Assembly (NCBI RefSeq): GCF_010671595.1
Contig: NZ_JAABOP010000001.1
Location: 1,364,001-1,428,000, forward strand
DNA: 64,000 nucleotides
Direction: 5' to 3'
Origin: Muriicola jejuensis
Lineage (GTDB): Bacteria; Bacteroidota; Bacteroidia; Flavobacteriales; Flavobacteriaceae
The notes beneath the pieces are model-generated. The model ran no database searches. It saw only the letters and a program-made list of their open reading frames with translations, and was not told where the DNA came from. This document shows positions 1 to 64,000 of this stretch, in pieces (position 1 is the stretch's first letter; the number at the start of each line of letters is the position of its first letter). The position numbers and the translations under genes are program-made.

Positions 1-2235
1 ATAGACCATATTCGAGATACCAATGATGCCTTAGCGGATTTGGGATTGGCGGAAAGCATCCATCAAGTAGTACAAGGTAATATCGATCGGGCTGCAGGAA
101 CCTTGGATACGTATAGTAAAGGGAATCATCCCCAGGTTCCAGATGTGATCCAAACCCCTCGTAGTGGAGTTAACCTAACTCATCGGGTAGGTATTCAGCT
201 TAACCCCAAAGCGGCGGCTGGAGCAGGAGCCTCACCACGGGCAAAAAGCGAACCGGCTATCAATGAGTATTTGACCACCATCTTGCCAAAACTAAAGAAT
301 ATAATCTGCAGCATCGATATTTCCAATCAAGACCTAGGGTTAAACGATACCCTTAAAGTAAAAATGGAGTCCTTGGGAATATCACCTATTGATCTGCTTT
401 ATATTGTTTCGGATGATTCCGAACAGGCGATGACCCTCTTGGATGATTTATTGGTGATGCACATTCTGGAAAATTATAATTCAGTAGGTAATGTCAAGCT
501 TCGCCCAGATACCAGCATAAAAATAAACTATTATATCCCGGTAAAAGACGCCGATGAGGAAGTTTCCGTCTTTGAACTCATGCCTCTGTTGCGACACCTG
601 CGCGCCCTTTTGCTTGGGTCCCGCCCACTTAGGCCTTCGGATGTGTCGCTGCCTAATGAAACATCAGAAAAAGTGGATAGTTCCCTTTCCTTGGATGTCA
701 ATCGCATCACTGGGGCGTACGCTGCTTTGAAAGCTATTCATAATCCTGATAACCCTAATCCAGCGGCAAATCCCCTGCTTAAATTAGAGATGGATCTACG
801 AACGCTACTGGATGCCGATCAATTAAATGCCATTGTCCCTGCAGCAGAGAACCTAGCCCAACAACTCCTGGGCTACTTAAACTTCTTAGCTATGTTTGGC
901 ATTCCACATGTCGGCATGGGCTTTATATATGGATGGAAGAAAGAGCAAATCCAGGCGCTACTGGGACTTGCACACCAAGCCAAAGATCGGTTTGCCGAAC
1001 GAGAAAAGGAGTACAATGTGCTGATAGAACAGATAGTGCCCGGGATGTCTCAGCAAGAGTTAATTCAAATTTTAGTCAAGGCTGAATTAAAGATCTCTAC
1101 AGTAGCAACGATTAATCCCAATCCTGCCACATTCAAAAATGACGTTACGGTGGTTCAAAAAGGAAAGTTCGATACGGCCAAACAAAAAATCTTAGATTTT
1201 ATAGCTGGCTATCATCAAACCGTTTTAGAAGCCTTAACGGTATTTAAGAATGATATCATAACCGACTACGATAAATTCGATCGTGAAATTCCAGAAACGG
1301 CTGAAGTACAAAAGGCATTTAAAATTCTAACACAGGATCTCTATACACGTGTTAGTCTAATCAGAAAAGAGCTTGATAAACGATATGCACGTTATGATGA
1401 GTTACTCATTAGCCATTCCAACCAGACCTCAATGACTGCGCAAGCAGAGTTAGTTCAAGAAATGGGTAAAACCCTCTTTAGTGAAGACTTTAAAATGATT
1501 CCTTCTTTTTCCCTGTTAACTCTTCACCAAGAGGAGTGGAGCAAGGCTATGGCACATCAAAATGAGCTGTTGGATTATTTGATCAATGTAGAAGGTAACC
1601 CACTGCCTGTGGATGACTGGATGTATGGAGTCTCGAAAGTTCGAGAAAAGATAGGTCATTTGGAGCAGACCATTTCACTGGCGGAAGCTTTTAGTGAAAT
1701 AAGTATAGAACTAACCCCGGCTCAGTTTCCATATGTTGAGCCATATGGTTGGCTCGCTATGGAATTTGGCCATGCGGATGCAGATAAACACAAGCAGATG
1801 CTACAAAATTATAAGGAACATGACCATTTGTTATATACTGCCTGCTATCATACACCTTATAACGCCAATGAAAAGCAATGTGGCATTCTGATCGATGAGT
1901 GGACAGAAGTAATTCCAACCGAAGAAGAAACCACGGGTACAGCTTTTCATTACGACAAGCCAAACTCCGAAGCACCACAAAACATTCTATTGGTCTGTTC
2001 CCCTCAGGTAGAAATAAATTGGCAATGGAATGATCTTTTGGATGCTTTAAATGAAACTTTGGACGAAGCTAAGCTGCGAGGAGTAGAGCCCGAACAAATA
2101 GATAAGACAGGCTATTCCTCTTTTTTGCCTGCCACACTTTCAGCTTTTACTACTATTCCGATCACTGCAATTGCCAATTATGCGACTAGTTCGTATGCGT
2201 ATATGAACCTTGTAACCCAGCAGAACAATGAGTGA
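1..2235 (+). CDS. Large uncharacterized protein, 5' end cut by the window edge
   Basis: The reading frame is open from base 1 without a stop, so this is the C-terminal 744 residues of a longer protein; the TTG at 40 is only an internal codon. I do not recognise a function. Near the visible N-terminus it has the segments LAESIHQVVQGNIDRAAGTLD and TPRSG..LTHRV. The first, with the TPRSG motif, reminds me of a conserved hypothetical family of large bacterial proteins, but that is recollection, not a search. No signal peptide, membrane segment or nucleotide-binding loop is visible. The middle part (about residues 310-480) is charged and probably helical. Its last 8 bases overlap the next gene (ATGAGTGA), which suggests translational coupling and a joint product or complex. 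Base composition looks more AT-rich than the genes after 5.2 kb, in keeping with an accessory locus that continues to the left. Confidence 0.75.
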   Translation: MDHIRDTNDALADLGLAESIHQVVQGNIDRAAGTLDTYSKGNHPQVPDVIQTPRSGVNLTHRVGIQLNPKAAAGAGASPRAKSEPAINEYLTTILPKLKNIICSIDISNQDLGLNDTLKVKMESLGISPIDLLYIVSDDSEQAMTLLDDLLVMHILENYNSVGNVKLRPDTSIKINYYIPVKDADEEVSVFELMPLLRHLRALLLGSRPLRPSDVSLPNETSEKVDSSLSLDVNRITGAYAALKAIHNPDNPNPAANPLLKLEMDLRTLLDADQLNAIVPAAENLAQQLLGYLNFLAMFGIPHVGMGFIYGWKKEQIQALLGLAHQAKDRFAEREKEYNVLIEQIVPGMSQQELIQILVKAELKISTVATINPNPATFKNDVTVVQKGKFDTAKQKILDFIAGYHQTVLEALTVFKNDIITDYDKFDREIPETAEVQKAFKILTQDLYTRVSLIRKELDKRYARYDELLISHSNQTSMTAQAELVQEMGKTLFSEDFKMIPSFSLLTLHQEEWSKAMAHQNELLDYLINVEGNPLPVDDWMYGVSKVREKIGHLEQTISLAEAFSEISIELTPAQFPYVEPYGWLAMEFGHADADKHKQMLQNYKEHDHLLYTACYHTPYNANEKQCGILIDEWTEVIPTEEETTGTAFHYDKPNSEAPQNILLVCSPQVEINWQWNDLLDALNETLDEAKLRGVEPEQIDKTGYSSFLPATLSAFTTIPITAIANYATSSYAYMNLVTQQNNE

Positions 2236-4078
2236 CACGAACCAAATAGCACAATTATGGATCCAGCCTTTGGAACTGAGTATTCCCACAATTACTATGT
2301 GGAATCGCATCGAAGGACGGCCACGTAAAGATGATTTTGATCGGGCCCTGAAAGCCGAGATCAGGGATCCACTCTGGATGCTCACCAAACAATGGCAAAT
2401 GGGTGAATTCAAGGGTGATGATGCCGGCTCGCCTATTTTGGCTAAAGTATTGATCGATAAACGTAAACTGGATAAGTATCAATTGGCAGATTTTAAGGCC
2501 CAGGCGTATCATAATAACATTCCCCTAGAAGGCCTGGTAGAACAAATGCCTATTCCATTCGAGATGGAAAATAAGATGGTATCCCTGGACTTACGTCTTA
2601 TGATAGGGCGCCATTGGCTAAAAATGATCAAAGCCGATGCGTTGTTGAGTAAAAAATACATTGCAGAATACCCTATTGTTGCCCCAGGCAATCCAAATGC
2701 TGAGGTGGATGATAAGATCCTTTCACATCCTGAGGTGTGGCAAAAGTTTGCAGCGGTAGAAAATCGAAAAATGGATGGATATACGTTTTATCTCTTCTTA
2801 AAAAAAGGGGGAACTCAATCGGATGGCTTTGATGACTCTGCGCTGATTGCTTCCCATGGCAAGGTATTTACAGATTGGTTCGATTCGTTTTTTATTCAAC
2901 CTGAAAAAGGTGAAGAACATGCATATCTACCCTCCCGTTTGGAATACCAATTCAAGGTTTCCACGACCGAGAATGGGAAAGACAAAGTGTATAAAGCCGA
3001 GGAGTATTATTCAGGGAAACTCGACTGGTTTAATTTATCGATTGATGAGAAGGACGTTATGGGAAACATCACGGTTCCGCCAAAAATTAAACATCAGATT
3101 CCTGAGCGTAATAAAAATGTATTTTCATTTATCCCGGCAAATATTGATTACGAAGGAATGCCTGATACTCGATGGTGGAAATTCGAAGATCGAAATACGT
3201 ATTTAGGAGATATTAAAACCGATACCACGGACATCTCTAAACTTCTTTTTATGGAGTTTACCTTACTATACGCCAATGACTGGTTTTTACTTCCGCAAGA
3301 GGTCACTGCAGGGAATATAATTAATTTAAAAGGACTAGCCGTCACCAACTGTTTTGGGGAACGCACCTGGATTGAACCAACCGGAAAAGGTAAAGATGAT
3401 GATTGGCATCGCTGGACAATGTTTACCATCGATAAAAAAGGAAAAGACCTAAAAGAGGCTGACTATAGTTTAGTAATGTTGCCTACGGTGGAAAAAATAC
3501 AGGAGGGTCCGGCTCTGGAGAAAATTGCCATTATTCGTGATGAATTGGCCAATATGGTTTGGGCAATAGAACTTGAAGTGCCTTTGGCCTCAGGTGAATC
3601 TAAAAAAGGAACGGAAGCAGCACGTGAACTGGTGAGTTTCTATGAGCGGTTATATAAAAATAAGGTAATCCCTCAAGCCGTAGGCGAAGTTGATGCTCAG
3701 ATACGTTATGAGGTTATGAACAGTGTCCCTGAGAACTGGATACCTTTTATTCCTGTCAAAGTTGAGGGAAGCAATCGCCAAATTCAGCTGCGTCGTGCTT
3801 CGATGCCTAGAATTATTCCAGGAATGGCCCCCACCCCACCTATAAAACCTAGGACTTCATTGCTGCGGTTTGGTTTGGATGGCAACAAAGCAGCGTATTA
3901 TATCCATGAAGAAGAAGTTCCCAGGGCAGGTATTCATGTGTTCAAAAACTATCAGCGGACCCGTTGGTATGGCGGAAAGGTTTTCAAATGGCTCGGTATT
4001 CGAAAAACCGTTGGACGCGGGGAAGGCAGCAGCGGACTGTCCTTTGATCGAATTTTAGCTAAAGAGGCCAAAAAGTAA
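2228..4078 (+). CDS. Conserved hypothetical protein with RDPLWMLTKQWQMGEF motif
   Basis: This 616-residue protein overlaps the preceding gene by 8 bases and is probably co-translated with it. No function is recognised. The clearest landmark is near residues 25-65: WNRIEGRPRKDDFDRAL, then RDPLWMLTKQWQMGEF and GDDAGSP. This looks like the signature of a conserved but unnamed family; I cannot assign it to a characterized system. The protein is rich in Trp and aromatic residues, has no signal peptide or membrane segment, and ends with a basic, glycine-containing stretch (WYGGKVFKWLGIRK). Gene order suggests it works together with the large upstream protein. The next gene is convergent and starts another module. 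Confidence 0.75.
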   Translation: MSDTNQIAQLWIQPLELSIPTITMWNRIEGRPRKDDFDRALKAEIRDPLWMLTKQWQMGEFKGDDAGSPILAKVLIDKRKLDKYQLADFKAQAYHNNIPLEGLVEQMPIPFEMENKMVSLDLRLMIGRHWLKMIKADALLSKKYIAEYPIVAPGNPNAEVDDKILSHPEVWQKFAAVENRKMDGYTFYLFLKKGGTQSDGFDDSALIASHGKVFTDWFDSFFIQPEKGEEHAYLPSRLEYQFKVSTTENGKDKVYKAEEYYSGKLDWFNLSIDEKDVMGNITVPPKIKHQIPERNKNVFSFIPANIDYEGMPDTRWWKFEDRNTYLGDIKTDTTDISKLLFMEFTLLYANDWFLLPQEVTAGNIINLKGLAVTNCFGERTWIEPTGKGKDDDWHRWTMFTIDKKGKDLKEADYSLVMLPTVEKIQEGPALEKIAIIRDELANMVWAIELEVPLASGESKKGTEAARELVSFYERLYKNKVIPQAVGEVDAQIRYEVMNSVPENWIPFIPVKVEGSNRQIQLRRASMPRIIPGMAPTPPIKPRTSLLRFGLDGNKAAYYIHEEEVPRAGIHVFKNYQRTRWYGGKVFKWLGIRKTVGRGEGSSGLSFDRILAKEAKK

Positions 4079-4094
4079 CTATATCCATACCCAG

Positions 4095-4388
4095 TTATTT
4101 GCGTTGCCTGTGGGTTAATTCAAGTATGGAATTTAAGATTTCAGACCTCTTATAAAATACACGATTTCCAATACCATTTGAAGGCAAGACTCCCTTTTTA
4201 GACCATTGCCAAAGGGTAGTTAGTGAAATTTTCAGAAACTCTGCGGTTTCTTCCCGAGTTAAAAGTTCTACCGGTTCTTTCGGTTGAAAATGCTCCTTAA
4301 TTTTCTTAAGCTCTTCCTCTAATGCCGATAGCTTTTTTAGTATAATCTCCGTTGCTCTTGGGAGATCTTCAAATTTTAAATGTCCCAT
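4095..4388 (-). CDS. Helix-turn-helix (excisionase/MerR-like) DNA-binding protein
   Basis: A 97-residue protein. Residues 10-35 form a charged coiled coil (ATEIILKKLSALEEELKKIK). Residues about 42-85 form an HTH_17/excisionase-type domain: LLTREETAEFLKISLTTLWQW, then a wing-like KGVLPSNGIGNRVFYKRSEI. Such proteins bind DNA and are common in integrative elements of Bacteroidota as excisionase-like or regulatory factors. It lies next to a decayed gene of the kind found on mobile elements (4517-4693), which supports a mobile-element origin, although no integrase is visible in the window. It converges on the preceding large gene with only 16 bases between the stops. Confidence 0.8.
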   Translation of the reverse strand: MGHLKFEDLPRATEIILKKLSALEEELKKIKEHFQPKEPVELLTREETAEFLKISLTTLWQWSKKGVLPSNGIGNRVFYKRSEILNSILELTHRQRK

Positions 4389-4516
4389 ATTGATTCTTTT
4401 TCGATTTACATGCTTTTTGAAAGCTCATGTGTCTGATAATTACCAAAAACAACCCTCCCTATGGTGGCGATGGGGGGATGGTCCCCCCGGGTCCTTTAAT
4501 TTAAAACTTAATCATC

Positions 4517-4693
4517 ATGGTAACCGTAAAAGATTACAAACAAAGAGAATCCAAGGAGGGAAAGGAATTTTATATTTTAGTACTATAGGGCAACGTAGTT
4601 CCAGTGAAGAGCAAAGAAACCGGGAGGACTTACTTTACAGCCAAAACCTGTACAGTGAGCACCACCTTTTATGAAGAAACCTGCAAGGAATGA
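4517..4693 (+). pseudogene. Remnant of a small mobile-element-type protein gene, interrupted by TAG
   Basis: Reading from ATG at 4517 gives MVTVKDYKQRESKEGKEFY and four more residues. An in-frame TAG follows at 4586-4588, after which the same frame continues as GNVVPVKSKETGRTYFTAK and further to TGA at 4691. The residues on both sides of the TAG read as one continuous protein (tyrosine-ETGR-YFTAK-type core). This pattern resembles a short conserved protein often seen on Bacteroidota mobile elements, so I read it as a pseudogene with a nonsense mutation and probably a lost C-terminus. A stop-codon readthrough gene is possible but less likely. Functional assignment is unknown. Confidence 0.6.
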
Positions 4694-4909
4694 ACCCATA
4701 TGTAAAACTTGTTTTTGTAAGGCAGTGGACAAAAAATGAACCGGAGCCCACCAGGGCTGTGTGGGTTGCTACCTGCCTGCGGCAGTCAGTTTGCAGGAGC
4801 GGTTCTTATCTGGTTTGCGCGTTCGTCCTATAGACATAAGTGGCCTTGAGAGACCGTCTACTTTATTCTTAGTTGAAAAGAGTATCTTAGAGAGGATCAA
4901 ATCAACTAC
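4694..4909. other. Non-coding spacer in the accessory region
   Basis: No convincing gene is seen between the decayed gene and the DUF2188 gene. It contains a GC-rich palindrome-like stretch (CCTGCCTGCGGCAG, near 4772) that resembles the CCTGCCGACAGGCAGG palindrome in the tandem repeat at 7116-7465. A TATCTTAG box at 4883-4890 could be the -7 element of the DUF2188 gene, without a clear upstream TTG at the usual distance. Confidence 0.4.
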
Positions 4910-5200
4910 ATGACCAAAACCACTAATTCCCGGTCCTGGATAGATATTTTAAGAGAACTTGTCGAACTCTTCTTTAAAAGCAGTCGTCAAACCCAGCGAG
5001 GCCGCACCTGGCACCAGCATGTAGTGCCATATGAAGAAGGCTGGGCCGTAAGGCGGGAAGGAAATACACGCATCACCTCCAAACACAGACTTCAGGAGAC
5101 CGCTATCAGAAAGGCAAAACGGCTGGCCAGAAAACACAAGGCGGATGTGATCATCCACAGACAGGATGGAGGTATTCGAGATCGTATCAATTACGATTAG
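4910..5200 (+). CDS. DUF2188 domain-containing protein
   Basis: A 96-residue basic protein. Residues about 38-95 match the DUF2188 pattern: HQHVVPYEEGWAVRREGN, then S..HRLQETAIRKAKRLAR and a C-terminal DVIIHRQDGGIRDRI. DUF2188 proteins are small, stand-alone and of unknown function. The N-terminal 35 residues (WIDILRELVELFFK) are an extension ahead of the core and may form an amphipathic helix. The gene has the strand orientation of the decayed gene upstream and a possible TATCTTAG promoter box at 4883. It converges with the lipoprotein gene that follows. Confidence 0.8.
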   Translation: MTKTTNSRSWIDILRELVELFFKSSRQTQRGRTWHQHVVPYEEGWAVRREGNTRITSKHRLQETAIRKAKRLARKHKADVIIHRQDGGIRDRINYD

Positions 5201-5269
5201 CAAACACTATGTGAAGAGAGCTAAAATACTTTCGAAATTGATTAACAGGAGGTTACAAGGGATAATTGC

Positions 5270-5659
5270 TCACAGCTTCACCCTGCTGATCTCCACCCCA
5301 TCAGGACGTGAGATCCCGGCCTCCCTTTCTGCAGTGATAAAGATCTCCGTTCCTATAAAGGAGGTGACGGTTTCCAATTCGGAGTCTTCCCCATTTTCGT
5401 TGTACAAAGCCCCGATATTCTTGATGCCGTTCTCTTCACTGACCAGCCAGACCACATAGGCGGTAGCACCCCTGCTTACCCGGTCAGGGCTCGCAAGGTA
5501 CTTGGCCTTGACCGTGATCTGGTTGTTGTCGTTGTTGTCCGTTTTTTGTTTTACGGTGATCTCTGCTGCCGGAGCCACCTGAGACACAGGGAAGGTTTTG
5601 GTGGTACTGCAGGCAGTGAACAGGAATAAGAGAAAGATCCCCAGGGATTTAATTTTCAT
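5270..5659 (-). CDS. Small lipoprotein, function unknown
   Basis: A 129-residue protein with a lipoprotein signal: basic start MKIKSLG, hydrophobic stretch, lipobox FTAC with Cys at about residue 17. After cleavage the protein should be anchored to a membrane. The mature part (ITVKAKYLASPDRVSRGATAY, VVWLVSEENG.KNIGALY) looks like a compact beta-sandwich and contains no catalytic motif I know. It reads in the same direction as the secreted protein gene that follows on the minus strand upstream of it (5723-6118), with a 63-base gap, but co-transcription is uncertain. Confidence 0.7.
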   Translation of the reverse strand: MKIKSLGIFLLFLFTACSTTKTFPVSQVAPAAEITVKQKTDNNDNNQITVKAKYLASPDRVSRGATAYVVWLVSEENGIKNIGALYNENGEDSELETVTSFIGTEIFITAEREAGISRPDGVEISRVKL

Positions 5660-5722
5660 GGAAGTGTATTTTGATTTGATGAATATTTTTCCTCCTAGAA
5701 AATAGTTATTTTTTCTGAATTA

Positions 5723-6118
5723 TCATTTCCTGACCCCAGTCCAGGGTTGGACAAACTCCCTGCCCGGACAATAGGAAACTCCGTAGAGTTTCCCATCCTT
5801 CAGGTAACCGGAATGGTAATAATCAAAAGAACGGTCTTTTGTGCTGAAGGCAAAGTAAAGCTGATCCCAGTTGGGGTTGATCCGGGCTCCTTCCAGCGGA
5901 CTTCCATAGAAAAAACCTTGAAAGGTATTGCCTGACACTTGTGTGACCTCGAATTCCTGTGTATAGGGCTCGGCGTCCGGAGACGGCCGTAGATCGATCA
6001 CCCAAACCCCTTCCAGGGTGTTCAATGAGACCGAATCATTTCCTTCCGTAGGTTGGATCGATGAGGTCAGTATCACGAATAGAAGTAACAGAGATAAGGA
6101 ACGCATGGCGATAGTCAT
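5723..6118 (-). CDS. Small secreted protein, function unknown
   Basis: A 131-residue protein with an N-terminal signal sequence (RSLSLLLLFVILTSS) and no lipobox Cys, so it is probably periplasmic or exported. The mature part starts with LNTLEGVWVIDLRPSPDAEP, has a lipocalin-like GxW near its start, and is rich in aromatic residues (FQGFFYGSPLEG, YFAFSTKDRSFDYYHSGYL). The pattern fits a small beta-barrel or lipocalin-like fold, but this is inference. A second ATG four codons later (6106) gives a slightly shorter signal peptide and is equally possible. Confidence 0.65.
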   Translation of the reverse strand: MTIAMRSLSLLLLFVILTSSIQPTEGNDSVSLNTLEGVWVIDLRPSPDAEPYTQEFEVTQVSGNTFQGFFYGSPLEGARINPNWDQLYFAFSTKDRSFDYYHSGYLKDGKLYGVSYCPGREFVQPWTGVRK

Positions 6119-6243
6119 ATTCAGTTTTGCGTAAGATAAGAAAGATTACTGCAGCCCGGGATTTGCATCCCCTTTTTTAGGGTTTGAAAGTTAACAGAGA
6201 AGCAACTTTTTCCCGTTTTATCATCTTTGTACAAATAGAAGCT

Positions 6244-6657
6244 ATGTCACGACTACTTTTCATTCCAGTATTATTTTTGATTTCCTGCGGCTCTTCCAAT
6301 GACCCTATGGAGGCAGAAGCCTGGCAATTGTACAGTATCTATAGCTATATGACCCAGACGGAACAGGAGGCTTCAGAGTTGAATTATACAGAGCGGATTG
6401 AATTTGATTCGGACGGCCTCTTCCTGAAATCCCAAACCCGGGGTGGGGAGACGACTGTTGTAGAAGGTCGCTGGACGGCGGCCGAACAGGATGGCAGGAC
6501 GGGTTTCCTGGTCACCTATGACGAAGACAATGCATTTATCCGCAATTGCTTTGCAGAACCGCAGGAATTCTTTTTCCGCGCTCAGGAATTCCTCATCCAA
6601 AGTGATTTCATCCCCTGCGACGGACCAGAGTACCGTTATGTACGGGTGAGTGAATAG
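6244..6657 (+). CDS. Small lipoprotein (lipocalin-like), function unknown
   Basis: The frame is open from 6184, but the start at 6244 (MSRLLFIPVLFLISC) gives a proper lipoprotein signal with lipobox FLISC at residue 15; the upstream extension would bury it. The mature protein of about 120 residues has WQLYSIYSYMTQ, then FDSDGLFLKSQTRGG and EGRWTAAEQDGR, a layout typical of lipocalin-like domains in Bacteroidota lipoproteins, with GRW as the second strand motif. Two late Cys residues (NCFAEP, PCDGPEY) may form a disulfide. It stands alone on the plus strand. Confidence 0.7.
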   Translation: MSRLLFIPVLFLISCGSSNDPMEAEAWQLYSIYSYMTQTEQEASELNYTERIEFDSDGLFLKSQTRGGETTVVEGRWTAAEQDGRTGFLVTYDEDNAFIRNCFAEPQEFFFRAQEFLIQSDFIPCDGPEYRYVRVSE

Positions 6658-6715
6658 GCTGAAATACTATTTCAATCTGGGAATTTATCTTAGCTATTTT
6701 CAAGCTGAATTATAT

Positions 6716-6751
6716 AATTCTCCCCTCCCGGGAGGGGATTAAGGGGTGGGT
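6716..6751 (+). repeat. Left arm of an inverted repeat flanking the DUF559 gene
   Basis: The sequence CTCCCCTCCCGGGAGGGGATT followed by AAGGGGTGGGT is itself palindromic (CTCCCGGGAG) and is nearly the reverse complement of the block at 7116-7150. It lies just upstream of the GTG start of the DUF559 nuclease gene. Together the arms bound the gene like terminal repeats of a small mobile or repeat-associated cassette. Confidence 0.7.
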
Positions 6752-6757
6752 CGTACT

Positions 6758-7159
6758 GTGAGAAAGATTATTCCTTATCATGCTCATCTCATCGCCTTGG
6801 CAAAAAACCTGCGTAATAAAATGACCTTTGGGGAAATTGCACTCTGGCGGGAGATCAAGGGTAAAAAGCTCGGAGTGAGGTTTAGCAGACAAATATCAAT
6901 TGACAGATATATTGTCGATTTCTATTGCAAAGATCTCAGGCTCGCAATCGAGGTGGATGGTTCCGTCCATTTTTGGCCGGAGAAAGAGGTGAGAGACAGA
7001 ATTCGTCAAAGACGACTTGAAGCTCTTGGTGTACGTATTCTTAGATTCAGTGATACAGACGTTAAAAATAACCTTAGATGGGTTGTTGGTGAGATAGAAA
7101 GGGAGATACAAATGACCCACCCCCGGCCCCTCCCAGGAGGGGAGGGGGCACAAGATTAA
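6758..7159 (+). CDS. DUF559 family endonuclease-like protein inside inverted repeats
   Basis: About 133 residues from GTG 6758 (V/M-RKIIPYHAHLIALAKNLR); a GTG at 6746 would add four residues encoded inside the left repeat. It shows the DUF559/Vsr-like nuclease pattern: MTFGEIALWREIKGKKLGVRF, IDRYIVDFYCKDLRLAIEVDG with D and ExD metal-binding candidates, then RRLEALGVRILRFSDTDV. DUF559 proteins are predicted PD-(D/E)XK or Vsr-related DNA endonucleases. The last residues (THPRPLPGGEGAQD) are encoded by the right repeat arm, so the repeat supplies the C-terminus and stop. This suggests that gene and repeats move or evolve as one unit. Confidence 0.8.
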   Translation: MRKIIPYHAHLIALAKNLRNKMTFGEIALWREIKGKKLGVRFSRQISIDRYIVDFYCKDLRLAIEVDGSVHFWPEKEVRDRIRQRRLEALGVRILRFSDTDVKNNLRWVVGEIEREIQMTHPRPLPGGEGAQD

Positions 7160-7500
7160 ACCAACTACCTACCCGAATCACCCCGGCCTCTCCCAAGAGG
7201 GGATAATCTCGGAATCTGGGCTTTGGCCCCGATAGTTATAGAGATTGGAACTTGCCTGCCGACAGGCAGGTTTACTGCTTAGCAGTTGAACCCACCCCCG
7301 GCCCCTCCCAGGAGGGGAGGGGGCACAAGATTAAACCAACTACCTACCCGAATCACCCCGGCCTCTCCCAAGAGGGGATAATCTCGGAATCTGGGCTTTG
7401 GCCCCGATAGTTATAGAGATTGGAACTTGCCTGCCGACAGGCAGGTTTACTGCGTAGCAGTTGAACCCACCCCCGGCTCCTCCCGGGAGGGGAGAAAGTG
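7116..7500 (+). repeat. Tandem repeat, 175-bp period, two full copies plus a partial
   Basis: Units start with CCCACCCCCGG at 7116, 7291 and 7466. The first two are identical except for one base near the end (TGCTTAGCAG versus TGCGTAGCAG). The third keeps only about the first 35 bases and then diverges. Each unit holds the GC-rich palindromic arm (CCCCTCCCAGGAGGGG), a degenerate second arm (CCTCTCCCAAGAGGGG) and a palindrome CCTGCCGACAGGCAGG. The first arm is the right inverted repeat of the DUF559 cassette. The near identity points to a recent duplication. Nothing in it looks coding. Confidence 0.9.
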
Positions 7501-7558
7501 CGTGATTAGACTAACTGCTTGTCTGGCCCAAATGGGCTCTTTCTGGAGGAATGGAACT

Positions 7559-7590
7559 AAAAAAGCCCCCACACAGATGCAGGGGCCTTT
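7559..7590 (-). terminator. Rho-independent terminator of the 42-residue protein gene
   Basis: On the minus strand the sequence reads GGCCCCTGCATCTGTGTGGG, then GGC and a run of six T. The GC stem and T-run lie 23 bases after the stop codon of the small gene at 7613-7741. Confidence 0.75.
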
Positions 7591-7612
7591 TGCTATGATG
7601 AAAATTTTCATT

Positions 7613-7741
7613 TTATCCAAACAGGCTATAGAGGCCGATCAGAAAACCCAGGGCAATCAATAAAAGGATCACTTCCAGGCTGAAATTAAGAGCGGTTAAA
7701 ATCCGATTCAGGATAGGGTGTTTTTCAGTCTTTGTTTCCAT
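7613..7741 (-). CDS. 42-residue single-pass membrane protein
   Basis: ATG at 7741 opens a 42-codon frame starting METKTEKHPILNRILTALNF, followed by a hydrophobic helix of about 20 residues (EVILLLIALGFLIGLYSLFG) that runs to the stop. It has no recognisable family. Support for a real gene comes from its surroundings: a rho-independent terminator 23 bases after the stop, a TATCTTAA -7-like box at 7774-7781, and three direct repeats with exact 21-bp spacing upstream (7790-7841). It is probably a small inner-membrane protein with a cytoplasmic basic N-terminus. Its regulation suggests a conditional role, which is inference. Confidence 0.65.
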   Translation of the reverse strand: METKTEKHPILNRILTALNFSLEVILLLIALGFLIGLYSLFG

Positions 7742-7773
7742 AGCGGTGGGGTTTTAGAGTTCATATTCTCTCT

Positions 7774-7841
7774 TTAAGATAGGTCATCCTGTGGTGAAAG
7801 AGGTTAAAATTGTTGTGAAAGCCCGATAAATTGTGGTGAAA
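7774..7841 (-). promoter_or_regulatory. Candidate activator-dependent promoter with three 21-bp-spaced direct repeats
   Basis: Read on the plus strand, TGTGGTGAAA occurs at 7790-7799, TGTTGTGAAA at 7811-7820 and TGTGGTGAAA at 7832-7841, each exactly 21 bp apart. On the minus strand they precede a TATCTTAA box (7774-7781) and the start of the 42-residue protein at 7741; no TTG is present at the normal -33 distance. LytTR-type regulators are known to bind direct repeats about 21 bp apart. A LytTR site is therefore plausible but not proven. Confidence 0.5.
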
Positions 7842-8016
7842 CTGTAAACGGCAGGTCGTTCACCGATGATCTTCCAAAGTGAGAACTCAAATCGGGCACC
7901 CTCCACCTTATGACAGGGCGTATTTCCGTGTTAAATTTTGGGAATTCTCAATCGGGTGGAAGTCTCTTTTAAGGAAATATCATAGTTTTAATCCGTTCAA
8001 CCAAAACCCGATATCC

Positions 8017-8511
8017 ATGCTCAAGAAAATTGGCATACTCCTGCTCATAGCCCTTGTGGTCATTCAGTTTTTCCGCCCCGAAAAGAATGAAAGCAACGAC
8101 CTGACCTATGATATCAGCACAAAATACGAAGTACCCGAGGAGGTGGATAAGATCCTCAGGGTGAGCTGTAACGACTGCCACTCCAATAAGACAGAATACC
8201 CCTGGTATGCCGAGATACAGCCTGTAGGGTGGTGGTTGAATGATCATGTGGAAGACGGAAAAAGACATTTGAACTTCTCTGAACTTACCAAAAGACCTAT
8301 CGCCATACAGAACCATAAATTTGAGGAGACGGTGGAAATGGTAGAGGAAAAGGAAATGCCTCTGGAGAGTTATACCTATCTGGGTTTACACCCTGAGGCA
8401 AATCTTACGGATGCCCAGAGAGTGGTACTGATCCGCTGGGCAAAAGATCAAATGGCCTTCCTGGCAGAAAATTATCCTGTAGACAGCCTGGTCATGCCCA
8501 GGAGGAGATAG
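8017..8511 (+). CDS. Haem-binding domain protein (CxxCH), membrane-anchored
   Basis: A 164-residue protein starting at MLKKIGILLLIALVVIQFF, a signal or anchor helix; the open frame extends 46 codons upstream but that part has no signal character. The mature part contains VSCNDCHSNKTEYPWYAEIQ, a single CxxCH motif for covalent haem, then PVGWWLNDHVEDGKRHLNFS and a Met-containing stretch (EKEMPLESY) that may give the distal ligand. This is the pattern of the haem-binding domain family common in Bacteroidota (often annotated as cytochrome c-like, DUF-type haem_bd). It is probably periplasmic and involved in electron transfer. It converges exactly on the DoxX gene, stop to stop. Confidence 0.8.
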   Translation: MLKKIGILLLIALVVIQFFRPEKNESNDLTYDISTKYEVPEEVDKILRVSCNDCHSNKTEYPWYAEIQPVGWWLNDHVEDGKRHLNFSELTKRPIAIQNHKFEETVEMVEEKEMPLESYTYLGLHPEANLTDAQRVVLIRWAKDQMAFLAENYPVDSLVMPRRR

Positions 8512-8934
8512 TTATTTCTGCATTTTAAGGTAGTAATCCAGGGAATGTTTCCCGGAACCGTAGACCATAAAGAAGATACAGATCAGGAATACGATCAGGG
8601 CCTGTATCAAGTTGCTTACAATCATCACCCCAAGGAAATTGGTGAGGATGGCGCCGACCATAATGGGCAGTTGAAGTGCCACACTCCAGCGCGTCAGTAA
8701 TCCGATGATGATAAAGAAACCTCCCACAAAATGCGCTGCAGCCACGTAGTGTATGATCATCATGCTGCCAGGCAGATTGCGAAAAGGTTCCATCACCAGG
8801 GCCATGGCTTCGGAATCAGACATAAAATCCACCCCCTTTAAGATCAGAAAAACCCCGAGTGCCACCCGTAGCATGTCTAAGCCGTAGTACGTATGGGCAT
8901 TGGCCCATTTGTTCAGTGTTTTGATTGTTCCCAT
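8512..8934 (-). CDS. DoxX family membrane protein
   Basis: A 140-residue protein with four predicted transmembrane helices (DMLRVALGVFLILKGVDF, MIIHYVAAAHFVGGFFIIIG, LQLPIMVGAILTNFLGVM, LIQALIVFLICIFFMVYG). The early R-x-x-L-G-x-x-F pattern and helix spacing match DoxX/DoxD-like proteins. These are inner-membrane proteins linked in some organisms to quinone-dependent oxidation or thiol stress, but the function of most is unknown. It is a single gene on the minus strand whose stop abuts the stop of the haem-binding protein. Confidence 0.8.
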   Translation of the reverse strand: MGTIKTLNKWANAHTYYGLDMLRVALGVFLILKGVDFMSDSEAMALVMEPFRNLPGSMMIIHYVAAAHFVGGFFIIIGLLTRWSVALQLPIMVGAILTNFLGVMIVSNLIQALIVFLICIFFMVYGSGKHSLDYYLKMQK

Positions 8935-9001
8935 TTGGCCGATGTTTAGGATTACCTAGTATAAGGTACTGATTATTAGGGAGATCACAAAACAAATTCT
9001 G

Positions 9002-9526
9002 CTACTCTTTCCCGGATTCCGGGAGGGACAGCTTTTCCGTATCCACCCATTTTCCGTGATCCCTCAAAAGGCTCCTGAGCTTAGGTGTGATCACATTTTG
9101 GCAAAAGGGTTTGGCGGGGTCCTTGCGGTAGTAATCCAGGTAATTCTCGGTATTCCCTTTAAATTCCCGGAATAGTAAGACACGGGTAAGGATCTTTTCC
9201 CGGTAGCCCTCTTGCAGGGCCTGTATGACCTTTTCGGCTTCTGCCTTTTGTTCTGCTGAAAAAACATAGACTGCAGACCGGTATTTATATCTCAGGCCGT
9301 GGGAAGAGGTGCAACTGTGAGTAGAGAGGTGTATCTGAAGCAAGGCATTTACAGGCAGTTGTTCCGGATTAAAATCGAGCAAAATCGCCTCTGAGAACGT
9401 CGGTGCCTCCAAGGCTGCGATCCATCCCTGCTGCACGTTGGAAACACCGCGCAAAGACTGGAAGATCGCTTCGGTACACCAGTGGCATCCTCCACCCAGC
9501 CCTATCTTTTGAACCATGGTCTTCAT
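9002..9526 (-). CDS. msrA: Peptide-methionine (S)-S-oxide reductase
   Basis: MsrA reduces the S epimer of methionine sulfoxide in proteins and free methionine, using thioredoxin, in the cytoplasm. The 174-residue protein has the catalytic motif GGGCHWCTEAIFQ near residue 13; the usual Phe after the Cys is His here. It continues with RGVSNVQQGWIAA, DFNPEQLPVNALLQIHLSTH and SHGLRYKYRSAVYVFS, matching the MsrA core (the usual DPT-x-x-x-RQG-x-D region is altered to SCTSSHGLRYKYRS). The divergence suggests a subfamily of MsrA. The start at 9526 keeps a short N-terminus before the motif. A TACCTTTG box lies just upstream. Confidence 0.8.
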   Translation of the reverse strand: MKTMVQKIGLGGGCHWCTEAIFQSLRGVSNVQQGWIAALEAPTFSEAILLDFNPEQLPVNALLQIHLSTHSCTSSHGLRYKYRSAVYVFSAEQKAEAEKVIQALQEGYREKILTRVLLFREFKGNTENYLDYYRKDPAKPFCQNVITPKLRSLLRDHGKWVDTEKLSLPESGKE

Positions 9527-9540
9527 CCGTTTTCAAAGAA

Positions 9541-9548
9541 CAAAGGTA
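9541..9548 (-). promoter_or_regulatory. Probable -7 box of msrA
   Basis: On the minus strand TACCTTTG fits the Bacteroidota -7 consensus TAnnTTTG and lies about 15 bases before the msrA start codon. No TTG is visible at the normal upstream spacing, so the assignment is tentative. Confidence 0.4.
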
Positions 9549-9596
9549 GTAAGCCCTGTAGAAATGTTCTTTTCATTCCTTCCTGATTCGGATAAA

Positions 9597-9634
9597 TTAA
9601 AAACCCCCGTGAAAAACATTCCACAGGGGTTTTG
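9597..9634 (-). terminator. Rho-independent terminator after mscL
   Basis: AAACCCCCGTG and CACAGGGGTTTT form a strong stem around an A-rich loop. On the minus strand it ends in a T-run, 26 bases after the mscL stop. It could act in both directions. Confidence 0.8.
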
Positions 9635-9659
9635 TCTAGTATGGTATGAATCCTAAAGC

Positions 9660-10064
9660 TTATTTCTTTTTAAGCAGGTCGCGGATCTCAGCCAAAAGGT
9701 CTTCCTGACTCGGGCCTTTAGGAGCAGGAGGAGGGGGAGGCGTTTTGGTCTTGTTATACGCTTTGATGATGACAAACATCACCAATCCCACGATCACAAG
9801 GTTTACGAGGGTGTTGATCCATGCACCATAGCGAATGGCATTCTCGGCGATGGCACCGGCTTCACCCGCTACGCCTGAGGCTTCGGTAAGGACGAACTTC
9901 AGGTTGGCAAAATCCACCCCTCCGGTAAATTCCCCGACGACAGGCATGACGATGTCGTTCACAAATCCATTGACCACCTGGCCAACAGCCCCGGCCATGA
10001 TCACGGCTACGGCAAATTCAATGACATTGCCGGTCATAATGAAATTCTTGAATTCTTTTAGCAT
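9660..10064 (-). CDS. mscL: Large-conductance mechanosensitive channel
   Basis: MscL forms a homopentameric inner-membrane pore that opens under membrane tension and protects against hypo-osmotic shock. The 134-residue protein has the hallmark N-terminus LKEFKNFIMTGNVIEFAVAV, pore helix TM1 with VIMAGAVGQVVNGFVNDIVM, a periplasmic loop, TM2 (INTLVNLVIVGLVMFVIIKA) and a cytoplasmic proline linker (PPPPPAPKGPS) before the C-terminal helix EDLLAEIRDLLKKK. Length and motifs are normal for the family. The start follows directly from the conserved first residues. A strong terminator follows the gene. Confidence 0.95.
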   Translation of the reverse strand: MLKEFKNFIMTGNVIEFAVAVIMAGAVGQVVNGFVNDIVMPVVGEFTGGVDFANLKFVLTEASGVAGEAGAIAENAIRYGAWINTLVNLVIVGLVMFVIIKAYNKTKTPPPPPAPKGPSQEDLLAEIRDLLKKK

Positions 10065-10113
10065 AGTGTTGAAATTAAATGATTAGTGTTAACAATAAAA
10101 ACTCGTATGTACT

Positions 10114-11040
10114 TTAAAACATATAGCTCAGACCCAGTGTCCAATAGGTTTGCAATTCGTTATCCACCGTGTCGAATGTTTCGGTCGTATTCCCAAGAGT
10201 ATTGACGGAGTAGTTGAGGGCTTCCTGCTTGTTGTTCCTCAAGCCGAATTCGAATCCTACTCCTATCATTTTCCACAGGGTGTAGGAAAAGGAATTGATC
10301 CAGGTCCAGTTGCTGAGGTCTCCGCTTTCGTAGCTCTGGAAGAGAGAGAGGTTACTCTTGTAATTGATAGCGCCTACCTGCCGGGTGTAATCCGCAACGA
10401 TCTTGGCTCCAAGGGAAGAGTTGAAGATCGTGTCCTCACTGCTGAATACAAAGTTGTAGTTAAGAGGGTGGATCACAACCACCAGGTTATCTGTGGGGGT
10501 CCAGGTACCTCCCACCCCTATGTCGAGGTATCCGGGATCGTTAAAATTGTTCAGGATGGTGGTTCGGTATTCCCCCAGGGTGGAAACCGCAAAACTCTTG
10601 CTGAGCCTCCAGCCATAGAGGGAGGTGATGTTGAAGACATCGGTGGCTTCCCTGAAACTGTCGGAGTCTGCGGGGTCGTCCTTGTCATCCAGTTTTACCC
10701 ACTGCAGGTTTACATTGGCGGAGTTTCTCCAAAAGAACTTCTCTTCCTTTAAGTTGGCAAAGGCGTTGACGGTAAAGCCAATATTTCCGGCAGAGTTATT
10801 AGGGAATCCCTGCGCATACCAGTTGCTGAAACTCGAAAGATTTACCCCTATGGTACCAAAGGCCCCGGTCTTCCACCCGGGCAGGGCATCGATCTGTGCC
10901 TGTATGGCATTGGCCCGGCCCTGAATGGCCCCTATGGAATCCTTTTTGGTCTTCAGCTCTGCCTTGAGCTCTGCCTCACTCTGGGAAAAAGCAAAAAACC
11001 CTGTGAGCAAGAGCAGTGCGAGTAATCCTGTTTTTTTCAT
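10114..11040 (-). CDS. DUF3078 outer-membrane beta-barrel protein
   Basis: A 308-residue protein with a signal peptide (MKKTGLLALLLLTGFFAFSQ, cleaved after SQ as is usual in Bacteroidota). A short coiled coil follows (EAELKAELKTKKDSI...RANAIQAQIDAL). Then comes a barrel: WKTGAFGTIGVNLSSFSNWY, alternating strands with terminal aromatic residues, and the C-terminal strand TYWTLGLSYMF. The motif with SxFxNWxxGG-like WYAQGFPNNSAG is the DUF3078 signature. Function is unknown; the family is outer-membrane and mostly confined to Bacteroidota. It lies between mscL and a small membrane protein on the same strand but is probably transcribed alone. Confidence 0.85.
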   Translation of the reverse strand: MKKTGLLALLLLTGFFAFSQSEAELKAELKTKKDSIGAIQGRANAIQAQIDALPGWKTGAFGTIGVNLSSFSNWYAQGFPNNSAGNIGFTVNAFANLKEEKFFWRNSANVNLQWVKLDDKDDPADSDSFREATDVFNITSLYGWRLSKSFAVSTLGEYRTTILNNFNDPGYLDIGVGGTWTPTDNLVVVIHPLNYNFVFSSEDTIFNSSLGAKIVADYTRQVGAINYKSNLSLFQSYESGDLSNWTWINSFSYTLWKMIGVGFEFGLRNNKQEALNYSVNTLGNTTETFDTVDNELQTYWTLGLSYMF

Positions 11041-11273
11041 AGTTCAATAGATTTTATTCAGGGCAATAATAATTAAAATTCCTATATATCTGAGCCATAA
11101 GGAAATAAACAGACCGGGCTTTTACCCCTTTGCGATAGAAGGAGGAAATTAGCCTACAGGGGTGATGAGGCAGTGATATCAAAGTACATTCCCGGTTTTG
11201 GAATGGTTTACTTGACCTTTTAATAATGGGATGAAGACTTTTTCTAACAAACGGATTCCATGGCCCTGGATGT
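11041..11273. other. Non-coding spacer
   Basis: No gene is supported between the DUF3078 gene and the terminator at 11274. The stretch can be read as a minus-strand open frame, but its composition is unlike neighbouring proteins and it runs through the terminator hairpin. It presumably holds the promoter of the DUF3078 gene, which I cannot place. Confidence 0.5.
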
Positions 11274-11304
11274 AAAAAATCCGGCTGTAAATAAGCCGGA
11301 TTTT
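11274..11304 (-). terminator. Rho-independent terminator of the small membrane protein gene
   Basis: AATCCGGC and GCCGGATT form a perfect stem around a TGTAAATAA loop. On the minus strand it is followed by a run of six T. It lies 66 bases after the stop of the 58-residue gene, which supports that gene as a real transcription unit. Confidence 0.85.
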
Positions 11305-11370
11305 CCAGTGCTAATTGATAGAATTGTACAGATCTATAATGCCGTTCAGCCATTACCAACAGGGCAGTCC

Positions 11371-11547
11371 TTACCTGACAGCCAGGGAGGTGTCAAATTG
11401 ATGTAAGGAGGAAGCAACATAGAGTTCGGCTTCTTTGGCTAATTCAGCAGAATACTCCTGGTAGGCTAAAATAACGAGGGTGATCATCGCGATCAAAAAC
11501 AACCCCGTTAACATCCTGGCACCAAACAGTCTTACAGTGTTATCCAT
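11371..11547 (-). CDS. 58-residue single-pass membrane protein
   Basis: Starting at ATG 11547 the protein reads MDNTVRLFGARMLTGLFLIA and continues through one hydrophobic helix (MLTGLFLIAMITLVILAYQ, residues 12-30) to a polar C-terminal tail (EYSAELAKEAELYVASSLHQ). A TTG codon 12 residues earlier is possible but less likely. I recognise no family. Support for a gene comes from a clean hydrophobic segment with a positive N-terminal flank and a strong downstream terminator at 11274. The orientation is probably N-in. Confidence 0.6.
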   Translation of the reverse strand: MDNTVRLFGARMLTGLFLIAMITLVILAYQEYSAELAKEAELYVASSLHQFDTSLAVR

Positions 11548-11693
11548 CAGTTCACTTAATTGGTATACTATAAAGTTAAACAAAAGTTAATAAATTAACA
11601 AAGTCTTAACAAGATAAACTTTTTAACAATCCTTTTCCGTCCTCTTTAGGGACTCTTGAATTTATCCGTATCTTGATGGTTTGGGATTCCTCT

Positions 11694-12755
11694 ATGAAAG
11701 CGTTCCGGGCGAAAATATTGATCTTACTTTTTTTGTTGATACCTACTTTGTATCAACATGCTCAGGAGGATTCGTCCAATAGCTCGGCAGAGGCACTACC
11801 GGAACTTTTCCGAAAGGATGCCCCCCTGAAGGTCCGACTCCAATATTCCAACAAATCACTGAAACGGGACACCAATGACAGCACCTATCTGCAGTCCATG
11901 ATCTGGTTCTCGGATGGTGAGCTTTGGGATTCCCTGCCGGCCGACCTGAGGGCCAGGGGGAATTTTCGGCGTAAGACCTGTTATTTCGCCCCTTTGAAGA
12001 TCAGGATCAAAAGGTCGAAAAGCTCTTCTACCCCATTCCAGGGTAGTGAGAAACTGAAAATGGTACTCCCGTGCCAGCTCGATCGGAACACAGGGGATTA
12101 CGTCCTCAGAGAATACCTGGCGTACAAGATATTTGAACGACTTGCCCCTTTCCATTTCAAGACCCGGCTGGCCGAGGTTACTCTAATAGAGGATAAGGGG
12201 AGACGAGAGGTTACTCATGAGTTTTATGGGTTTCTTATTGAGGATATGGACCACCTCTGTAAACGGTATGAGGGGCAGGAAGTCAAAAGGCTGATCCACC
12301 CTTTGCAACAGGACGACCTGGCCTCCGCTCAGAACGACCTTTTTGAATTCATGATCGCCAATACGGATTTTTCAACTACTCAACAACACAATCAGAAACT
12401 CCTGTTCGTCAAAAAGAGGATCATCCCGTTGCCATACGATTTTGACATGTCAGGCCTGGTGAATGCCCCTTATGCCGCTGTCACCAATATTCAAAATCTC
12501 GAAGGTTCCATCACCCAGGTCACAGACAGGATCTACAAAGGATATGAACGGGACACGGCCTTGCTGCAAAACGTTCGCCGCGACTTCCTGCAGAAACGTC
12601 CCGAAATACTGTCGGAATTGGAAGCACTTGAAACGTACTTTCAGGATCCACTGCAATACAGGGAGGCCTATGAGTTCCTGGAATCATTTTTTAGCATCCT
12701 GGAAGATGAAAAAAAGTTCGAAAGGCAGGTCCTGAACCGTTTAAGATCCCGCTAA
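11694..12755 (+). CDS. Exported protein with remote similarity to CotH-type kinases
   Basis: Using the ATG at 11694, the 353-residue protein starts with a signal peptide MKAFRAKILILLFLLIPTLY and QHA cleavage region. Landmarks are LRARGNFRRKTCYFAPLKIR (about residues 88-107), LREYLAYKIFERLAPFHFKT, FEFMIANTDFSTTQQHNQKL and PLPYDFDMSGLVNAPY. The order of an RGN segment, an I-x-N-x-D segment followed by HNxxL, and a DFD motif parallels CotH-like and related exported kinase-fold proteins; this is inference and I know no assay for this family. It is likely periplasmic or surface-exposed. Its 3' end overlaps the convergent transglycosylase gene by 15 bases. Confidence 0.6.
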   Translation: MKAFRAKILILLFLLIPTLYQHAQEDSSNSSAEALPELFRKDAPLKVRLQYSNKSLKRDTNDSTYLQSMIWFSDGELWDSLPADLRARGNFRRKTCYFAPLKIRIKRSKSSSTPFQGSEKLKMVLPCQLDRNTGDYVLREYLAYKIFERLAPFHFKTRLAEVTLIEDKGRREVTHEFYGFLIEDMDHLCKRYEGQEVKRLIHPLQQDDLASAQNDLFEFMIANTDFSTTQQHNQKLLFVKKRIIPLPYDFDMSGLVNAPYAAVTNIQNLEGSITQVTDRIYKGYERDTALLQNVRRDFLQKRPEILSELEALETYFQDPLQYREAYEFLESFFSILEDEKKFERQVLNRLRSR

Positions 12756-14204
12756 GCTGAGATTTTCCGGTTCTTCCCTGTCGATGAATTTCCGATAGTG
12801 ATCGTACCGCTGGAAGATCTGTTCCACGTACTGAAAGGGTTCCAGGCCTCGTACATAGCCAAATTTTACAACTTCGTGGTTGTAGTTCTGTGGGAAACTC
12901 AAAGCCAGGATCATCTCAGCGACGTTTCCATCCCATACCGTATCCTTAAGCCCTTTTACCTGAGCCAGGTTCTGAGCATCGAGCACATGGCTGTAACCGC
13001 AATTGTAAGAGGCCAGGGTAAATTTGATCCGCTGTACGGAATCCGCGATATGGGAGAAGTTCTCATACAGCTGCCCCAGGTAATGTGTTCCGGCACGGAT
13101 CACTTCCCCTGCATCCGCCGTGGCGGTAACACCCAGTTCCTCTGCGGTATCGGGCATGAGCTGCATCAGGCCTTTTGCGCCTGACCAGGACTGGGCTTCG
13201 GGATCGAAACGGGATTCCTGGTAAATGAGGGAAGCCAGGAGCCTCCAATCCCACCCTAGTTTGCGGGAATTCTCCTTGATAATCGGGTCGAACCTGCTGA
13301 TCTGTTTCTGGTTCAGGCTGTAAAAAGGACTGTTCACACGCCTCCTGAAATTCCTTTTGTTCTTGAAATATTTGTTGTAGATCACGTAGTAGTCGTCCTG
13401 TTTTTTTTCCTTCTGGATCCAAAGGTTGGTGGCTTTCAACAGGTCCTTGGACCCCGGTCTCAGCGCCCAGGCGATGCGTTGGGAGAAACTCAGAGGCACT
13501 TCCACATCCAGGTCCGGATAATAGGATGCGTTGATACTCGCCAGGTTTTTGTCTGCAAGGGTGTATTTGATCTCCCCGTCAGCTACCATTTTGATGATCT
13601 CATCCGTGGTGATATTCCCCCTCAGGGTATCAATAACGATTTCTCCCCCTATCTCCCTGGAAAGGTTTCGAATCCTTTTGAAGTATGAGGAGTTCTTGCG
13701 GACGGAAACGGTATCTCCAATAAGTTCTATGGGGTCACTGATCATAGCCTCTTTGATCTGATCCCTCGTCATCTGCCTCCACCCTTCGGGTTTGCGCTGT
13801 ACCAGAACCTGTTCTGTGATATAGAGGAATTCAGAAAAGGCCACTTCCTGTTTTCGTTCAGCAGTGATTGCCAGGCCATGGGCTACGATATCCACCGTTC
13901 CCTTCTTGAGCTCATTGAGCATCTCATCCAGATCTCGGGAAACGTGTAACTCGAGTTCCACACCCAGGTCGTCCGCCAGGCGCTTGAGCAGTTCATATTC
14001 GTATCCCATTGGCTGGCCTCTGTACAGGAAGTAACTGGTGGCGCTATACGCGATCAGGGCCCTTAATTTGCCATCGGCCTGGATCTCAGTGAGGTCCCTG
14101 CCGGCTGCCAGTTCAGCCATTCTCTTTTCCCTGTTCTGCCTGAATCCCTCACAGGAGATCAGCAACAGACAAAAGAGCAAAAGGTATTTTTTAAAATTGC
14201 TCAT
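12741..14204 (-). CDS. MltF-like membrane-bound lytic transglycosylase
   Basis: A 487-residue lipoprotein-type protein (signal YLLLFCLLLISC, Cys about residue 19). Residues about 40-275 form a periplasmic solute-binding-protein domain (GKLRALIAYSATSYFLYRGQ, GYEYELLKRLADDLGVELEL). About residues 300-450 carry an SLT lysozyme-like domain with catalytic Glu in SLIYQESRFDPEAQSWSGAK, then GLMQLMPDTAEELGV and LASYNCGYSH. This two-domain layout is that of MltF, which cleaves peptidoglycan glycan strands to 1,6-anhydromuropeptides; the binding domain regulates activity. The gene is monocistronic and its stop region overlaps the convergent exported-protein gene. Confidence 0.9.
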   Translation of the reverse strand: MSNFKKYLLLFCLLLISCEGFRQNREKRMAELAAGRDLTEIQADGKLRALIAYSATSYFLYRGQPMGYEYELLKRLADDLGVELELHVSRDLDEMLNELKKGTVDIVAHGLAITAERKQEVAFSEFLYITEQVLVQRKPEGWRQMTRDQIKEAMISDPIELIGDTVSVRKNSSYFKRIRNLSREIGGEIVIDTLRGNITTDEIIKMVADGEIKYTLADKNLASINASYYPDLDVEVPLSFSQRIAWALRPGSKDLLKATNLWIQKEKKQDDYYVIYNKYFKNKRNFRRRVNSPFYSLNQKQISRFDPIIKENSRKLGWDWRLLASLIYQESRFDPEAQSWSGAKGLMQLMPDTAEELGVTATADAGEVIRAGTHYLGQLYENFSHIADSVQRIKFTLASYNCGYSHVLDAQNLAQVKGLKDTVWDGNVAEMILALSFPQNYNHEVVKFGYVRGLEPFQYVEQIFQRYDHYRKFIDREEPENLSLAGS

Positions 14205-14270
14205 GACCTCAGTTCGCTTATCCGGTTAAGCCGGCAAAGCAGATGTAAAATACTAATTTTTGTGAAATAA

Positions 14271-15029
14271 CTACCTGAGCAAGAGTATCAGAGCGCCTAA
14301 AGCGGTCAAGATCAGGATCATCTTGCGATAGAATCCTTCCCGTATCACCTTGACAAGCCTGACGCCGAGAAATAATCCCAGCCCAACACCGGGCAGGAGC
14401 ATGGCATTGATCAGGAGGGTTTCAGGAGTTATGGTTTTCCAGACCAGAATATGGAAGGGGAGTTTAAACAGATTGATGAAAAAGAAAACCCAGGCTGCCG
14501 TACCTATGAATTCGTTCTTTGGAAGCCTCATGGCCAGGAAAAAAATGTTGGAGAATGCCCCTGCAAGGTTCCCTATCATCGTTGTAATACCTGCAAGGAT
14601 TCCCATAAACCCTCCAAAGCTCCAGTGCGAAGGGACTACCTTCGATTTGCGAAGATCCCACCAGGTCATCATAGCCACACTTGCCAGGATCACGATGACC
14701 ATCCATACCTTAAACCTATCCTCCGGGAGGTCGTTGCCCAGAAACACCCCTATGACAACTCCGCACATCATCCAGGGCAGGAACCGCCTGATGTAATTCC
14801 AGCGTGCGTGCTTGTTGTAATAGACCACCGCAAAAATATCGCCCACGACGAAGAGAGGAACCAGAAGACCGGTTGAGGCACGAGCCCCGAATCCAAGGGC
14901 CATCAGCGTGATAATGATCACGGCGATCCCTTTGATGCCCGACTTTGAGATGCCCAGCACCACGGAAGCCACATAGGCGAGTATCCAGGATGTAAGGCTG
15001 ATTTCCAAGGCGACGGGTATAATTCCCAT
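14271..15029 (-). CDS. TauE/SafE family anion exporter
   Basis: A polytopic protein of 252 residues from ATG 15029 (MGIIPVALEISLTSWILAYV). An earlier ATG at 15107 would overlap the divergent symporter start and add 26 residues without helix character, so the shorter form is preferred. It has the repeated TauE signature: GISKSGIKGIAVIIITLMAL in the first half, and MGILAGITTMIGNLAGAFSN in the second, each with glycine-rich helices. The family (sulfite exporter/sulfoacetate) moves small anions across the inner membrane; the substrate here is unknown. It is divergent to the sodium symporter gene and may share the intergenic region 15030-15093. Confidence 0.85.
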   Translation of the reverse strand: MGIIPVALEISLTSWILAYVASVVLGISKSGIKGIAVIIITLMALGFGARASTGLLVPLFVVGDIFAVVYYNKHARWNYIRRFLPWMMCGVVIGVFLGNDLPEDRFKVWMVIVILASVAMMTWWDLRKSKVVPSHWSFGGFMGILAGITTMIGNLAGAFSNIFFLAMRLPKNEFIGTAAWVFFFINLFKLPFHILVWKTITPETLLINAMLLPGVGLGLFLGVRLVKVIREGFYRKMILILTALGALILLLR

Positions 15030-15093
15030 TAGCGGGTCGGATAAAGGTATCCCAAAAAATAATATCTTTAGCCACTGACCAACGTATGACCTT

Positions 15094-16905
15094 ATGGAAC
15101 TAAGCACGCTCGACTATGGCTTTATCATCGTTTTCTTTTCCACGGTACTGGCCATAGGGGTCATCGTTTCCAAAAAATCAGGTAAGAACACTTCCGAATT
15201 CTTTCTCAGCGGGCGTACCATGCCCTGGTGGCTTCTGGGGCTTTCCATGGTGGCAACCACCTTTTCTACGGACACTCCTAACCTGGTGACGGACATCGTC
15301 AGGACCAACGGGGTCTCTGGTAACTGGGTCTGGTGGGCCTTTCTGATTACCGGCCTCCTCACGGTCTTTGTCTACGCAAAGCTCTGGCGCAAATCGAACG
15401 TCAACACCGACCTGGAATTCTACGAACTGCGCTATGGGGGTGCACCGGCCAGATTCCTCAGGAAATTCAGGGCGATCTACCTCGGGGTCATCTTCAATGT
15501 GATAACGATGTCTGCCGTTACCCTGGCGGCTATCAAGATAGGGGGGATCATGCTGGGGCTCGAACCCTGGCAGACGGTGGTCAGTGCCGGACTCATCACC
15601 GTTACCTTCAGTGCACTTGGAGGGTTCAAAGGGGTTGTATATACAGACTTCCTGCTGTTCTTCGTGGCCATGGCCGGGGCGATAGGGGCGGCTTTCTACC
15701 TCGTGAATCTTCCTGAGGTGGGCGGGATCGAAGCCCTTATGGCCAATGAGCACGTCACCGACAAACTCTCCATCCTTCCCGATTTTAGCAATACCCAGGT
15801 CCTGATCACCCTCTTCGTGATCCCCCTGGCGGTACAGTGGTGGAGTTCCTGGTATCCCGGAGCAGAACCCGGCGGGGGTGGATATATCGCCCAGCGTATG
15901 CTGGCGGCGAAAAACGAGAACCACGCCATTGGGGCTACCTTTTTCTTTAACATCATGCATTACGCCCTTCGACCCTGGCCCTGGATCCTGGTGGCCCTGG
16001 CCTCTCTGGTGGTCTATCCCGACGTGGCGAGCATACATGAGGCCTTCCCTTTCATTGCCGATGATAAACTGGGCCATGACCTGGCCTATTCGGCCATGCT
16101 GACCAAACTACCCAGCGGGTTACTCGGACTGGTTCTGGCCTCTCTTATCGCCGCTTACATGTCTACCATTTCCACCCAGCTCAACTGGGGCTCTTCTTAT
16201 ATCGTATACGATTTTTACAAACAGCAGGTCAATCCGGATGCTTCGGAAAAGAGGCTTGTAGCCGTGGGAAGGATCTCCACAGTGGTCCTGATGGTCTTCA
16301 GCGCTGCCCTGGCTCTGTTGCTACAAAACGCGCTTCAGCTCTTTGAGGTGTTGCTGGTCTTCGGAGCCGGCACGGGTCTCATCTTTATCCTTCGCTGGTT
16401 CTGGTGGAGGATCAATGCTTGGAGTGAGATCACTGCCATGTTCGCTTCCGGGATTATTTCACTCCTGTTAAAGCTTACCCCTGTAGGAGCCTTCTTTTTT
16501 GCCCCTGAAACAGGTGTGTTTCCGGATTGGTCTGAATACATCTTTGTAGTTGTACTCACCACTGCGATCTGGATGGCAGCCACGTTCCTCACACAGCCGG
16601 AATCCAAGGAGGTGCTGAGGTCTTTCTATATGAAGATCCAACCCGGCGGTCCGGGCTGGGCAAGGGTGATCAGGGAAGCCGAAAAGGATCAGCAGAGGAT
16701 CGTGAATACGAATGAAAAATGGAGTGTGCCAGCAGGAATTACCGCTATGTTGCTGGGCTGTGTCCTGATCTATACCATTATGTTCGCAACGGGTTATTGG
16801 ATTTACGGGAAACACCTTCCGGCATCCATCCTGACCGCCATTGCCGTGATCTCAGGATTTCTCCTGACCAGGGTTTGGAACAGAATGAAGGGAAGTATAT
16901 TGTAA
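15094..16905 (+). CDS. Sodium:solute symporter (SSS family)
   Basis: A 603-residue inner-membrane protein with about 13-14 helices. SSS features: LDYGFIIVFFSTVLAIGVIV, the core with SKKSGKNTSEFFLSGRTMPW, then GLSMVATTFSTDTPNLVTDI (a helix-1-like sodium-site region), and the later QYIT-like stretch SLIAAYMSTISTQLNWGSSY, where Ser residues fit the Na2 site. It resembles solute symporters of the SGLT/SSF type found in Bacteroidota; substrate is not predictable, sugars being a common choice. It is followed after 12 bases by a NagX-like acyltransferase gene, and the two are likely co-transcribed. Together they could handle amino sugars, but this is inference. Confidence 0.9.
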   Translation: MELSTLDYGFIIVFFSTVLAIGVIVSKKSGKNTSEFFLSGRTMPWWLLGLSMVATTFSTDTPNLVTDIVRTNGVSGNWVWWAFLITGLLTVFVYAKLWRKSNVNTDLEFYELRYGGAPARFLRKFRAIYLGVIFNVITMSAVTLAAIKIGGIMLGLEPWQTVVSAGLITVTFSALGGFKGVVYTDFLLFFVAMAGAIGAAFYLVNLPEVGGIEALMANEHVTDKLSILPDFSNTQVLITLFVIPLAVQWWSSWYPGAEPGGGGYIAQRMLAAKNENHAIGATFFFNIMHYALRPWPWILVALASLVVYPDVASIHEAFPFIADDKLGHDLAYSAMLTKLPSGLLGLVLASLIAAYMSTISTQLNWGSSYIVYDFYKQQVNPDASEKRLVAVGRISTVVLMVFSAALALLLQNALQLFEVLLVFGAGTGLIFILRWFWWRINAWSEITAMFASGIISLLLKLTPVGAFFFAPETGVFPDWSEYIFVVVLTTAIWMAATFLTQPESKEVLRSFYMKIQPGGPGWARVIREAEKDQQRIVNTNEKWSVPAGITAMLLGCVLIYTIMFATGYWIYGKHLPASILTAIAVISGFLLTRVWNRMKGSIL

Positions 16906-16917
16906 AAATTCAAAAAT

Positions 16918-18006
16918 ATGAAGGAAAGGATCATCTCTGTAGACATCTTCAGGGGGCTTACCATCGCCCTGATGATACTCGTTAACACCCCTGGGACATG
17001 GGAATATGTGTTCCCCCCGCTCAGGCACGCCGATTGGCATGGTTATACCCCTACAGATCTGGTATTTCCGTTCTTCCTTTTTATCGTGGGGACCTCCATC
17101 GTATTTGCCTACAGGAACAAGGAACCCAATGCAGCAACGTATCGCAAGATCTCCATACGGACGTTAAAACTGATCGGGCTGGGCTTATTTCTCGGGGCTT
17201 TTACCCTCAGCTTCCCCTTTGTCAAGGATTTTGCTGAGATACGGTTTCCCGGGGTGCTTCAGCGAATCGGGGTTGTCTTTTTCTTTGCGGCTGTCCTTTA
17301 CCTGAATGCGAACTGGAAGGCGCTCCTGGGGATATGCGTCGCCATCCTTGTCGGATACTGGATTTGGCTGGGCTTCGTTCCTTTTGACGGGGCAGCTCCC
17401 ACCTTTGAACGCGCCCCGAACAACTGGGCCAATTATATAGACCTGCAGGTCTTTGGCACCCATATGTACAAAGACGATTACGACCCGGAAGGATTGCTGA
17501 GCACATTTCCTTCCATCGCCTCCTCTTTGCTGGGCATCTTTACGGGACTTATCCTGTTATCAAAGAGGCCCAAAAAAGAAGTGCTATTGCTTGCCCTAGG
17601 GGCTGCTATGGTGGTATTGGGTTACCTGTGGGATCTGGCATTTCCCATCAACAAAGCCCTGTGGTCCAGCAGTTTTGTACTTGTGACCGCCGGGTGGGCC
17701 AATATCGTCTTGGCACTGATCTATTATCTCACAGACGTAAAAGGAATACAATTCGGCAGCATCTTCAAATACACAGGTGCGAATGCAATCACGGTCTACT
17801 TCCTCTCCAGTTTTATTACCAAGATCTTCTACTCTGTTGAGGTAGCAGACGGGATGTCCCTGCATGGTTGGTTGTACGAGAAGATCTTTGTTCACTCCTT
17901 CCTTTCAGGCGAGATGTCCTCCCTCCTGTATGGATTAGCCGTAGTGAGTTTCTATTTGTTACTGGCCTGGTGGATGTATCGCCGAAAGATATTTATTAAA
18001 GTCTGA
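16918..18006 (+). CDS. NagX-like membrane acyltransferase (HGSNAT family)
   Basis: A 362-residue multi-pass protein. The N-terminus RIISVDIFRGLTIALMILVN with TP and HADWHGYTPTDLVFPFFLFI is the signature of the heparan-alpha-glucosaminide N-acetyltransferase/NagX family (DUF5009-type). It has about ten helices. Family members transfer acyl groups from acetyl-CoA to sugars across the membrane; the His in ADWHG is the likely catalytic residue. In bacteria they are often placed in N-acetylglucosamine or glycan use clusters. The gene sits 12 bases after the SSS symporter, which suggests a joint role in uptake and modification of a sugar. Confidence 0.85.
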   Translation: MKERIISVDIFRGLTIALMILVNTPGTWEYVFPPLRHADWHGYTPTDLVFPFFLFIVGTSIVFAYRNKEPNAATYRKISIRTLKLIGLGLFLGAFTLSFPFVKDFAEIRFPGVLQRIGVVFFFAAVLYLNANWKALLGICVAILVGYWIWLGFVPFDGAAPTFERAPNNWANYIDLQVFGTHMYKDDYDPEGLLSTFPSIASSLLGIFTGLILLSKRPKKEVLLLALGAAMVVLGYLWDLAFPINKALWSSSFVLVTAGWANIVLALIYYLTDVKGIQFGSIFKYTGANAITVYFLSSFITKIFYSVEVADGMSLHGWLYEKIFVHSFLSGEMSSLLYGLAVVSFYLLLAWWMYRRKIFIKV

Positions 18007-18035
18007 GGTATTCTCCTTACAGGATCCCGGATGCA

Positions 18036-18857
18036 TCAATGGGCATCGTGGCGGGAAAAAGCCCATTTGAGGAAGTCGGGAAAGATCCTTGACCAGGTGG
18101 GCAGGTCGTGCTTTCCCCCTTCAACTTCCACATAGGTGATCTGCCCGGGCCGGGTATACCCTTTGAGTTCCAATTCTTTGATCAGGTCCAGGGTATCGTC
18201 AATGGAATCGATGATACCATTGTGGTTGCGGTCTGCCTTTTCATCCAGCGTGCCGCACTGGAACCAGAAGGAGAGGTGAGGGGAGAAGGCCCCTTCCTTG
18301 ACCATATCCAGGACGATCCGGCTGCGGTCCTCGGGATCTTTTTTAGAGTAAGGCTTTTTCCGCCACCAGAAGGACCCGCTGAATACCGCTGCCTTACCGA
18401 ACAGATCCGGGTGATTGAACACGATATCGAAGGCGGATAATCCACCCAGGGACATCCCGCAATAGACCCACTCCTGTCCGGAGGGGGAGGCTCTGAATTC
18501 CTTTTTTAAAAAGGGAATGAATTCTTCTGTGACAAAGCTGGTATACGATCTGGCGTTGTCACCCCTGCCTTTATAATCTGCTGTACAGGCGGTGCCGTAA
18601 TCGCGCATTCTGTTTTCATCTGTTTCCAGGCCCACATACAGGAAGGGGTTTACGTTCCTGCTGCCATAGGCTGCCGTCAGAATCTTTTCGAGTCCGAGAG
18701 CTGTGTAGTCCTGCCCGTCATTCATCAGCAAAACGGGAAAGTCCTTGGCCCCTTTACGGAAAGAGGGGGGTGCGATAAGCCTGAAATGCACCTTTCTTTG
18801 CAGATATCGGGAGGAAAAGGAACCTTTGAGGCTTATGTGGTCTACATGTAGAATCAT
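18036..18857 (-). CDS. Alpha/beta-hydrolase esterase (enterochelin esterase-like)
   Basis: A 273-residue putative esterase without signal peptide. Motifs: KDFPVLLMNDGQDY, EFIPFLKKEFRASPSGQEWV, and the nucleophile elbow CGMSLGGLSAFDIVFN with Ser at about residue 144. The pattern FSGSFWWRKK and the C-terminal VEGGKHDLPTWSRI, whose His fits the triad, are those of the D-family enterochelin esterase-like hydrolases. An Asp in CGTLDEKADRN fits the acid position. Substrate is not known. It is divergent from, and next to, the amidoligase operon that starts with another esterase-like gene. Confidence 0.8.
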   Translation of the reverse strand: MILHVDHISLKGSFSSRYLQRKVHFRLIAPPSFRKGAKDFPVLLMNDGQDYTALGLEKILTAAYGSRNVNPFLYVGLETDENRMRDYGTACTADYKGRGDNARSYTSFVTEEFIPFLKKEFRASPSGQEWVYCGMSLGGLSAFDIVFNHPDLFGKAAVFSGSFWWRKKPYSKKDPEDRSRIVLDMVKEGAFSPHLSFWFQCGTLDEKADRNHNGIIDSIDDTLDLIKELELKGYTRPGQITYVEVEGGKHDLPTWSRIFPDFLKWAFSRHDAH

Positions 18858-18926
18858 CGGGTCATTCTAAAGGGGGCAAGTATAAGGAATCCCTTGAATT
18901 TTAGCGGGGTATAACCGAAAATAAAA

Positions 18927-18934
18927 TACCTTTG
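18927..18934 (+). promoter_or_regulatory. Probable -7 box of the amidoligase operon
   Basis: TACCTTTG matches TAnnTTTG and lies 48 bases before the start of the first operon gene. The only upstream TTG is 30 bases away (18894-18896), longer than the usual 19-20. The operon may therefore need an activator. Confidence 0.5.
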
Positions 18935-18982
18935 CCCGGTTAAATTTATTGGTAAACTTAGAAATTTAGGTTACATTATCCC

Positions 18983-19693
18983 ATGGCTTCTGTACAGTAT
19001 ATTCAGTACTATTCCCATACCCTTGAACGGAACATCAACCTGGAGATCACCGGTCATTGGGGATATCCCATTCTGATGTTCCCGTCTTCCTATGGCAGTT
19101 TTACCCAGAACAACGATTTCGGACTTAATGGTTCGGTAATGAATTTTGTGGAGGAAGGCCGGATCAAACTCTATAATGTGGAGACCATAGACGGACTTAC
19201 CTTCTATGCGGAGAACATGTCCTCTGAGATGAAGATTCACAACTACGAATTGTACATGCAATTCCTGAAAAATGAGCTAATTCCTTATATTCAGCGGGAA
19301 TGCAATACCCACAGGATTGGGGTTGCAGGGGTGAGTTTTGGAGGGTACCACGCCGGGAATACTGCTTTCAGGTTCCCAGACCTGGTCTCACACCTCTTCT
19401 CCATGTCCGGGGTTTTCAATATTCGTAACTTTGTACCCCTTTCGGATGATATGAGGATCTATTTCAACTGTCCGGATGAATTCATGCGAAATGAGGAGGG
19501 CTGGAAATATCAGCATATGAACATCGTGCTGAGCACATCCGACTGGGACAGTTGTAAGCCCAAGAACGAGCATATGGCGGGGATCCTCCAATCTAAAGGG
19601 ATCCCTTACTGGTACGACGAAAAAAAATGGATTGAGCATGACTGGCCTTTGTGGAAGATGGTATTTCCGGAATACATCGGCCGATATTTTTAA
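18983..19693 (+). CDS. Esterase family protein, first gene of the amidoligase operon
   Basis: A 236-residue alpha/beta-hydrolase-type protein. Motifs: SVQYIQYYSHTLERNINLEI, FPSSYGSFTQNNDFGLNGSV, and the nucleophile elbow GVAGVSFGGYHAGNTAFRFP with Ser about residue 115. The C-terminal WIEHDWPLWKMVFPEYIG supplies a His candidate. No signal peptide, so it is cytoplasmic. It resembles the small esterase group found beside ATP-grasp/ligase genes in Bacteroidota. In context it could release or hydrolyse an amide or ester made by the downstream ligases. It is 21 bases from the next gene and transcribed with it. Confidence 0.8.
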   Translation: MASVQYIQYYSHTLERNINLEITGHWGYPILMFPSSYGSFTQNNDFGLNGSVMNFVEEGRIKLYNVETIDGLTFYAENMSSEMKIHNYELYMQFLKNELIPYIQRECNTHRIGVAGVSFGGYHAGNTAFRFPDLVSHLFSMSGVFNIRNFVPLSDDMRIYFNCPDEFMRNEEGWKYQHMNIVLSTSDWDSCKPKNEHMAGILQSKGIPYWYDEKKWIEHDWPLWKMVFPEYIGRYF

Positions 19694-19714
19694 TCGAATT
19701 AAACATTACATAAG

Positions 19715-20863
19715 ATGATCAAAAAAGTTGGAATTTTATTTGGAATGGAAGACACTTTCCCCTGGGCCTTTATCGACAAGGTGAACGAGCTGGGGAACGG
19801 CAAGGTGGTGGCTGAACCCGTCCTGATCGACAAGGTTCAGCAGGGGATAGACTATGGGTACCACGTGATCATTGACAGGATCTCCCAGGAAGTACCCTTT
19901 TACAGGGCCTACCTGAAGAATGCATCCCTGATGGGAACCTGTGTGATCAACAACCCCTTCTGGTGGAGTGCTGATGAAAAATTCTTTAACAACTGCCTGG
20001 CTATGCAGATCGGGGTCCCTGTGCCTAAAACGGTTCTCTTGCCTTCCAAACACAGGCCAGATGACACCACGGAGAGGTCATTCAGAAACCTGAAGGCTCC
20101 ACTGGACTGGGAGTATATCTTCAATTATATAGGCTTTCCAGCCTATATGAAACCCCACTCAGGTGGAGGGTGGAAAAGTGTATACAAAGTGAACGATCCG
20201 GACGACCTCTTCGCCAAGCACGGGGAGACCGAGCAACTGGTCATGATGCTGCAGGAGGAGATCGTCTTTGAAGATTATTACAGGGTGTACTGCCTTGGGC
20301 AGAAATACGTGCATATCATGCCCTATGAACCCAGGAACGAGTTTCACCTCAGATATGTGACAGAGCCCAAGACCACCGGTGCAGAGCATCAGAAACTGAT
20401 GAAGACCATCCATGACTATACCATCAAGTTGAACAAGGCCCTGGGGTATGATTTCAATACGGTGGAATTTGCCGTAAGAAACGGGATCCCCTATGCCATT
20501 GATTTCTGTAACCCGGCCCCCGATGCAGATGTGCACTCCGTAGGAGAAGGGAATTTCAGATGGATCGTGGAACACGCGGCTAAGCTCGCGGTTGAAAAGG
20601 CCCTGGAGCACAAGGAGAAGAAGAACAACAGTTCCTGGGGTACCTTTGTTAAAGATTGCGTGGCCCCCGCTGCGGTAAAGGCTCCGAAGTCATCCTTAAA
20701 ATCAGCCGCAGAGGTAAAGAAGTCGGCCGTCAAGAAGACACCGGTAAAACCGGCCAGGACCAAAGTTACGCCCGCCAAGACCACGGCTGCCAAGACCACC
20801 AAGAAAACGACTGGGAAGAAGGAGAGCCCCAAGCCAAAAACGAGTCCAAAAAAGAAGAAATAA
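19715..20863 (+). CDS. ATP-grasp ligase with lysine-rich C-terminal tail
   Basis: A 382-residue protein. Residues about 1-315 form an ATP-grasp fold: N-terminal KKVGILFGMEDTFPWAFIDK, a lysine at PAYMKPHSGGGWKSVY (glycine-rich loop over ATP), QEEIVFEDYYRVYC, and the Mg-binding acidic pattern NTVEFAVRNGIPYAIDFCNP. ATP-grasp enzymes join a carboxylate to an amine through an acyl phosphate. The last 65 or so residues are nearly all Lys, Ala, Pro, Thr and Ser (AEVKKSAVKKTPVKPARTKV, ending TSPKKKK), like histone-H1/AlgP-type tails. The tail is not part of the fold and could bind nucleic acid or polyanions or be a modification target. The next gene follows after 18 bases. Confidence 0.8.
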   Translation: MIKKVGILFGMEDTFPWAFIDKVNELGNGKVVAEPVLIDKVQQGIDYGYHVIIDRISQEVPFYRAYLKNASLMGTCVINNPFWWSADEKFFNNCLAMQIGVPVPKTVLLPSKHRPDDTTERSFRNLKAPLDWEYIFNYIGFPAYMKPHSGGGWKSVYKVNDPDDLFAKHGETEQLVMMLQEEIVFEDYYRVYCLGQKYVHIMPYEPRNEFHLRYVTEPKTTGAEHQKLMKTIHDYTIKLNKALGYDFNTVEFAVRNGIPYAIDFCNPAPDADVHSVGEGNFRWIVEHAAKLAVEKALEHKEKKNNSSWGTFVKDCVAPAAVKAPKSSLKSAAEVKKSAVKKTPVKPARTKVTPAKTTAAKTTKKTTGKKESPKPKTSPKKKK

Positions 20864-20881
20864 AGCCATAAATAACCCGAC

Positions 20882-21979
20882 ATGAAAAAGTTCACCCTCG
20901 GCATTGAAGAGGAATTCCAGATCCTGGACAGCGAGACCTATACCCTCAGGTCCCATATGTCAAAGATCCTCGAAGGGGGGAAGGTTTTCCTGAAGGAGCG
21001 GATCAAGGAGGAGATGCACCAGGCCGTGATCGAGATGGGGACGAATATCTGCGAGAATATCAACCAGGCCAGGGACGAGGTATCTTATCTTAGGCAACAG
21101 GTCATAGAGCTGGCCGCCAAAGAAGGCCTGAAAGTAGGAGCCGCCGGAACGCACCCGTTTTCCAACTGGAGCGATCAGCCCATCACACCCAATCCCCGGT
21201 ATGACGAACTCATAGCGGAGATGAAGGACGTAGCCCGTTCCAACCTCATTTTCGGGCTGCACGTCCACGTGGGGATCCCGAGCAGGGAAGAGGGCTTGCA
21301 GATCATGAACATCGCCCGGTATTTTCTCCCCCACCTCTATGCATTATCTACCAATTCCCCCTTTTGGGAAGGGCGGGATACAGGATTTAAATCTTTCCGG
21401 TCCAAGATCTTCGACAAGTTCCCCCGTACGGGAATACCCCCTTATTTTGCCAGTGTGGGGGAGTATGACAAGTTTGTGGAAGTGCTGGTCAAGACCAACT
21501 GTATTGACAACGGGAAGAAGATCTGGTGGGACATCAGGCTGCACCCCTTCTACCCGACGGTGGAGTTTCGGGTATGCGATATGGTGATGACCGTGGATGA
21601 GGTGACCTGTATTGCGGCCCTGATGCAGTGTATCATAGCCAAGTTGCATAAATTGCACCAGAAGAACCAGAGCTTCAGGTCCTATCGCAGGGTACTGATC
21701 AACGAGAACAAATGGAGGGCCGCCCGCTGGGGGATAGAGGCCAAACTCATCGATTTCGGGAAAGAGGAAGAAGTGCCATTTAAGACCCTGATCAATGAAC
21801 TACTCGACTTTGTCGAAGATGTGGTGGACGAACTGGGCTGCAGAACAGAAGTGAATTACGTCTACCAGATGTTGGAACAAGGGTCCGGGGCGGATAGGCA
21901 ACTCAAAGTATTCAACGAGACCAACGACCTGAAGGAAGTGGTCAAGTACATAGTGGAAGAGACAGGGAAAGGCCTGTGA
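20882..21979 (+). CDS. Carboxylate-amine ligase (glutamate-cysteine ligase type 2 family)
   Basis: A 365-residue cytoplasmic enzyme with the GCS2/YbdK signature: FTLGIEEEFQILDSETYTLR at the N-terminus (GIEEEF metal/ATP site), GAAGTHPFSNW, FGLHVHVGIPSREEGLQIMN, and later DIRLHPFYPTVEFRVCDMVM. The family forms gamma-glutamylcysteine-like amide bonds; members outside glutathione makers are carboxylate-amine ligases of mostly unknown substrates. Length is normal. It lies between an ATP-grasp gene and a glutamine amidotransferase gene, so it probably acts on the same metabolite. The 60-base gap to the next gene contains no terminator. Confidence 0.85.
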   Translation: MKKFTLGIEEEFQILDSETYTLRSHMSKILEGGKVFLKERIKEEMHQAVIEMGTNICENINQARDEVSYLRQQVIELAAKEGLKVGAAGTHPFSNWSDQPITPNPRYDELIAEMKDVARSNLIFGLHVHVGIPSREEGLQIMNIARYFLPHLYALSTNSPFWEGRDTGFKSFRSKIFDKFPRTGIPPYFASVGEYDKFVEVLVKTNCIDNGKKIWWDIRLHPFYPTVEFRVCDMVMTVDEVTCIAALMQCIIAKLHKLHQKNQSFRSYRRVLINENKWRAARWGIEAKLIDFGKEEEVPFKTLINELLDFVEDVVDELGCRTEVNYVYQMLEQGSGADRQLKVFNETNDLKEVVKYIVEETGKGL

Positions 21980-22039
21980 TCATTAAAAACCAAGTCTTAT
22001 TTATCTCCGCTTTCCGGGAGGAACAAACAACAAGTATAC

Positions 22040-22876
22040 ATGCATCCAACATATAAAATCGCCATTCTCGACATGAATGCGGGTCAGCCCAATGAGGGTA
22101 TGCGCTGCATTAAGATGCTGGTCCAACAGTTTTTAGAACGGGATGATATTCAGGGAAGTTTTGAGATCTTCGATGTAAGGGTACAACACGAAGTACCCGA
22201 GGTGGAGGACTTCGATATATTCATAGCTTCCGGGGGGCCTGATTCCCCGAAGCCGGTTGGTGAAAAATGGGAAAAGAAGTTCTACCGATTCCTGGATTCC
22301 ATATATGACCACAACCTGCTGGAGGAAAACAAGAAATACCTCTTCTTGATCTGCCATTCCTTCCAGATAGCCTGTCTGCACTGGAAACTCGCCAAGATCA
22401 AAAGGCGGAAATCCACAGCTTTTGGGATCATGCCGGTCCACAAGACCAAGAAAGGCAAGGAGGAATTCCTGCTCGAGGGCCTGCACAACCCTTTCTATGC
22501 CGTGGATTCCAGGGACTACCAGGTGGTAAAGCCCAGAAAGAAACGCCTTAAAAGTTTGGGGTGCAAGGTGTTGTGCAAAGAAAAGAAAAGGCCTCACGTA
22601 CCCCTCGAACGGGCGGTGATGGCGATACGATTCTCCCCCGAGATCTTTGGGGTGCAGTTCCACCCCGAAGCAGATTCAGAGGGGATGATGCGCTATTTCC
22701 AGAGGCCGGATAAACGAGCTCATATCATCAAGCACCACGGGAAGAAGAAATACGAGGACATGATGATCCACCTGGATGATGACGATAAGATCCTGATGAC
22801 CAACCGGACCATCATTCCCCGTTTCCTGCAACAGGCGGCAGACGCCATTGACCATCAAACCCCAGTATCCGTATGA
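22040..22876 (+). CDS. Class I glutamine amidotransferase
   Basis: A 278-residue protein with a class I GATase fold: KIAILDMNAGQPNEGMRCIK, an early Asp-Ile-Phe-Ile-Ala-Ser-Gly-Gly-Pro segment (oxyanion region), a nucleophile segment YLFLICHSFQIACLHWKLAK with Cys about residue 110 (ICHSF instead of the usual GxCxG), and the His-Glu pair FGVQFHPEADSEGMMRYF. Such domains release ammonia from glutamine for an attached or partner synthase. No synthase domain is fused, so the partners are likely the ligases in the same operon. Its final ATGA is shared with the next gene, indicating translational coupling. Confidence 0.85.
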   Translation: MHPTYKIAILDMNAGQPNEGMRCIKMLVQQFLERDDIQGSFEIFDVRVQHEVPEVEDFDIFIASGGPDSPKPVGEKWEKKFYRFLDSIYDHNLLEENKKYLFLICHSFQIACLHWKLAKIKRRKSTAFGIMPVHKTKKGKEEFLLEGLHNPFYAVDSRDYQVVKPRKKRLKSLGCKVLCKEKKRPHVPLERAVMAIRFSPEIFGVQFHPEADSEGMMRYFQRPDKRAHIIKHHGKKKYEDMMIHLDDDDKILMTNRTIIPRFLQQAADAIDHQTPVSV

Positions 22877-24069
22877 TTTCCAAGGTAAGAGAACGCTTTA
22901 ACTCAGGCTTCAGGGACGCTTATTACGAAGGGCTTCAAAAGGAAGTGCTCAAGACCTTCGGAGAGCCCTGCCCTTTCCGGATCTCGGAGACCCCTGTGTT
23001 TATTGACAGGGAGATGAAGGGGAAAGTGTTCGATGCCTGTGATGCCATACTCCGGCAACTGGACGATCTCGATTTTGAGGCGGTAAGGCAGCGATTCATG
23101 CCTAAACAACTGCATTCTCCTACTCCTGTGGGCAACCCGCATTTTTTGGGGATCGATTTTGGGATCTGCGAGGATGAACACGGAAATCTGAGTCCGCAAT
23201 TGATAGAACTGCAGGCTTTTCCCTCCCTCTTCTTTTATCAACCCTTTCTGGCCAAGGCCTATCTGAACAATTATCCCAATATCCCGGTGGATGACTTCCA
23301 CTATTTTCTGGGGGGGCATACCGAAAAATCTTATTTGGAGGCCCTGCGGGAAGTGATTTTAGGGGATGAAGCCGCGGAAAATGTGATCCTGATGGAAATA
23401 TTCCCGGAAGCTCAAAAGACGAGGATCGATTTCTGGGCTACCCAACAAGCCCTGGGGATAGAGGTGGTTTGTATGACCAAGGTCATCAAGGAAGGCAAGC
23501 GGTTGTACTATGAGAAGGAAGGCCGAAAGATACAGATCCGCAGGATCTACAACCGTGTGATTTTTGACGACCTGTACCAGTTCAAGGACCTTAAGACGAG
23601 CTTCAACATTTTTGATGATCTGGAGGTGACCTGGATCACAAATCCAGACTGGTTCTTTATGATCTCCAAATGCATCATGCCGATGCTTTCCCATGAGAGC
23701 ATCCCTGAGTCTTACTACCTGGATGAGGTGCCGCGAGACATCGATTTGAAACAGTATGTGCTTAAGCCCCTGTTCTCTTTTGCGGGGAAAGGGGTGAATC
23801 TGGAGCCCACCTGGGAGCTGCTCAATACGATCAAGGATATGAAGAACTACATGCTCCAGAAAAAGGTGAAGTATTCTCCCCTTATCAAGACCCTTACCGA
23901 TCGGAATTCCCGGGTTGAATTGCGCATATTGTTTGTCAGGGATGAAAAAGAGGGCAGATTAAAGCCGGTGATCAACCTTACCCGGATGGGTAAAGGCGGG
24001 ATGATCAATGTCTCTCACAACACCAATGATACCTGGATAGGTTCTTCCATCAGTTTTTTCGAAAAATAG
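22873..24069 (+). CDS. Second ATP-grasp-like protein of the amidoligase operon
   Basis: A 398-residue protein starting on the ATGA overlap with the amidotransferase gene. I see a nucleotide-binding lysine segment QYVLKPLFSFAGKGVNLEPT at about residues 295-315 and LKPVINLTRMGKGGMINVSH near the end, which is the ATP-grasp pattern of lysine loop and acidic/Arg-rich C-terminus. The first part (FLGIDFGICEDEHGNLSPQL, IELQAFPSLFFYQPFL) reads like the preATP-grasp portion in a permuted order, similar to the circularly permuted ATP-grasp family often found with GCS2 ligases. The exact family is uncertain. It ends the operon; the next gene (ribE) is convergent. Confidence 0.65.
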   Translation: MISKVRERFNSGFRDAYYEGLQKEVLKTFGEPCPFRISETPVFIDREMKGKVFDACDAILRQLDDLDFEAVRQRFMPKQLHSPTPVGNPHFLGIDFGICEDEHGNLSPQLIELQAFPSLFFYQPFLAKAYLNNYPNIPVDDFHYFLGGHTEKSYLEALREVILGDEAAENVILMEIFPEAQKTRIDFWATQQALGIEVVCMTKVIKEGKRLYYEKEGRKIQIRRIYNRVIFDDLYQFKDLKTSFNIFDDLEVTWITNPDWFFMISKCIMPMLSHESIPESYYLDEVPRDIDLKQYVLKPLFSFAGKGVNLEPTWELLNTIKDMKNYMLQKKVKYSPLIKTLTDRNSRVELRILFVRDEKEGRLKPVINLTRMGKGGMINVSHNTNDTWIGSSISFFEK

Positions 24070-24090
24070 ATTCCGGAAACCCCCTTTGGG

Positions 24091-24675
24091 TTATTTCCCC
24101 AGGAGTCGGGCTACATATTTCCCGATGACGTCGAATTCCAGGTTTACCCTGCTTCCTACCTCGTACTGCTGGAACCGGGTGTGTTCATAGGTATAAGGAA
24201 TGATGGCCACACTAAAACGGTCTTCTTCTGAATCGACCACGGTAAGGCTGACTCCGTCTACGGTAATCGATCCTTTCTCAATGGTCACATGCCCCCTGGA
24301 AGGGGTATAGGTAAAGGTAAAATACCAGCTCCCGTCCTTCTGCTCGATCTTTGTGCACACAGCGGTAGTGTCTACATGTCCCTGCACGATATGCCCGTCG
24401 AGGCGGGTTCCCAGGATCATCGCCCGTTCCAGGTTTACACGGTCCCCTCTAGCGAGATCGCCGAGGGTCGACTTGAGGAGGGTCTCTTCTACAGCCGTAA
24501 CGGTGTATTCCTTTCCCTCAATCCCTACAACCGTCAGGCAGACACCATTGTGGGCCACACTCTGGTCGATCTTCAGTTCCGGGGTGATCTCGGCTGCGAT
24601 CGTAAGGTGGAGATTGCTCCCTTCCTTTTTTCGATCTCTGACCTCCCCGAGGGTTTCAATGATTCCGGTAAACAT
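24091..24675 (-). CDS. ribE: Riboflavin synthase alpha chain
   Basis: Riboflavin synthase dismutates two molecules of 6,7-dimethyl-8-ribityllumazine to riboflavin. The 194-residue protein shows two tandem lumazine-binding repeats: MFTGIIETLGEV at the start, AHNGVCLTVVGIEGKEYTV, and GTRLDGHIVQGHVDTTAVC in the first; ITVDGVSLTVVDSEEDRFSV and IPYTYEHTRFQQYEVGSRVN in the second. Length and motif order are standard. It is divergent from pdxA, a common pairing in Flavobacteriia, and convergent with the amidoligase operon. Confidence 0.93.
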   Translation of the reverse strand: MFTGIIETLGEVRDRKKEGSNLHLTIAAEITPELKIDQSVAHNGVCLTVVGIEGKEYTVTAVEETLLKSTLGDLARGDRVNLERAMILGTRLDGHIVQGHVDTTAVCTKIEQKDGSWYFTFTYTPSRGHVTIEKGSITVDGVSLTVVDSEEDRFSVAIIPYTYEHTRFQQYEVGSRVNLEFDVIGKYVARLLGK

Positions 24676-24804
24676 GGTACATGAATTTTAAAAAAGAGGT
24701 TTTTTCCCTTACGGAACGCCCCGGATATCTTATTTTTGAATCAAATAAATGCGGTCTGCAAGGGGCTTTTCCAAGGCTTCAAAGGTAAGGCAAAGTACAG
24801 AGAT

Positions 24805-25857
24805 ATGAAGAAGGAAAGTGCGAATATTAGAGTGGGGATCTCCGTGGGAGACCTCAATGGGATAGGGTGTGAAGTGATCCTGAAGACCTTTGAGGACAGC
24901 AGGATGCTGGAGTTGTGCACTCCCATCATTTTCGCCTCCAACAAGACCATCACCCAGCAAAAGAACGACCTGGGAATGGATATCACCTTTAACGGGGTAG
25001 ACCAGGCAGCTCATGCCATAGACGGAAAGATCAACGTGGTCAATGTATGGAAGGAAACCCCGAACATCCAGTATGGGGTCTCTACCCCTGAGGCAGGGAA
25101 GTACGCTATCCGTTCCCTGAAAGCAGCGGTAAAGGCCCTCAAGGATGAGGAGATAGACCTGTTGGTCACCGCACCCATCAATAAGAAGAACATACAGTCA
25201 GACGAATTTAACTTCCCCGGGCATACGGATTATCTGGCCCGGGAACTCGGAGGGGAAAGCCTGATGTTCATGGTCACGGATACCCTTAAAGTCGGGCTGC
25301 TCACAGACCATGTGGCTGTAAAGGATGTGGTCAGCAATATCAACAGAAAATTGATCAGGGAAAAGATCGAGATCATTGAAAAGAGCCTGAAAATGGATTT
25401 TGCCATTCGCAGGCCCAGGATCGCCATGCTGGGGATCAATCCCCACAGTGGGGATGACGGGGTGATCGGCAAGGAAGATGACGAGGTGCTCAGGCCAGTC
25501 ATCAGGGAAATGGCCGACAAAGGAAGATTGATCTTTGGCCCCTACGCGGCCGATAGTTTTTTCGGCTCAGATACATACAAACAATTCGACGCTATCCTGG
25601 CCGCCTATCACGACCAGGGACTGATCCCGTTCAAGACCTTATCCTTCGGGATGGGGGTGAACTTTACAGCCGGACTCAGCAGGGTGAGGACCTCCCCCGA
25701 TCACGGGACCGCTTATGAAATAGCCGGGAAAGGGAAAGCAGACGCGGGATCCTTCAAGGAAGCCGTGTTCAAGGGAATAGAGATCTACAGGAACCGGATG
25801 GAATACGAGGAGATCAGCAGAAACCCCCTCAAGAGGCAGAAAGTCAAGGCCACATAG
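24805..25857 (+). CDS. pdxA: 4-hydroxythreonine-4-phosphate dehydrogenase
   Basis: PdxA oxidises 4-phosphohydroxy-L-threonine in pyridoxal 5'-phosphate synthesis. The protein of 350 residues starts at ATG 24805 (MKKESANIRVGISVGDLNGI); the open frame reaches further back but that part is not conserved-looking. Key motifs: SVGDLNGIGCEVILKTF, LLVTAPINKKNI, FPGHTDYLARELGG with metal His, LTDHVAVKDV, LGINPHSGDDGVIGKEDDEV and the C-terminal DHGTAYEIAGKGKADAGSF. All zinc-binding His positions are kept. It is followed by DUF177-rpmF with its own promoter, so these are separate transcription units. Confidence 0.93.
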   Translation: MKKESANIRVGISVGDLNGIGCEVILKTFEDSRMLELCTPIIFASNKTITQQKNDLGMDITFNGVDQAAHAIDGKINVVNVWKETPNIQYGVSTPEAGKYAIRSLKAAVKALKDEEIDLLVTAPINKKNIQSDEFNFPGHTDYLARELGGESLMFMVTDTLKVGLLTDHVAVKDVVSNINRKLIREKIEIIEKSLKMDFAIRRPRIAMLGINPHSGDDGVIGKEDDEVLRPVIREMADKGRLIFGPYAADSFFGSDTYKQFDAILAAYHDQGLIPFKTLSFGMGVNFTAGLSRVRTSPDHGTAYEIAGKGKADAGSFKEAVFKGIEIYRNRMEYEEISRNPLKRQKVKAT

Positions 25858-25918
25858 GGAACAGTCTGGATTTCGGGATATTTGTGCGTGGAATGGCCCG
25901 AAATAATTGAGAAATTGA

Positions 25919-25948
25919 TTTGCTATTGGCAAAAAAAAAGTATCTTTG
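25919..25948 (+). promoter_or_regulatory. Promoter of the DUF177-rpmF unit
   Basis: TTTG at 25919-25922 and TATCTTTG at 25941-25948 (an exact TAnnTTTG) are separated by 18 bases across an A-run. The -7 box ends 23 bases before the DUF177 start codon. It is one of the best matches to the Bacteroidota consensus in the window. Confidence 0.8.
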
Positions 25949-25971
25949 CACGCCTTAAACGATTGTACACA

Positions 25972-26505
25972 ATGACAACGCATAAGGAATTTAATATTCC
26001 TTTTTCAGGACTGAAGGTAGGGGCGCACACGTTTGAGTATCAAATTAATAATACGTTCTTTGAGTCTTTTGAGTATTTTGAGTTCAACGAAACGGATATC
26101 GTTGTTAAGGTCTTGTTCAACAAGATGAGTACGGTGATGGAACTGGAAATGGAGGCAAATGGAACGGTAAACGTCGCCTGCGACCTCACAAATGAGCCTT
26201 TTGATCAGGAAGTGACAGCGGGCCTGTCCCTGGTGGTAAAGTTCGGGGATACCTACAACGATGAGGATGATGAGATCCTGGTGATCCCTCACGGGGAACA
26301 CCAGTTCAATATCGCACAGTATGTCTATGAGATGCTGGTCCTCGCCGTACCACAAAAAAGGGTACATCCCGGGGTAAAAGACGGGTCCCTCAAATCCGAT
26401 GCACTGAAAAAACTCGAGGAATTACAACCAAAGGAATCAAAGGCTGATAAAGACAATACGGATCCCAGGTGGGATGCTTTAAAAAATTTACTAACGGATA
26501 AATAA
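25972..26505 (+). CDS. DUF177 (YceD-like) protein
   Basis: A 177-residue protein from ATG 25972 ([20 protein letters not shown]); a longer open frame upstream contains the promoter and cannot be the start. It has the DUF177 pattern: a beta-rich N-terminal half and the conserved [20 protein letters not shown] (where many members have CxxC), followed by acidic [20 protein letters not shown], and a C-terminal [11 protein letters not shown]. In E. coli the homologue YceD is next to rpmF and is linked to rRNA processing. The two Cys positions of the usual motif are reduced to one here. It lies 8 bases upstream of rpmF, in agreement with the family's normal neighbour. Confidence 0.9.
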
Positions 26506-26513
26506 GTTTCGCG

Positions 26514-26711
26514 ATGGCACATCCAAAGAGGAAAACCTCCAAAACCAGAAGAGACAAGAGAAGGACACATTATAAGGCCGTAGCCCCAACCCTGGCCAAG
26601 GACCCTACTACAGGGGAAATGCATTTGTACCACAGAGCCCACTGGCACGAAGGTAAGTTGTATTATCGCGGTCAGGTGCTGATCGATAAGGCTGAGGAAG
26701 CCACAGCTTAA
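26514..26711 (+). CDS. rpmF: 50S ribosomal protein L32
   Basis: A 65-residue protein with the L32 N-terminus [20 protein letters not shown] (the usual M-AVPKRR-S-R-R pattern) and a C-terminal [20 protein letters not shown]. No paired zinc Cys motifs are present, so it is a zinc-free variant. It is part of the large ribosomal subunit. It is co-transcribed with DUF177 from the promoter at 25919 and ends at a strong terminator. Confidence 0.95.
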
Positions 26712-26731
26712 GTCCCCTCAAAACGGATAAG

Positions 26732-26761
26732 ACTCCCATTGTGACAAATGGGAGTTTTTTT
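26732..26761 (+). terminator. Rho-independent terminator after rpmF
   Basis: ACTCCCATT and AATGGGAGT form a perfect 9-bp stem around GTGAC-A, followed by seven T. It lies about 20 bases after the rpmF stop and separates this unit from fabH. Confidence 0.9.
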
Positions 26762-26879
26762 ATGGCCCTACGGGAGCTGGTTAAAAACCCACGCTTTTGG
26801 CGGAAAGTCACAAAAAATCATTATTTTTCACAACTTTTGGAGCATTTTTGGAGGTTTCCGATAAAAAACGCTTGACAGC

Positions 26880-27872
26880 ATGACCAAAATTACAGCAGCG
26901 ATCACAGCTGTGGGGGCTTACGTACCAGACTACAGGTTGACCAATGAGATCCTTGAGACCATGGTGGATACCACAGACGAATGGATCACTACCCGCACCG
27001 GGATCAAGGAGAGAAGGATTCTGAAGGACAAGGACAAGGGAACTTCCTATCTGGCGATCAAGGCTGCCGAGAACCTCCTTGAGAAATCCGGGGTAGACCC
27101 AGCCGAAATAGATCTGGTATTGCTGGGAACGGCCACCCCAGATCTGCCAGTGGCGTCCACAGCTGTCTACGTGGCTACGAAGATCGGCGCCGTGAACGCC
27201 TTTGCTTATGACATACAGGCGGCTTGCTCGAATTTCCTATATGGCATGTCGACGGCAGCCAGGTATATTGAATCTGGAAAGTACAAAAAAGTGCTCTTAA
27301 TCGGAGCCGATAAAATGTCCTCTATTCTGGACTATACAGACAGGACCACCTGTATCATCTTTGGTGATGGAGGCGGAGCGGTCTTATTTGAACCAAATAC
27401 AGAAGGTTACGGGCTGCTGGATGAATACCTGAGGTCTGATGGAACGGGCCGGGAATTCCTCAAGATCGAGGCAGGAGGCTCCCTCCTTCCCCCGACTGAG
27501 GAAACCATCAGGAACAAGCAGCACTATGTGTATCAGGATGGGAAGTCTGTTTTTAAGTTTGCCGTATCCAATATGGCCGATGTAGCCGCGCGGATCATGG
27601 AAAGGAACAACCTCACGCACAACGATGTGCAGTGGCTGGTCCCTCACCAGGCCAATAAGCGCATCATCGATGCCACGGCCAATCGCATGGAACTTGAACC
27701 CTCAAAGGTCATGATGAACATACAGAGGTACGGGAACACCACATCGGCTACCCTTCCTTTATTGCTGAGTGATTATGAAAAAGAGTTGAAAAAAGGGGAC
27801 AACCTGGTATTCGCTGCCTTTGGCGGGGGATTCACCTGGGGGTCCATTTACCTGAAATGGGCTTATAATTAA
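26880..27872 (+). CDS. fabH: Beta-ketoacyl-ACP synthase III
   Basis: FabH condenses acyl-CoA with malonyl-ACP to start fatty acid synthesis. The 330-residue protein shows DTTDEWITTRTGIKERRI, catalytic Cys at residue 116 in DIQAACSNFLYGM, and the His-Asn pair in VPHQANKRIIDATANRM and NIQRYGNTTSATLPLLL. Length and the C-terminal FAAFGGGFTWGSIYLKW are normal. It starts the fabH-accB-accC cluster, with 26 bases to accB, and probably has its own promoter in the 26762-26879 region, although no clear TAnnTTTG box is seen. Confidence 0.95.
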   Translation: MTKITAAITAVGAYVPDYRLTNEILETMVDTTDEWITTRTGIKERRILKDKDKGTSYLAIKAAENLLEKSGVDPAEIDLVLLGTATPDLPVASTAVYVATKIGAVNAFAYDIQAACSNFLYGMSTAARYIESGKYKKVLLIGADKMSSILDYTDRTTCIIFGDGGGAVLFEPNTEGYGLLDEYLRSDGTGREFLKIEAGGSLLPPTEETIRNKQHYVYQDGKSVFKFAVSNMADVAARIMERNNLTHNDVQWLVPHQANKRIIDATANRMELEPSKVMMNIQRYGNTTSATLPLLLSDYEKELKKGDNLVFAAFGGGFTWGSIYLKWAYN

Positions 27873-27898
27873 ACGAGAACTAATCAAATACGAATTCC

Positions 27899-28384
27899 AT
27901 GGACATCAAAGAAATTCAAAGTTTAATCAAGTTTGTGGCCAAGTCCGGAGCCAGTGAGGTGAAACTGGAAACGGATGATATCAAGATCACAATCAGAACA
28001 GGTCCGGCAGGCTCCGGTGGGGAAACCACATATATACAGCAGCTCCCTGCTGCCGTAGCCCCTTCTCCGGCACCGCAGGCTCCCGCCGCAGCCCCTGCCC
28101 CGGCAGGCGATGCTGCTCCGGCAAAGAAAGAAGAGGATTCCAAGTACGTCACGATCAAATCGCCCATTATCGGAACCTTCTACAGAAAACCGTCTCCTGA
28201 TAAACCTGCTTTCGTGGAAGTAGGCGACAATATTGCCGTTGGGGATGTGCTTTGCGTGATCGAGGCCATGAAATTGTTCAACGACATCGAATCTGAAGTG
28301 TCCGGAAAGATCGTGAAGGTCCTGGTGGAGGATTCTTCACCGGTTGAGTTTGACCAACCTCTTTTCCTGGTAGACCCGTCCTAG
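27899..28384 (+). CDS. accB: Biotin carboxyl carrier protein of acetyl-CoA carboxylase
   Basis: AccB carries the biotin on which carboxylation takes place. The 161-residue protein has an N-terminal domain (MDIKEIQSLIKFVAKSGASE), an Ala/Pro-rich flexible linker (about residues 50-78) and a biotinyl domain with the EAMKLFNDIE motif; the biotinylated Lys is residue 125. The domain starts at KSPIIGTFYRKPSPDKPAFV and ends VEFDQPLFLVDPS. It lies between fabH and accC, the usual order in the operon. Confidence 0.95.
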   Translation: MDIKEIQSLIKFVAKSGASEVKLETDDIKITIRTGPAGSGGETTYIQQLPAAVAPSPAPQAPAAAPAPAGDAAPAKKEEDSKYVTIKSPIIGTFYRKPSPDKPAFVEVGDNIAVGDVLCVIEAMKLFNDIESEVSGKIVKVLVEDSSPVEFDQPLFLVDPS

Positions 28385-28461
28385 TACTTAATAAGCGACT
28401 CCTGGGAAATTCCACTTTGGCAGCTATTGTCTGTTCAGGGGTCATATAAACGTAGGTAAAT

Positions 28462-29817
28462 ATGTTTAAGAAAATACTTATTGCAAACAGAGGAGAGATT
28501 GCCCTCAGGATCATTCGTACCTGCAAGGAGATGGGGATCAAGACCGTGGCGGTGTATTCCAAGGCGGATGAGGAAAGCCTGCATGTTCGATTTGCAGATG
28601 AAGCCGTCTGTATTGGACCGGCTCCCAGCAGCGAATCTTACCTGAAGATCCCGAATATCATTGCGGCTGCTGAGATCACCAATGCAGATGCAATACACCC
28701 GGGTTACGGTTTCCTCTCGGAAAACTCTAAATTCTCCAGGATCTGTGCGGAACACGACATCAAGTTCATCGGTGCCACCGGGGAACAGATCGACAAGATG
28801 GGCGACAAGGCCACTGCCAAGGAAACCATGAAGAAGGCTGGGGTGCCTTGTGTGCCGGGCTCTGAAGGAATTCTCAAGGATGTGGCCGATGCGAAAAAAA
28901 CCGCCAAAAAGGTAGGCTATCCCGTGATGATCAAAGCTACCGCCGGGGGCGGGGGTAAAGGAATGCGGGCCGTCTGGAAGGAAGAGGACATGGAAGCAGC
29001 CTTTAACAGTGCGGTAAAAGAAGCCACCGCGGCTTTTGGCAACGGGGGGATGTACATGGAAAAACTCATTGAAGAACCCCGCCATATCGAGATACAGGTG
29101 GTTGGTGACCAGTTTGGAAAAGCCTGTCACCTATCGGAGAGGGATTGTTCTATTCAGAGGCGCCATCAGAAACTGACCGAGGAAACCCCTTCTCCTTTTA
29201 TGACGGATAAGCTCCGGGAGGAAATGGGAAAAGCCGCTATCAAAGCGGCCGAATTCATCAAATACGAAGGGGCAGGGACCATAGAGTTTCTCGTAGACAA
29301 ACACCGCAAGTTCTATTTTATGGAGATGAATACCCGGATTCAGGTAGAACATCCCATAACCGAACAGGTGGTGGACTATGACCTGATCCGGGAACAGATC
29401 CTGGTGGCAGGAGGAGTCCCTATCTCGGGGAAGAACTATTATCCTAAACTGCACTCCATCGAATGCAGGATCAATGCAGAAGACCCGTACAACGGTTTCA
29501 GGCCATCCCCCGGTAAGATCACAACCCTGCATACCCCCGGAGGTCACGGAATCCGGCTCGACACTCACGTGTACAGCGGGTATACCATCCCGCCCAACTA
29601 CGATTCCATGATCGCCAAACTGATCACCACGGCCCAGACCAGGGAAGAGGCGATCAACAAGATGAGGCGCGCCCTGGACGAGTTTGTGATCGAGGGAATC
29701 AAAACGACCATCCCTTTCCACAGACAGTTAATGGACCACCCGGATTATATCGCAGGGAATTACACCACTAAATTCATGGAAGGATTCAAGATGAATCCGG
29801 AAGCAGAAAACAACTAA
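28462..29817 (+). CDS. accC: Biotin carboxylase subunit of acetyl-CoA carboxylase
   Basis: AccC carboxylates biotin on AccB with ATP and bicarbonate. The 451-residue protein begins [20 protein letters not shown], then [13 protein letters not shown], the glycine-rich ATP loop [15 protein letters not shown], the catalytic region [20 protein letters not shown], and [20 protein letters not shown] with the Mg/Glu and Arg sites. Length is normal and complete. It follows accB by 77 bases and ends at a rho-independent terminator. Confidence 0.96.
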
Positions 29818-29821
29818 CTTG

Positions 29822-29847
29822 AACTCCGGCTTTGTCCGGAGTTTTTT
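29822..29847 (+). terminator. Rho-independent terminator after accC
   Basis: AACTCCGG and CCGGAGTT form a perfect stem around CTTTGT, followed by TTTT. It starts five bases after the accC stop and ends 6 bases before the start of the next gene. Confidence 0.85.
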
Positions 29848-29853
29848 ATAAGG

Positions 29854-30963
29854 ATGCACCTCAGTCACTGGGAATACGATACTTGGTTTAAAGGGGTCGA
29901 TTTTACGATCGTTGGCAGTGGGATTGTCGGGCTTTCCTGCGCGCTTGAACTGAGGAGTAAATATCCAGAGGCAAAGATCCTGATCCTCGAAAAAGGCATC
30001 CTTCCCCAGGGAGCCAGCACCAAAAACGCCGGTTTTGCTTGTTTTGGGAGCCTGTCGGAGATCCTGGATGACCTCAGAAACCACACCCCTGAGGAGGTGG
30101 TTGAACTGGTCCGGCGTCGTTATGAAGGGATCCAACTGCTGAGGTCCACCCTGGGAGACGCTGCCATGGATTATCACCAACATGGCGGGCATGAGCTTTT
30201 CCTGAAACGAGACCTTGCCCTTTTTGAGGAATGCGAGAAAGAACTCGAGAAGATCAATTCACTGCTACGGCCTGTATTCGGTCGGTCGGCATTTAAAAAG
30301 AACCCCAACTCCTTTGGTTTTCGCGAGATCGGATCTTTTGTCATCACCAATGAGCTCGAAGGGCAGATCCATACCGGGATGATGATGAATGCTCTCCTTA
30401 ACAAGGTACAGGCTTCGGGGACCCTGATCCTCAATGCGACCGAGGTCTTACGCTTCGAAGAAGGTCCGGAAGGGGTAGAGGTTGTTACCCGGAGTACGAA
30501 TTTCGAGACGAAAAATCTATTGATAGCCACCAACGGATTCGCTGCGAAATGGGTGGATGATGTCCAACCGGCGCGTGCGCAAGTGCTTATCACCAAGCCC
30601 ATTGACGGCCTCTCTTTCAGAGGGACCTTCCACCTGGACAAAGGTTATTACTACTTCAGGAACGTTGGGGACAGGATCCTCCTGGGAGGAGGCCGGAACC
30701 TCGATTTTAAAGGGGAGGAGACCGAAGAATTCGGCCTTACAGACAAGATACAGGATCAACTGGTTTCCCTGCTCAAGGAGGTCATCCTCCCCGGAACGCC
30801 TTTTGAGATCGATCGCAGATGGAGTGGGATCATGGGTACCGGACCTATGAAAAAACCCATCCTCGAAAGAAGATCAGACCGGGTGGCTTTTGGGGTGCGC
30901 CTGGGCGGGATGGGGATCGCCATAGGCAGTAATGTAGGCAGGGAACTGGCCCGAATCCTGTAG
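29854..30963 (+). CDS. FAD-dependent oxidoreductase (DAO family)
   Basis: A 369-residue flavoprotein. It has a Rossmann dinucleotide motif near residue 20 (DFTIVGSGIVGLSCALELRS), EKGILPQGASTKNAGFACFG for FAD/substrate contact, an internal FAD segment TNFETKNLLIATNGFAAKWV, and the C-terminal GTGPMKKPILERRSDRVAFG and RLGGMGIAIGSNVGRELARI. The layout is that of glycine oxidase/D-amino-acid oxidase-type (DAO) enzymes that oxidise amines or amino acids. Substrate is unknown. It directly follows the accC terminator and precedes a GntP-type permease by 88 bases. Confidence 0.85.
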   Translation: MHLSHWEYDTWFKGVDFTIVGSGIVGLSCALELRSKYPEAKILILEKGILPQGASTKNAGFACFGSLSEILDDLRNHTPEEVVELVRRRYEGIQLLRSTLGDAAMDYHQHGGHELFLKRDLALFEECEKELEKINSLLRPVFGRSAFKKNPNSFGFREIGSFVITNELEGQIHTGMMMNALLNKVQASGTLILNATEVLRFEEGPEGVEVVTRSTNFETKNLLIATNGFAAKWVDDVQPARAQVLITKPIDGLSFRGTFHLDKGYYYFRNVGDRILLGGGRNLDFKGEETEEFGLTDKIQDQLVSLLKEVILPGTPFEIDRRWSGIMGTGPMKKPILERRSDRVAFGVRLGGMGIAIGSNVGRELARIL

Positions 30964-31051
30964 AAAAAGGAGAATGGAAACCGGGGAAACCGTCCCGGGT
31001 CTCTGGAAATATGTATTTTAGAGATCATTACTAATCACTCCGCGAAAGAAG

Positions 31052-32386
31052 GTGGAAATACTTTATTTGATCATAGCGGTTATCTGTATCGTCCTGTTGA
31101 CCACACGGCTGAAGGTACATCCCTTCCTTGCCCTGCTGGTGATCTCCATCGCTTATGGAATCTTTGCAGGAATGCCTTTCGATAAAATTACCCTGGCCAT
31201 AAACGAAGGGTTTGGAGGAACCCTTGGAAAGATCGGGCTTATCATCGTCCTGGGGGTCATCATTGGGGCATTCCTGGAACATACGGGGGGAGCGCGGACC
31301 ATCGCGATGAAGGTACTCGGCCTGATCGGCAAAAAACGCATTCCCCTGGCCATGGGGGCCATCGGTTATATCGTATCCATTCCCGTCTTCGCCGACAGTG
31401 GCTTTATGTTGCTCCACCCCCTCAACAAAGGGTTGAGCAAAAAAGCAGGAATCTCCCTGGCCGGTGCGGCTATTGCCCTGGGCCTGGGACTGATGGCCTC
31501 CCATACCATGGTGCCACCCACACCTGGTCCGATTGCGGCAGCCGGTATCCTGCAGGCCAACCTGGGACTCGTCATTGCCCTGGGGATTCCCGTTAGCCTC
31601 GTTGCCCTTACGGCGGGAATTATCTTCGCGACCCGATACGCATCCCGAACGTATATCGATCCCGGCTCCGAAGCAGATCAGACGGAAGCAGAGGCTCAGG
31701 CGGAAGCGGATGCCCCTGGTTTCTGGAGGTCGTCCCTCCCTATTGTAGTCCCCATCTTACTCATCGTCCTGAAGTCCGTCCTTTCTACTGGGGCAGCGGA
31801 TCGAACTTCCTGGATCATCGATGGGATCAACTTTGTGGGGGAACCCGTGATCGCCCTTCTCATAGGAGTGTTCCTATGCCTTTTCCTGCCCAAGAAATTG
31901 CACCTGGATATGCTTTCCTCAGGAGGTTGGGTGGGAAAGGCCATTAAGGATGCGGCATCCATTCTGATGATCACAGGTGCCGGGGGTATTTTTGGAACGG
32001 TCCTGCAAATGTCTGGGATTGCGGAATTGCTCGGTCTCGCATTAAAAGACCTGAACATGGGGATCTTTTTGCCATTTATCCTGGCAGCTGCACTTAAGAC
32101 GGCACAGGGGTCTTCCACCGTAGCCCTGGTTACCACAGCTTCTATCCTGGCCCCGATGATGTCTTCCCTAGGCTACGATTCTGAGATACAAAAAGCCCTC
32201 GTGGTCGTGGCCATCGGATCTGGATCGGCCATGGTCTCCCATGCCAACGACAGCTTTTTCTGGGTGGTCACCCAAATGAGCGGGATGAATGTGAAGACGG
32301 GTTACAGGTTATTCGGCCTGGGCACCTCGGTTCTAGGGATCACCGGGGCCCTCGCGGTCTTCCTCGCCTCCCTGATCCTGACCTAG
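31052..32386 (+). CDS. GntP family gluconate/organic-acid permease
   Basis: A 444-residue inner-membrane protein with 12 or so helices. It starts at GTG 31052 (first residues V/M-EILYLIIAVICIVLLTTR). GntP features: FLALLVISIAYGIFAGMPFD, LGVIIGAFLEHTGGARTIAM, IPVFADSGFMLLHPLNKGLS, MASHTMVPPTPGPIAAAGIL and ALKTAQGSSTVALVTTASIL, the last being the family signature. Family members import gluconate, fructuronate or other sugar acids by proton symport. The final TAG overlaps the stop of the convergent ABC ATPase gene (CTAG at 32383-32386). Confidence 0.92.
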   Translation: MEILYLIIAVICIVLLTTRLKVHPFLALLVISIAYGIFAGMPFDKITLAINEGFGGTLGKIGLIIVLGVIIGAFLEHTGGARTIAMKVLGLIGKKRIPLAMGAIGYIVSIPVFADSGFMLLHPLNKGLSKKAGISLAGAAIALGLGLMASHTMVPPTPGPIAAAGILQANLGLVIALGIPVSLVALTAGIIFATRYASRTYIDPGSEADQTEAEAQAEADAPGFWRSSLPIVVPILLIVLKSVLSTGAADRTSWIIDGINFVGEPVIALLIGVFLCLFLPKKLHLDMLSSGGWVGKAIKDAASILMITGAGGIFGTVLQMSGIAELLGLALKDLNMGIFLPFILAAALKTAQGSSTVALVTTASILAPMMSSLGYDSEIQKALVVVAIGSGSAMVSHANDSFFWVVTQMSGMNVKTGYRLFGLGTSVLGITGALAVFLASLILT

Positions 32387-33363
32387 GGAAGTTCTCTCAG
32401 GCGTTTATTGATCGTTTCTATAGATACGTTCAGGTACACCTTAGAACCGATTTTCAGTTCTTTTTCGGAATGGAAGAAGACCCTGCCGTTCTCTGTATCC
32501 CCTTCCATCAGAAAATATCCTCCCATGGGATACACTTTCTTCACTTTCGTTTTTAGTCCGGAAGAATTGGCCACCTTGAATTCATGGGCGTAAACGATGA
32601 TGTCCCGCTTGGCGTCACCATAGGGTTTCAACAAGGTGATGGGCAGGGTATTGGCCTCACCGAACAGGCTCGCAACATAGAAATTGGAGGGGGATTCATA
32701 CACTTTCTTAGTACCTCCATCTACCACAAGTGCCTTGTCTTTCAGGACCAGGATGCGGTCCGTGAAGGGCAGGACATCCTGATGATCGTGGGTAGCCGTA
32801 AGACAGGTGATCTTTTCGTCCTTCAGGTATTGAAAAAGGTTGCGTCTCAGGCTGTTTTTCCTGAAGTTGTCTATATGGCTAAAAGGTTCATCCAGCAGCA
32901 GCAGATCGGGTTTCTGCGCCAGGACCCTGGCGAGGGCAACCTTTTGCTGTTGGCCTCCGCTGAGGTTCTTCACCTTGGTCTGTGCGTCCTTGGTCATTTC
33001 AATCATCTCCAGCAGTTCATGAGTCCTTTCCTTCAGTTGCTTAGGGTAGAATACGGAGAGGTACTGGCTGATATTCTCGGCTACCGTGGTATAAGGCATA
33101 AGGTCGAATTCCTGTGACAGGTACTTCATATAGGATTCACCAGGCACCAGTTTGTACAAGGGGCCTCTCACCATCTCGTCATTCCACAGGATCTGTCCCC
33201 GGGAGGGGGTCAGCAACCCATAGATCAGTTTCAGGAGGGTGCTCTTGCCACAGCCGCTTTCACCCATCACGGCAATATGCTCCCCTTTGTCCACGACAAA
33301 GGACAGTTCTTCCAGCACGTCGGCTGTTTGGTAAGCGAAGGAGAGATTGTCTACTCGAAGCAT
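32383..33363 (-). CDS. ABC transporter ATP-binding protein
   Basis: A 326-residue ATPase from ATG 33363 (MLRVDNLSFAYQTADVLEEL); an ATG 8 residues earlier would sit 2 bases after a terminator. Walker A GESGCGKST, Q-loop region YMKYLSQEFDL, signature NLSGGQQQKVALARVLAQKP, Walker B LLLLDEPFSHID and H-loop TATHDHQDVLP are all present. The C-terminal part (about residues 235-326) looks like a TOBE-type domain, as in sugar or spermidine importers (MalK/PotA type). No permease or binding protein lies next to it, so its partners are encoded elsewhere. The two stop codons with the permease share CTAG. Confidence 0.92.
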   Translation of the reverse strand: MLRVDNLSFAYQTADVLEELSFVVDKGEHIAVMGESGCGKSTLLKLIYGLLTPSRGQILWNDEMVRGPLYKLVPGESYMKYLSQEFDLMPYTTVAENISQYLSVFYPKQLKERTHELLEMIEMTKDAQTKVKNLSGGQQQKVALARVLAQKPDLLLLDEPFSHIDNFRKNSLRRNLFQYLKDEKITCLTATHDHQDVLPFTDRILVLKDKALVVDGGTKKVYESPSNFYVASLFGEANTLPITLLKPYGDAKRDIIVYAHEFKVANSSGLKTKVKKVYPMGGYFLMEGDTENGRVFFHSEKELKIGSKVYLNVSIETINKRLRELP

Positions 33364-33384
33364 AGTTGGTGTCTGGTGAACATG

Positions 33385-33416
33385 CAAAAAATCCGTCTCT
33401 AAAGAAACGGATTTTT
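33385..33416 (-). terminator. Rho-independent terminator after the prolyl oligopeptidase gene
   Basis: On the minus strand AAAATCCGT and ACGGATTTTTT form a hairpin with a T-run. It follows the oligopeptidase stop by about 17 bases and lies before the ABC ATPase start. Confidence 0.8.
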
Positions 33417-33433
33417 AGGTCTTCTGGTCAGGT

Positions 33434-35590
33434 TCAGTCCTTAAATTCCTTCAGCACCATCTGGTTGGGGAGTTCATCATATCCCATATTGTAGAAGGTA
33501 AAGGCAAAGATATCTGCGTATTCCTCTATGGTCTTGCTGATCGGCTTGCCGGCTCCGTGTCCTGCATTGGTCTCTATCCGGATCAGGGTAGGATTCTCGC
33601 CGGTTTGTTTTTCCTGTAGGGTGGCTGCAAATTTAAAACTGTGAGCCGGTACGACCCTGTCATCATGGTCCCCGGTGGTCACCAGGGTAGCCGGATAGTT
33701 TACCCCTTCCTTTACATTGTGGACAGGGGAGTATCCCTTCAGGTACTCGAACATTTCCGGGCTGTCTTCCGAAGTACCGTAGTCATAGGCCCATCCTGCT
33801 CCTGCCGTAAAGGTGTGGTACCTGAGCATGTCCAGTACGCCTACAGCTGGCAGGGCCACCCGCATCAGGTCGGGTCGTTGCGTCATCGTTGCCCCTACCA
33901 GGAGGCCTCCGTTAGATCCGCCCCGTATGGCCAGGAAATCTGAAGAGGTGTAATTGTTTGCGATCAGATATTCCCCGGCGGCTATAAAGTCGTCAAAGAC
34001 ATTCTGTTTTTGCATCTTGGTGCCGGCGTCATGCCATTTCTTTCCGTATTCGCCACCTCCTCTTAAGTTGGGAACGGCATAGACCCCTCCCTGTTCCATC
34101 CAGATGGCGTTCACCACACTGAAAGAGGGCGTCAGGCTGATATTGAAACCACCGTATCCGTAGAGGATGGTCGGGTTCTTTCCGTTGAGTTCCAGGCCTT
34201 TCTTGTAGGTGATGATCATCGGCACCTTGGTCCCGTCCTTGGAGGTGTAGAACACCTGTGTAGACTCGTAATCGGCCGGATTGAAGTCGATCTCGGGCTT
34301 CCAGTAAACCTCGTATTCCCCATTCCCGGGATCGAATTTGTAGATAGAACTCGGGGTATTGTAGTTGGTGAAAGAAAAGTAAAGGGTTTCTTCCTCTTTT
34401 TTACCGCCAAAACCTCCGGCACTTCCTATCCCGGGCAATTCCACTTCCCTAATGAGTTTCCCACTGTAGTCGTACTGCATCACTTTGGAGATGGCGTCGA
34501 CCATATATTCTGCAAAGAGGTAACCCCCACCTGTATTGGTGCTGAGCACATGCTCGGTATCCGGGATGAGATCCTTCCATTGATCCGGGGTAGGATTGGA
34601 AGCATCCACCGTAACCACCTTCTCATTGGGGGCATTCCTGTTGGTCTGTATAAATAGGGTGGAACCCTCGTTGTCTATCACATAGCTGTCAGAATCCGTA
34701 TCGTCCAGAACCGTGACAAACAGGGCGTTCGGATCGGTCAGGTCCCGGATCAGCATCTTATTCCCGGAGGTGGTGGTCCTGGGATAGAGGATAAGGTAGC
34801 GCTCATCTTCGGTCACGCTGGCCGAAATATACCTGTGTTTTTCTGGTAGGACCCCACCATAGATCAGTTCATCCTGGGCTTGTTTGGTTCCCAGCTTATG
34901 GTAATACACCTTGTGCTGGTCGGTCTTGGCAGACAACTCGCTTCCTTTGGGCTTGTCATAGCTGGAGTAGTAAAATCCTTCCTTCCCTTTCCAGGCGATC
35001 CCGCTGAATTTTATGTCGGTCAGGGTGTCTTCCAGGATCTCCATGGAGTTCACATCGAGGACGATAGCCTTACGCCAGTCACTCCCGCCCTCGGAGATCA
35101 GGTAGGCAGCCAGGGATCCGTCCTTACTGAAGCTCAGGCCCGCCAGGGAGGTGGTACCGTCTTCGGAAAAGGTATTGGGGTCGAGGAAGACCTCTTCTTC
35201 CCCTCCCTCTTTTTTCCTGTATACCACGCTTTGGTTCTGCAGCCCGTCGTTTTTATAATAATAAGTGTAATCGCCTTCCTTGAAGGGGGCACTGACCTTT
35301 TCGTAATTCCAGAGTTTTTCCAGCCTGTCTTTCAGTTCTCCCCTGAAGGGGATCTGCTCCAGGTAGCCAAAAGTAACCTCGTTCTGGGCCTTAACCCAGG
35401 CTTCCGTCTCCGGGCTCATGTCGTCTTCCAGCCATCGGAAGGGATCGGGAACATCTACCCCAAAATAGGTATCTGTGCTGTCCGCTTTTTCAGTTTGAGG
35501 ATAATTCACGGCGATTCGGTCTGCTTTGTTTTCTTTCTTACAGGCCACAAAGGTAGTCAGTGCGGCGAGGACAAAGGCGATTTTCTTCAT
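33434..35590 (-). CDS. Prolyl oligopeptidase family serine peptidase (lipoprotein)
   Basis: A 718-residue protein from ATG 35590 ([20 protein letters not shown]), giving a lipoprotein signal with lipobox Cys at residue 17. The N-terminal part is a seven-bladed propeller ([20 protein letters not shown] start; this is the S9A signature). The C-terminal hydrolase domain has Ser in [20 protein letters not shown], Asp in [20 protein letters not shown] and His in [11 protein letters not shown], a full triad. The enzymes cleave short proline-containing peptides. It is membrane-anchored, facing the periplasm or outside. It is upstream of the ABC ATPase on the same strand but separated by a terminator. 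Confidence 0.93.
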
Positions 35591-35670
35591 AGGGTTCAAA
35601 AATTTTTTGACCCCTAAAAATACCTCAATTTCTCCTGGGAGAGGAAGACTCCTGGCCTTTTTAACAGAAT

Positions 35671-36675
35671 TTAAACAACCTTTCCGGCGAGCAGGTTTTT
35701 ACTGACCAGATACTCTGCGATCTGAATGGCATTCGTGGCCGCGCCTTTCCTGAGATTATCAGCAACGATCCACATATTCAAAGAGTTAGGCAGGGTCTCA
35801 TCCCTGCGTATTCTGCCTACAAAGACCTCGTCTTTGTTGTGGGCATACAGGGGCATGGGATAGGTGTTGGTGTCCGGATTGTCCTGAACGACGACCCCGG
35901 GGGTCTCACTGAGCAGTGTTCTCACCTCGCGGAGGTCAAAATCCCTTTCGAAGGTCACGTTGACGGATTCCGAGTGTCCCCCGGAGGTAGGGATCCTGAC
36001 GGCCGTGGCTGTCACTGCAAAGCTGTCGTCTCCAAGGATCTTTCGGGGTTCCCTGGCGAGTTTCATCTCCTCTTTGGTATAACCATTATCGAGGAAGACA
36101 TCGCAGTGAGGCAGGGCATTTCTGTGGATGGCATAGGGATAGGCCATCTCTGCCCTGATCCCAGCCATTTCATTTTCCATCTGTTGGACGGCTTTTACCC
36201 CCGTACCGCTTACGGACTGGTAGGTGGAGACCACCACCCTTTTCATCCTGTAGGCCTTGTGAAGAGGAGCTAGGACCATAACCAATTGAATGGTCGAGCA
36301 GTTGGGGTTGGCTATAATCTTATCTTTCTCGGAGAGCACATGGGCATTGATCTCCGGAACCACGAGTTTGATGGCAGGGTCCATGCGCCACGCAGAGGAA
36401 TTGTCTACCACGGTGGTGCCCACCTCGGCAAAACGCGGTGCCCATTGAAGGGAGGTTTCCCCTCCTGCCGAGAAAATAGCCAGGTCCGGTTTGGCCGCGA
36501 CGGCTTCCTCCAGCGTGATCACCGTATGCGGCTCTCCTTTGTACATCAGGGTCTTGCCTTTCGACCTTTCGGAGGCGACCACCAATAGTTCCGAGATCGG
36601 GAAATTTCGTTCGGCCAGGACATTGAGCATCACTTCGCCAACCATGCCCGTGGCACCGACAACCGCTACTTTCAT
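35671..36675 (-). CDS. asd: Aspartate-semialdehyde dehydrogenase
   Basis: Asd reduces aspartyl phosphate to aspartate semialdehyde in lysine, threonine and diaminopimelate synthesis. The 334-residue protein has the NADP motif [20 protein letters not shown], the phosphate-binding and catalytic Cys in [20 protein letters not shown], the [11 protein letters not shown] segment, and the catalytic His in [17 protein letters not shown]. All active-site residues are present. A clear promoter (TTG, 20 bp, TACCTTTG) lies just upstream at 36697-36727, so it is transcribed independently of alr. Confidence 0.95.
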
Positions 36676-36696
36676 TAGGTTCTATTTAAGTTGGTC

Positions 36697-36727
36697 CAAA
36701 GGTAAAGGAAACCCGGATAGAGTACAA
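36697..36727 (-). promoter_or_regulatory. Promoter of asd
   Basis: On the minus strand TTG at 36727-36725, a 20-base spacer and TACCTTTG at 36704-36697 match the Bacteroidota consensus fully. The -7 box ends 21 bases before the asd start codon. Confidence 0.75.
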
Positions 36728-36776
36728 GGCAGGAGGACCGATTTACAAATAATATCACATTATGTTATAAATACAA

Positions 36777-36819
36777 CAAAAAAGATCCCCTTTCCAGGTC
36801 AGCGACACCGGGAAAGGGG
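36777..36819 (-). terminator. Rho-independent terminator after alr
   Basis: CCCCTTTCC and GGAAAGGGG form a strong stem with a 14-base loop. On the minus strand it is followed by TCTTTTTTG. It lies 38 bases after the alr stop. Confidence 0.85.
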
Positions 36820-36856
36820 GTTAAGGTTGATAATATAGTGTAGCGGATATCCCCTG

Positions 36857-37975
36857 CTACAAGGGGTTAGGATCTTTATATATGCGCTTTACCCGGGTAG
36901 CAATGCCGGTAAGAAGTTCATAGGAGATGGTTCCGGCATAGGAGGCAAACTGATCTGCACTCTGTCCTTCCCCAAACAGAATGACCTCATCGCCTTCTTT
37001 ACAGTCGATACCCGTCACATCGATCATCAGCATGTCCATACAGACATTCCCGATGATGGGGGCTTGGTTGCCCTGTACGAGCACACTTGCCTTTCCCTGT
37101 CCGTATTGCCTGCCTATCCCGTCTGCGTGGCCCAGGGGAAGGGTTGCTGTGGTACGGTGACCATCGGCCCGATAGGCCCGGTTGTAGCCTACCGTTTCAC
37201 CCGGTTCAATGCGATGCAGCTGGGAAATGACAGTTTTTAATGAGACCACCGGCCTCAGCTCGGGATCGAAGCGGGGATCATTCCCGTAGCCGTATACACC
37301 GATCCCACTCCTGACCATGTCCCATTGGGCTTCGGGGTAATTGAGAATTCCGGAGGTGTTCAGCAGGTGTTTCAATGGGATGGGGCCCAGGGATCTTTCA
37401 ACCTCTTCCACAATTTTGCTGAACAAGGCTATCTGCCTTTGGGTAAATTCCTTTTCGTCCAGGTCCTCAGAGGCCCCCAGGTGAGACAGGATACCCTTTA
37501 TTTTAAGAGCTCCGGACGCATCGATCTCCTCTTTGATAAAACGCACATCGGTTTCCCAAAACCCCAACCTGTTGAGGCCGGTATTGAATTTTAAGTGAAC
37601 GGGATACCCTTCCTGAGCCGCCTTCCTTGCCGCCTGGTGGAAACCTTTCAGGATCCTTGCGCTGTAGAGGCTGGGTTCCATTTCATAGGCAATAATTTCA
37701 TCGAAATTCCCCACCTGTGGGTGCAGTACCAGGATAGGACAACGTATCCCTCCTTCCCTGAGGGCAATGCCCTCCGAGGCATAGGCCACTGCCAGGGCAT
37801 CTATACCGAGAGAGACCAGCTTGTTCGCTATGGCCAGGGCATCGCTGCCATATCCGGAAGCCTTGACGACCGCCATGAATTTTGTGGAGGGTTTTATCCG
37901 GGATCTCAAAAACCGGTAATTGTGTTCCAGGGCCCCCAGGTCTATTTCCAGAACGGTCTCGTGTATGTCAGGCAT
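36857..37975 (-). CDS. alr: Alanine racemase
   Basis: Alr interconverts L- and D-alanine with PLP for peptidoglycan synthesis. The 372-residue protein has the PLP lysine at residue 38 (KFMAVVKASGYGSDALAIAN), PLP phosphate-binding segments, RLGF at FNTGLNRLGFWET, and the second-domain GNVCMDMLMIDVTG. The position of the second catalytic base, normally Tyr in a GYADG motif, is His here (LPLGHADGIGR, residue 283, codon CAC). The rest of the fold looks complete, so this may be a lineage variant with altered chemistry. It is upstream of asd on the same strand, downstream of tdk, and ends at a terminator. Confidence 0.9.
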   Translation of the reverse strand: MPDIHETVLEIDLGALEHNYRFLRSRIKPSTKFMAVVKASGYGSDALAIANKLVSLGIDALAVAYASEGIALREGGIRCPILVLHPQVGNFDEIIAYEMEPSLYSARILKGFHQAARKAAQEGYPVHLKFNTGLNRLGFWETDVRFIKEEIDASGALKIKGILSHLGASEDLDEKEFTQRQIALFSKIVEEVERSLGPIPLKHLLNTSGILNYPEAQWDMVRSGIGVYGYGNDPRFDPELRPVVSLKTVISQLHRIEPGETVGYNRAYRADGHRTTATLPLGHADGIGRQYGQGKASVLVQGNQAPIIGNVCMDMLMIDVTGIDCKEGDEVILFGEGQSADQFASYAGTISYELLTGIATRVKRIYKDPNPL

Positions 37976-38044
37976 AGAGGTGTGGATATAGTCTAGCAGG
38001 CAAAAAGCACTTGGGGTAGTGTATTCCTATGTACTTCAGGCGTA

Positions 38045-38707
38045 TCAGGTTTTTTTTCGTTTAGTTTTCTCGTCTGTCGATGGGGGGAGGAGGACTTCCT
38101 CTGAGTCCACTTCCATGGCTTTCACTTTTTCCCTGAGCATGGCTTTAAAGAAGGCTGCTCTGCTCAAAGGTTCGTATTCTTCGGTCTCCCCAAGCAAAAC
38201 CAGGCTGTCATTGTCCGATTTTCTAAAGCTGTAATTGGCCAGGTTGCCGGTTCTGGTACACACCGCATGTACCTTGGTGACGTATTCCGCGGTGGCCATC
38301 AGGGCCGGCATGGGCCCAAAGGGATTGCCCTTGAAATCCATGTCGAGTCCGGCTACCACTACCCTCACCCCTTTATTGGCGAGATCGTTGCAGACAGAAA
38401 CGATCTCGTCGTCAAAGAACTGTGCCTCATCTATCCCGACTACATCGCAATCCTCCGCAAGCATGCGGATATGACCAGCAGTGGGTACGGGCGTAGACCG
38501 GATCTCGTTCTCATCGTGGGAGACCACCCTTTCATCGCTGTATCGGGTATCGATGATGGGTTTGAAGATCTCCACCTTCTGTCTCGCGAATTTTGCGCGC
38601 TTCAACCTTCTGATGAGTTCTTCCGTCTTACCCGAAAACATGGACCCGCTGATCACTTCTATCCACCCAAATTGTTCTTTATGATTAACAGTGTTTTCGA
38701 GAAACAT
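38045..38707 (-). CDS. tdk: Thymidine kinase
   Basis: TK phosphorylates thymidine to dTMP in nucleoside salvage. The 220-residue protein has P-loop [17 protein letters not shown] (GSMFSGKT at 21-28), the Walker B/catalytic-acid region [12 protein letters not shown] and [20 protein letters not shown]. The region that in most type II TKs carries two CxxC pairs for structural zinc reads [18 protein letters not shown] with only one Cys, so the zinc site is apparently lost. A basic, charged tail ends the protein. It is followed on the same strand by alr, after 69 bases. Confidence 0.9.
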
Positions 38708-38809
38708 TTTGTAATTTTAGACGAAATACGGGCTTTCCCCGTTAGTATCAAAGACGATATAAAAGTATTAAAAAAGACAGACCTTTACAGGGATGCAAAT
38801 CAAAAAGAA

Positions 38810-39496
38810 ATGAAGCGGAAACTGAAAGAGGAATTGGTGAAACTGTCGACAGAGATTATTACCTCTCAGGATGCGGGTGACATTCCGGAACTCTATGAAA
38901 AAGCCAAAAACCTGTATGAGAAACTCGCTGTTCTCAAGTTCATAGAAGAAAAACTCAGCGATATAGAGATCGATATCTCCAAGAATGTGATCGCTTCCAA
39001 GTTCGAGAAGATGGCCAGTGCCGTCATAGACGGCAACAGGGCGGTCCCGGAAAACAACCCCCACGAGGAGGATATCATGACCCCGGGCATAGATACCATC
39101 AAGCACATGGTCTCAGAAATGCCCAAGGATCTCCATTTAGAACAGCTCTTCGCAGAATTCGTCGCCAAGGCCGAAGTGATGAAGAATGATGTAAAGGAGG
39201 TCACCCCTGAGGTGAGGGACATCCCCAAACAAGAAAAACCAAAATCCCTGAACGACAAACTGACCACCCGGGAGATCGTCATCGGCCTCAATGACAGGCT
39301 GGCCTTTGTCAAACACCTCTTCAATGACAGCACAGAGGAATTCAACAGGGTCCTTTCTCAATTGAACACCATAGAATCAGCAGACAGATCCTTGGCCTTT
39401 ATTGAGAATATGGTAAAGCCCGAATACGATCATTGGAAGGGGAAAGAAGAATACGCTTCCCGATTTATGGCATTGATAGCGCGCAGGTTCTCTTAG
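38810..39496 (+). CDS. Conserved hypothetical protein, helical
   Basis: A 228-residue protein from ATG 38810 (MKRKLKEELVKLSTEIITSQ). The open frame extends back through the tdk promoter and gene, which is not credible, so this ATG is chosen. It is almost entirely helical, with coiled-coil character in residues 1-70 (ELYEKAKNLYEKLAVLKFIE) and a conserved-looking block GLNDRLAFVKHLFNDSTEEF at about 160-180. No signal peptide or membrane segment. I know of no function; similar genes sit between tdk and rsmI in related genomes by my recollection. A rho-independent terminator follows. Confidence 0.7.
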   Translation: MKRKLKEELVKLSTEIITSQDAGDIPELYEKAKNLYEKLAVLKFIEEKLSDIEIDISKNVIASKFEKMASAVIDGNRAVPENNPHEEDIMTPGIDTIKHMVSEMPKDLHLEQLFAEFVAKAEVMKNDVKEVTPEVRDIPKQEKPKSLNDKLTTREIVIGLNDRLAFVKHLFNDSTEEFNRVLSQLNTIESADRSLAFIENMVKPEYDHWKGKEEYASRFMALIARRFS

Positions 39497-39520
39497 ACCT
39501 GCTCATCCAATAACCACAAA

Positions 39521-39550
39521 GAGCCGAAAGTGATGCCAACGCCTTTCGGC
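39521..39550 (+). terminator. Rho-independent terminator after the helical hypothetical gene
   Basis: GAGCCGAAAG and CTTTCGGCTTC form a nine-base stem, followed by TTCTTACTTTT. It lies 24 bases after the stop and separates this gene from rsmI. Confidence 0.75.
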
Positions 39551-39575
39551 TTCTTACTTTTAAACAGGCAATCCC

Positions 39576-40247
39576 ATGGCAACCTTGTTTCTTGTGCCAA
39601 CCCCGATCGGCAACCTCGATGACATCACCCACAGGGCTATCAAAGTACTGGGGGAAGCAGACCTGATCCTTGCCGAGGATACCCGCACCAGCGGCAAATT
39701 GCTTCAGCATCTCGGGATCAGTACGCCCATGCAGGCTTATCACATGCATAATGAACACAAGATCACCGATAAGCTGGTCTACCGAATGAAAGAGGGGGAG
39801 AACATGGCCCTGATCTCTGATGCAGGCACACCGGGGATTTCCGATCCCGGCTTCCTGCTAACAAGAGCCTGTATAGAGGCCGGTATTTCCGTCCAATCCC
39901 TGCCGGGCCCCACAGCCCTGATCCCGGCCCTGGTCAATAGCGGACTCCCTTCAGACCGGTTTACCTTCGAGGGATTCCTTCCTCTGAAAAAAGGAAGACA
40001 GACCCGCTTAAAGGAACTCTCTGAGGAAAGTCGGACCATGATCTTTTACGAATCTCCCCACAAACTCCTGAAAACCCTGGAAAATCTGATCGAATTCCTG
40101 GGTCCGGACAGGCCCGCTTCCATCTCCCGTGAGCTGACCAAGCTGTACGAGGAGACCGTCAGAGGGTCCCTGTCGGAACTTTTAATGTATTACAATCAGA
40201 ATCCCCTCAAAGGCGAATTCGTTATCGTGGTAGGCGGTAAAAAATAG
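39576..40247 (+). CDS. rsmI: 16S rRNA (cytidine1402-2'-O)-methyltransferase
   Basis: RsmI methylates the 2'-O of C1402 in the 16S rRNA decoding centre with S-adenosylmethionine. The 223-residue protein starts MATLFLVPTPIGNLDDITHR, has LAEDTRTSGKLLQHLGI and the SAM-binding ALISDAGTPGISDPGFLLTR, and SLPGPTALIPALVNSGLPSD. Motif order and length match the tetrapyrrole-methylase-type fold of this family. It is followed after 38 bases by a DUF819 membrane protein gene. Confidence 0.95.
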   Translation: MATLFLVPTPIGNLDDITHRAIKVLGEADLILAEDTRTSGKLLQHLGISTPMQAYHMHNEHKITDKLVYRMKEGENMALISDAGTPGISDPGFLLTRACIEAGISVQSLPGPTALIPALVNSGLPSDRFTFEGFLPLKKGRQTRLKELSEESRTMIFYESPHKLLKTLENLIEFLGPDRPASISRELTKLYEETVRGSLSELLMYYNQNPLKGEFVIVVGGKK

Positions 40248-40285
40248 TTCAGGTCACTGTAGTGAAAAGTTGTATTTTTTCAGGC

Positions 40286-41413
40286 ATGATCGTGCCCTGG
40301 CTTATTACCCTTTTTACCGTAGTGGCGGTTTTTTTCCTGGATCGTTGGGAAAACAGGCATATCAGGTCCCTCTTTGACTGGGTTCCGGCCATACTGCTGG
40401 CCTACCTCATTCCTGCCATCATAAGTCACCTTGCCGCTGTGGATTATTCCCAGGCGGGGATCCACGATTTCAGCAGGGACTACTTCATCCCCCTGGCCAT
40501 TGTGGCAGTCATGAGCAGCCTCTCCCTGGGGCAACTGAGGTCCATCGGCTGGAAACCCATCCTCCTCTTCGTGAGCGGTTCCTTTTTTATCGCCCTCTTC
40601 CCTGTCCTCCCTCTCCTGGTTCTTGCTGAATCTGATCTGGTGACTGACACCCTGGTCAACCAGGGTTACTGGAAGGGGATCCCGCCTATCGTGGGCGGCT
40701 GGATCGGCGGGAGTACAAGTCAGCTGGTCCTGAAAGAACTCGTGGAATGCCCGGAGGCCATCTTCCTCTCCGTACTCGTCATGGACAATATCCTGGTCAA
40801 CATCTGGACCATCCTCATGTTTCAGTCCATAAAAGGCAGCAACGCCCTGAACCGTTTCTTCAGGATCACGGATACGGCGATCCCCGAAAGCCTCAGGATG
40901 AACAGGATGAAAACGATCCGGCCATGGCTTACGCTCGCTGTACTCCTGGGAACGGTGGTACTGGTCAATCTCATCCTTGACAGTTTTATCGGGAAGGTGA
41001 TCCTGCTATCGGTGATCGGACTGGCCATCAGCAACCTGTGGCCGAGGTGGAATTTCAACTTCGCATTGAGGTCGGGTTCCGTCCTAATCCTCATCGTCAT
41101 GGCGGTACTGGGACTGAAATTACAGTTCGCTACCCTGGGCTTCAACACCGCCTTCCTCGGTTTTATGGCGGTTTGGCTGGTGGGTCATTTCCTTTTTATG
41201 ACGATTGTGGCCAAGCTCCTGAACGTCCATATGGCATGGGTACCTATTGCCAGCATGGCCAACGTGGGCGGTATCGCGACGGCCCCTGCGGTGACGGCCG
41301 CCTATGAAAAGAAGTGGATGCCCCATGCGGTGGTCCTGGCTATCCTCAGCATGGCCACGGGGACTTTCTGGGGGATGTTGACGATCTTTTTCCTGGAATC
41401 CTCTCTGTTGTAG
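40286..41413 (+). CDS. DUF819 family membrane protein
   Basis: A 375-residue multi-pass protein from ATG 40286 (MIVPWLITLFTVVAVFFLDR); a GTG 8 codons earlier is possible. About ten or eleven helices are visible, including the glycine-rich GIPPIVGGWIGGSTSQLVLK and the late MANVGGIATAPAVTAAYEKK, which are the DUF819 (YjcL-like) hallmarks and resemble a transporter core with inverted repeats. The family is uncharacterized and is treated as a probable permease or sensor of small molecules. It follows rsmI and precedes a convergent lipoprotein gene. Confidence 0.85.
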   Translation: MIVPWLITLFTVVAVFFLDRWENRHIRSLFDWVPAILLAYLIPAIISHLAAVDYSQAGIHDFSRDYFIPLAIVAVMSSLSLGQLRSIGWKPILLFVSGSFFIALFPVLPLLVLAESDLVTDTLVNQGYWKGIPPIVGGWIGGSTSQLVLKELVECPEAIFLSVLVMDNILVNIWTILMFQSIKGSNALNRFFRITDTAIPESLRMNRMKTIRPWLTLAVLLGTVVLVNLILDSFIGKVILLSVIGLAISNLWPRWNFNFALRSGSVLILIVMAVLGLKLQFATLGFNTAFLGFMAVWLVGHFLFMTIVAKLLNVHMAWVPIASMANVGGIATAPAVTAAYEKKWMPHAVVLAILSMATGTFWGMLTIFFLESSLL

Positions 41414-41424
41414 AGTACAGATGA

Positions 41425-41895
41425 TCAGTCAATACGGGGTTTGGGGGCGTATGTAAAGCTACGGTTTCCAAAGTTTATGGAAATGGTATCCCTCAATATG
41501 CGGGATTTTCTTTCGGCCATATCCATGGTATCAAGGGATAAAATATAACGGTGATCTTTCCTAGATCCAAGCAGCCTAAATGGACTTCCATCGCTTAATG
41601 GGATCAAACCAAATTCCTTGGATACGACCTGTCCATAGGATTCGAAAGCGAATTTATTATCGATGACGATGCTTACAATCAACGATCTCGGAGATATTTC
41701 AGAGTCCCTGAAATAATAACACATAATATAGATCGGATCATCTTCTGTAAAATCCAGTACTTCGTAATCCCCACTAATTTTTATCGGTTTTACGTTCGGT
41801 TCAGTATAGGTATAGGAAATCATACGGTCATCAAACTTAAAAGACCTGCATGAGACCGCACCCAGGAGAATCAAAACGATAAGACCTTGCTTCAT
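41425..41895 (-). CDS. Hypothetical lipoprotein
   Basis: A 156-residue protein with lipoprotein signal MKQGLIVLILLGAVSCRSFK and lipobox GAVSC (Cys 16). The mature part is rich in charged residues and beta-prone stretches (DYEVLDFTEDDPIYIMCYYF, DSEISPRSLIVSIVIDNKFA). No family is recognised. It stands on the minus strand directly after the CMD-family gene (12-base gap), which suggests co-transcription, and is convergent with the DUF819 gene. Confidence 0.65.
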   Translation of the reverse strand: MKQGLIVLILLGAVSCRSFKFDDRMISYTYTEPNVKPIKISGDYEVLDFTEDDPIYIMCYYFRDSEISPRSLIVSIVIDNKFAFESYGQVVSKEFGLIPLSDGSPFRLLGSRKDHRYILSLDTMDMAERKSRILRDTISINFGNRSFTYAPKPRID

Positions 41896-41907
41896 ATTTC
41901 CAGAAAG

Positions 41908-42510
41908 CTAATAGAGATGCCCGTCGTGTTTTCCCCTTTCCCATCCGTGTTTGCCCAGGTACTGTTCCGCACTCTCCACGGCCCCGGCTTCGATGCTGGT
42001 CCCCATGGAATCATTCCAGCGATTGAGGTAGCCGAACAGGGCAATCACCCCCAGCATCTCCACGATCTCCCCTTCATTCCAGTATTCGTAGAGTTCGGTC
42101 TTGATCGAATCGCTTACCTGGTTGGGCACCTGGGAAGCGGCCAGGGAAAAATCCAGCGCAGCCCTTTCGGCATCTGAAAAGGCGGGGTGTGTCTGGTATT
42201 CCCAAATATTATCCAGTTGCTCCTGTTCTGCCCCGTATCTTTCCGCAGCCCGGATGGCATGCGCCTGGCAATACCGGCAACCCGTGGCATTACTGCTCAC
42301 CCAGGCGATCATGCGCTTGAGGGCAGAGGTGACCCTCCCCTTATTGTCCATCACGGCCTTGTTGAGTTCGATGAACGCCTTGGAGATGGCCGGCCTGTGT
42401 TGCATGGTGAGAATGGAATTCGGGCAGAATCCCAGGGTCTCGTTAAAAAATTCGGCGAGTTTACGGGTTTCGACGTCGTGTTCGGGAGGGAGTGGGTTGA
42501 CCAGGGGCAT
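41908..42510 (-). CDS. Carboxymuconolactone decarboxylase/AhpD-like peroxidase-related protein
   Basis: A 200-residue cytoplasmic protein. Motif SSNATGCRYCQAHAIRAAER carries the CxxC-xxH thiol pair of AhpD-like alkylhydroperoxidases (peroxidase-related enzyme group), with the flanking WNSL/TLQHRP helices. The C-terminal EYWNEGEIVEMLGVIALFGY completes the CMD fold. These enzymes reduce peroxides or disulfides with lipoyl or thiol partners. It is next to a divergent OsmC gene, another peroxide-related protein, which suggests a shared role in oxidative stress. Confidence 0.85.
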   Translation of the reverse strand: MPLVNPLPPEHDVETRKLAEFFNETLGFCPNSILTMQHRPAISKAFIELNKAVMDNKGRVTSALKRMIAWVSSNATGCRYCQAHAIRAAERYGAEQEQLDNIWEYQTHPAFSDAERAALDFSLAASQVPNQVSDSIKTELYEYWNEGEIVEMLGVIALFGYLNRWNDSMGTSIEAGAVESAEQYLGKHGWERGKHDGHLY

Positions 42511-42584
42511 AGGATGAAGTATGGGTTATTGTTGTAATTTTGGGATCAATTGATCCGCATTACAAGAAACGAAAAAAAGAGAGC

Positions 42585-43007
42585 ATGACAAATCATATCA
42601 GCACCAAATGGATAGGCGGGATGGCCTTTGAAAGTAACAATCCTTCGGGAATCGACTTGAAGATCGATGCCGGTCCGGAAGATGGGGGTGAAGGAAAAGG
42701 ATACCGACCCAAGGCCCTGATGCTTACCTCCCTGGCAGGATGCTCCGGCCTCGATGTGGTCTCCCTGATAGAGAAGATGAAGCTGGAGGTAGACCGTTTC
42801 CATATCGAGATCTTTGCAGAACTTACCGAAGAACACCCGAAATACTATCACAAGGTGCACCTGGAATACCACTTCTACGGGAAGGCCCTGGACGAAAAAA
42901 AATTGCAGAGGGCCGTCGATCTTTCTATCGACAAATACTGCGGGGTGATGGAAATGTTCAGGAGGTTTGCCGAGGTCTCTGCTGAGAACATTTACCACAA
43001 AGGTTGA
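42585..43007 (+). CDS. OsmC family protein
   Basis: A 140-residue protein from ATG 42585 (MTNHISTKWIGGMAFESNNP); the upstream open frame begins in the divergent gene's promoter region. It has the first catalytic Cys in MLTSLAGCSGLDVVSLIEKM and the second in IDKYCGVMEMFRRF, the OsmC/Ohr fold pair used to reduce organic hydroperoxides. The Arg/Glu network partner is not clear. It is divergent from the CMD/AhpD-like gene, and both are consistent with peroxide defence. Confidence 0.85.
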   Translation: MTNHISTKWIGGMAFESNNPSGIDLKIDAGPEDGGEGKGYRPKALMLTSLAGCSGLDVVSLIEKMKLEVDRFHIEIFAELTEEHPKYYHKVHLEYHFYGKALDEKKLQRAVDLSIDKYCGVMEMFRRFAEVSAENIYHKG

Positions 43008-43105
43008 AATGTTAAAAAGGACAGGCTCGGTGTTCGAAAAAGAAAGTACCGCAAGGAACATGCACAACCCGACCTTATTTTATGAAGGCTGAAGATATTT
43101 GTGAA

Positions 43106-44800
43106 ATGCGCTGGACCATAAAGCCCAAACCCGAACAGGATGCGATCAGGGATCTCATGGATGCCATCAAGGTGGATCCCCTGGTGGCCACCCTGCTCTT
43201 GCAGAGGGGGATTGAAACCTATGAGGATGCGCTGCGTTTTTTCAGGCCCCAGCTCAGTCACCTGCACGATCCCTTCCTGATGAAGGACATGGACCTGGCC
43301 GTACGCAGGATCGAGGAGGCTATTCAACTGGGTCAGAACATCCTGGTATACGGGGATTACGATGTGGATGGGACCACGGCAGTGGCCCTGGTCTCTTCAT
43401 ACCTCCTGGAACGTTACCCGAATGTGGCCACCTATATCCCGGACCGGTACGCTGAAGGATATGGGGTTTCATTTGCGGGAATCGACTTTGCACACGATAA
43501 CGAAATAAAACTGATCATAGCCCTTGATTGTGGGATCAAAGCCCTGGACAAGGTGGCTTATGCCAGGGAAAAGGGGATTGATTTTATCATTTGCGACCAC
43601 CACAGACCCGGGGATCAGATCCCACAGGCCGTCGCCGTGCTGGATCCCAAGAGGTCGGATTGTTCGTATCCGTACGATGAACTCTGCGGATGCGGGATCG
43701 GATTTAAGCTTATTCAGGCCCTTGAAGAGAGGGCCGGGAGGCCGGTCGAAGGGATCTTATCCTATCTCGATCTGGTAGCCACGGCCATTGCGGCAGACAT
43801 CGTCCCCATTACCGGGGAGAACAGGGTGTTGACCTACTATGGCCTGGAGGTGATCAACCAGAAAAAAAGACCGGGGATACGGGCCATCCTCAATACAGTA
43901 AGGAAGTCAGAGCTCAACGTCACGGATGTGGTCTTCATCATTGCACCGAGGATCAATGCCGCCGGCCGGATGGAACATGGCCGTTATGCTGTAGCCCTCC
44001 TCACAGAAACCGATCAGGCACGCGCAGAGGAGATGGCTAAGGCAATAGAACAATTTAATGCAGACAGGCGCGATCTCGACAAGGAGATCACCGAGGAGGC
44101 CCTGCTTCAGATTCAGGAGAATAAGGAAGAGGACCGGTTCACCTCGGTGGTCTTCAAAGAAAGCTGGCACAAAGGGGTGATCGGGATCGTGGCTTCCAGG
44201 CTCACGGAAACATACTACCGGCCTACGCTGGTCTTCACCCGCAGCGGGGAAAAGCTCGCTGCCTCTGCCCGTTCCGTGAAGGGATTCGACCTTTACAATG
44301 CCCTGGAAGCCTGCAAAGACTACCTGGAGCAGTTCGGCGGCCACAAATACGCTGCAGGTCTTACCCTGGAAGAACACCAGTATGCAGCATTCAAAGCGCG
44401 TTTTGAGGAGGTGGTCTCGAGTACGATCGCTCCTGAGATGCTGCGTCCGGAGATCCGTATCGATGCGGAGATCAACCTGGCAGACATCACCCCGAAACTC
44501 ATGAGGATCCTGAAACAATTTGAACCCTTTGGCCCCGGGAATATGAAACCTGTTTTCCTGACGCACCAGTTGAGGGATTCAGGATTTGCAAAGGGGGTGG
44601 GGGATGATGAAAAACACCTCAAGCTGGCTGTGCAACAAGGCAGGTCGAATCCTCTACAGGCCATCGGTTTCGGCCTGGGCGAGAAATTACCTCTTGTAAA
44701 AGACGGCGGCCGATTCAGCGCGGTCTATTCCCTGGAGGAAAACCACTGGAACGGGCAGGTAAGCCTGCAGCTGAAGATCAGGGATATCAGGCCCGACTAG
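43106..44800 (+). CDS. recJ: Single-stranded-DNA-specific exonuclease RecJ
   Basis: RecJ degrades single-stranded DNA 5' to 3' in recombination and repair. The protein is 564 residues from ATG 43106 (MRWTIKPKPEQDAIRDLMDA); an ATG 8 codons earlier is possible. It has DHH-family motifs: LVYGDYDVDGTTAVALVSSY, the DHH site FIICDHHRPGDQIPQ, AGRMEHGRYAVALLTE, and the DHHA1 stretch GGHKYAAGLTLEEHQYAAFK. All metal-ligand motifs are present. Its TAG stop lies in a CTAG shared with the stop of the convergent LpxH-like gene. Confidence 0.95.
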   Translation: MRWTIKPKPEQDAIRDLMDAIKVDPLVATLLLQRGIETYEDALRFFRPQLSHLHDPFLMKDMDLAVRRIEEAIQLGQNILVYGDYDVDGTTAVALVSSYLLERYPNVATYIPDRYAEGYGVSFAGIDFAHDNEIKLIIALDCGIKALDKVAYAREKGIDFIICDHHRPGDQIPQAVAVLDPKRSDCSYPYDELCGCGIGFKLIQALEERAGRPVEGILSYLDLVATAIAADIVPITGENRVLTYYGLEVINQKKRPGIRAILNTVRKSELNVTDVVFIIAPRINAAGRMEHGRYAVALLTETDQARAEEMAKAIEQFNADRRDLDKEITEEALLQIQENKEEDRFTSVVFKESWHKGVIGIVASRLTETYYRPTLVFTRSGEKLAASARSVKGFDLYNALEACKDYLEQFGGHKYAAGLTLEEHQYAAFKARFEEVVSSTIAPEMLRPEIRIDAEINLADITPKLMRILKQFEPFGPGNMKPVFLTHQLRDSGFAKGVGDDEKHLKLAVQQGRSNPLQAIGFGLGEKLPLVKDGGRFSAVYSLEENHWNGQVSLQLKIRDIRPD

Positions 44801-45564
44801 ACCTTGTAGGCAAGTACCTCAACCCCCTGACCGTCATAGACCCCATACGTGAAATGGCTGATCCAGTCGCCCAGGTTGTAGTAGGTTGAATTCTCTCCGA
44901 CCTTTATTTCAAGGGGGAGATGGCGGTGGCCAAAAATGAAGAAATCGAAGTGGTCATCCTCCAGTTTGCGTTTGGCGTATTGTACCAGCCATTCGTTTTC
45001 CTCTCCCAGGAATTCCTTGTCCTCCTCCCCGGAGATCAGTTTGTTTTTTACTGAGAAATACTGGGCCAGACGCACCCCCCAATCGGGATGCAGCCAGCGG
45101 AAGATCCAACGGGCCACTGGGTTGGTAAATACCTTTTTCATCCTCTTATAGCCCTTGTCATGAGGGCCCAACCCGTCCCCATGGCCGATAAAGAATCGCT
45201 TGCCTTCGATCTCGAATTGCTGGGGTTTGTGAAATACCTGTATCCCGAGTTCCTCTTCGAAATATCCATTCATCCAGAGGTCGTGGTTGCCTGCAAAGAA
45301 GTAAACAGGGATTCCGCTGTCGCTGATGCGTGCGAGTGTCCCCAGGGTGCGTACAAAACCTTTGGGTACCACAGTCCGGTATTCGAACCAGAAATCGAAA
45401 AGGTCCCCGAGAAGGAAAATCGCGGCGGCATCTTCCTCCACTTCCTCCAGCCAGGAGACAAAGCGCCTTTCCCTGGCTTTGCTCTTTTCCCTGTTAGGGG
45501 CCCCCAGGTGGTTGTCACTGGCAAAATAGACCTTCTTTCCTTTGGGTACGTGTAGCTGTATCAT
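44797..45564 (-). CDS. lpxH: UDP-2,3-diacylglucosamine diphosphatase-like metallophosphatase
   Basis: A 255-residue metallophosphatase. It has the two-metal motifs in order: FASDNHLGAP, FLLGDLFDFWFEYRTVVPKG, FFAGNHDLWMNGYFEEE, IGHGDGLGPHDKGYKRMKK and IFGHRHLPLEI. The GDxxDxW and GNHDxW arrangement and the length match LpxH/LpxG-like UDP-2,3-diacylglucosamine hydrolases of lipid A synthesis; Bacteroidota use this type. The gene follows queD by 33 bases in one minus-strand unit. Its stop overlaps recJ's stop in CTAG. Confidence 0.85.
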   Translation of the reverse strand: MIQLHVPKGKKVYFASDNHLGAPNREKSKARERRFVSWLEEVEEDAAAIFLLGDLFDFWFEYRTVVPKGFVRTLGTLARISDSGIPVYFFAGNHDLWMNGYFEEELGIQVFHKPQQFEIEGKRFFIGHGDGLGPHDKGYKRMKKVFTNPVARWIFRWLHPDWGVRLAQYFSVKNKLISGEEDKEFLGEENEWLVQYAKRKLEDDHFDFFIFGHRHLPLEIKVGENSTYYNLGDWISHFTYGVYDGQGVEVLAYKV

Positions 45565-45597
45565 CCGCGTGTAAAGATAGGAAAATAGGCCTGTGGA

Positions 45598-46050
45598 TCA
45601 GGGGTTATCCTCCATAAACCACTCAGCATAGGCCGATTCGGTTTCCCTGAGTTTCAGGGAATGCAGCTGCAGGTCCTCCGGAAGTCGTGCCTTGATCCTC
45701 GAAGCAATGTCGATCACCATATTCTCGCTGGTGGGCTGGTAGTCTGCCAGGATCACCTTATGCCCGCGAGATTCGAGTTCCATGGCCAGCTCCAGATGGG
45801 GGGTATTCTTATTAAAGATGGTCGCGTGGTCAAAAGGGTCCACCACTTCTTCCCGAACGATCTTTTTCAGGTCCCCGAAGTCGATCACCATCCCCAGCTT
45901 AACAGCACCTTGGGTGGCGACAGGCGTACCTATGACGGTAACGGCCAGTTTGTAACTATGGCCGTGTACATTCCTGCATTTCCCGTCGTACCCGTAGAGG
46001 GCATGTCCGGTTTCAAAACTGAATTCCTTGGTTACGCGAATCCTGCTCAT
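45598..46050 (-). CDS. queD: 6-carboxy-5,6,7,8-tetrahydropterin synthase-like protein
   Basis: A 150-residue protein of the 6-pyruvoyl-tetrahydropterin synthase fold. It has zinc ligands in SFETGHALYGYDGKCRNVHG and HSYKLAVTVIG, the DFGDLKKIV segment, DPFDHATIFNK with catalytic His/Asp, and PTSENMVIDIASRIKARL with the conserved Glu. QueD makes the precursor of the queuosine and 7-deazapurine pathway from dihydroneopterin triphosphate. The exact role could also be in tetrahydropterin synthesis; no other pathway gene lies nearby. It is upstream of the LpxH-like gene. Confidence 0.88.
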   Translation of the reverse strand: MSRIRVTKEFSFETGHALYGYDGKCRNVHGHSYKLAVTVIGTPVATQGAVKLGMVIDFGDLKKIVREEVVDPFDHATIFNKNTPHLELAMELESRGHKVILADYQPTSENMVIDIASRIKARLPEDLQLHSLKLRETESAYAEWFMEDNP

Positions 46051-46099
46051 GGGGTTATAGCTTATTCGGCAAAGGTAGGAATTCTTTAAAAGGATGAGC

Positions 46100-47260
46100 C
46101 TACTTTCCCTGAGGAACAGATCCTACAGTTTGGAGGTAAGAAGTCGCCTTTTTCGTTTTCAGACCAAACAAAGGACGTATCCATTTCCACCTGCGAATAC
46201 CAAACTCATAGAGGATCCAGGATCCTGCAAAGGTCGTTGCGATCAAATAGAGGAATTTGGGCAGGAAACCCCAGTTGAGATCCATAATAAAGAATCCCGC
46301 GATGATAGTGACCGTTTGATGGAGGATGTAAAAAGGATAAACGGCCTCGTTGCAATAGGACAATGTGCGGCTCGACTTGTTCCAGTACGTGGCTGCATAA
46401 CCGAAAAGCACCAGGATCCAGGACCAAAGGTTGAATACCTTGAGGAAGGCTTCTGTAAAATGCACGGTTATAGAATCTTCAAAGGACATGATCAGGCCCA
46501 GATAAAGTGTGAAACCCGTTATGGCACAATACAGGTAGAACCGCCTGTTTGTTGTCACTGTTTTCCAAAACGTATCCTGTACGGTCATCAGGAGAAAGCC
46601 GAAAAAGAATAAAATGGAATAATTGGCAATGGCAAACCAGTCGCCTATAAGCGCATGGGTGATCTCAAAAAACGGCTCTACCAGTGACTCTGTGAGATAG
46701 AGGGGAATCAGGAACCAGAACAGACCAGTCCTTCTGGAGACTATGGCCTTCACCCAACGAAGAAAGCTGCCATCCGGATGTTTCCGCAGGGATACAAAGA
46801 CCGGTAACAGGGCCAGGGAGAACAACAGCAGATAGGGAAGGAACCAGAGGTGGTGCCAGCTGAGGTTCCCTTCGGGATAGACCCCCATAAAGGCCTGTGA
46901 AGGCCAGAACTCGAAGTAGGACCCGTTGAATTGGCCTTCTGCGATACGTTCCACATATACCTGGGGAGGAACCACGAGAAGCATGCCCACGACCAGGGGC
47001 AGAAAAAGCCTTCGGATCCTTTCCAGGCTGAATTGTCCCGGGGTCCTCTTGTTGAGAGCGTAATAGGTGCCCATCCCCGAGATCACGAAGAGGATGGGAA
47101 GACGCCATTGATTGACGAACAGCATGGGGAAGCGGATCCAGCTGTATTCCACATTGTTCTTGATGTGCCACCCCCAGGGGACAAAGAACATCCCCACGTG
47201 GTAGAGGATGAGTAATCCGAAAACAAAAACCCGCAGCCAGTCCAGATCGTAACGTCTCAT
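46100..47260 (-). CDS. Acyltransferase family (OpgC/acyltransferase 3-like) membrane protein
   Basis: A 386-residue multi-pass protein. The N-terminus RRYDLDWLRVFVFGLLILYH and the basic GNLSWHHLWFLPYLLLFSL (H of helix 5) are characteristic of the acyltransferase 3 superfamily, with about ten helices. These enzymes transfer acyl groups to sugars or peptides at the inner membrane. It follows the LytTR regulator gene on the same strand after 90 bases. That gap holds a 20-bp-spaced direct repeat and a TATCTTAG box, so its expression is probably controlled by the neighbouring regulator. Confidence 0.85.
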   Translation of the reverse strand: MRRYDLDWLRVFVFGLLILYHVGMFFVPWGWHIKNNVEYSWIRFPMLFVNQWRLPILFVISGMGTYYALNKRTPGQFSLERIRRLFLPLVVGMLLVVPPQVYVERIAEGQFNGSYFEFWPSQAFMGVYPEGNLSWHHLWFLPYLLLFSLALLPVFVSLRKHPDGSFLRWVKAIVSRRTGLFWFLIPLYLTESLVEPFFEITHALIGDWFAIANYSILFFFGFLLMTVQDTFWKTVTTNRRFYLYCAITGFTLYLGLIMSFEDSITVHFTEAFLKVFNLWSWILVLFGYAATYWNKSSRTLSYCNEAVYPFYILHQTVTIIAGFFIMDLNWGFLPKFLYLIATTFAGSWILYEFGIRRWKWIRPLFGLKTKKATSYLQTVGSVPQGK

Positions 47261-47277
47261 GATTTCAAATTTTAGAG

Positions 47278-47348
47278 CTAAGATATCCCGAATAACAAGG
47301 CTTGTGGGTTCTTTGGTACGGATGACAAGGTTTTGGGACCAACGACAA
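47278..47348 (-). promoter_or_regulatory. Candidate LytTR-controlled promoter of the acyltransferase gene
   Basis: Two direct repeats read TTTGGTACGGATGACAA (47312-47328) and TTTGGGACCAACGACAA (47332-47348), 13 of 17 bases identical and 20 bp apart. Their orientation is given on the plus strand. On the minus strand they lie upstream of a TATCTTAG box (47284-47277) with no TTG at the normal spacing, ahead of the acyltransferase start at 47260. The neighbouring gene encodes a LytTR regulator, whose family binds paired direct repeats. Site identity is inferred. Confidence 0.5.
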
Positions 47349-47350
47349 AC

Positions 47351-48229
47351 CTAAGAGCCCCTGAGTCGGCTCTCGAAGGCGGGGATCATGTTCCTGGACA
47401 CGGGGATCTCCTGGGCGCAGTGTTCCAGGCTGAGTTGAAAACCCTGGGCATTTCCTTTTACATGCCTGAGGAAGGAGAGGTTCACGACATAGGAGCGATG
47501 CGTTCGAATAATATTGTCAATAGCCTGGGCCTGTTGTTCAAAATCGGAGATGGAGATGCGTTTGAGCATTTTAACAGGTTGGCCTTCCTTGTTCAGATGG
47601 ATGGTGAGGTAGTTGCCCTCTGCCTTGGCGAAGATAAATTTTTCGACCTCGAGATCGAAATTGTCCATCTTCACCTGTGTTTCAATGGGGATAACACTCT
47701 TGTCCTTCTTTCGGGCCTCGAGGAGTCTGCTGCGTTCCAGTTCCTGCGCATCTCTGATGTAGCGCGCATTCAGCCTGTTGAAATTAACAGACACGATGAG
47801 GCCTACCAGGAGAATACCGACCAAAAATGTATTGCTTACCTCTTCCCGCAGATATCCCCAGGACCAGTTGTTAGGATTGTCGAAAATAAGGTCTCTGATC
47901 AGAAATTGCCCTATACCAATGAGCAGAAGAAAAGCACAAAGAAAAACTAGCTCTCTTCCTATGTTCCAATGCTCGTCAAGGGTGGGGGAAAAATGGATAT
48001 ATGGGTACATCAGAAGAAGAATCGCCAGGGGCATGAGCGAATGTAATACACAGATCCAGAAATAGTCCATCTTGTGTTCAGCCGAATTCACATTGAATGG
48101 GATAAAGAAATAGTTGAAAAATAGGGCCAGGAAAAAGATGATAAGACCAAAATACAGAAGTGACCTTCCTCTGAAATAAAAAGGATAGGGGGTTTGTAAA
48201 AACTTCTTAATGGAAGGAAATACGGCCAT
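47351..48229 (-). CDS. LytTR family transcriptional regulator with membrane domain
   Basis: A 292-residue protein with four N-terminal transmembrane helices (about residues 20-160: LLYFGLIIFFLALFFNYFFI and ELVFLCAFLLLIGIGQFLIR among them) and a C-terminal LytTR DNA-binding domain from about residue 190. The LytTR part has KFIFAKAEGNYLTIHLNKEG, the RISISDFEQQ segment, IIRTHRSYVVNLSFLRHVKG and IPVSRNMIPAFESRL. This layout is a membrane-anchored LytTR regulator without a receiver domain. It is the last gene of a probable GNAT-MATE-enoyl-CoA hydratase-LytTR unit and likely regulates the adjacent acyltransferase promoter. Confidence 0.88.
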   Translation of the reverse strand: MAVFPSIKKFLQTPYPFYFRGRSLLYFGLIIFFLALFFNYFFIPFNVNSAEHKMDYFWICVLHSLMPLAILLLMYPYIHFSPTLDEHWNIGRELVFLCAFLLLIGIGQFLIRDLIFDNPNNWSWGYLREEVSNTFLVGILLVGLIVSVNFNRLNARYIRDAQELERSRLLEARKKDKSVIPIETQVKMDNFDLEVEKFIFAKAEGNYLTIHLNKEGQPVKMLKRISISDFEQQAQAIDNIIRTHRSYVVNLSFLRHVKGNAQGFQLSLEHCAQEIPVSRNMIPAFESRLRGS

Positions 48230-48252
48230 ATTTTCAATTCTGGATAAAGCGA

Positions 48253-49020
48253 TTACTTCTTAAAGGCCTCCATAGCCTTTCGGGTCTGTTCTGACAGCGC
48301 CAGTTTCCCGGTGATGGCTGCCCTGCTGACCAGCAGCTGATCCCACTCGCCCGTCCCCTGCCACAACACTTTCTTCAGGGCAATCAATGCGTCCCGGTTG
48401 TATGAGGAGAGCTGTGAAGAGAAGAAATCGAGTTCCTTATCCATCTCTTTTACATTCTGGAACACTTTGGAAAAGAGGCCTTTGTCTCTCGCCCAATAGG
48501 CATTTTTCCACTCTTTCGGGGACAGGGATAATTCTGCCAGTCCGGCTACCCCTGCCTTGCGTTCTACGGCAGGAGCGATCACCAGGGGGGCAATTCCGAT
48601 GGTAAGTTCAGATAGCCTGACGGCTGCTTCCTCTGTGGCGAAGACATAGTCACAGGCAGCTATCAGGCCCACACCGCCCCCAACCGCTTTGCCCTGTACC
48701 CTCCCGATAATGGGTTGGGGACATTTCCTCATGGCATTGATCACATGGGCGAAGCCGCTGAAGAACACGGTACCTTCTTCGTGGCTAGATACGGAGAGGA
48801 GTTCGTCAAAGGAAGCCCCGGCACAAAAAGCCCTGTCTCCTTCCGATTTAAGGACAACGACTGAGACATCTTCCTTCCCGGAGATCTCCTCCAAAGTTCT
48901 CCTGAGTCGGTCCAGCATTTCAGAAACAAAGGAATTCCCGGCCGGGTGGCCAAATTCTATGGTTGCTACGCCGTTTTGTATATCCGTGTAAAGGCTGCCG
49001 TTAGGTCGGGTTGTTCCCAT
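48253..49020 (-). CDS. Enoyl-CoA hydratase/isomerase family protein
   Basis: A 255-residue crotonase-fold protein. Motifs: ATIEFGHPAGNSFVSEMLDR, AFCAGASFDELLSVSS (oxyanion-hole region), IGRVQGKAVGGGVGLIAACD with the second oxyanion glycine, and ELTIGIAPLVIAPAVERKAG. The usual catalytic Glu positions are not all conserved, so the exact reaction (hydratase, isomerase or hydrolase) is open. It is in a tightly spaced minus-strand unit: 21 bases after MATE and 23 before the LytTR gene. Confidence 0.85.
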   Translation of the reverse strand: MGTTRPNGSLYTDIQNGVATIEFGHPAGNSFVSEMLDRLRRTLEEISGKEDVSVVVLKSEGDRAFCAGASFDELLSVSSHEEGTVFFSGFAHVINAMRKCPQPIIGRVQGKAVGGGVGLIAACDYVFATEEAAVRLSELTIGIAPLVIAPAVERKAGVAGLAELSLSPKEWKNAYWARDKGLFSKVFQNVKEMDKELDFFSSQLSSYNRDALIALKKVLWQGTGEWDQLLVSRAAITGKLALSEQTRKAMEAFKK

Positions 49021-49041
49021 AGGAGATCGCTTTTCTCAAAA

Positions 49042-50376
49042 TTAAGCCTTTTGTAAAAGGGGGCGAAATTTTCTCCTGAACTTCCATACCAGGGCTCCGC
49101 CGCGTATCATCATCCAGACGGTGATGGCGATCCAGATACCGTAAAGGCCTGAGTTATAGAACTGACCTATGTAAAGGACGGGGATAAACCCGAGGAAAGT
49201 GGCTGAAAGGAGCACGTTGCGCAGGTATTTCATCTCCCCCAGGCCCTTGAATAGGCCGTCAAAGACAAAGGCGACCGTGTTGATGGGCAGGGAAAGGATC
49301 ACGATATAAAAGACGGAATAAAAAGTAATGAGGACCTCTTCCTCATTCGAGAACAACATGCCCAGGGGACGGTACAGGACAAAGCCTGCCAGCATCAGGA
49401 CCAGGCTTACGCCGATTCCGTAAAGCATGATCTTTTTAGCCAGTTTCCAGAGATTGGTGTAATCCCTTGCACCGAGCAGACGGCCTCCCATGATATTCCC
49501 CGCAGCTCCGTACCCATCTATAAAGAAGGCTGCGAAGAGCCAGAGGTTGATGGCAATGGTATGGGCACCGATAAAACGGTCGCCAAGTGCGGTCGCTTCC
49601 CTCACCGCCAGTACCAAAGTGATATTCAGGGCCACAGCCCTCACAAAGAGGTTCAGGCTCATCCCGATCAGCCTGCCCAGCTCCGGGTGAACGGGTAACC
49701 TGGGCACGAGGGAAATATGGGTCTTGGTCATAAGCAGGTAGAGCGACATGGCTGCCATGACCCCCTGGGAGATCAGACTCGCCCAGGCTGCTCCTTCCAG
49801 GTTCATCGGGGGGATGAACCCTTCCACTCCAAAGACCAGGAGGAAGTCGAGCCCAATGTTTAAAGTGGCTCCTGCAATGGCGATCATCATGGGCCAGAAG
49901 GTATTCTGTAGCCCCCGGAATATGCCCATAACCGCAAAGGCAAAGAGGGTGAGGGGGAAGCCCCAGACGCGTATGGAGTAGTAGGAAACACAATATTCCA
50001 GGATCTTTCCTTTGGCGTTGAGAAGGAGAAAGATCTCTTCTACAATAAATACAGTGCCCAGCAGGATCACTATGCTGAGCATGACATTAAGGGCGATGGC
50101 CTGGGCGGGGAGGGTGGTAACCTGGTCGAGTTTGCCTGCACCCAGATACTGGGAAATAATGGCAGAGATCGCGCTGCGTGTCTGCCCCAGTATCCAGATC
50201 AGCATGGAGAGGAAGGCTCCGACGATCCCCACGGCTGCCAGGGATTCCAGCCCGTTTTCAGGAATATTGCCCACGATGGCGGTATCTGTGATAGACAGGA
50301 TAGGCTCCGCGATCCCTGCAATGGTTGCAGGAATGGCGAGGCGGTTAATGGTCTTGTAGCTAACTCGGGTGGTCAA
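49042..50376 (-). CDS. MATE family multidrug efflux transporter
   Basis: A 444-residue inner-membrane protein with about 12 helices in two bundles. It has TINRLAIPATIAGIAEPILS and TDTAIVGNIPENGLESLAAV at the N-terminus, which is the MATE signature, followed by the duplicated QTRSAISAIISQYLGAGKLD and a second-half GAAGNIMGGRLLGARDYTNL. The family expels organic cations and drugs using Na+ or H+ gradients. It lies 10 bases downstream of the GNAT gene and 21 upstream of the enoyl-CoA hydratase gene, so these are probably co-transcribed. Confidence 0.9.
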   Translation of the reverse strand: MTTRVSYKTINRLAIPATIAGIAEPILSITDTAIVGNIPENGLESLAAVGIVGAFLSMLIWILGQTRSAISAIISQYLGAGKLDQVTTLPAQAIALNVMLSIVILLGTVFIVEEIFLLLNAKGKILEYCVSYYSIRVWGFPLTLFAFAVMGIFRGLQNTFWPMMIAIAGATLNIGLDFLLVFGVEGFIPPMNLEGAAWASLISQGVMAAMSLYLLMTKTHISLVPRLPVHPELGRLIGMSLNLFVRAVALNITLVLAVREATALGDRFIGAHTIAINLWLFAAFFIDGYGAAGNIMGGRLLGARDYTNLWKLAKKIMLYGIGVSLVLMLAGFVLYRPLGMLFSNEEEVLITFYSVFYIVILSLPINTVAFVFDGLFKGLGEMKYLRNVLLSATFLGFIPVLYIGQFYNSGLYGIWIAITVWMMIRGGALVWKFRRKFRPLLQKA

Positions 50377-50386
50377 GCGTCAGGGA

Positions 50387-50887
50387 TTAAAGGATGAGTT
50401 CATAGCAATAGAAGGGAAGCGGACTTTGTTTGGGGAAATAGACCGGTTCCAGTTTTTTGTACCCCCTGGCTTCATAAAATCTTTGGTTTCGTTCATTTTT
50501 GCTAAATGTGTCCAGTCTAACGGAAATGCAATTCTCAGCCTTTGCCATGTCTTCAGCATGGTCCATCAACTGTCGGGCCAGGCCCTGACCCTGATGCTCG
50601 GGATGCACGGCCAGTCGGTGAATGTACACGTTATTCCCGTTTGGAGTGAGCCATTTCACCGGCCTGTATTCCTCATCCATGTGGGTTGAGATGGTGATAC
50701 AACCGACGATTTTTCCCGAAATGTCCAGGAGGTAGAGTTCACCCCGACTCAGATCTTTTAGGAAAGCTTTTTCGGACGGGTAGTGGTCATTCCACTGTTC
50801 TATTCCCATCTCTATCATGTGCTTTGCACAGGCCCGGGTAAGGCTCATGATCCTCGGAATTTCCCCTAACTTTGCCGTTCTGATCAT
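50387..50887 (-). CDS. GNAT family N-acetyltransferase
   Basis: A 166-residue acetyltransferase. Motif A is HRLAVHPEHQGQGLARQLMD, with the acetyl-CoA pyrophosphate loop QGQGLA; motif B is ISVRLDTFSKNERNQRFYEA and the C-terminal RGYKKLEPVYFP. The substrate is unknown. It is the first gene of a minus-strand group with MATE, enoyl-CoA hydratase and LytTR genes and is divergent from the Usp gene. The starts are separated by 50 bases. Confidence 0.9.
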   Translation of the reverse strand: MIRTAKLGEIPRIMSLTRACAKHMIEMGIEQWNDHYPSEKAFLKDLSRGELYLLDISGKIVGCITISTHMDEEYRPVKWLTPNGNNVYIHRLAVHPEHQGQGLARQLMDHAEDMAKAENCISVRLDTFSKNERNQRFYEARGYKKLEPVYFPKQSPLPFYCYELIL

Positions 50888-50916
50888 TGATTCAAGCCAA
50901 TTATTGCGTAAATTTA
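50887..50916 (+). promoter_or_regulatory. Possible promoter of the universal stress protein gene
   Basis: TTG at 50887-50889, exactly 19 bases, then TAAATTTA at 50909-50916, one base off TAnnTTTG. It ends 21 bases before the Usp start. The -33 element overlaps the start of the divergent GNAT gene. Confidence 0.45.
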
Positions 50917-50937
50917 TGGTTTAAATCCCTAACCGAT

Positions 50938-51735
50938 ATGAAGAACATCCTAGTACCCATCGGAACCTCTCCCAACGCCCACGAAACATTGCAATACGCA
51001 GTTGATCTCGCCTCACATTTCTCATCGAAAGTATACGTGATGGAGGTTTTCAATGTGGCAGGCGGTGCCGGTAGCCTGATCGATATTTCTGTCATGGTAA
51101 AGAAAAGTGGAAAAGAAAGGTTGAAGGAGGTCATTGGGAAGGTAGATGCCAAAGGGGTTGAGATCAAGATCGCAACCTATAACGGAGACCTGATAGACGG
51201 ATTGAAGGAGATAGACCATGAGATAGGCATAGATCTGCTGGTCATTGCCCCGAGGAGCAATGATATCAAGGAGGAACTCTATCTGGGGCATACCTCAGGC
51301 CGGATGATCAAACGCACGGATATTCCGACACTGATTGTCCCCAAGGGCACCCAATTCAGTCCCTTTAAGATGATCCTGACCGGCTTTAAATCAGGTATTC
51401 TGAAAAAGAAAAGAATTCTAAATCCCCTTATGGAGATCAAGAACAAATTTGAGAGTGACGTACAATTGCTTCTGGTCAAAACCCCAGGGTATAACGATAA
51501 GGACTTGCAGGTGAACACCGCCCTGTTGGATCTGAGTTCCAGGCTTACACTGGCTGAACACGCCACCACCTACCTCGGTATTCTGGAACACATTCAGGCA
51601 ATGAAACCCGACCTCCTTTGTGTTTTCAGACGAAAAAGAGGAGTGTTTATGAATCTCTGGGAGAAGAACACCATCCACAAATCCGAATTCTCTGCAAAGA
51701 TCCCGGTCCTGGTACTTAGTGTTAAAAAGGATTAG
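50938..51735 (+). CDS. Universal stress protein family, two-domain length
   Basis: A 265-residue protein from ATG 50938 (MKNILVPIGTSPNAHETLQY); earlier codons overlap the divergent gene. The first 150 residues are a Usp domain: ILVPIGTSPNAHETLQYAVD, DLLVIAPRSNDIKEELYLGH and TSGRMIKRTDIPTLIVPKG with the ATP-binding GxxSGRM-like loop. The second half (KMILTGFKSGILKKKRILNP onwards) looks like a degenerate second domain without the loop. Usp proteins respond to stress and bind ATP in some members. It converges with the nitroreductase gene. Confidence 0.85.
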   Translation: MKNILVPIGTSPNAHETLQYAVDLASHFSSKVYVMEVFNVAGGAGSLIDISVMVKKSGKERLKEVIGKVDAKGVEIKIATYNGDLIDGLKEIDHEIGIDLLVIAPRSNDIKEELYLGHTSGRMIKRTDIPTLIVPKGTQFSPFKMILTGFKSGILKKKRILNPLMEIKNKFESDVQLLLVKTPGYNDKDLQVNTALLDLSSRLTLAEHATTYLGILEHIQAMKPDLLCVFRRKRGVFMNLWEKNTIHKSEFSAKIPVLVLSVKKD

Positions 51736-51741
51736 AAACCA

Positions 51742-52743
51742 TCAGATGCTTTGTTCGACTAAAGGGGAGGCATCAGACAGAACTTCTTCCATTGGCCTAC
51801 GATAGGAATAAGGCATTTTGTTCGAATACCCGAATCGGATCAACAGAAGTGGATACCCTATATCGATACCTAGTAATTTTGTCATTTTTTCTCTCACTTC
51901 GAATTCTTCACAAGGCATATTCACATGGGCATGACTGATCTTAAGTTTACAGGCGGTAAGACCGAATCGCTGAAAGGCCCTGCCCAAATTTACCCAGTGC
52001 GTGACATCGTTTTCTTCAGCTATAAATAGCAGAAAGCCCGCAGAAGCCCTTATCAGTTTTTTCCATCGCTTGGCCTCGCTTTCAGCTGAGACAAACTTTT
52101 TCATGATGAGATTCCCCAGAAACTTACCAGTTCCGGGAAATCCCATACTTGCGTGCCAGATGCCATCTTTTTTCTTCTCAATTTCCGTCTTTGAAAACCG
52201 AATCCAGGAGACCAATTCTTCTACAAATTGTTTGTTCCGGAATTGGCGGATACTTCCCTCTATGATCAAGGGCTCTAATTGGTTAATTTCTTCAGGGGTT
52301 ATAAATGATCGCACCTGAACACCTGGAAATCGTGTGGAATCTATAAGAAGTTCAAGATCTTCGGGAGATACCTCAGTATCCTTATACTCATTTCTGGTTA
52401 CTTGTCTTTCTTTGATGTACCTGTACAAATAGTCCTTGTGACTCTCGCTGTTGACTTGTAATGCAATACAGATGAATTCTGCATCTCCATGTTTTTTTAC
52501 GATCCTGACTTCAGGAAAATACCCGTCATTCAAGGCTGCTAGGACGATGTTTTCAACGGCACATCCCAGGCTGATGTACATAGCGTGGTGGTCAGCATCC
52601 ACTACAGGCAGGGATTTTGTAAAATCCGGATAGATCTGGATTTCATTTTGGTCGATTTTAAATTTCCACGGTTGGGTGTTGTGTCCTGAAGGGGCCATAA
52701 TCCCATATTCGATAATTTTCCGGATGGCTGAATTTGTTTTCAT
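51742..52743 (-). CDS. Nitroreductase-family (Acg-like) flavoprotein
   Basis: A 333-residue protein. The start IRKIIEYGIMAPSGHNTQPW and FKIDQNEIQIYPD with GCAVENIVLAALNDGYFP are the FMN-binding pattern of the nitroreductase superfamily, with the longer two-lobed layout of Acg-like proteins (dormancy-related flavoproteins in actinobacteria). The second half includes RASAGFLLFIAEENDVTHWV and FQRFGLTACKLKISHAHVNM. Enzyme activity has not been shown for most of this group. It looks more AT-rich than its neighbours. The gene is single on its strand. Confidence 0.8.
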   Translation of the reverse strand: MKTNSAIRKIIEYGIMAPSGHNTQPWKFKIDQNEIQIYPDFTKSLPVVDADHHAMYISLGCAVENIVLAALNDGYFPEVRIVKKHGDAEFICIALQVNSESHKDYLYRYIKERQVTRNEYKDTEVSPEDLELLIDSTRFPGVQVRSFITPEEINQLEPLIIEGSIRQFRNKQFVEELVSWIRFSKTEIEKKKDGIWHASMGFPGTGKFLGNLIMKKFVSAESEAKRWKKLIRASAGFLLFIAEENDVTHWVNLGRAFQRFGLTACKLKISHAHVNMPCEEFEVREKMTKLLGIDIGYPLLLIRFGYSNKMPYSYRRPMEEVLSDASPLVEQSI

Positions 52744-52937
52744 GACCTGAAAGAGTTAATAATTTTCGGCTCTAAAGTATGTTGGAGAAGTTGAATAATA
52801 CAATGATAATGGTCAGGAAAAATGAGAACATTAAGTCAAATAAAACATTTGTAAATAGTGAGTTACGTAAAGTGATATAAAAGAAGAGTACTGCAAAACG
52901 CTCAGGAATAAATCAGATGATCGAGTGATTTAGAAAA
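52744..52937. other. AT-rich non-coding spacer upstream of the nitroreductase gene
   Basis: This stretch has no open frame of interest and no clear structural RNA. It is AT-rich and must include the promoter of the nitroreductase gene, but no TAnnTTTG box is convincing. The repeat array starts at its right end. Confidence 0.4.
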
Positions 52938-53441
52938 CGGGTTAGCTGGCGCTGCTCCGGATGATCTCCCGTCCTGCAAATACAAAAATTTGTTTTCTGG
53001 TCTTTCAGACCAGGCGCTTCAAAAGCAAAAATCCACTGAAGTGATCTTGGTTATTATAGAATGAAAATACCGGGTTAGCTATCGCTGCTCCGGATGATCT
53101 CCCGTACTGCAAATGCCAATTAAATCGCTTGAGCCATGCCTGCGGCATGGACGCTTCAGAAACAAAAAAACCGCTCGAGTGAACTCGGCTAATATTAATG
53201 GTTTAGAATACCGGGTTAGCTATCGCTGCTCCGGATGATCTCCCGTCCTGCAAATGCAATTTTCATCGCTTCGGCAATGCCTTCGGCATTGACGCTTCAG
53301 AAAACAAAAAACCGCTCGAGTGAACTCGGCTAATATTAATGGTTTAGAATACCGGGTTAGCTGTCGCTGCTCCGGATGATCTCCCGTCCTGCAAATACAA
53401 AAATTTGTTTTCTGGTCTTTCAGACCAGGCGCTTCTTCATA
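52938..53441 (-). repeat. Four-copy repeat array downstream of tRNA-Ala
   Basis: Copies of a conserved core CGGGTTAGCT..CGCTGCTCCGG, then ATGATCTCCCGT.CTGCAAAT (plus-strand view), start at 52938, 53071, 53212 and 53353, that is 133, 141 and 141 bases apart. After the core each has a variable stem-loop: CTGGTCTTTCAGACCAG in copies 1 and 4, GCCATGCCTGCGGCATGG in 2, CAATGCCTTCGGCATTG in 3. Then comes an A-rich terminator-like arm (ACCGCTCGAGTGAACTCGG in 2 and 3). On the minus strand the array lies immediately downstream of the tRNA terminator, and each copy has its own terminator-like element. Its nature is unknown; it may be a set of small RNAs or decayed tRNA-derived units. Confidence 0.8.
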
Positions 53442-53476
53442 AAAAAAACCACTCAAGCAAGCTTGGTGGTTTTTTG
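53441..53476 (-). terminator. Rho-independent terminator after tRNA-Ala
   Basis: On the minus strand AACCACCAAGC, GCTTGAGTGGTT and a long T-run form a hairpin. It lies 35 bases after the tRNA 3' end and is the best-preserved of the four repeated terminator-like arms in the array. Confidence 0.75.
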
Positions 53477-53510
53477 AATTCTGAATCACACAAATTTTTG
53501 TGCTTGTTCT

Positions 53511-53585
<75 letters not shown>

Positions 53586-53721
53586 GCTTAGGAAGCGCAA
53601 AGGAACTAATTTTTAAGAAAGTTTCAAAATTCGTCCCCTTATTTATTTTAAGAAAAGAATAACGCAGGATGTTTTCCTTCTCCTCTCCTGCTTCCTATTT
53701 TTAGGCGTAAACAGAAAAAGT

Positions 53722-54426
53722 ATGAAAGGTAAAGTAGCATATATCACCGGAGGCACCAAAGGAATAGGTTTAGGAATCGCCAAGACACTCCTGGGAGCAG
53801 GGATGAAAGTGGCCATTAGCGGGCGAAATGCTGAAGATGCGAGATCCGTGGCCCGTGAACTGGGTCCTGAGGACCGGGTGATGGGGCTGGGTTCCCATGT
53901 GACCCGTCCAGAGGATGAGGAAAAGGCCGTGGGTTCGATCCTGAAAAAATGGGGACAGCTCGATGTGGTTATCGCGAATGCAGGAGTGGGCATCTTCAAC
54001 CCAGTGGATACCCTCAGTATAAAGGACTGGCAAAAAATGATAGACACCAACCTCAATGGTCCTTTCTACACTCTGAAGGCTTCCCTGGAGGCCCTGAAAC
54101 GTTCAAAGGGATATTACATTACCATCGCCAGCCTTGCGGGGACCAATTTCTTTGCTGCAGGTGCGGGGTACAACGCTTCAAAATTCGGGCTGGTCGGATT
54201 TACTCAGGCTGCCATGCTCGATCTCAGAGCTTATGATATCAAGGTGTCTACGATCATGCCCGGGTCGGTGGCCTCTCATTTTAACGGGAACGAACCCGAT
54301 GAGAGCGATGCCTGGAAGATCCAGCCGGAGGACATAGGAGAACTAGTGGAAGACCTTTTGCGAATGAATCCCAGGACCCTTCCTAGCAAAATTGAGGTAC
54401 GCCCATCACGCCCGGACCGCAAATAG
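53722..54426 (+). CDS. SDR family NAD(P)-dependent oxidoreductase
   Basis: A 234-residue short-chain dehydrogenase. NAD(P)-binding motif YITGGTKGIGLGIAKTLLGA, NAG in DVVIANAGVGIFNPVD, catalytic Ser in ITIASLAGTNFF (residue about 138) and YxxxK in AGYNASKFGLVGFTQAAMLD. It resembles 3-oxoacyl-ACP reductase-like SDRs; the substrate is not known. It ends two bases before the convergent AddB-like gene's stop. The start is the first ATG after an AT-rich spacer. Confidence 0.9.
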   Translation: MKGKVAYITGGTKGIGLGIAKTLLGAGMKVAISGRNAEDARSVARELGPEDRVMGLGSHVTRPEDEEKAVGSILKKWGQLDVVIANAGVGIFNPVDTLSIKDWQKMIDTNLNGPFYTLKASLEALKRSKGYYITIASLAGTNFFAAGAGYNASKFGLVGFTQAAMLDLRAYDIKVSTIMPGSVASHFNGNEPDESDAWKIQPEDIGELVEDLLRMNPRTLPSKIEVRPSRPDRK

Positions 54427-54428
54427 GC

Positions 54429-57188
54429 CTATTCGGCCCTGGCCTCAAAAGGCACCTGCAGGTCACACAAAGCGAGTAGAAGTTTCCGGAGTTGCTCACC
54501 GAAGGTATGGAGGGCATCGGGGTTTACAAAATACTGTTTCCCCGAAGTCCCGCCTCGGGATGGATCCGGAAAGCCTAATCGAAAGATCCCGTTTTCAAGG
54601 TTCCTGAAAGGAATGATCGCGGCCTCGAAAAGTGGTGTAGGGTGATGGTAATGGTACATCAGGGCGTAGGACATCATTTGAAAAGCCTTGTTTTTTTCCG
54701 GATCTGAAACGATGTCTTCCCATTCGCTTATCTCGACCTCTGATTTTTTGGTGTTTCCGGTCTTGTAGTCCAGGATCCTCAGCACCCCATCCTTCTTATC
54801 TACCCGGTCAATGGTTCCCTTCAGGAATAGGAGGAAAGGCAGTTCCGGGATTTCGATGGGTACCTGTACTTTTTCCTCGACAGCCAGGATCTCCACTTCG
54901 TGACGGGTACTTTCCTCTATTTCCATTTCAAGGTACTTCTCAAGGTAGTGCTGGATGACCTGAAAGGCTATGAGGTTTTTCCCGCTGTCGAGAGATACAT
55001 TGGGATAGAATTCTGCAAAGGCATCCCTGGTGATGACAGGGATCTGGGGGAGCAGGGCTTTGATCTTAGCCGGATCGAGTACGGTGCCCACAAAAGGAGC
55101 GTAAAGCCGTTCGAGGCAGGCGTGGATGATGGTTCCGAAGGTGTTGGCAGCGATGTTCTCTTCCACCACATCGGTTTCCTCTATACCCAGCACGTATTTC
55201 TTATAGAAAAGGATGGGATCACGGATATAGGTGGCCAGGGCAGAGGGAGAGAATCCGCGCGAAGCCCTTGCCTTGAGAATCTCCAGCACGGACGCATCCT
55301 TATGGATGGTTTCCCTTACAGGTTCGGGCAATTTTAAAAGGGGTGAGGCGATGATATGCCTTATACTTCCCTCCTTTCTGTCCTCTGTCAGCAATTGAGA
55401 TATAAATCTGCTTCTTTCCCCTCCCTCAAGCACATCAGGTTCTGTATTGTAAAGTAGGTATACGTGTTTGGCCCTTTGGATTAACCTGTAGAAATGGTAG
55501 GTGTACACCGCGTCCTTTTCCTTATAGGTGGGCATCTGGAATTCCTTTTTGAGGTCGAAAGGCAAAAAGGACCCATGGGTTTTACCCGAGGGGAGTATGC
55601 CCTCATTCAGGGAGGTAATGATCACGGTCTCAAAGTCGAGATTCCTGCTTTCCAGCATCCCCATGAGTTGTATCCCTTCCAGGGGTTTGCCGTAGAAATC
55701 AATTGTCTCCCTGGCCATTAGTTCCCTGAAAAGGCTCTGGAACGACTTGAGATCGGATATAAAATCGTATTTGTGTACATAGGTGCCGATCTCATTAAAA
55801 ACAGCCTCCATTTTGCTGAGGTATTCCAGGGCTATGGAATCGTTTTCTGTCTTGTATTGATGTTTCAGCGCTGAGATCAAGGATTTAGAACTTTCTAATA
55901 GGGACAAGGGAGTGGTAACTCCTTGCGGGAACAAAAGGGAAAGCACTGCTTTGTCGCCGGTCTCACCTGTAATCAATTGAGGGGTTTTGATATAAATCCA
56001 GTTTCTCTCACGGATCATGGTACTAAGGGTTTCGAGCGTTTTTTCAGGCTTGTCGAATAAACCCTTCGCATAAGGATGGGACACCAGAGACAGGACATCT
56101 TTGTGATACCAGCCCTGCCCCTTCCAGTTTACTAAAATGGAAATGAACTCATGGAACAAACCCGCTACCGGTGTTTGGGCCAAAGGAAGCCCCATGGTAA
56201 TGTTCAGTTGGGATATGACAGGAGGAATGGCATTAAGGATAGGGTTAAGGAGATTTTCGTCTCCCAGTACGATGGCAGTGCTCTTTTGAAAATCCGGCCT
56301 TTGAAAGGCGATCTCTTCCAGGAGGGAGCCTATATACTTAGCTTGTGATACACTTCTGGGGACCCCTATAACCCTGATCTCCTTATGAGAATTATAGCTC
56401 TCCACTGCACCTTTCAGAGATTTTCCGGACAGATATTTCCATTTTTTCAGGTACGAACGGATAAAATACCCTGCGTCATGGATCTTATCTTGGATAAATA
56501 CCGGGTCTATGTCCCAGAAGATCTCTGCTCTTTTATGGGAGAGGAGAGTCTGAAATATTACCTGTTCGGCAGTATTCAGTGCGTTAAAGCCGATAAACAC
56601 GTGCCGGGTATCTTCCGATTTCAGGGCGTAGTCCTCAACGGCCTCACTCGCCTTGCGATATACCAGCCCCTGGTATCCCGTGCTCATACCCAGCAGATGC
56701 TCCGAGAAAGCATTGTACAAAGGCTCCAGGGAATTCCAGAACTCTATATAGGTCTCGATCATGGGAGTCCTTTCAGGCCTCAAGTACCAATGGTCTGTTT
56801 CCTGTATGGCGCTGAGATAGGAGAAGATCTGTTTCTGGGGGATGAGATAGCGGTCTATTTCGTTAAAATCCTGCAAGAGGGTACCTCCCCATCTGGAAAA
56901 ATCGTAGAAACTTTCTGCTTTTGTTCCCTGTAGTCTTTGATACACACCATAGAGTTCGAACAGGAGTTGGGTATTGGAAGCATACCGGAGGCCTGAAAGC
57001 ATGGAAACAAACTCTTCTATGGTATAGATGGTGGGAGCAAAACCGGGTTTTTTAGCCGTCTTAGCGAACAATTGCAGAAGGAAAAGCCCCGCCCTTTTAC
57101 TGGGAACGACCAGTACGAGTCGTTCATCTACAGGATACTGGGATCTGATCTCTGAGACCGCCTCTTCCAGAAATGTTCTCATATCCAA
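54429..57188 (-). CDS. AddB-like helicase/PD-(D/E)XK nuclease subunit
   Basis: A 919-residue protein. The N-terminal part is AddB-like with the degenerate helicase fold (RLVLVVPSKRAGLFLLQLFA near the start, resembling the inactivated Walker-A strand). The C-terminal nuclease domain has FLKGTIDRVDKKDG, RILDYKTGNTKKSEVEISEW, and an upstream His/Glu region, which is the PD-(D/E)XK RecB-family nuclease pattern. In AddAB complexes such a subunit recognises hotspots and cuts the 5' strand. Its likely partner is the helicase encoded at 59940-63098; ompA and kbl lie between them. No intact AddB-type iron-sulfur cysteine set is visible. Confidence 0.85.
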   Translation of the reverse strand: MDMRTFLEEAVSEIRSQYPVDERLVLVVPSKRAGLFLLQLFAKTAKKPGFAPTIYTIEEFVSMLSGLRYASNTQLLFELYGVYQRLQGTKAESFYDFSRWGGTLLQDFNEIDRYLIPQKQIFSYLSAIQETDHWYLRPERTPMIETYIEFWNSLEPLYNAFSEHLLGMSTGYQGLVYRKASEAVEDYALKSEDTRHVFIGFNALNTAEQVIFQTLLSHKRAEIFWDIDPVFIQDKIHDAGYFIRSYLKKWKYLSGKSLKGAVESYNSHKEIRVIGVPRSVSQAKYIGSLLEEIAFQRPDFQKSTAIVLGDENLLNPILNAIPPVISQLNITMGLPLAQTPVAGLFHEFISILVNWKGQGWYHKDVLSLVSHPYAKGLFDKPEKTLETLSTMIRERNWIYIKTPQLITGETGDKAVLSLLFPQGVTTPLSLLESSKSLISALKHQYKTENDSIALEYLSKMEAVFNEIGTYVHKYDFISDLKSFQSLFRELMARETIDFYGKPLEGIQLMGMLESRNLDFETVIITSLNEGILPSGKTHGSFLPFDLKKEFQMPTYKEKDAVYTYHFYRLIQRAKHVYLLYNTEPDVLEGGERSRFISQLLTEDRKEGSIRHIIASPLLKLPEPVRETIHKDASVLEILKARASRGFSPSALATYIRDPILFYKKYVLGIEETDVVEENIAANTFGTIIHACLERLYAPFVGTVLDPAKIKALLPQIPVITRDAFAEFYPNVSLDSGKNLIAFQVIQHYLEKYLEMEIEESTRHEVEILAVEEKVQVPIEIPELPFLLFLKGTIDRVDKKDGVLRILDYKTGNTKKSEVEISEWEDIVSDPEKNKAFQMMSYALMYHYHHPTPLFEAAIIPFRNLENGIFRLGFPDPSRGGTSGKQYFVNPDALHTFGEQLRKLLLALCDLQVPFEARAE

Positions 57189-57192
57189 AAAT

Positions 57193-57222
57193 AAAAAAAG
57201 CTCCGCATTTGCGGAGCTTTTA
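57193..57222 (-). terminator. Rho-independent terminator after ompA
   Basis: AGCTCCGC and GCGGAGCT form a perfect 8-bp stem around ATTT. On the minus strand it is followed by TTTTTTTAT. It lies 43 bases after the ompA stop and 5 bases before the AddB-like start. Confidence 0.85.
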
Positions 57223-57264
57223 GTTCGTCTTTAAGTTATTAAAACTTAAGCAAAGTCTGTCGTA

Positions 57265-58632
57265 TTAGTTAGAAGGTTTAACTAAGTTGATTTCAACTCT
57301 ACGGTTTGTCCTTCTACCTTGACTAGTATTGTTGTCAGCAATAGGTCTGTCTTCACCGTATCCTGTTGCAGACAGTCTGCTGGAAGCAACCCCGTTCTCA
57401 ATCAAATAGTTCATAACAGAATAGGCTCTTTCTTCGGAAAGTCTTTGGTTAGTTTTGGCGCTACCTACGCTATCTGTGTGACCATCGATGGTGAACTTTG
57501 AATTCTTATATTCAGCAAGTATAGCAACGATGTTTTGAAGAACTGCTTCTGATTCTGTTTTGATGGATGCTTTGCCAGTATCGAAAAGGATAGTTTTGGC
57601 ATAGTCTAACAAGGTCTTTTGAACTGCCTCAGTTACTTCTGGACAACCATTGTTAGCAACGGTACCTGGAACATCTGGACAGATATCATCTTTGTCTAAT
57701 ACACCATCACCATCTCTATCTGGCCATGGGCATCCATTGTTAGCTGCAGGACCTGCTTCGTTTGGACAAGCATCATCTTTATCGGCTATTCCGTCACCAT
57801 CAGCGTCAGGACATCCGGCAAGGGCAGCAAGACCTGCTTCGTTAGGACAAGCATCATCCTTGTCGGCGATACCGTCACCATCAGAGTCAGGGCAACCGTT
57901 AAGTTCTTTAGAACCAGCTTCATTAGGGCAACTGTCTTTTCCATCTTCTATGCCGTCACCGTCAGAATCAGGACATCCGTTGAAGGCAGCCAGTCCGGCA
58001 ACCTCAGGACAAGCATCGTCCTTGTCGTAAATACCGTCACCGTCAGTGTCGGTTCCACCAAATTTGATGGAAATACCGGCCATGTGCTGAAAGTGCTTCA
58101 CCCCGTAGTCCTCGAATGCGTGCTTGTATCCAGTTTGAAGTGTGAAGCCAATATTGTCAGTGAACCAAAGGCTGGCACCGATACCGGCATTGGCAGTACC
58201 AAATCCGATTTCGTCAACCCATGTATAACCACCACCGATCTCGATGAAAGGGATGATCATTTTTTCCTTTAAGATATTGTACTTGATCGTACCGTCAACA
58301 GCGTAGTGAGAAAGGTCGTCAGCTGCAACATCACCCAATTTGCTAATCCTGTTCAGGCTACCCCTTGCTCCTACAGAGAAACCATCTCCAACATATCTGG
58401 AAACAGATACATAGGATATAGAAGGCAAGATGTTCCAGTGATCGTTAACATTAAAGTACTCACTGAACAAAGTACCTGTTGGGTAAGCGGCGTCCTGGTC
58501 ATTAGTAGGATAAACATCTATCGCGTTTACACCAAAGCTAACTTGCCACGGATTATTCTCATCCTGCGCTTGAAGGTTGTTAAACCCAATAAGAAATAGG
58601 CCAACAACTAATAATCTGCTAAGCTGTTTCAT
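57265..58632 (-). CDS. OmpA/OprF-type outer-membrane porin with thrombospondin type 3 repeats
   Basis: A 455-residue protein from ATG 58632 ([20 protein letters not shown]), with a signal peptide. Residues about 22-200 form an OmpA-like beta-barrel ([20 protein letters not shown] onwards). Five thrombospondin-type 3 calcium-binding repeats follow, of about 22 residues each, with D-x-DGDGIxDKDDACP core. The C-terminal OmpA domain has [40 protein letters not shown] and [20 protein letters not shown], binding peptidoglycan. It links outer membrane and cell wall and is typical of abundant Bacteroidota OmpA proteins. A perfect promoter lies upstream. Confidence 0.95.
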
Positions 58633-58666
58633 GTTCAAAATTTTAAGTTTAAGTGTTTATTAGCTG

Positions 58667-58697
58667 CAAATGTAAGTTGTTAATAATTATTAACAAA
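58667..58697 (-). promoter_or_regulatory. Promoter of ompA
   Basis: On the minus strand TTG (58696-58694), exactly 19 bases and TACATTTG (58674-58667) match the Bacteroidota consensus fully. The leader of about 35 bases before the start codon is A/T-rich. Confidence 0.85.
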
Positions 58698-58743
58698 ATC
58701 AATTTCTTTTTTTTTTCGCGTATGCCCCAGAAAACGGAAGGTT

Positions 58744-59937
58744 TTAGAGGATTTTGAGCACTTTTCCGACCTTGGTAAACGCCTCGATTGCGGTGTCCAA
58801 ATGTGCTCTGGAATGGGCTGCTGATAACTGTACTCTGATCCTCGCTTTTCCCTTGGGAACCACCGGATAAAAGAATCCTATGACGTAAATTCCCTCTTCG
58901 AGCAACATATCAGCCATTTGCTGAGATAATTTGGCGTCGTACAGCATCACGGGCACAATGGCTGAGTCTCCGTCTATAATGTCGAAACCGGCTTCTTTCA
59001 TACCTTTTTTAAAGTAACGCGTATTGTTTTCAAGGCGGTCCCGGAGTTCTGTGCTTCCTTCCAGCATATCGAAAACCTTAATAGAGGCCCCCACAATGGC
59101 CGGGGCCAGGGAATTACTGAAGAGATAGGGGCGGGAACGCTGCCTGAGCATTTCTATGATCTCTTTTTTCCCGGTGGTGTAGCCGCCCATGGCCCCGCCA
59201 AGCGCCTTCCCAAGTGTACCGGTTATGATGTCTATGCGGCCCATCACGCCTTTTTCCTCCAGGGTTCCGCGCCCGGTCTCCCCTATGAATCCGGCTGCGT
59301 GGCACTCGTCTATCATCACCAGTGCGTCATAGGCCTCCGCCAGGTCGCAGATCTCATCGAGGGGAGCGAGCAAGCCATCCATTGAAAATACCCCGTCAGT
59401 AACGATGATCTTAAATCGGGCATTGTCTGCACTGGCCTGTTTTAGCTGTGCCTCCAGGTCCTTCATATCATTATTGGCATATCGGTACCGCTTTGCCTTG
59501 CACAACCTGACCCCGTCTATGATAGAGGCGTGGTTAAGGGAATCCGAGATGATGGCATCCTCGGCAGATAGTAAGGGTTCGAAGACCCCTCCATTGGCAT
59601 CAAAGGCGGCTGCATACAGGATGGTGTCCTCGGTACCGTAGAATTTGGCGATTTTTTCTTCAAGTTCCTTGTGGATGTCCTGGGTACCGCAGATGAATCT
59701 TACGGAGGACATCCCGAATCCGTGGGAGTCCAATGCATCCTTGGCCGCCTTGATCACTTCCGGGTGAGAGGAAAGCCCCAAATAGTTATTGGAGCAGAAA
59801 TTGATCACCTCCTGCCCTGTCGATATGGTAATGACGGCACCCTGAGGAGAGGTAATGACGCGCTCTTTCTTGTAGAGGCCTGCTTCTTTGATCGATTCCA
59901 GTTCTTCCTGGAGATAGTTCTTGATAGTGCTATACAT
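58744..59937 (-). CDS. kbl: Glycine C-acetyltransferase (2-amino-3-ketobutyrate CoA ligase)
   Basis: Kbl splits 2-amino-3-oxobutanoate into glycine and acetyl-CoA in threonine breakdown, using PLP. The 397-residue protein has [20 protein letters not shown], the PLP Lys in [20 protein letters not shown] (about residue 244), the aspartate-His block [17 protein letters not shown] and the C-terminal [20 protein letters not shown]. It is 2 bases downstream of the AddA-like gene, so probably co-transcribed with it. The corresponding threonine dehydrogenase is not in the window. Confidence 0.93.
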
Positions 59938-59939
59938 AT

Positions 59940-62900
59940 CTATATGAATACGGGTTTGATTTGTTCGCCTACATAAATCAGGACCTTGTTTTCGACCTGG
60001 TATCCCATGGAGCTCAGTACTTCCGAATAGGAATTGAGCTGGTCTGCATGGGCCGGGCTTTGAATCCCGGTTTTATAATCGAGAACCGATACTTTGAGAC
60101 CTTCGAAAACCATCCTGTCGGGTCGCAAAATTACCCCATTTTCTGCAATTAGGGCCTGTTCGTTCTTAATAATGGGGCCGGATTCATAAAAAGGTGCCAG
60201 CCGGGGATGCTCAACGATGCTTGTGAACAGCTTTAGATAGGCCTCTTCCTCTTCTAACGGTATGGTACCGCTCGACACCAGTTCCGAGACCGCTGCAGGG
60301 ATGTCCCCGCCAGACTCAATAATACTCATGCCGAAGTGAAAATGATTGCCGCGGGAGAGGGCGAGTTCTCTGGCAGTCCCCCAGAGTTCACCTGCACGTG
60401 TACTGATTTCCAGGCGCCCCTCGGACTTGGTTGAATAGGTATAGGGGATCGACTCCTGTTCGAGATCGGAAGAATGCCCGGGCCCAACTTCCCCGAGTTT
60501 GCCAAAATCGTACCTGCTTCGTTCCCTGTCCCATAAGCCTTCGGCTATAAGGAAATTTATGAATAAGCCCGAGTAGAGATTTGTTTTGTGAACACCATTT
60601 TTGTCCAGGTCCATTTCGGAGATCACATATACCCCCTGAATTCCCCGGGTAAGGGCTACGTAAAGGACGTTGAAGGCATCGAGTTCCTGTTTGTGCTCTT
60701 CCTCGAGATACACTTCCCTGGATGCATCGTTATACCCCTCCATTTCCGCCTTTTTGCTCAGGAGCAGATGGTCGAAACCCCTCAGGACTTCGTCCCTGGA
60801 GTTTACCCATAACTGCGTGCCTCTGTCATCATATATATTGGCATTGGCAAAAGGGAATATCACAAAGGGGAATTCCAGGCCTTTGGATTTGTGGATCGTC
60901 ATCAATTGGACCGCATCCGTGTTCTCAGGGGCAGGGATGCTCCAATTTCCCTTATTCTTCTCCCAGTGGTCGAGGAAGGAATTGATCCCGGATTCCATGT
61001 GTTTCTCAAACTCCAGGATCTCGTCGAGCAGGGCACTGATAAACGCATGCGAAACATCTGCCAGGCCAAATTTCTCAATGGCGTACTCCAGGGCATCATA
61101 AGGGGTTCTTCGGGCAAAATTGGCTGTATCGAAATCGTATTTATTTTTAAATAAACGAGGAAGGTCTGAAAGGTTTTTGGAGATGAATGCGTGCCTGCCC
61201 TCTGACTTGCTGAGATAGAGAAGGAGGTCGTACTGAACGTTGAGGTCTGTGGTCTGGGAAGCGTGTTTAAGTAGGTTGATCAGGAACCTGACCGAAGGAT
61301 CACTCTCGAGCAAAAGGGCATCCGACGAGATCACGGGGATCCTCTTCTCCATCAATTGTCTGGCGACCTTCACACCCTGGATATTGGATCTTACGAGAAC
61401 GCATATATCCCTGTAGGGAACATTCTTTTCCAACAACTCCCCGATGACCTGCATCACTTCGGTACAATGATACAGGTCTCTATCGGCCGTGTCCTTTTCA
61501 AGGAACCTCAAACTGACGAGTCCGCCATCCAGGGAGGTGTGCTCCTGGTTGTTGCCCTGAAAAAACAACTGCCGGTAGAGTTCGTTGTTCAGGTAAGGTA
61601 CCGCGGAAGTAAAAAAGCGGTTGTTAAAATTTACTACCTCTTTATAGCTGCGGAAATTCCGTTGAAGGGGTTTGGTTTCGGGAGGGATGCCAAAAAGGGC
61701 GTCACTGCCATGGATCAGATTGAGGAAGAGCTCTGAACGCCCTCCTCTCCAGCGATAGATAGCCTGTTTGGCGTCCCCTACCAGGAACAGGCTGCCTCTT
61801 CTACCTTGCAGATCTTCACTTTGGAGCGCATGGGAGATCAATGGCACCAGGTTTCTCCATTGCAAAAGGGAAGTGTCCTGGAATTCATCTATGAAGTAAT
61901 GCCTGTATTTCTCCCCAAGGCGCTCGTATATGAAAGGGGCGGGCTGATCCCGGATCTGTCCTGAGATCAGGGTATTAAAGGCTGATATGTGGATCTGTAC
62001 CCTTTCTTCGAGCAAGGTGTCAATCTCTTTTTGCAAGGCGTTGAGCAAGGTCAGGGGGACGAGGTTCTGATAGATATTTCTCAGGAAGAGCAATCTGTTA
62101 TGGGCCTCTCTCAGAGGCGTCCAAAGCTCTGTAAACCTGGGCATGAGTCCATCTATAACAGTCTTTTTGTGCTCGGAGAGGCTTTTACTGTAAAGCGCCT
62201 CGTCCCCAAAATTGGCTTTCCAGTCTGCCTTGTAGTTTGTACCTACAGGATTTTCCTGCATTTTTTTCATAAAATCGGGGAACCAGCCCGATCTGAAATC
62301 CGACCTTTCCAATCCGGCTTCGGCTATGTGCTTCAAAACTTCCGTCGCCATCTTATTAATATCCCCGTAAAGGCTCCGGATAACCCTCTTCAGGTTCTTT
62401 TGCAGGTCCAGGAAGGCATCGGTGTCCTTGTTCTTCAGGACTTTCAGGAAGGAGAGGTGGTTCTCATCGAACAGCATGGAGCCTACTTTATTCAGGTCAT
62501 AACTGACGTCCCAGCTTTTACCTTCTTCTATTTTTTCCAGGGCGAAGTCGACGATCAAGTCCGTAAGCCTGTTGCCTGGCCTTGCGTTTCCCAGCATCCT
62601 GTCTATACCCTCGCTGAGCAACAGGTCCTTGTCCAGGACCACTTCAAAGTTATGCGGTAGTTTCAGGTCGCGCGCAAAGGTTCTGATGATCCGGTGGTTA
62701 AACTTGTCTATGGTGGAAATATCGAAGAATGCGTAGTTGTGGAGGATCTCCCTCAAGACCCTGCCGGATCTGGCGCACAATGCTGCCGGAGGTAAACTAA
62801 GTTCCTCGGAAACCTGTAAAAACAGGGCGTCATTGTGGGTTTTTTCAGTATCTGAGGCGAAGAGGGATAGACTTTTCAGAATCCGCTGCTTCATTTCATT

Positions 62901-63098
62901 GACAGCCTTGTTAGTAAAAGTGATGGCAAGGATTCGCCTGAATTCCTGCCGGCCGTCTTCCGCGAGGATGAGTTTCAGGTATTCCTTGACCAGGGTAAAG
63001 GTCTTGCCTGAACCCGCAGAGGCATCGTAAATCTGATAGGAGTGCAGCAGTCGTTGTTTTACCTCGCAAAATAAGCAAACGCCGACAGTTCTTAACAT
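59940..63098 (-). CDS. AddA-like UvrD/RecB-type helicase-nuclease
   Basis: A 1052-residue protein. It starts with [20 protein letters not shown] (Walker A ASAGSGKT), then FKVLK segments, the [15 protein letters not shown] Walker B region, [36 protein letters not shown] and [12 protein letters not shown], the full set of superfamily 1A helicase motifs. The C-terminal nuclease domain has [20 protein letters not shown] and TG, the PD-(D/E)XK core. This is the layout of AddA, the helicase and nuclease subunit that resects double-strand breaks. Its stop is 2 bases before the kbl start. The AddB-like partner is at 54429-57188, on the same strand, with kbl and ompA in between. Confidence 0.9.
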
Positions 63099-63129
63099 AA
63101 AATTAGGGGATTATAAATGTTAAAATCCC

Positions 63130-63137
63130 TAAATTTG
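63130..63137 (+). promoter_or_regulatory. Probable -7 box of the superoxide dismutase gene
   Basis: TAAATTTG is an exact TAnnTTTG, 35 bases before the start codon. No TTG lies at the normal distance, so the full promoter is not assured. Confidence 0.5.
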
Positions 63138-63172
63138 ACACTCACGGATTATTAACAATTAACAATACAAAT

Positions 63173-63781
63173 ATGGCATTTGAACTACCAAAATTACCCT
63201 ATGCATACAATGCGCTCGAACCGTATATAGATGCGCGTACCATGGAGATCCACCATACAAAGCACCACAACGGATATACCTCAAAACTAAATGCTGCCAT
63301 TGAGGGAACACCCATGGCCGGCAAGGGCATAGAAGAGATCCTCAAAGGACTCGACATGAATAACAAAGCGGTGCGAAACAATGGTGGGGGATATTTCAAC
63401 CACTGCCTGTTCTGGGAGATCATGGGTCCCAATGCCGGGGGAAACCCGTCTGGCGAACTCGCAGACGCTATCGGAGATGCTTTCGGGTCTTTTGAGAACT
63501 TCAAGAACAAATTCAGCGATGCGGCCGGAGGTCAGTTCGGTTCCGGATGGGCCTGGCTTTGCGTACACAAAGGAGGAAAGGTTGAGATCTGTGCGACGCC
63601 GAACCAGGACAACCCATTGATGCCCAATGTAGGCTGTGGAGGGTATCCCATCCTGGGGATAGACGTCTGGGAACACGCTTATTACCTGCACTACCAGAAC
63701 AGACGACCTGATTATATCAACGCTTTTTTCAATGTGATCAACTGGAATAAAGTGGCTGAGAGCTACAAGGCACACAAATAA
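63173..63781 (+). CDS. sodA: Superoxide dismutase, Mn-type
   Basis: The enzyme dismutates superoxide to O2 and peroxide in the cytoplasm. The 202-residue protein has the four metal ligands: His27 ([17 protein letters not shown]), His77 ([17 protein letters not shown]), Asp164 and His168 ([17 protein letters not shown]). Gln145 in [11 protein letters not shown] and the Gly pair before His77 follow the Mn-type rather than the Fe-type pattern, so it is likely Mn-dependent, although cambialistic forms exist. A perfect terminator hairpin follows. The start is the first ATG after a TAAATTTG promoter box. Confidence 0.93.
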
Positions 63782-63808
63782 TTGAGCAGAGACAGGAATT
63801 ATAATGAG

Positions 63809-63841
63809 AACCGCGACTCTAATTGGGTCGCGGTTTTTTTA
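63809..63841 (+). terminator. Rho-independent terminator after sodA
   Basis: AACCGCGAC and GTCGCGGTT form a perfect 9-bp stem around TCTAATTG, followed by seven T. Confidence 0.9.
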
Positions 63842-63864
63842 TATAATGATATGACTGTCAATAG

Positions 63865-63892
63865 AAAAGGGCGGAGAAGCCTCCACCCTTTT
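63865..63892. terminator. Possible bidirectional hairpin near the right edge
   Basis: AAAAGGG..GGAG and CTCC..CCCTTTT form a bulged stem with T-rich flanks on both strands. It could end a convergent gene beyond the right edge. The rest of 63842-64000 shows no gene. Confidence 0.4.
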
Positions 63893-64000
63893 CGTCCCAA
63901 ATCTTACCATAAACTTAACCTACTTATGCTATGGCACTACTAAATTACTGGTATTGTGAGAAATAACAAAAAAAAACAAGGAAATTTTGGACAATAAGAT

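Follow-up and report, generated by a model that had tools for sequence, protein, structure and literature searches.

Six genes in the window, the 64,000-nucleotide stretch of Muriicola jejuensis DNA analysed here, form a cassette that is gained or lost as a single block among Bacteroidota. Three of the encoded proteins fall in peptide-bond-forming enzyme classes and the other three are hydrolase-like. Taking together the fold classes of the proteins, their intact catalytic residues, the presence or absence of the block at one site and the co-occurrence of the ligases, we give an even chance to the reading that these genes are one transferable or loss-prone metabolic cassette, which would build a short peptide or peptide-amide without the ribosome, following a glutathione-type logic, and trim it.

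Cassette layout and its empty site

The earlier note described a five-gene operon, and the five open reading frames (genes 1–5; Table 1) do lie on the + strand where it placed them, with spacings of 21, 18 and 60 bases and a 4-base ATGA overlap. However, these limits are too narrow, and the divergent PF00756 esterase gene E2, which falls within the empty-site boundaries, is a sixth member of the block. The longest gap within the window's cassette is 125 bases. The divergent intergenic region holds TACCTTTG, which fits the TAnnTTTG pattern of the -7 box of Bacteroidetes promoters, but with 44 occurrences in the window, where 34 would be expected, the pattern is near chance, and the case for a promoter is therefore weak. 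Transporter, regulator and oxidative tailoring genes are all absent from the cassette, and the earlier argument that the product may stay in the cell because a transporter is missing does not find support.

Table 1. Cassette genes, intergenic region and flanks (positions in the window)
Feature	Position	Strand	Evidence
Left flank: HGSNAT/DUF5009-type gene	16918-18006		
Cassette extent	18007-24090	.	block missing in four relatives
E2: second PF00756 serine esterase, 273 aa	18036-18857	-	PF00756 6.1e-25
Divergent intergenic region, E2 vs gene 1	18858-18982	.	holds TACCTTTG at 18927-18934
Gene 1: PF00756 esterase, 236 aa	18983-19693	+	PF00756 1.8e-9
Gene 2: RimK/LysX-like ATP-grasp ligase, 382 aa	19715-20863	+	TIGR00768 1.5e-7, below cut-off; model
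Gene 3: GCS2/YbdK-type carboxylate-amine ligase, 365 aa	20882-21979	+	PF04107 1.3e-66
Gene 4: class I glutamine amidotransferase-fold protein, 278 aa	22040-22876	+	PF00117 1.2e-9
Gene 5: predicted circularly permuted ATP-grasp ligase, glutathione synthetase/GspS/YgiC fold, 398 aa	22873-24069	+	AlphaFold2 model
Right flank: riboflavin synthase gene, two lumazine-binding domains	24091-24675		

Exactly six cassette genes lie between the flanks in the window and in two cluster-bearing relatives, and in all four of the cluster-free relatives examined (from 27 genomes with the flank gene) the site is empty and the flanks are 40–88 bases apart. Gene 5 was searched for genome-wide in all four of these genomes and genes 1–4 in one (G134), with gene 2 searched by its core alone in this comparison. 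In each of the trees of genes 1–5 the window's lineage falls with Weeksellaceae, and a single clade of the sampled Flavobacteriaceae is rejected; the trees contain 31–32 rows, picked from the best 80 of 591 loci plus the window after a gene 5 tree of 62 rows with Chryseobacterium thinned had been seen. For gene 3 (p 0.067) and gene 4 (p 0.17), a constraint that keeps the window group and the Cytophagales group together cannot be rejected. Given this odd grouping in all five trees, the genes probably moved together; an old duplication followed by losses, in place of transfer, could be another source of these groupings. We also considered carriage by mobile elements, and found no match to gene 5 (searched alone) in plasmid records or to the gene 2 core (searched alone) in phage records; a role in anti-phage defence was set aside, the PADLOC models giving no families for any of the six proteins.

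Folds and catalytic residues of the encoded proteins

The earlier note took the fifth protein to be a possibly permuted ATP-grasp and named structure prediction as the check. The AlphaFold2 model (pLDDT 91.4, pTM 0.90) bears this out, aligning end to end with YgiC (Z 26.1), YjfC (Z 26.3), homoglutathione synthetase (Z 24.8) and human glutathione synthetase (Z 24.2), as well as with the E-64 ligase Cp1B (9cjn, Z 22.0). These are colinear whole-chain matches to permuted ATP-grasps over 330–370 residues at Z 22–26, and among the best 50 structure matches the next is 3k1t at Z 12.4, with ordinary ATP-grasps at 8.4 or less and aligned from residue 147. Gene 5 is thus predicted to have a permuted ATP-grasp fold of the glutathione synthetase/GspS type, and D95, E112, K298, E349 and R351 are invariant in 30 sequences. 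It does not reach the cut-off of the Pfam GSP_synth family (PF03738; 13.2 against 29.3 bits, E 0.05), which is matched at E≤0.1 by 10 of the 30 gene 5 sequences (best 5.2e-5), and its profile matches YgiC around the ATP lysine at E 0.0029. YgiC and YjfC are termed peptidylpolyamine synthetases in a passage of PMC12568646. The nearest named relative among the best 80 of 591 confirmed loci is in Muriicola marianensis (gene 5 87%), in agreement with the Flavobacteriia named in the earlier note. A candidate link to a symporter, suggested by an in-frame open reading frame in one genome (G125, L018:70-2673) that fuses a sodium:solute symporter to gene 5, was dropped because two other genomes (G079 and G137) have no symporter match in the 1.5 kb upstream of gene 5 and the window's own symporter is merely 21% identical, locally.

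Gene 2 scores 31.1 bits with the RimK family model TIGR00768, below the cut-off of 143.4, and its model matches RimK at Z 20.6 over 256 residues, with RimK, LysX and ArgX ranking above PsnB and MdnC (Z 17–18). K146, R190, E251 and N266 are invariant in 33 sequences; we equate these with the RimK catalytic residues by reading. Since genes 2 and 5 both fall below their respective family cut-offs, their substrates may differ from those of all named relatives. From about residue 310, gene 2 has a disordered, Lys-rich tail (mean pLDDT 32–43 for residues 321–382), and a tail of at least 20 residues with at least 20% Lys is present in 17 of the 33 sequences, including that of the window, in several separate lineages. 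The remaining 16 fall below this level (L072, L076 and L085 just under) and include all seven Weeksellaceae-group rows, in which the cluster is intact. The tail, together with RimK as the nearest fold, raises the alternative of peptide tagging, in which the target of the ligases would be a protein or polymer rather than a free small molecule: gene 2 would add residues, perhaps to its own tail, and these would be taken off by gene 4 and the esterases. We regard this as quite improbable given the intact clusters in which the tail falls short, and there is no room for a tag gene in the window's cassette because no gap exceeds the 125 bases noted above; furthermore, it is chiefly for small-molecule synthesis that GCS2 and glutathione-synthetase-type enzymes are known. 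The alignment of gene 2 with PsnB and MdnC could likewise point to maturation of a graspetide-type RiPP, but this is very improbable indeed, with RimK, LysX and ArgX ranking higher and the window's cassette having neither a precursor gene beside the ATP-grasp gene nor space for one, and graspetides are not known to require two further classes of ligase. A passage of PMC11036162 reports an induced RimK-type protein in a Maribacter proteome, which may be gene 2 or a different one.

Gene 3 is a YbdK-type ligase, scoring 548 bits with NF010039 (cut-off 371), and its profile matches YbdK (1r8g) at 1e-62. For all 31 gene 3 sequences the E values with NF010039 and TIGR02050 are 1e-20 or lower, and the window's sequence is above both cut-offs. 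The segment G7-I8-E9-E10-E11 fits the GhExE motif given in a passage of PMC2588565 as the signature of YbdK-type carboxylate-amine ligases, and G7, E9, E10 and E11 are invariant in 31 sequences. Among glutamate-cysteine ligase models the best, PRK13517.1-3, gives 374 bits, below its cut-off of 409. Glutathione synthesis draws on the GCS2 class together with the glutathione-synthetase fold, and PF00756 includes S-formylglutathione hydrolase (although TIGR02821 reaches merely 0.011 for gene 1), which could suggest that the cassette supplies a core thiol of the glutathione type. We think this unlikely. The host has BshC (1e-131; the one Bsh gene searched for), which weakens a core thiol role, and a passage of PMC12719100 counts 2111 Bacteroidota species encoding the full bacillithiol pathway. 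In addition, gene 3 scores too low for the glutamate-cysteine ligase models and is absent from lineages in which genes 2, 4 and 5 are retained, and gene 5 occurs in 6 of the 70 genera of the host's family, an odd distribution for a core thiol.

The two esterases both exceed the PF00756 cut-off of 22 bits (38.2 for gene 1 and 88.9 for E2). S118, D189 and H219 are invariant in 29 gene 1 sequences, and S136, D205 and H250 are among the invariant residues in 17 E2 sequences; the acting Asp of each triad was assigned by reading. The idea that an esterase releases the product is not supported. Gene 4 belongs to the class I glutamine amidotransferases (PF00117, 38.6 bits against a cut-off of 22.8) and its Cys-His-Glu triad (C105, H208, E210) is invariant in 41 sequences. 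The window protein is below the cut-off of every NCBIfam model, its sequence alone matches no solved structure at E≤0.1, and its profile matches two MetA entries (best 2.6e-4) and 3l7n, a protein without known function. Candidate roles of gene 4 are gamma-glutamyl hydrolysis and an activity like that of MetA, to which it is related; the ammonia supply assigned to it earlier, though not supported, is a further candidate.

Distribution of the cassette genes in Bacteroidota

We surveyed 178 Bacteroidota genomes, keeping gene 1 in 69 of 79 genomes (matches weaker than 2.2e-21 dropped), and, with weak matches dropped, gene 2 in 65 of 66, gene 3 in 57 of 58, a third ATP-grasp (AG3) in 36 of 50 (E≤2.6e-88) and a replacement ATP-grasp in 11 of 49 (E≤1e-83). 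The complete five-gene run is present in 14 of the 178, the window's own included, and in 57 of the best 80 of 591 confirmed loci the genes run 1-2-3-4-5 along a single strand; the arrangement is therefore not a product of chance. Genes 2 and 5, present in 65 and 54 genomes respectively, occur jointly in 52 (13 have gene 2 only and two gene 5 only) or, by genus, in 43 of 93, and genes 3 and 5 occur jointly in 51 genomes and 41 of 93 genera, with relatedness handled by genus collapse alone. The earlier proposal of one unit is supported by the empty site, the gene trees and the co-occurrence survey. The earlier note took scattering of the genes in related genomes as grounds for dropping a single pathway, and, read literally, such scattering is seen in 14 of the 49 genomes with all of genes 2, 3 and 5, where these genes are unlinked. 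That they are scattered and still kept together argues for one pathway.

Gene 2 and one permuted ATP-grasp make up the constant core, and the remaining members are lineage-dependent. Either gene 5 or a replacement CP_ATPgrasp_2-type gene is present in 62 of the 65 gene 2 genomes, ten of which use the replacement, and the ten genomes with gene 4 but without gene 5 are ten of the 11 with the replacement. All 36 AG3 genomes have gene 2, with AG3 within 5 kb of the cluster in merely six of them. E2 (E≤1e-25) is in 15 genomes, all of which also have genes 2 and 5, and 14 of them carry it divergently, no more than 3 kb from gene 1 or gene 2. Of the 65 gene 2 genomes, 12 lack gene 3 and 22 lack gene 4; as these two genes are dispensable, the cassette does not imply a fixed order of reactions. 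Mutual exclusion is not significant over the 178 genomes for either the replacement and gene 5 (p 0.18) or E2 and AG3 (p 0.31), and is significant only within the 65 gene 2 genomes (1.7e-8 and 1.4e-5, values that do not allow for lineage).

Other neighbors are lineage-specific peptidases (M17 aminopeptidase and S10 carboxypeptidase) and, in several Cytophagales genera, a class III aminotransferase that follows gene 5. The aminotransferase, the patchy distribution, the tree groupings that suggest transfer, and the fold shared by gene 5 and Cp1B of the E-64 pathway (a passage of PMC12568646) would all fit a specialised-metabolite cluster of the E-64 kind, in which an amine and an acid other than an amino acid would be joined as amides and the esterases would serve in tailoring or self-protection. 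However, the cassette has no transporter, regulator or oxidative tailoring gene, gene 5 is broadly distributed for a specialised metabolite, and the genes persist where they are scattered, and we consider this reading rather doubtful.

Proposed pathway and comparison with known systems

If the cassette makes a short peptide or peptide-amide, gene 3 would join a side-chain (gamma) carboxylate, probably that of glutamate, to an amine, gene 2 would add a further amino acid, and gene 5 would complete the chain by attaching an amino acid or an amine to a free carboxylate. Gene 4 might remove the gamma-glutamyl group or supply ammonia, and the two esterases might take an ester off the precursor or product. 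We suggest more tentatively, with rather less than even confidence, that there is a widespread, undescribed class of short peptide-amides in Bacteroidota, cytoplasmic and present beside bacillithiol, with modular synthesis by a fixed RimK-like ligase and a permuted ATP-grasp exchangeable between two very different versions, into which GCS2, third ATP-grasp, GATase, esterases and peptidases are plugged by lineage. No description of the cassette was found among the papers listed by full-text literature searches, and a mention in Iyer and others 2009 (amidoligases) is possible. Family libraries name these ligases in general terms only, and about one-third of the sampled Bacteroidota carry them, so a metabolite common in a major phylum may be unassigned. 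The compact cassette and the natural presence/absence contrast at one chromosomal site make this directly testable, and the swap of permuted ATP-grasps between the same neighbors would show how ligase pathways are rebuilt.

Gene 2 has the fold of the RimK/LysX/ArgX ATP-grasp ligases, but it is below the RimK-family cut-off, some members have the Lys-rich tail, and it has D263-x-x-N266 where RimK carries E-x-N. Gene 5 shares the whole permuted fold of the E. coli peptide-spermidine ligases YgiC and YjfC and of GspS (346 aligned residues, Z 26 and 25), but at 11–13% identity, without an amidase domain, with other gene neighbors, and with an invariant E112-x-Q114 where GspS carries E-x-N. The eukaryotic glutathione and homoglutathione synthetases and Cp1B have the gene 5 fold in common over 353–370 residues (Z 22.0–24.8), although with 10–13% identity. 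Gene 3 is a full member of the YbdK (GCS2) carboxylate-amine ligase family, and is set apart by its company: just two of the 57 gene 3 genomes (G004 and G167) have neither gene 2 nor gene 5. Finally, a passage of PMC2588565 describes neighborhoods in which a GS-fold ligase lies beside a GATase-like thiol peptidase, read there as synthesis of glutathione or related peptides. The pairing of a carboxylate-amine ligase with a GATase-fold protein is as in the cassette, whereas those neighborhoods have a different ligase family and a peptidase in proteobacteria, and the cassette has three ligases and two esterases in Bacteroidota.

Domain identities and predicted folds

The five open reading frames described in the earlier note are confirmed in position, with gaps of 21, 18 and 60 bases and one 4-base overlap, in a host genome of 3.3 Mb. 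In Pfam and NCBIfam searches gene 1 scores as a PF00756 esterase, gene 3 belongs to GCS2/YbdK, and gene 4 is assigned to the class I GATases. The RimK family match of gene 2 lies below that family's cut-off, gene 3 is below the NCBIfam glutamate-cysteine ligase cut-offs, and the sole family match of gene 5 is GSP_synth (E 0.05). By those families' own cut-offs, the cassette enzymes lie outside glutathionylspermidine synthase, RimK and glutamate-cysteine ligase. Against solved structures, the gene 3 profile matches the YbdK-type enzyme 1r8g (1e-62). Putative catalytic residues, assigned from the families by reading, include an invariant Ser-Asp-His in gene 1 and in the divergent esterase gene E2, an invariant Cys-His-Glu in gene 4, and invariant residues in the GIEEE start of gene 3. 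The closest named relative among the matches listed is Muriicola marianensis (87% identity in gene 5), which places the host in the Flavobacteriaceae.

Thirty gene 5 proteins can be aligned across almost their whole length, and the invariant residues include D95, E112, K298, E349 and R351. AlphaFold2 models the protein confidently (pLDDT 91.4, pTM 0.90), and the model's top solved relatives are YjfC (Z 26.3) and YgiC (Z 26.1), over 346 residues each, followed by soybean homoglutathione synthetase (Z 24.8), GspS (24.6), human glutathione synthetase (24.2), trypanothione synthetase (22.7) and the E-64 ligase Cp1B (22.0); below these are 3k1t (Z 12.4) and then ordinary ATP-grasps (Z ≤8.4). These alignments bear out the earlier guess that the fifth protein is a permuted ATP-grasp. 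Residues 1–300 of the gene 2 model resemble RimK (Z 20.6) and LysX (Z 19.5), and are followed by a low-confidence C-terminal tail rich in Lys, Ala and Pro. Tails of at least 20 residues and at least 20% Lys are present in 17 of the 33 sequences in alignment A2, from several families and with lengths of 24–131 residues, and are missing from other sequences in the alignment whose cluster is intact. In Maribacter antarcticus, gene 2 is split into two ORFs (187 and 177 aa), through a frameshift of either the genome or the assembly.

A six-gene unit, its distribution and its variants

The unit is of six genes, E2 included, for which an empty site provides direct evidence. Gene 5 was not found in searches of four genomes (G203, G188, G134 and G195), in which 84, 40, 47 and 88 bases, respectively, separate an HGSNAT/DUF5009-type gene from a riboflavin synthase gene with two lumazine-binding domains; in Muriicola (L031), G213 (L157) and the window, exactly E2 and genes 1–5 lie between these two flanking genes. 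E2, a PF00756 esterase gene at 18036-18857 on the minus strand of the window, adjoins gene 1 in the Muriicola–Maribacter loci and in many Cytophagales loci. It is present in 15 of 178 genomes, all 15 of which have genes 2 and 5; in 14 of them it lies no more than 3 kb from gene 1 or 2, in divergent orientation. Three of the four cassette-free relatives have both the upstream symporter and the TauE-type permease, and the fourth has the symporter, farther off.

Among the 178 Bacteroidota genomes sampled, with weak-match rows dropped before counting, the numbers with genes 2, 3, 4 and 5 are 65, 57, 44 and 54, respectively. Both gene 2 and gene 5 are present in 52 genomes (gene 2 alone in 13, gene 5 alone in 2, neither in 111), and both gene 3 and gene 5 in 51. 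The association is still strong by genus (n=93; both 43, gene 2 alone 8, gene 5 alone 0, neither 42), kinship being allowed for up to genus only. Within the Flavobacteriaceae, 6 of 70 genera have gene 5 (one genome per genus, including that of the window). Genes 2, 3 and 5 are all more than 3 kb apart in 14 of the 49 genomes holding all three, spanning 10 genera; that the genes are kept although scattered points to a shared function rather than mere hitch-hiking.

Ten genomes have gene 4 without gene 5, and in all of them a CP_ATPgrasp_2-related protein of ~450 residues is encoded no more than 3 kb from gene 2 or gene 4; in the loci that were opened it lies between these genes, standing in for gene 5. 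One further genome, G137, carries gene 5 as well as a more distant copy located elsewhere. With the stand-in counted, 62 of the 65 gene-2 genomes have one or other permuted ATP-grasp; the three without either are those in which gene 2 matches most weakly. AG3, a third ATP-grasp, occurs in 36 genomes, every one of which also has gene 2; only six of these have it within 5 kb of the cluster, and only one also has E2. An M17 aminopeptidase and AG3 are ahead of gene 1 in Chryseobacterium and Elizabethkingia loci, and past gene 5 on the opposite strand in Gelidibacter, Subsaxibacter, Robiginitalea and one of two Polaribacter loci. A class III aminotransferase is downstream of gene 5 in Dyadobacter and several other Cytophagales genera, and an S10 carboxypeptidase adjoins gene 3 in G027 and G101, where the genes are scattered.

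Single loci have other neighbours. An aromatic amino acid lyase gene (PF00221) directly follows gene 2 in G027, and a type 2 asparaginase-like gene (PF01112) is near AG3 in the variant cluster of G131. In G125 a sodium:solute symporter (PF00474) and gene 5 are fused in one 867-aa ORF with no stop; no symporter match was seen in the 1.5 kb before gene 5 in G079 or G137.

Coordinates of features in the window and in opened loci (L numbers)
Feature	Position	Context
TauE-type permease	14271-15107	upstream of cassette, conserved flank
Sodium:solute symporter	15094-16905	upstream of cassette, conserved flank
Gene 2 tail	20642-20860	
CP_ATPgrasp_2-like stand-in	L112:6576-7931	
CP_ATPgrasp_2-like stand-in	L116:5643-7058	
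CP_ATPgrasp_2-like stand-in	L111:10460-11821	
AG3 example	L051:4563-5777	
Split gene 2	L039:6873-7979	Maribacter antarcticus
Gene 2 and aromatic amino acid lyase	L119:1703-4185	G027
Type 2 asparaginase-like gene	L111:6046-7023	G131
Symporter–gene 5 fusion	L018:70-2673	G125

Shared history of the five genes

In trees of 31–32 rows, selected from 80 loci and the window after a first gene 5 tree, the window's group falls with Weeksellaceae for all five genes (support 100/100, 100/99, 99/95, 85/80 and 100/99 for genes 1 to 5; gene 4 not starred). A single clade of the two Flavobacteriaceae groups is rejected by the AU test for every gene (p 6e-72, 1.1e-4, 3.3e-4, 1.8e-4 and 1.1e-5, respectively). 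Portibacter, which belongs to a different class, is represented for genes 1, 2, 4 and 5, and in those trees the other Flavobacteriaceae group is placed with it. Joining the window's lineage to Cytophagales is not rejected for gene 3 (p 0.067) or gene 4 (p 0.17), and Weeksellaceae as sister is not firm for these two. That five genes share one non-taxonomic history implies that they were transferred together on at least one occasion, or that an old duplication was followed by joint losses.

Possible product and relation to known systems

The combination of three carboxylate amide ligases with peptidase and hydrolase partners points to a short peptide or peptide-amide, which would be assembled, and then trimmed, in the cytoplasm. 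If glutathione and glutathionylspermidine are taken as the analogy, the simplest order is that the GCS2 enzyme would act first, then the RimK-like and then the glutathione-synthetase-like ligase. For gene 4, whose profile also reaches MetA, the candidate activities are gamma-glutamyl hydrolysis and ammonia donation. The product may end in an amine or polyamine, given that YgiC and YjfC have been termed peptidylpolyamine synthetases (PMC12568646). A strict thiol role for the cassette is less likely, because the host genome encodes BshC (the one searched for among BshA, BshB and BshC) and the bacillithiol pathway is reported in 2111 Bacteroidota species (PMC12719100).

A literature search, with the 2009 amidoligase survey outside its reach, found no paper on the cassette among those listed. 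Clusters of unlike peptide ligases are a recognised kind: linked ATP-grasp and COOH-NH2 ligases are reported in multiple instances (PMC4431377), and a GS-fold ligase paired with a GATase-like thiol peptidase is described, with glutathione or related peptides proposed (PMC2588565). Judged by fold and partners, the cassette appears to be similar in its working to glutathione-type synthesis.
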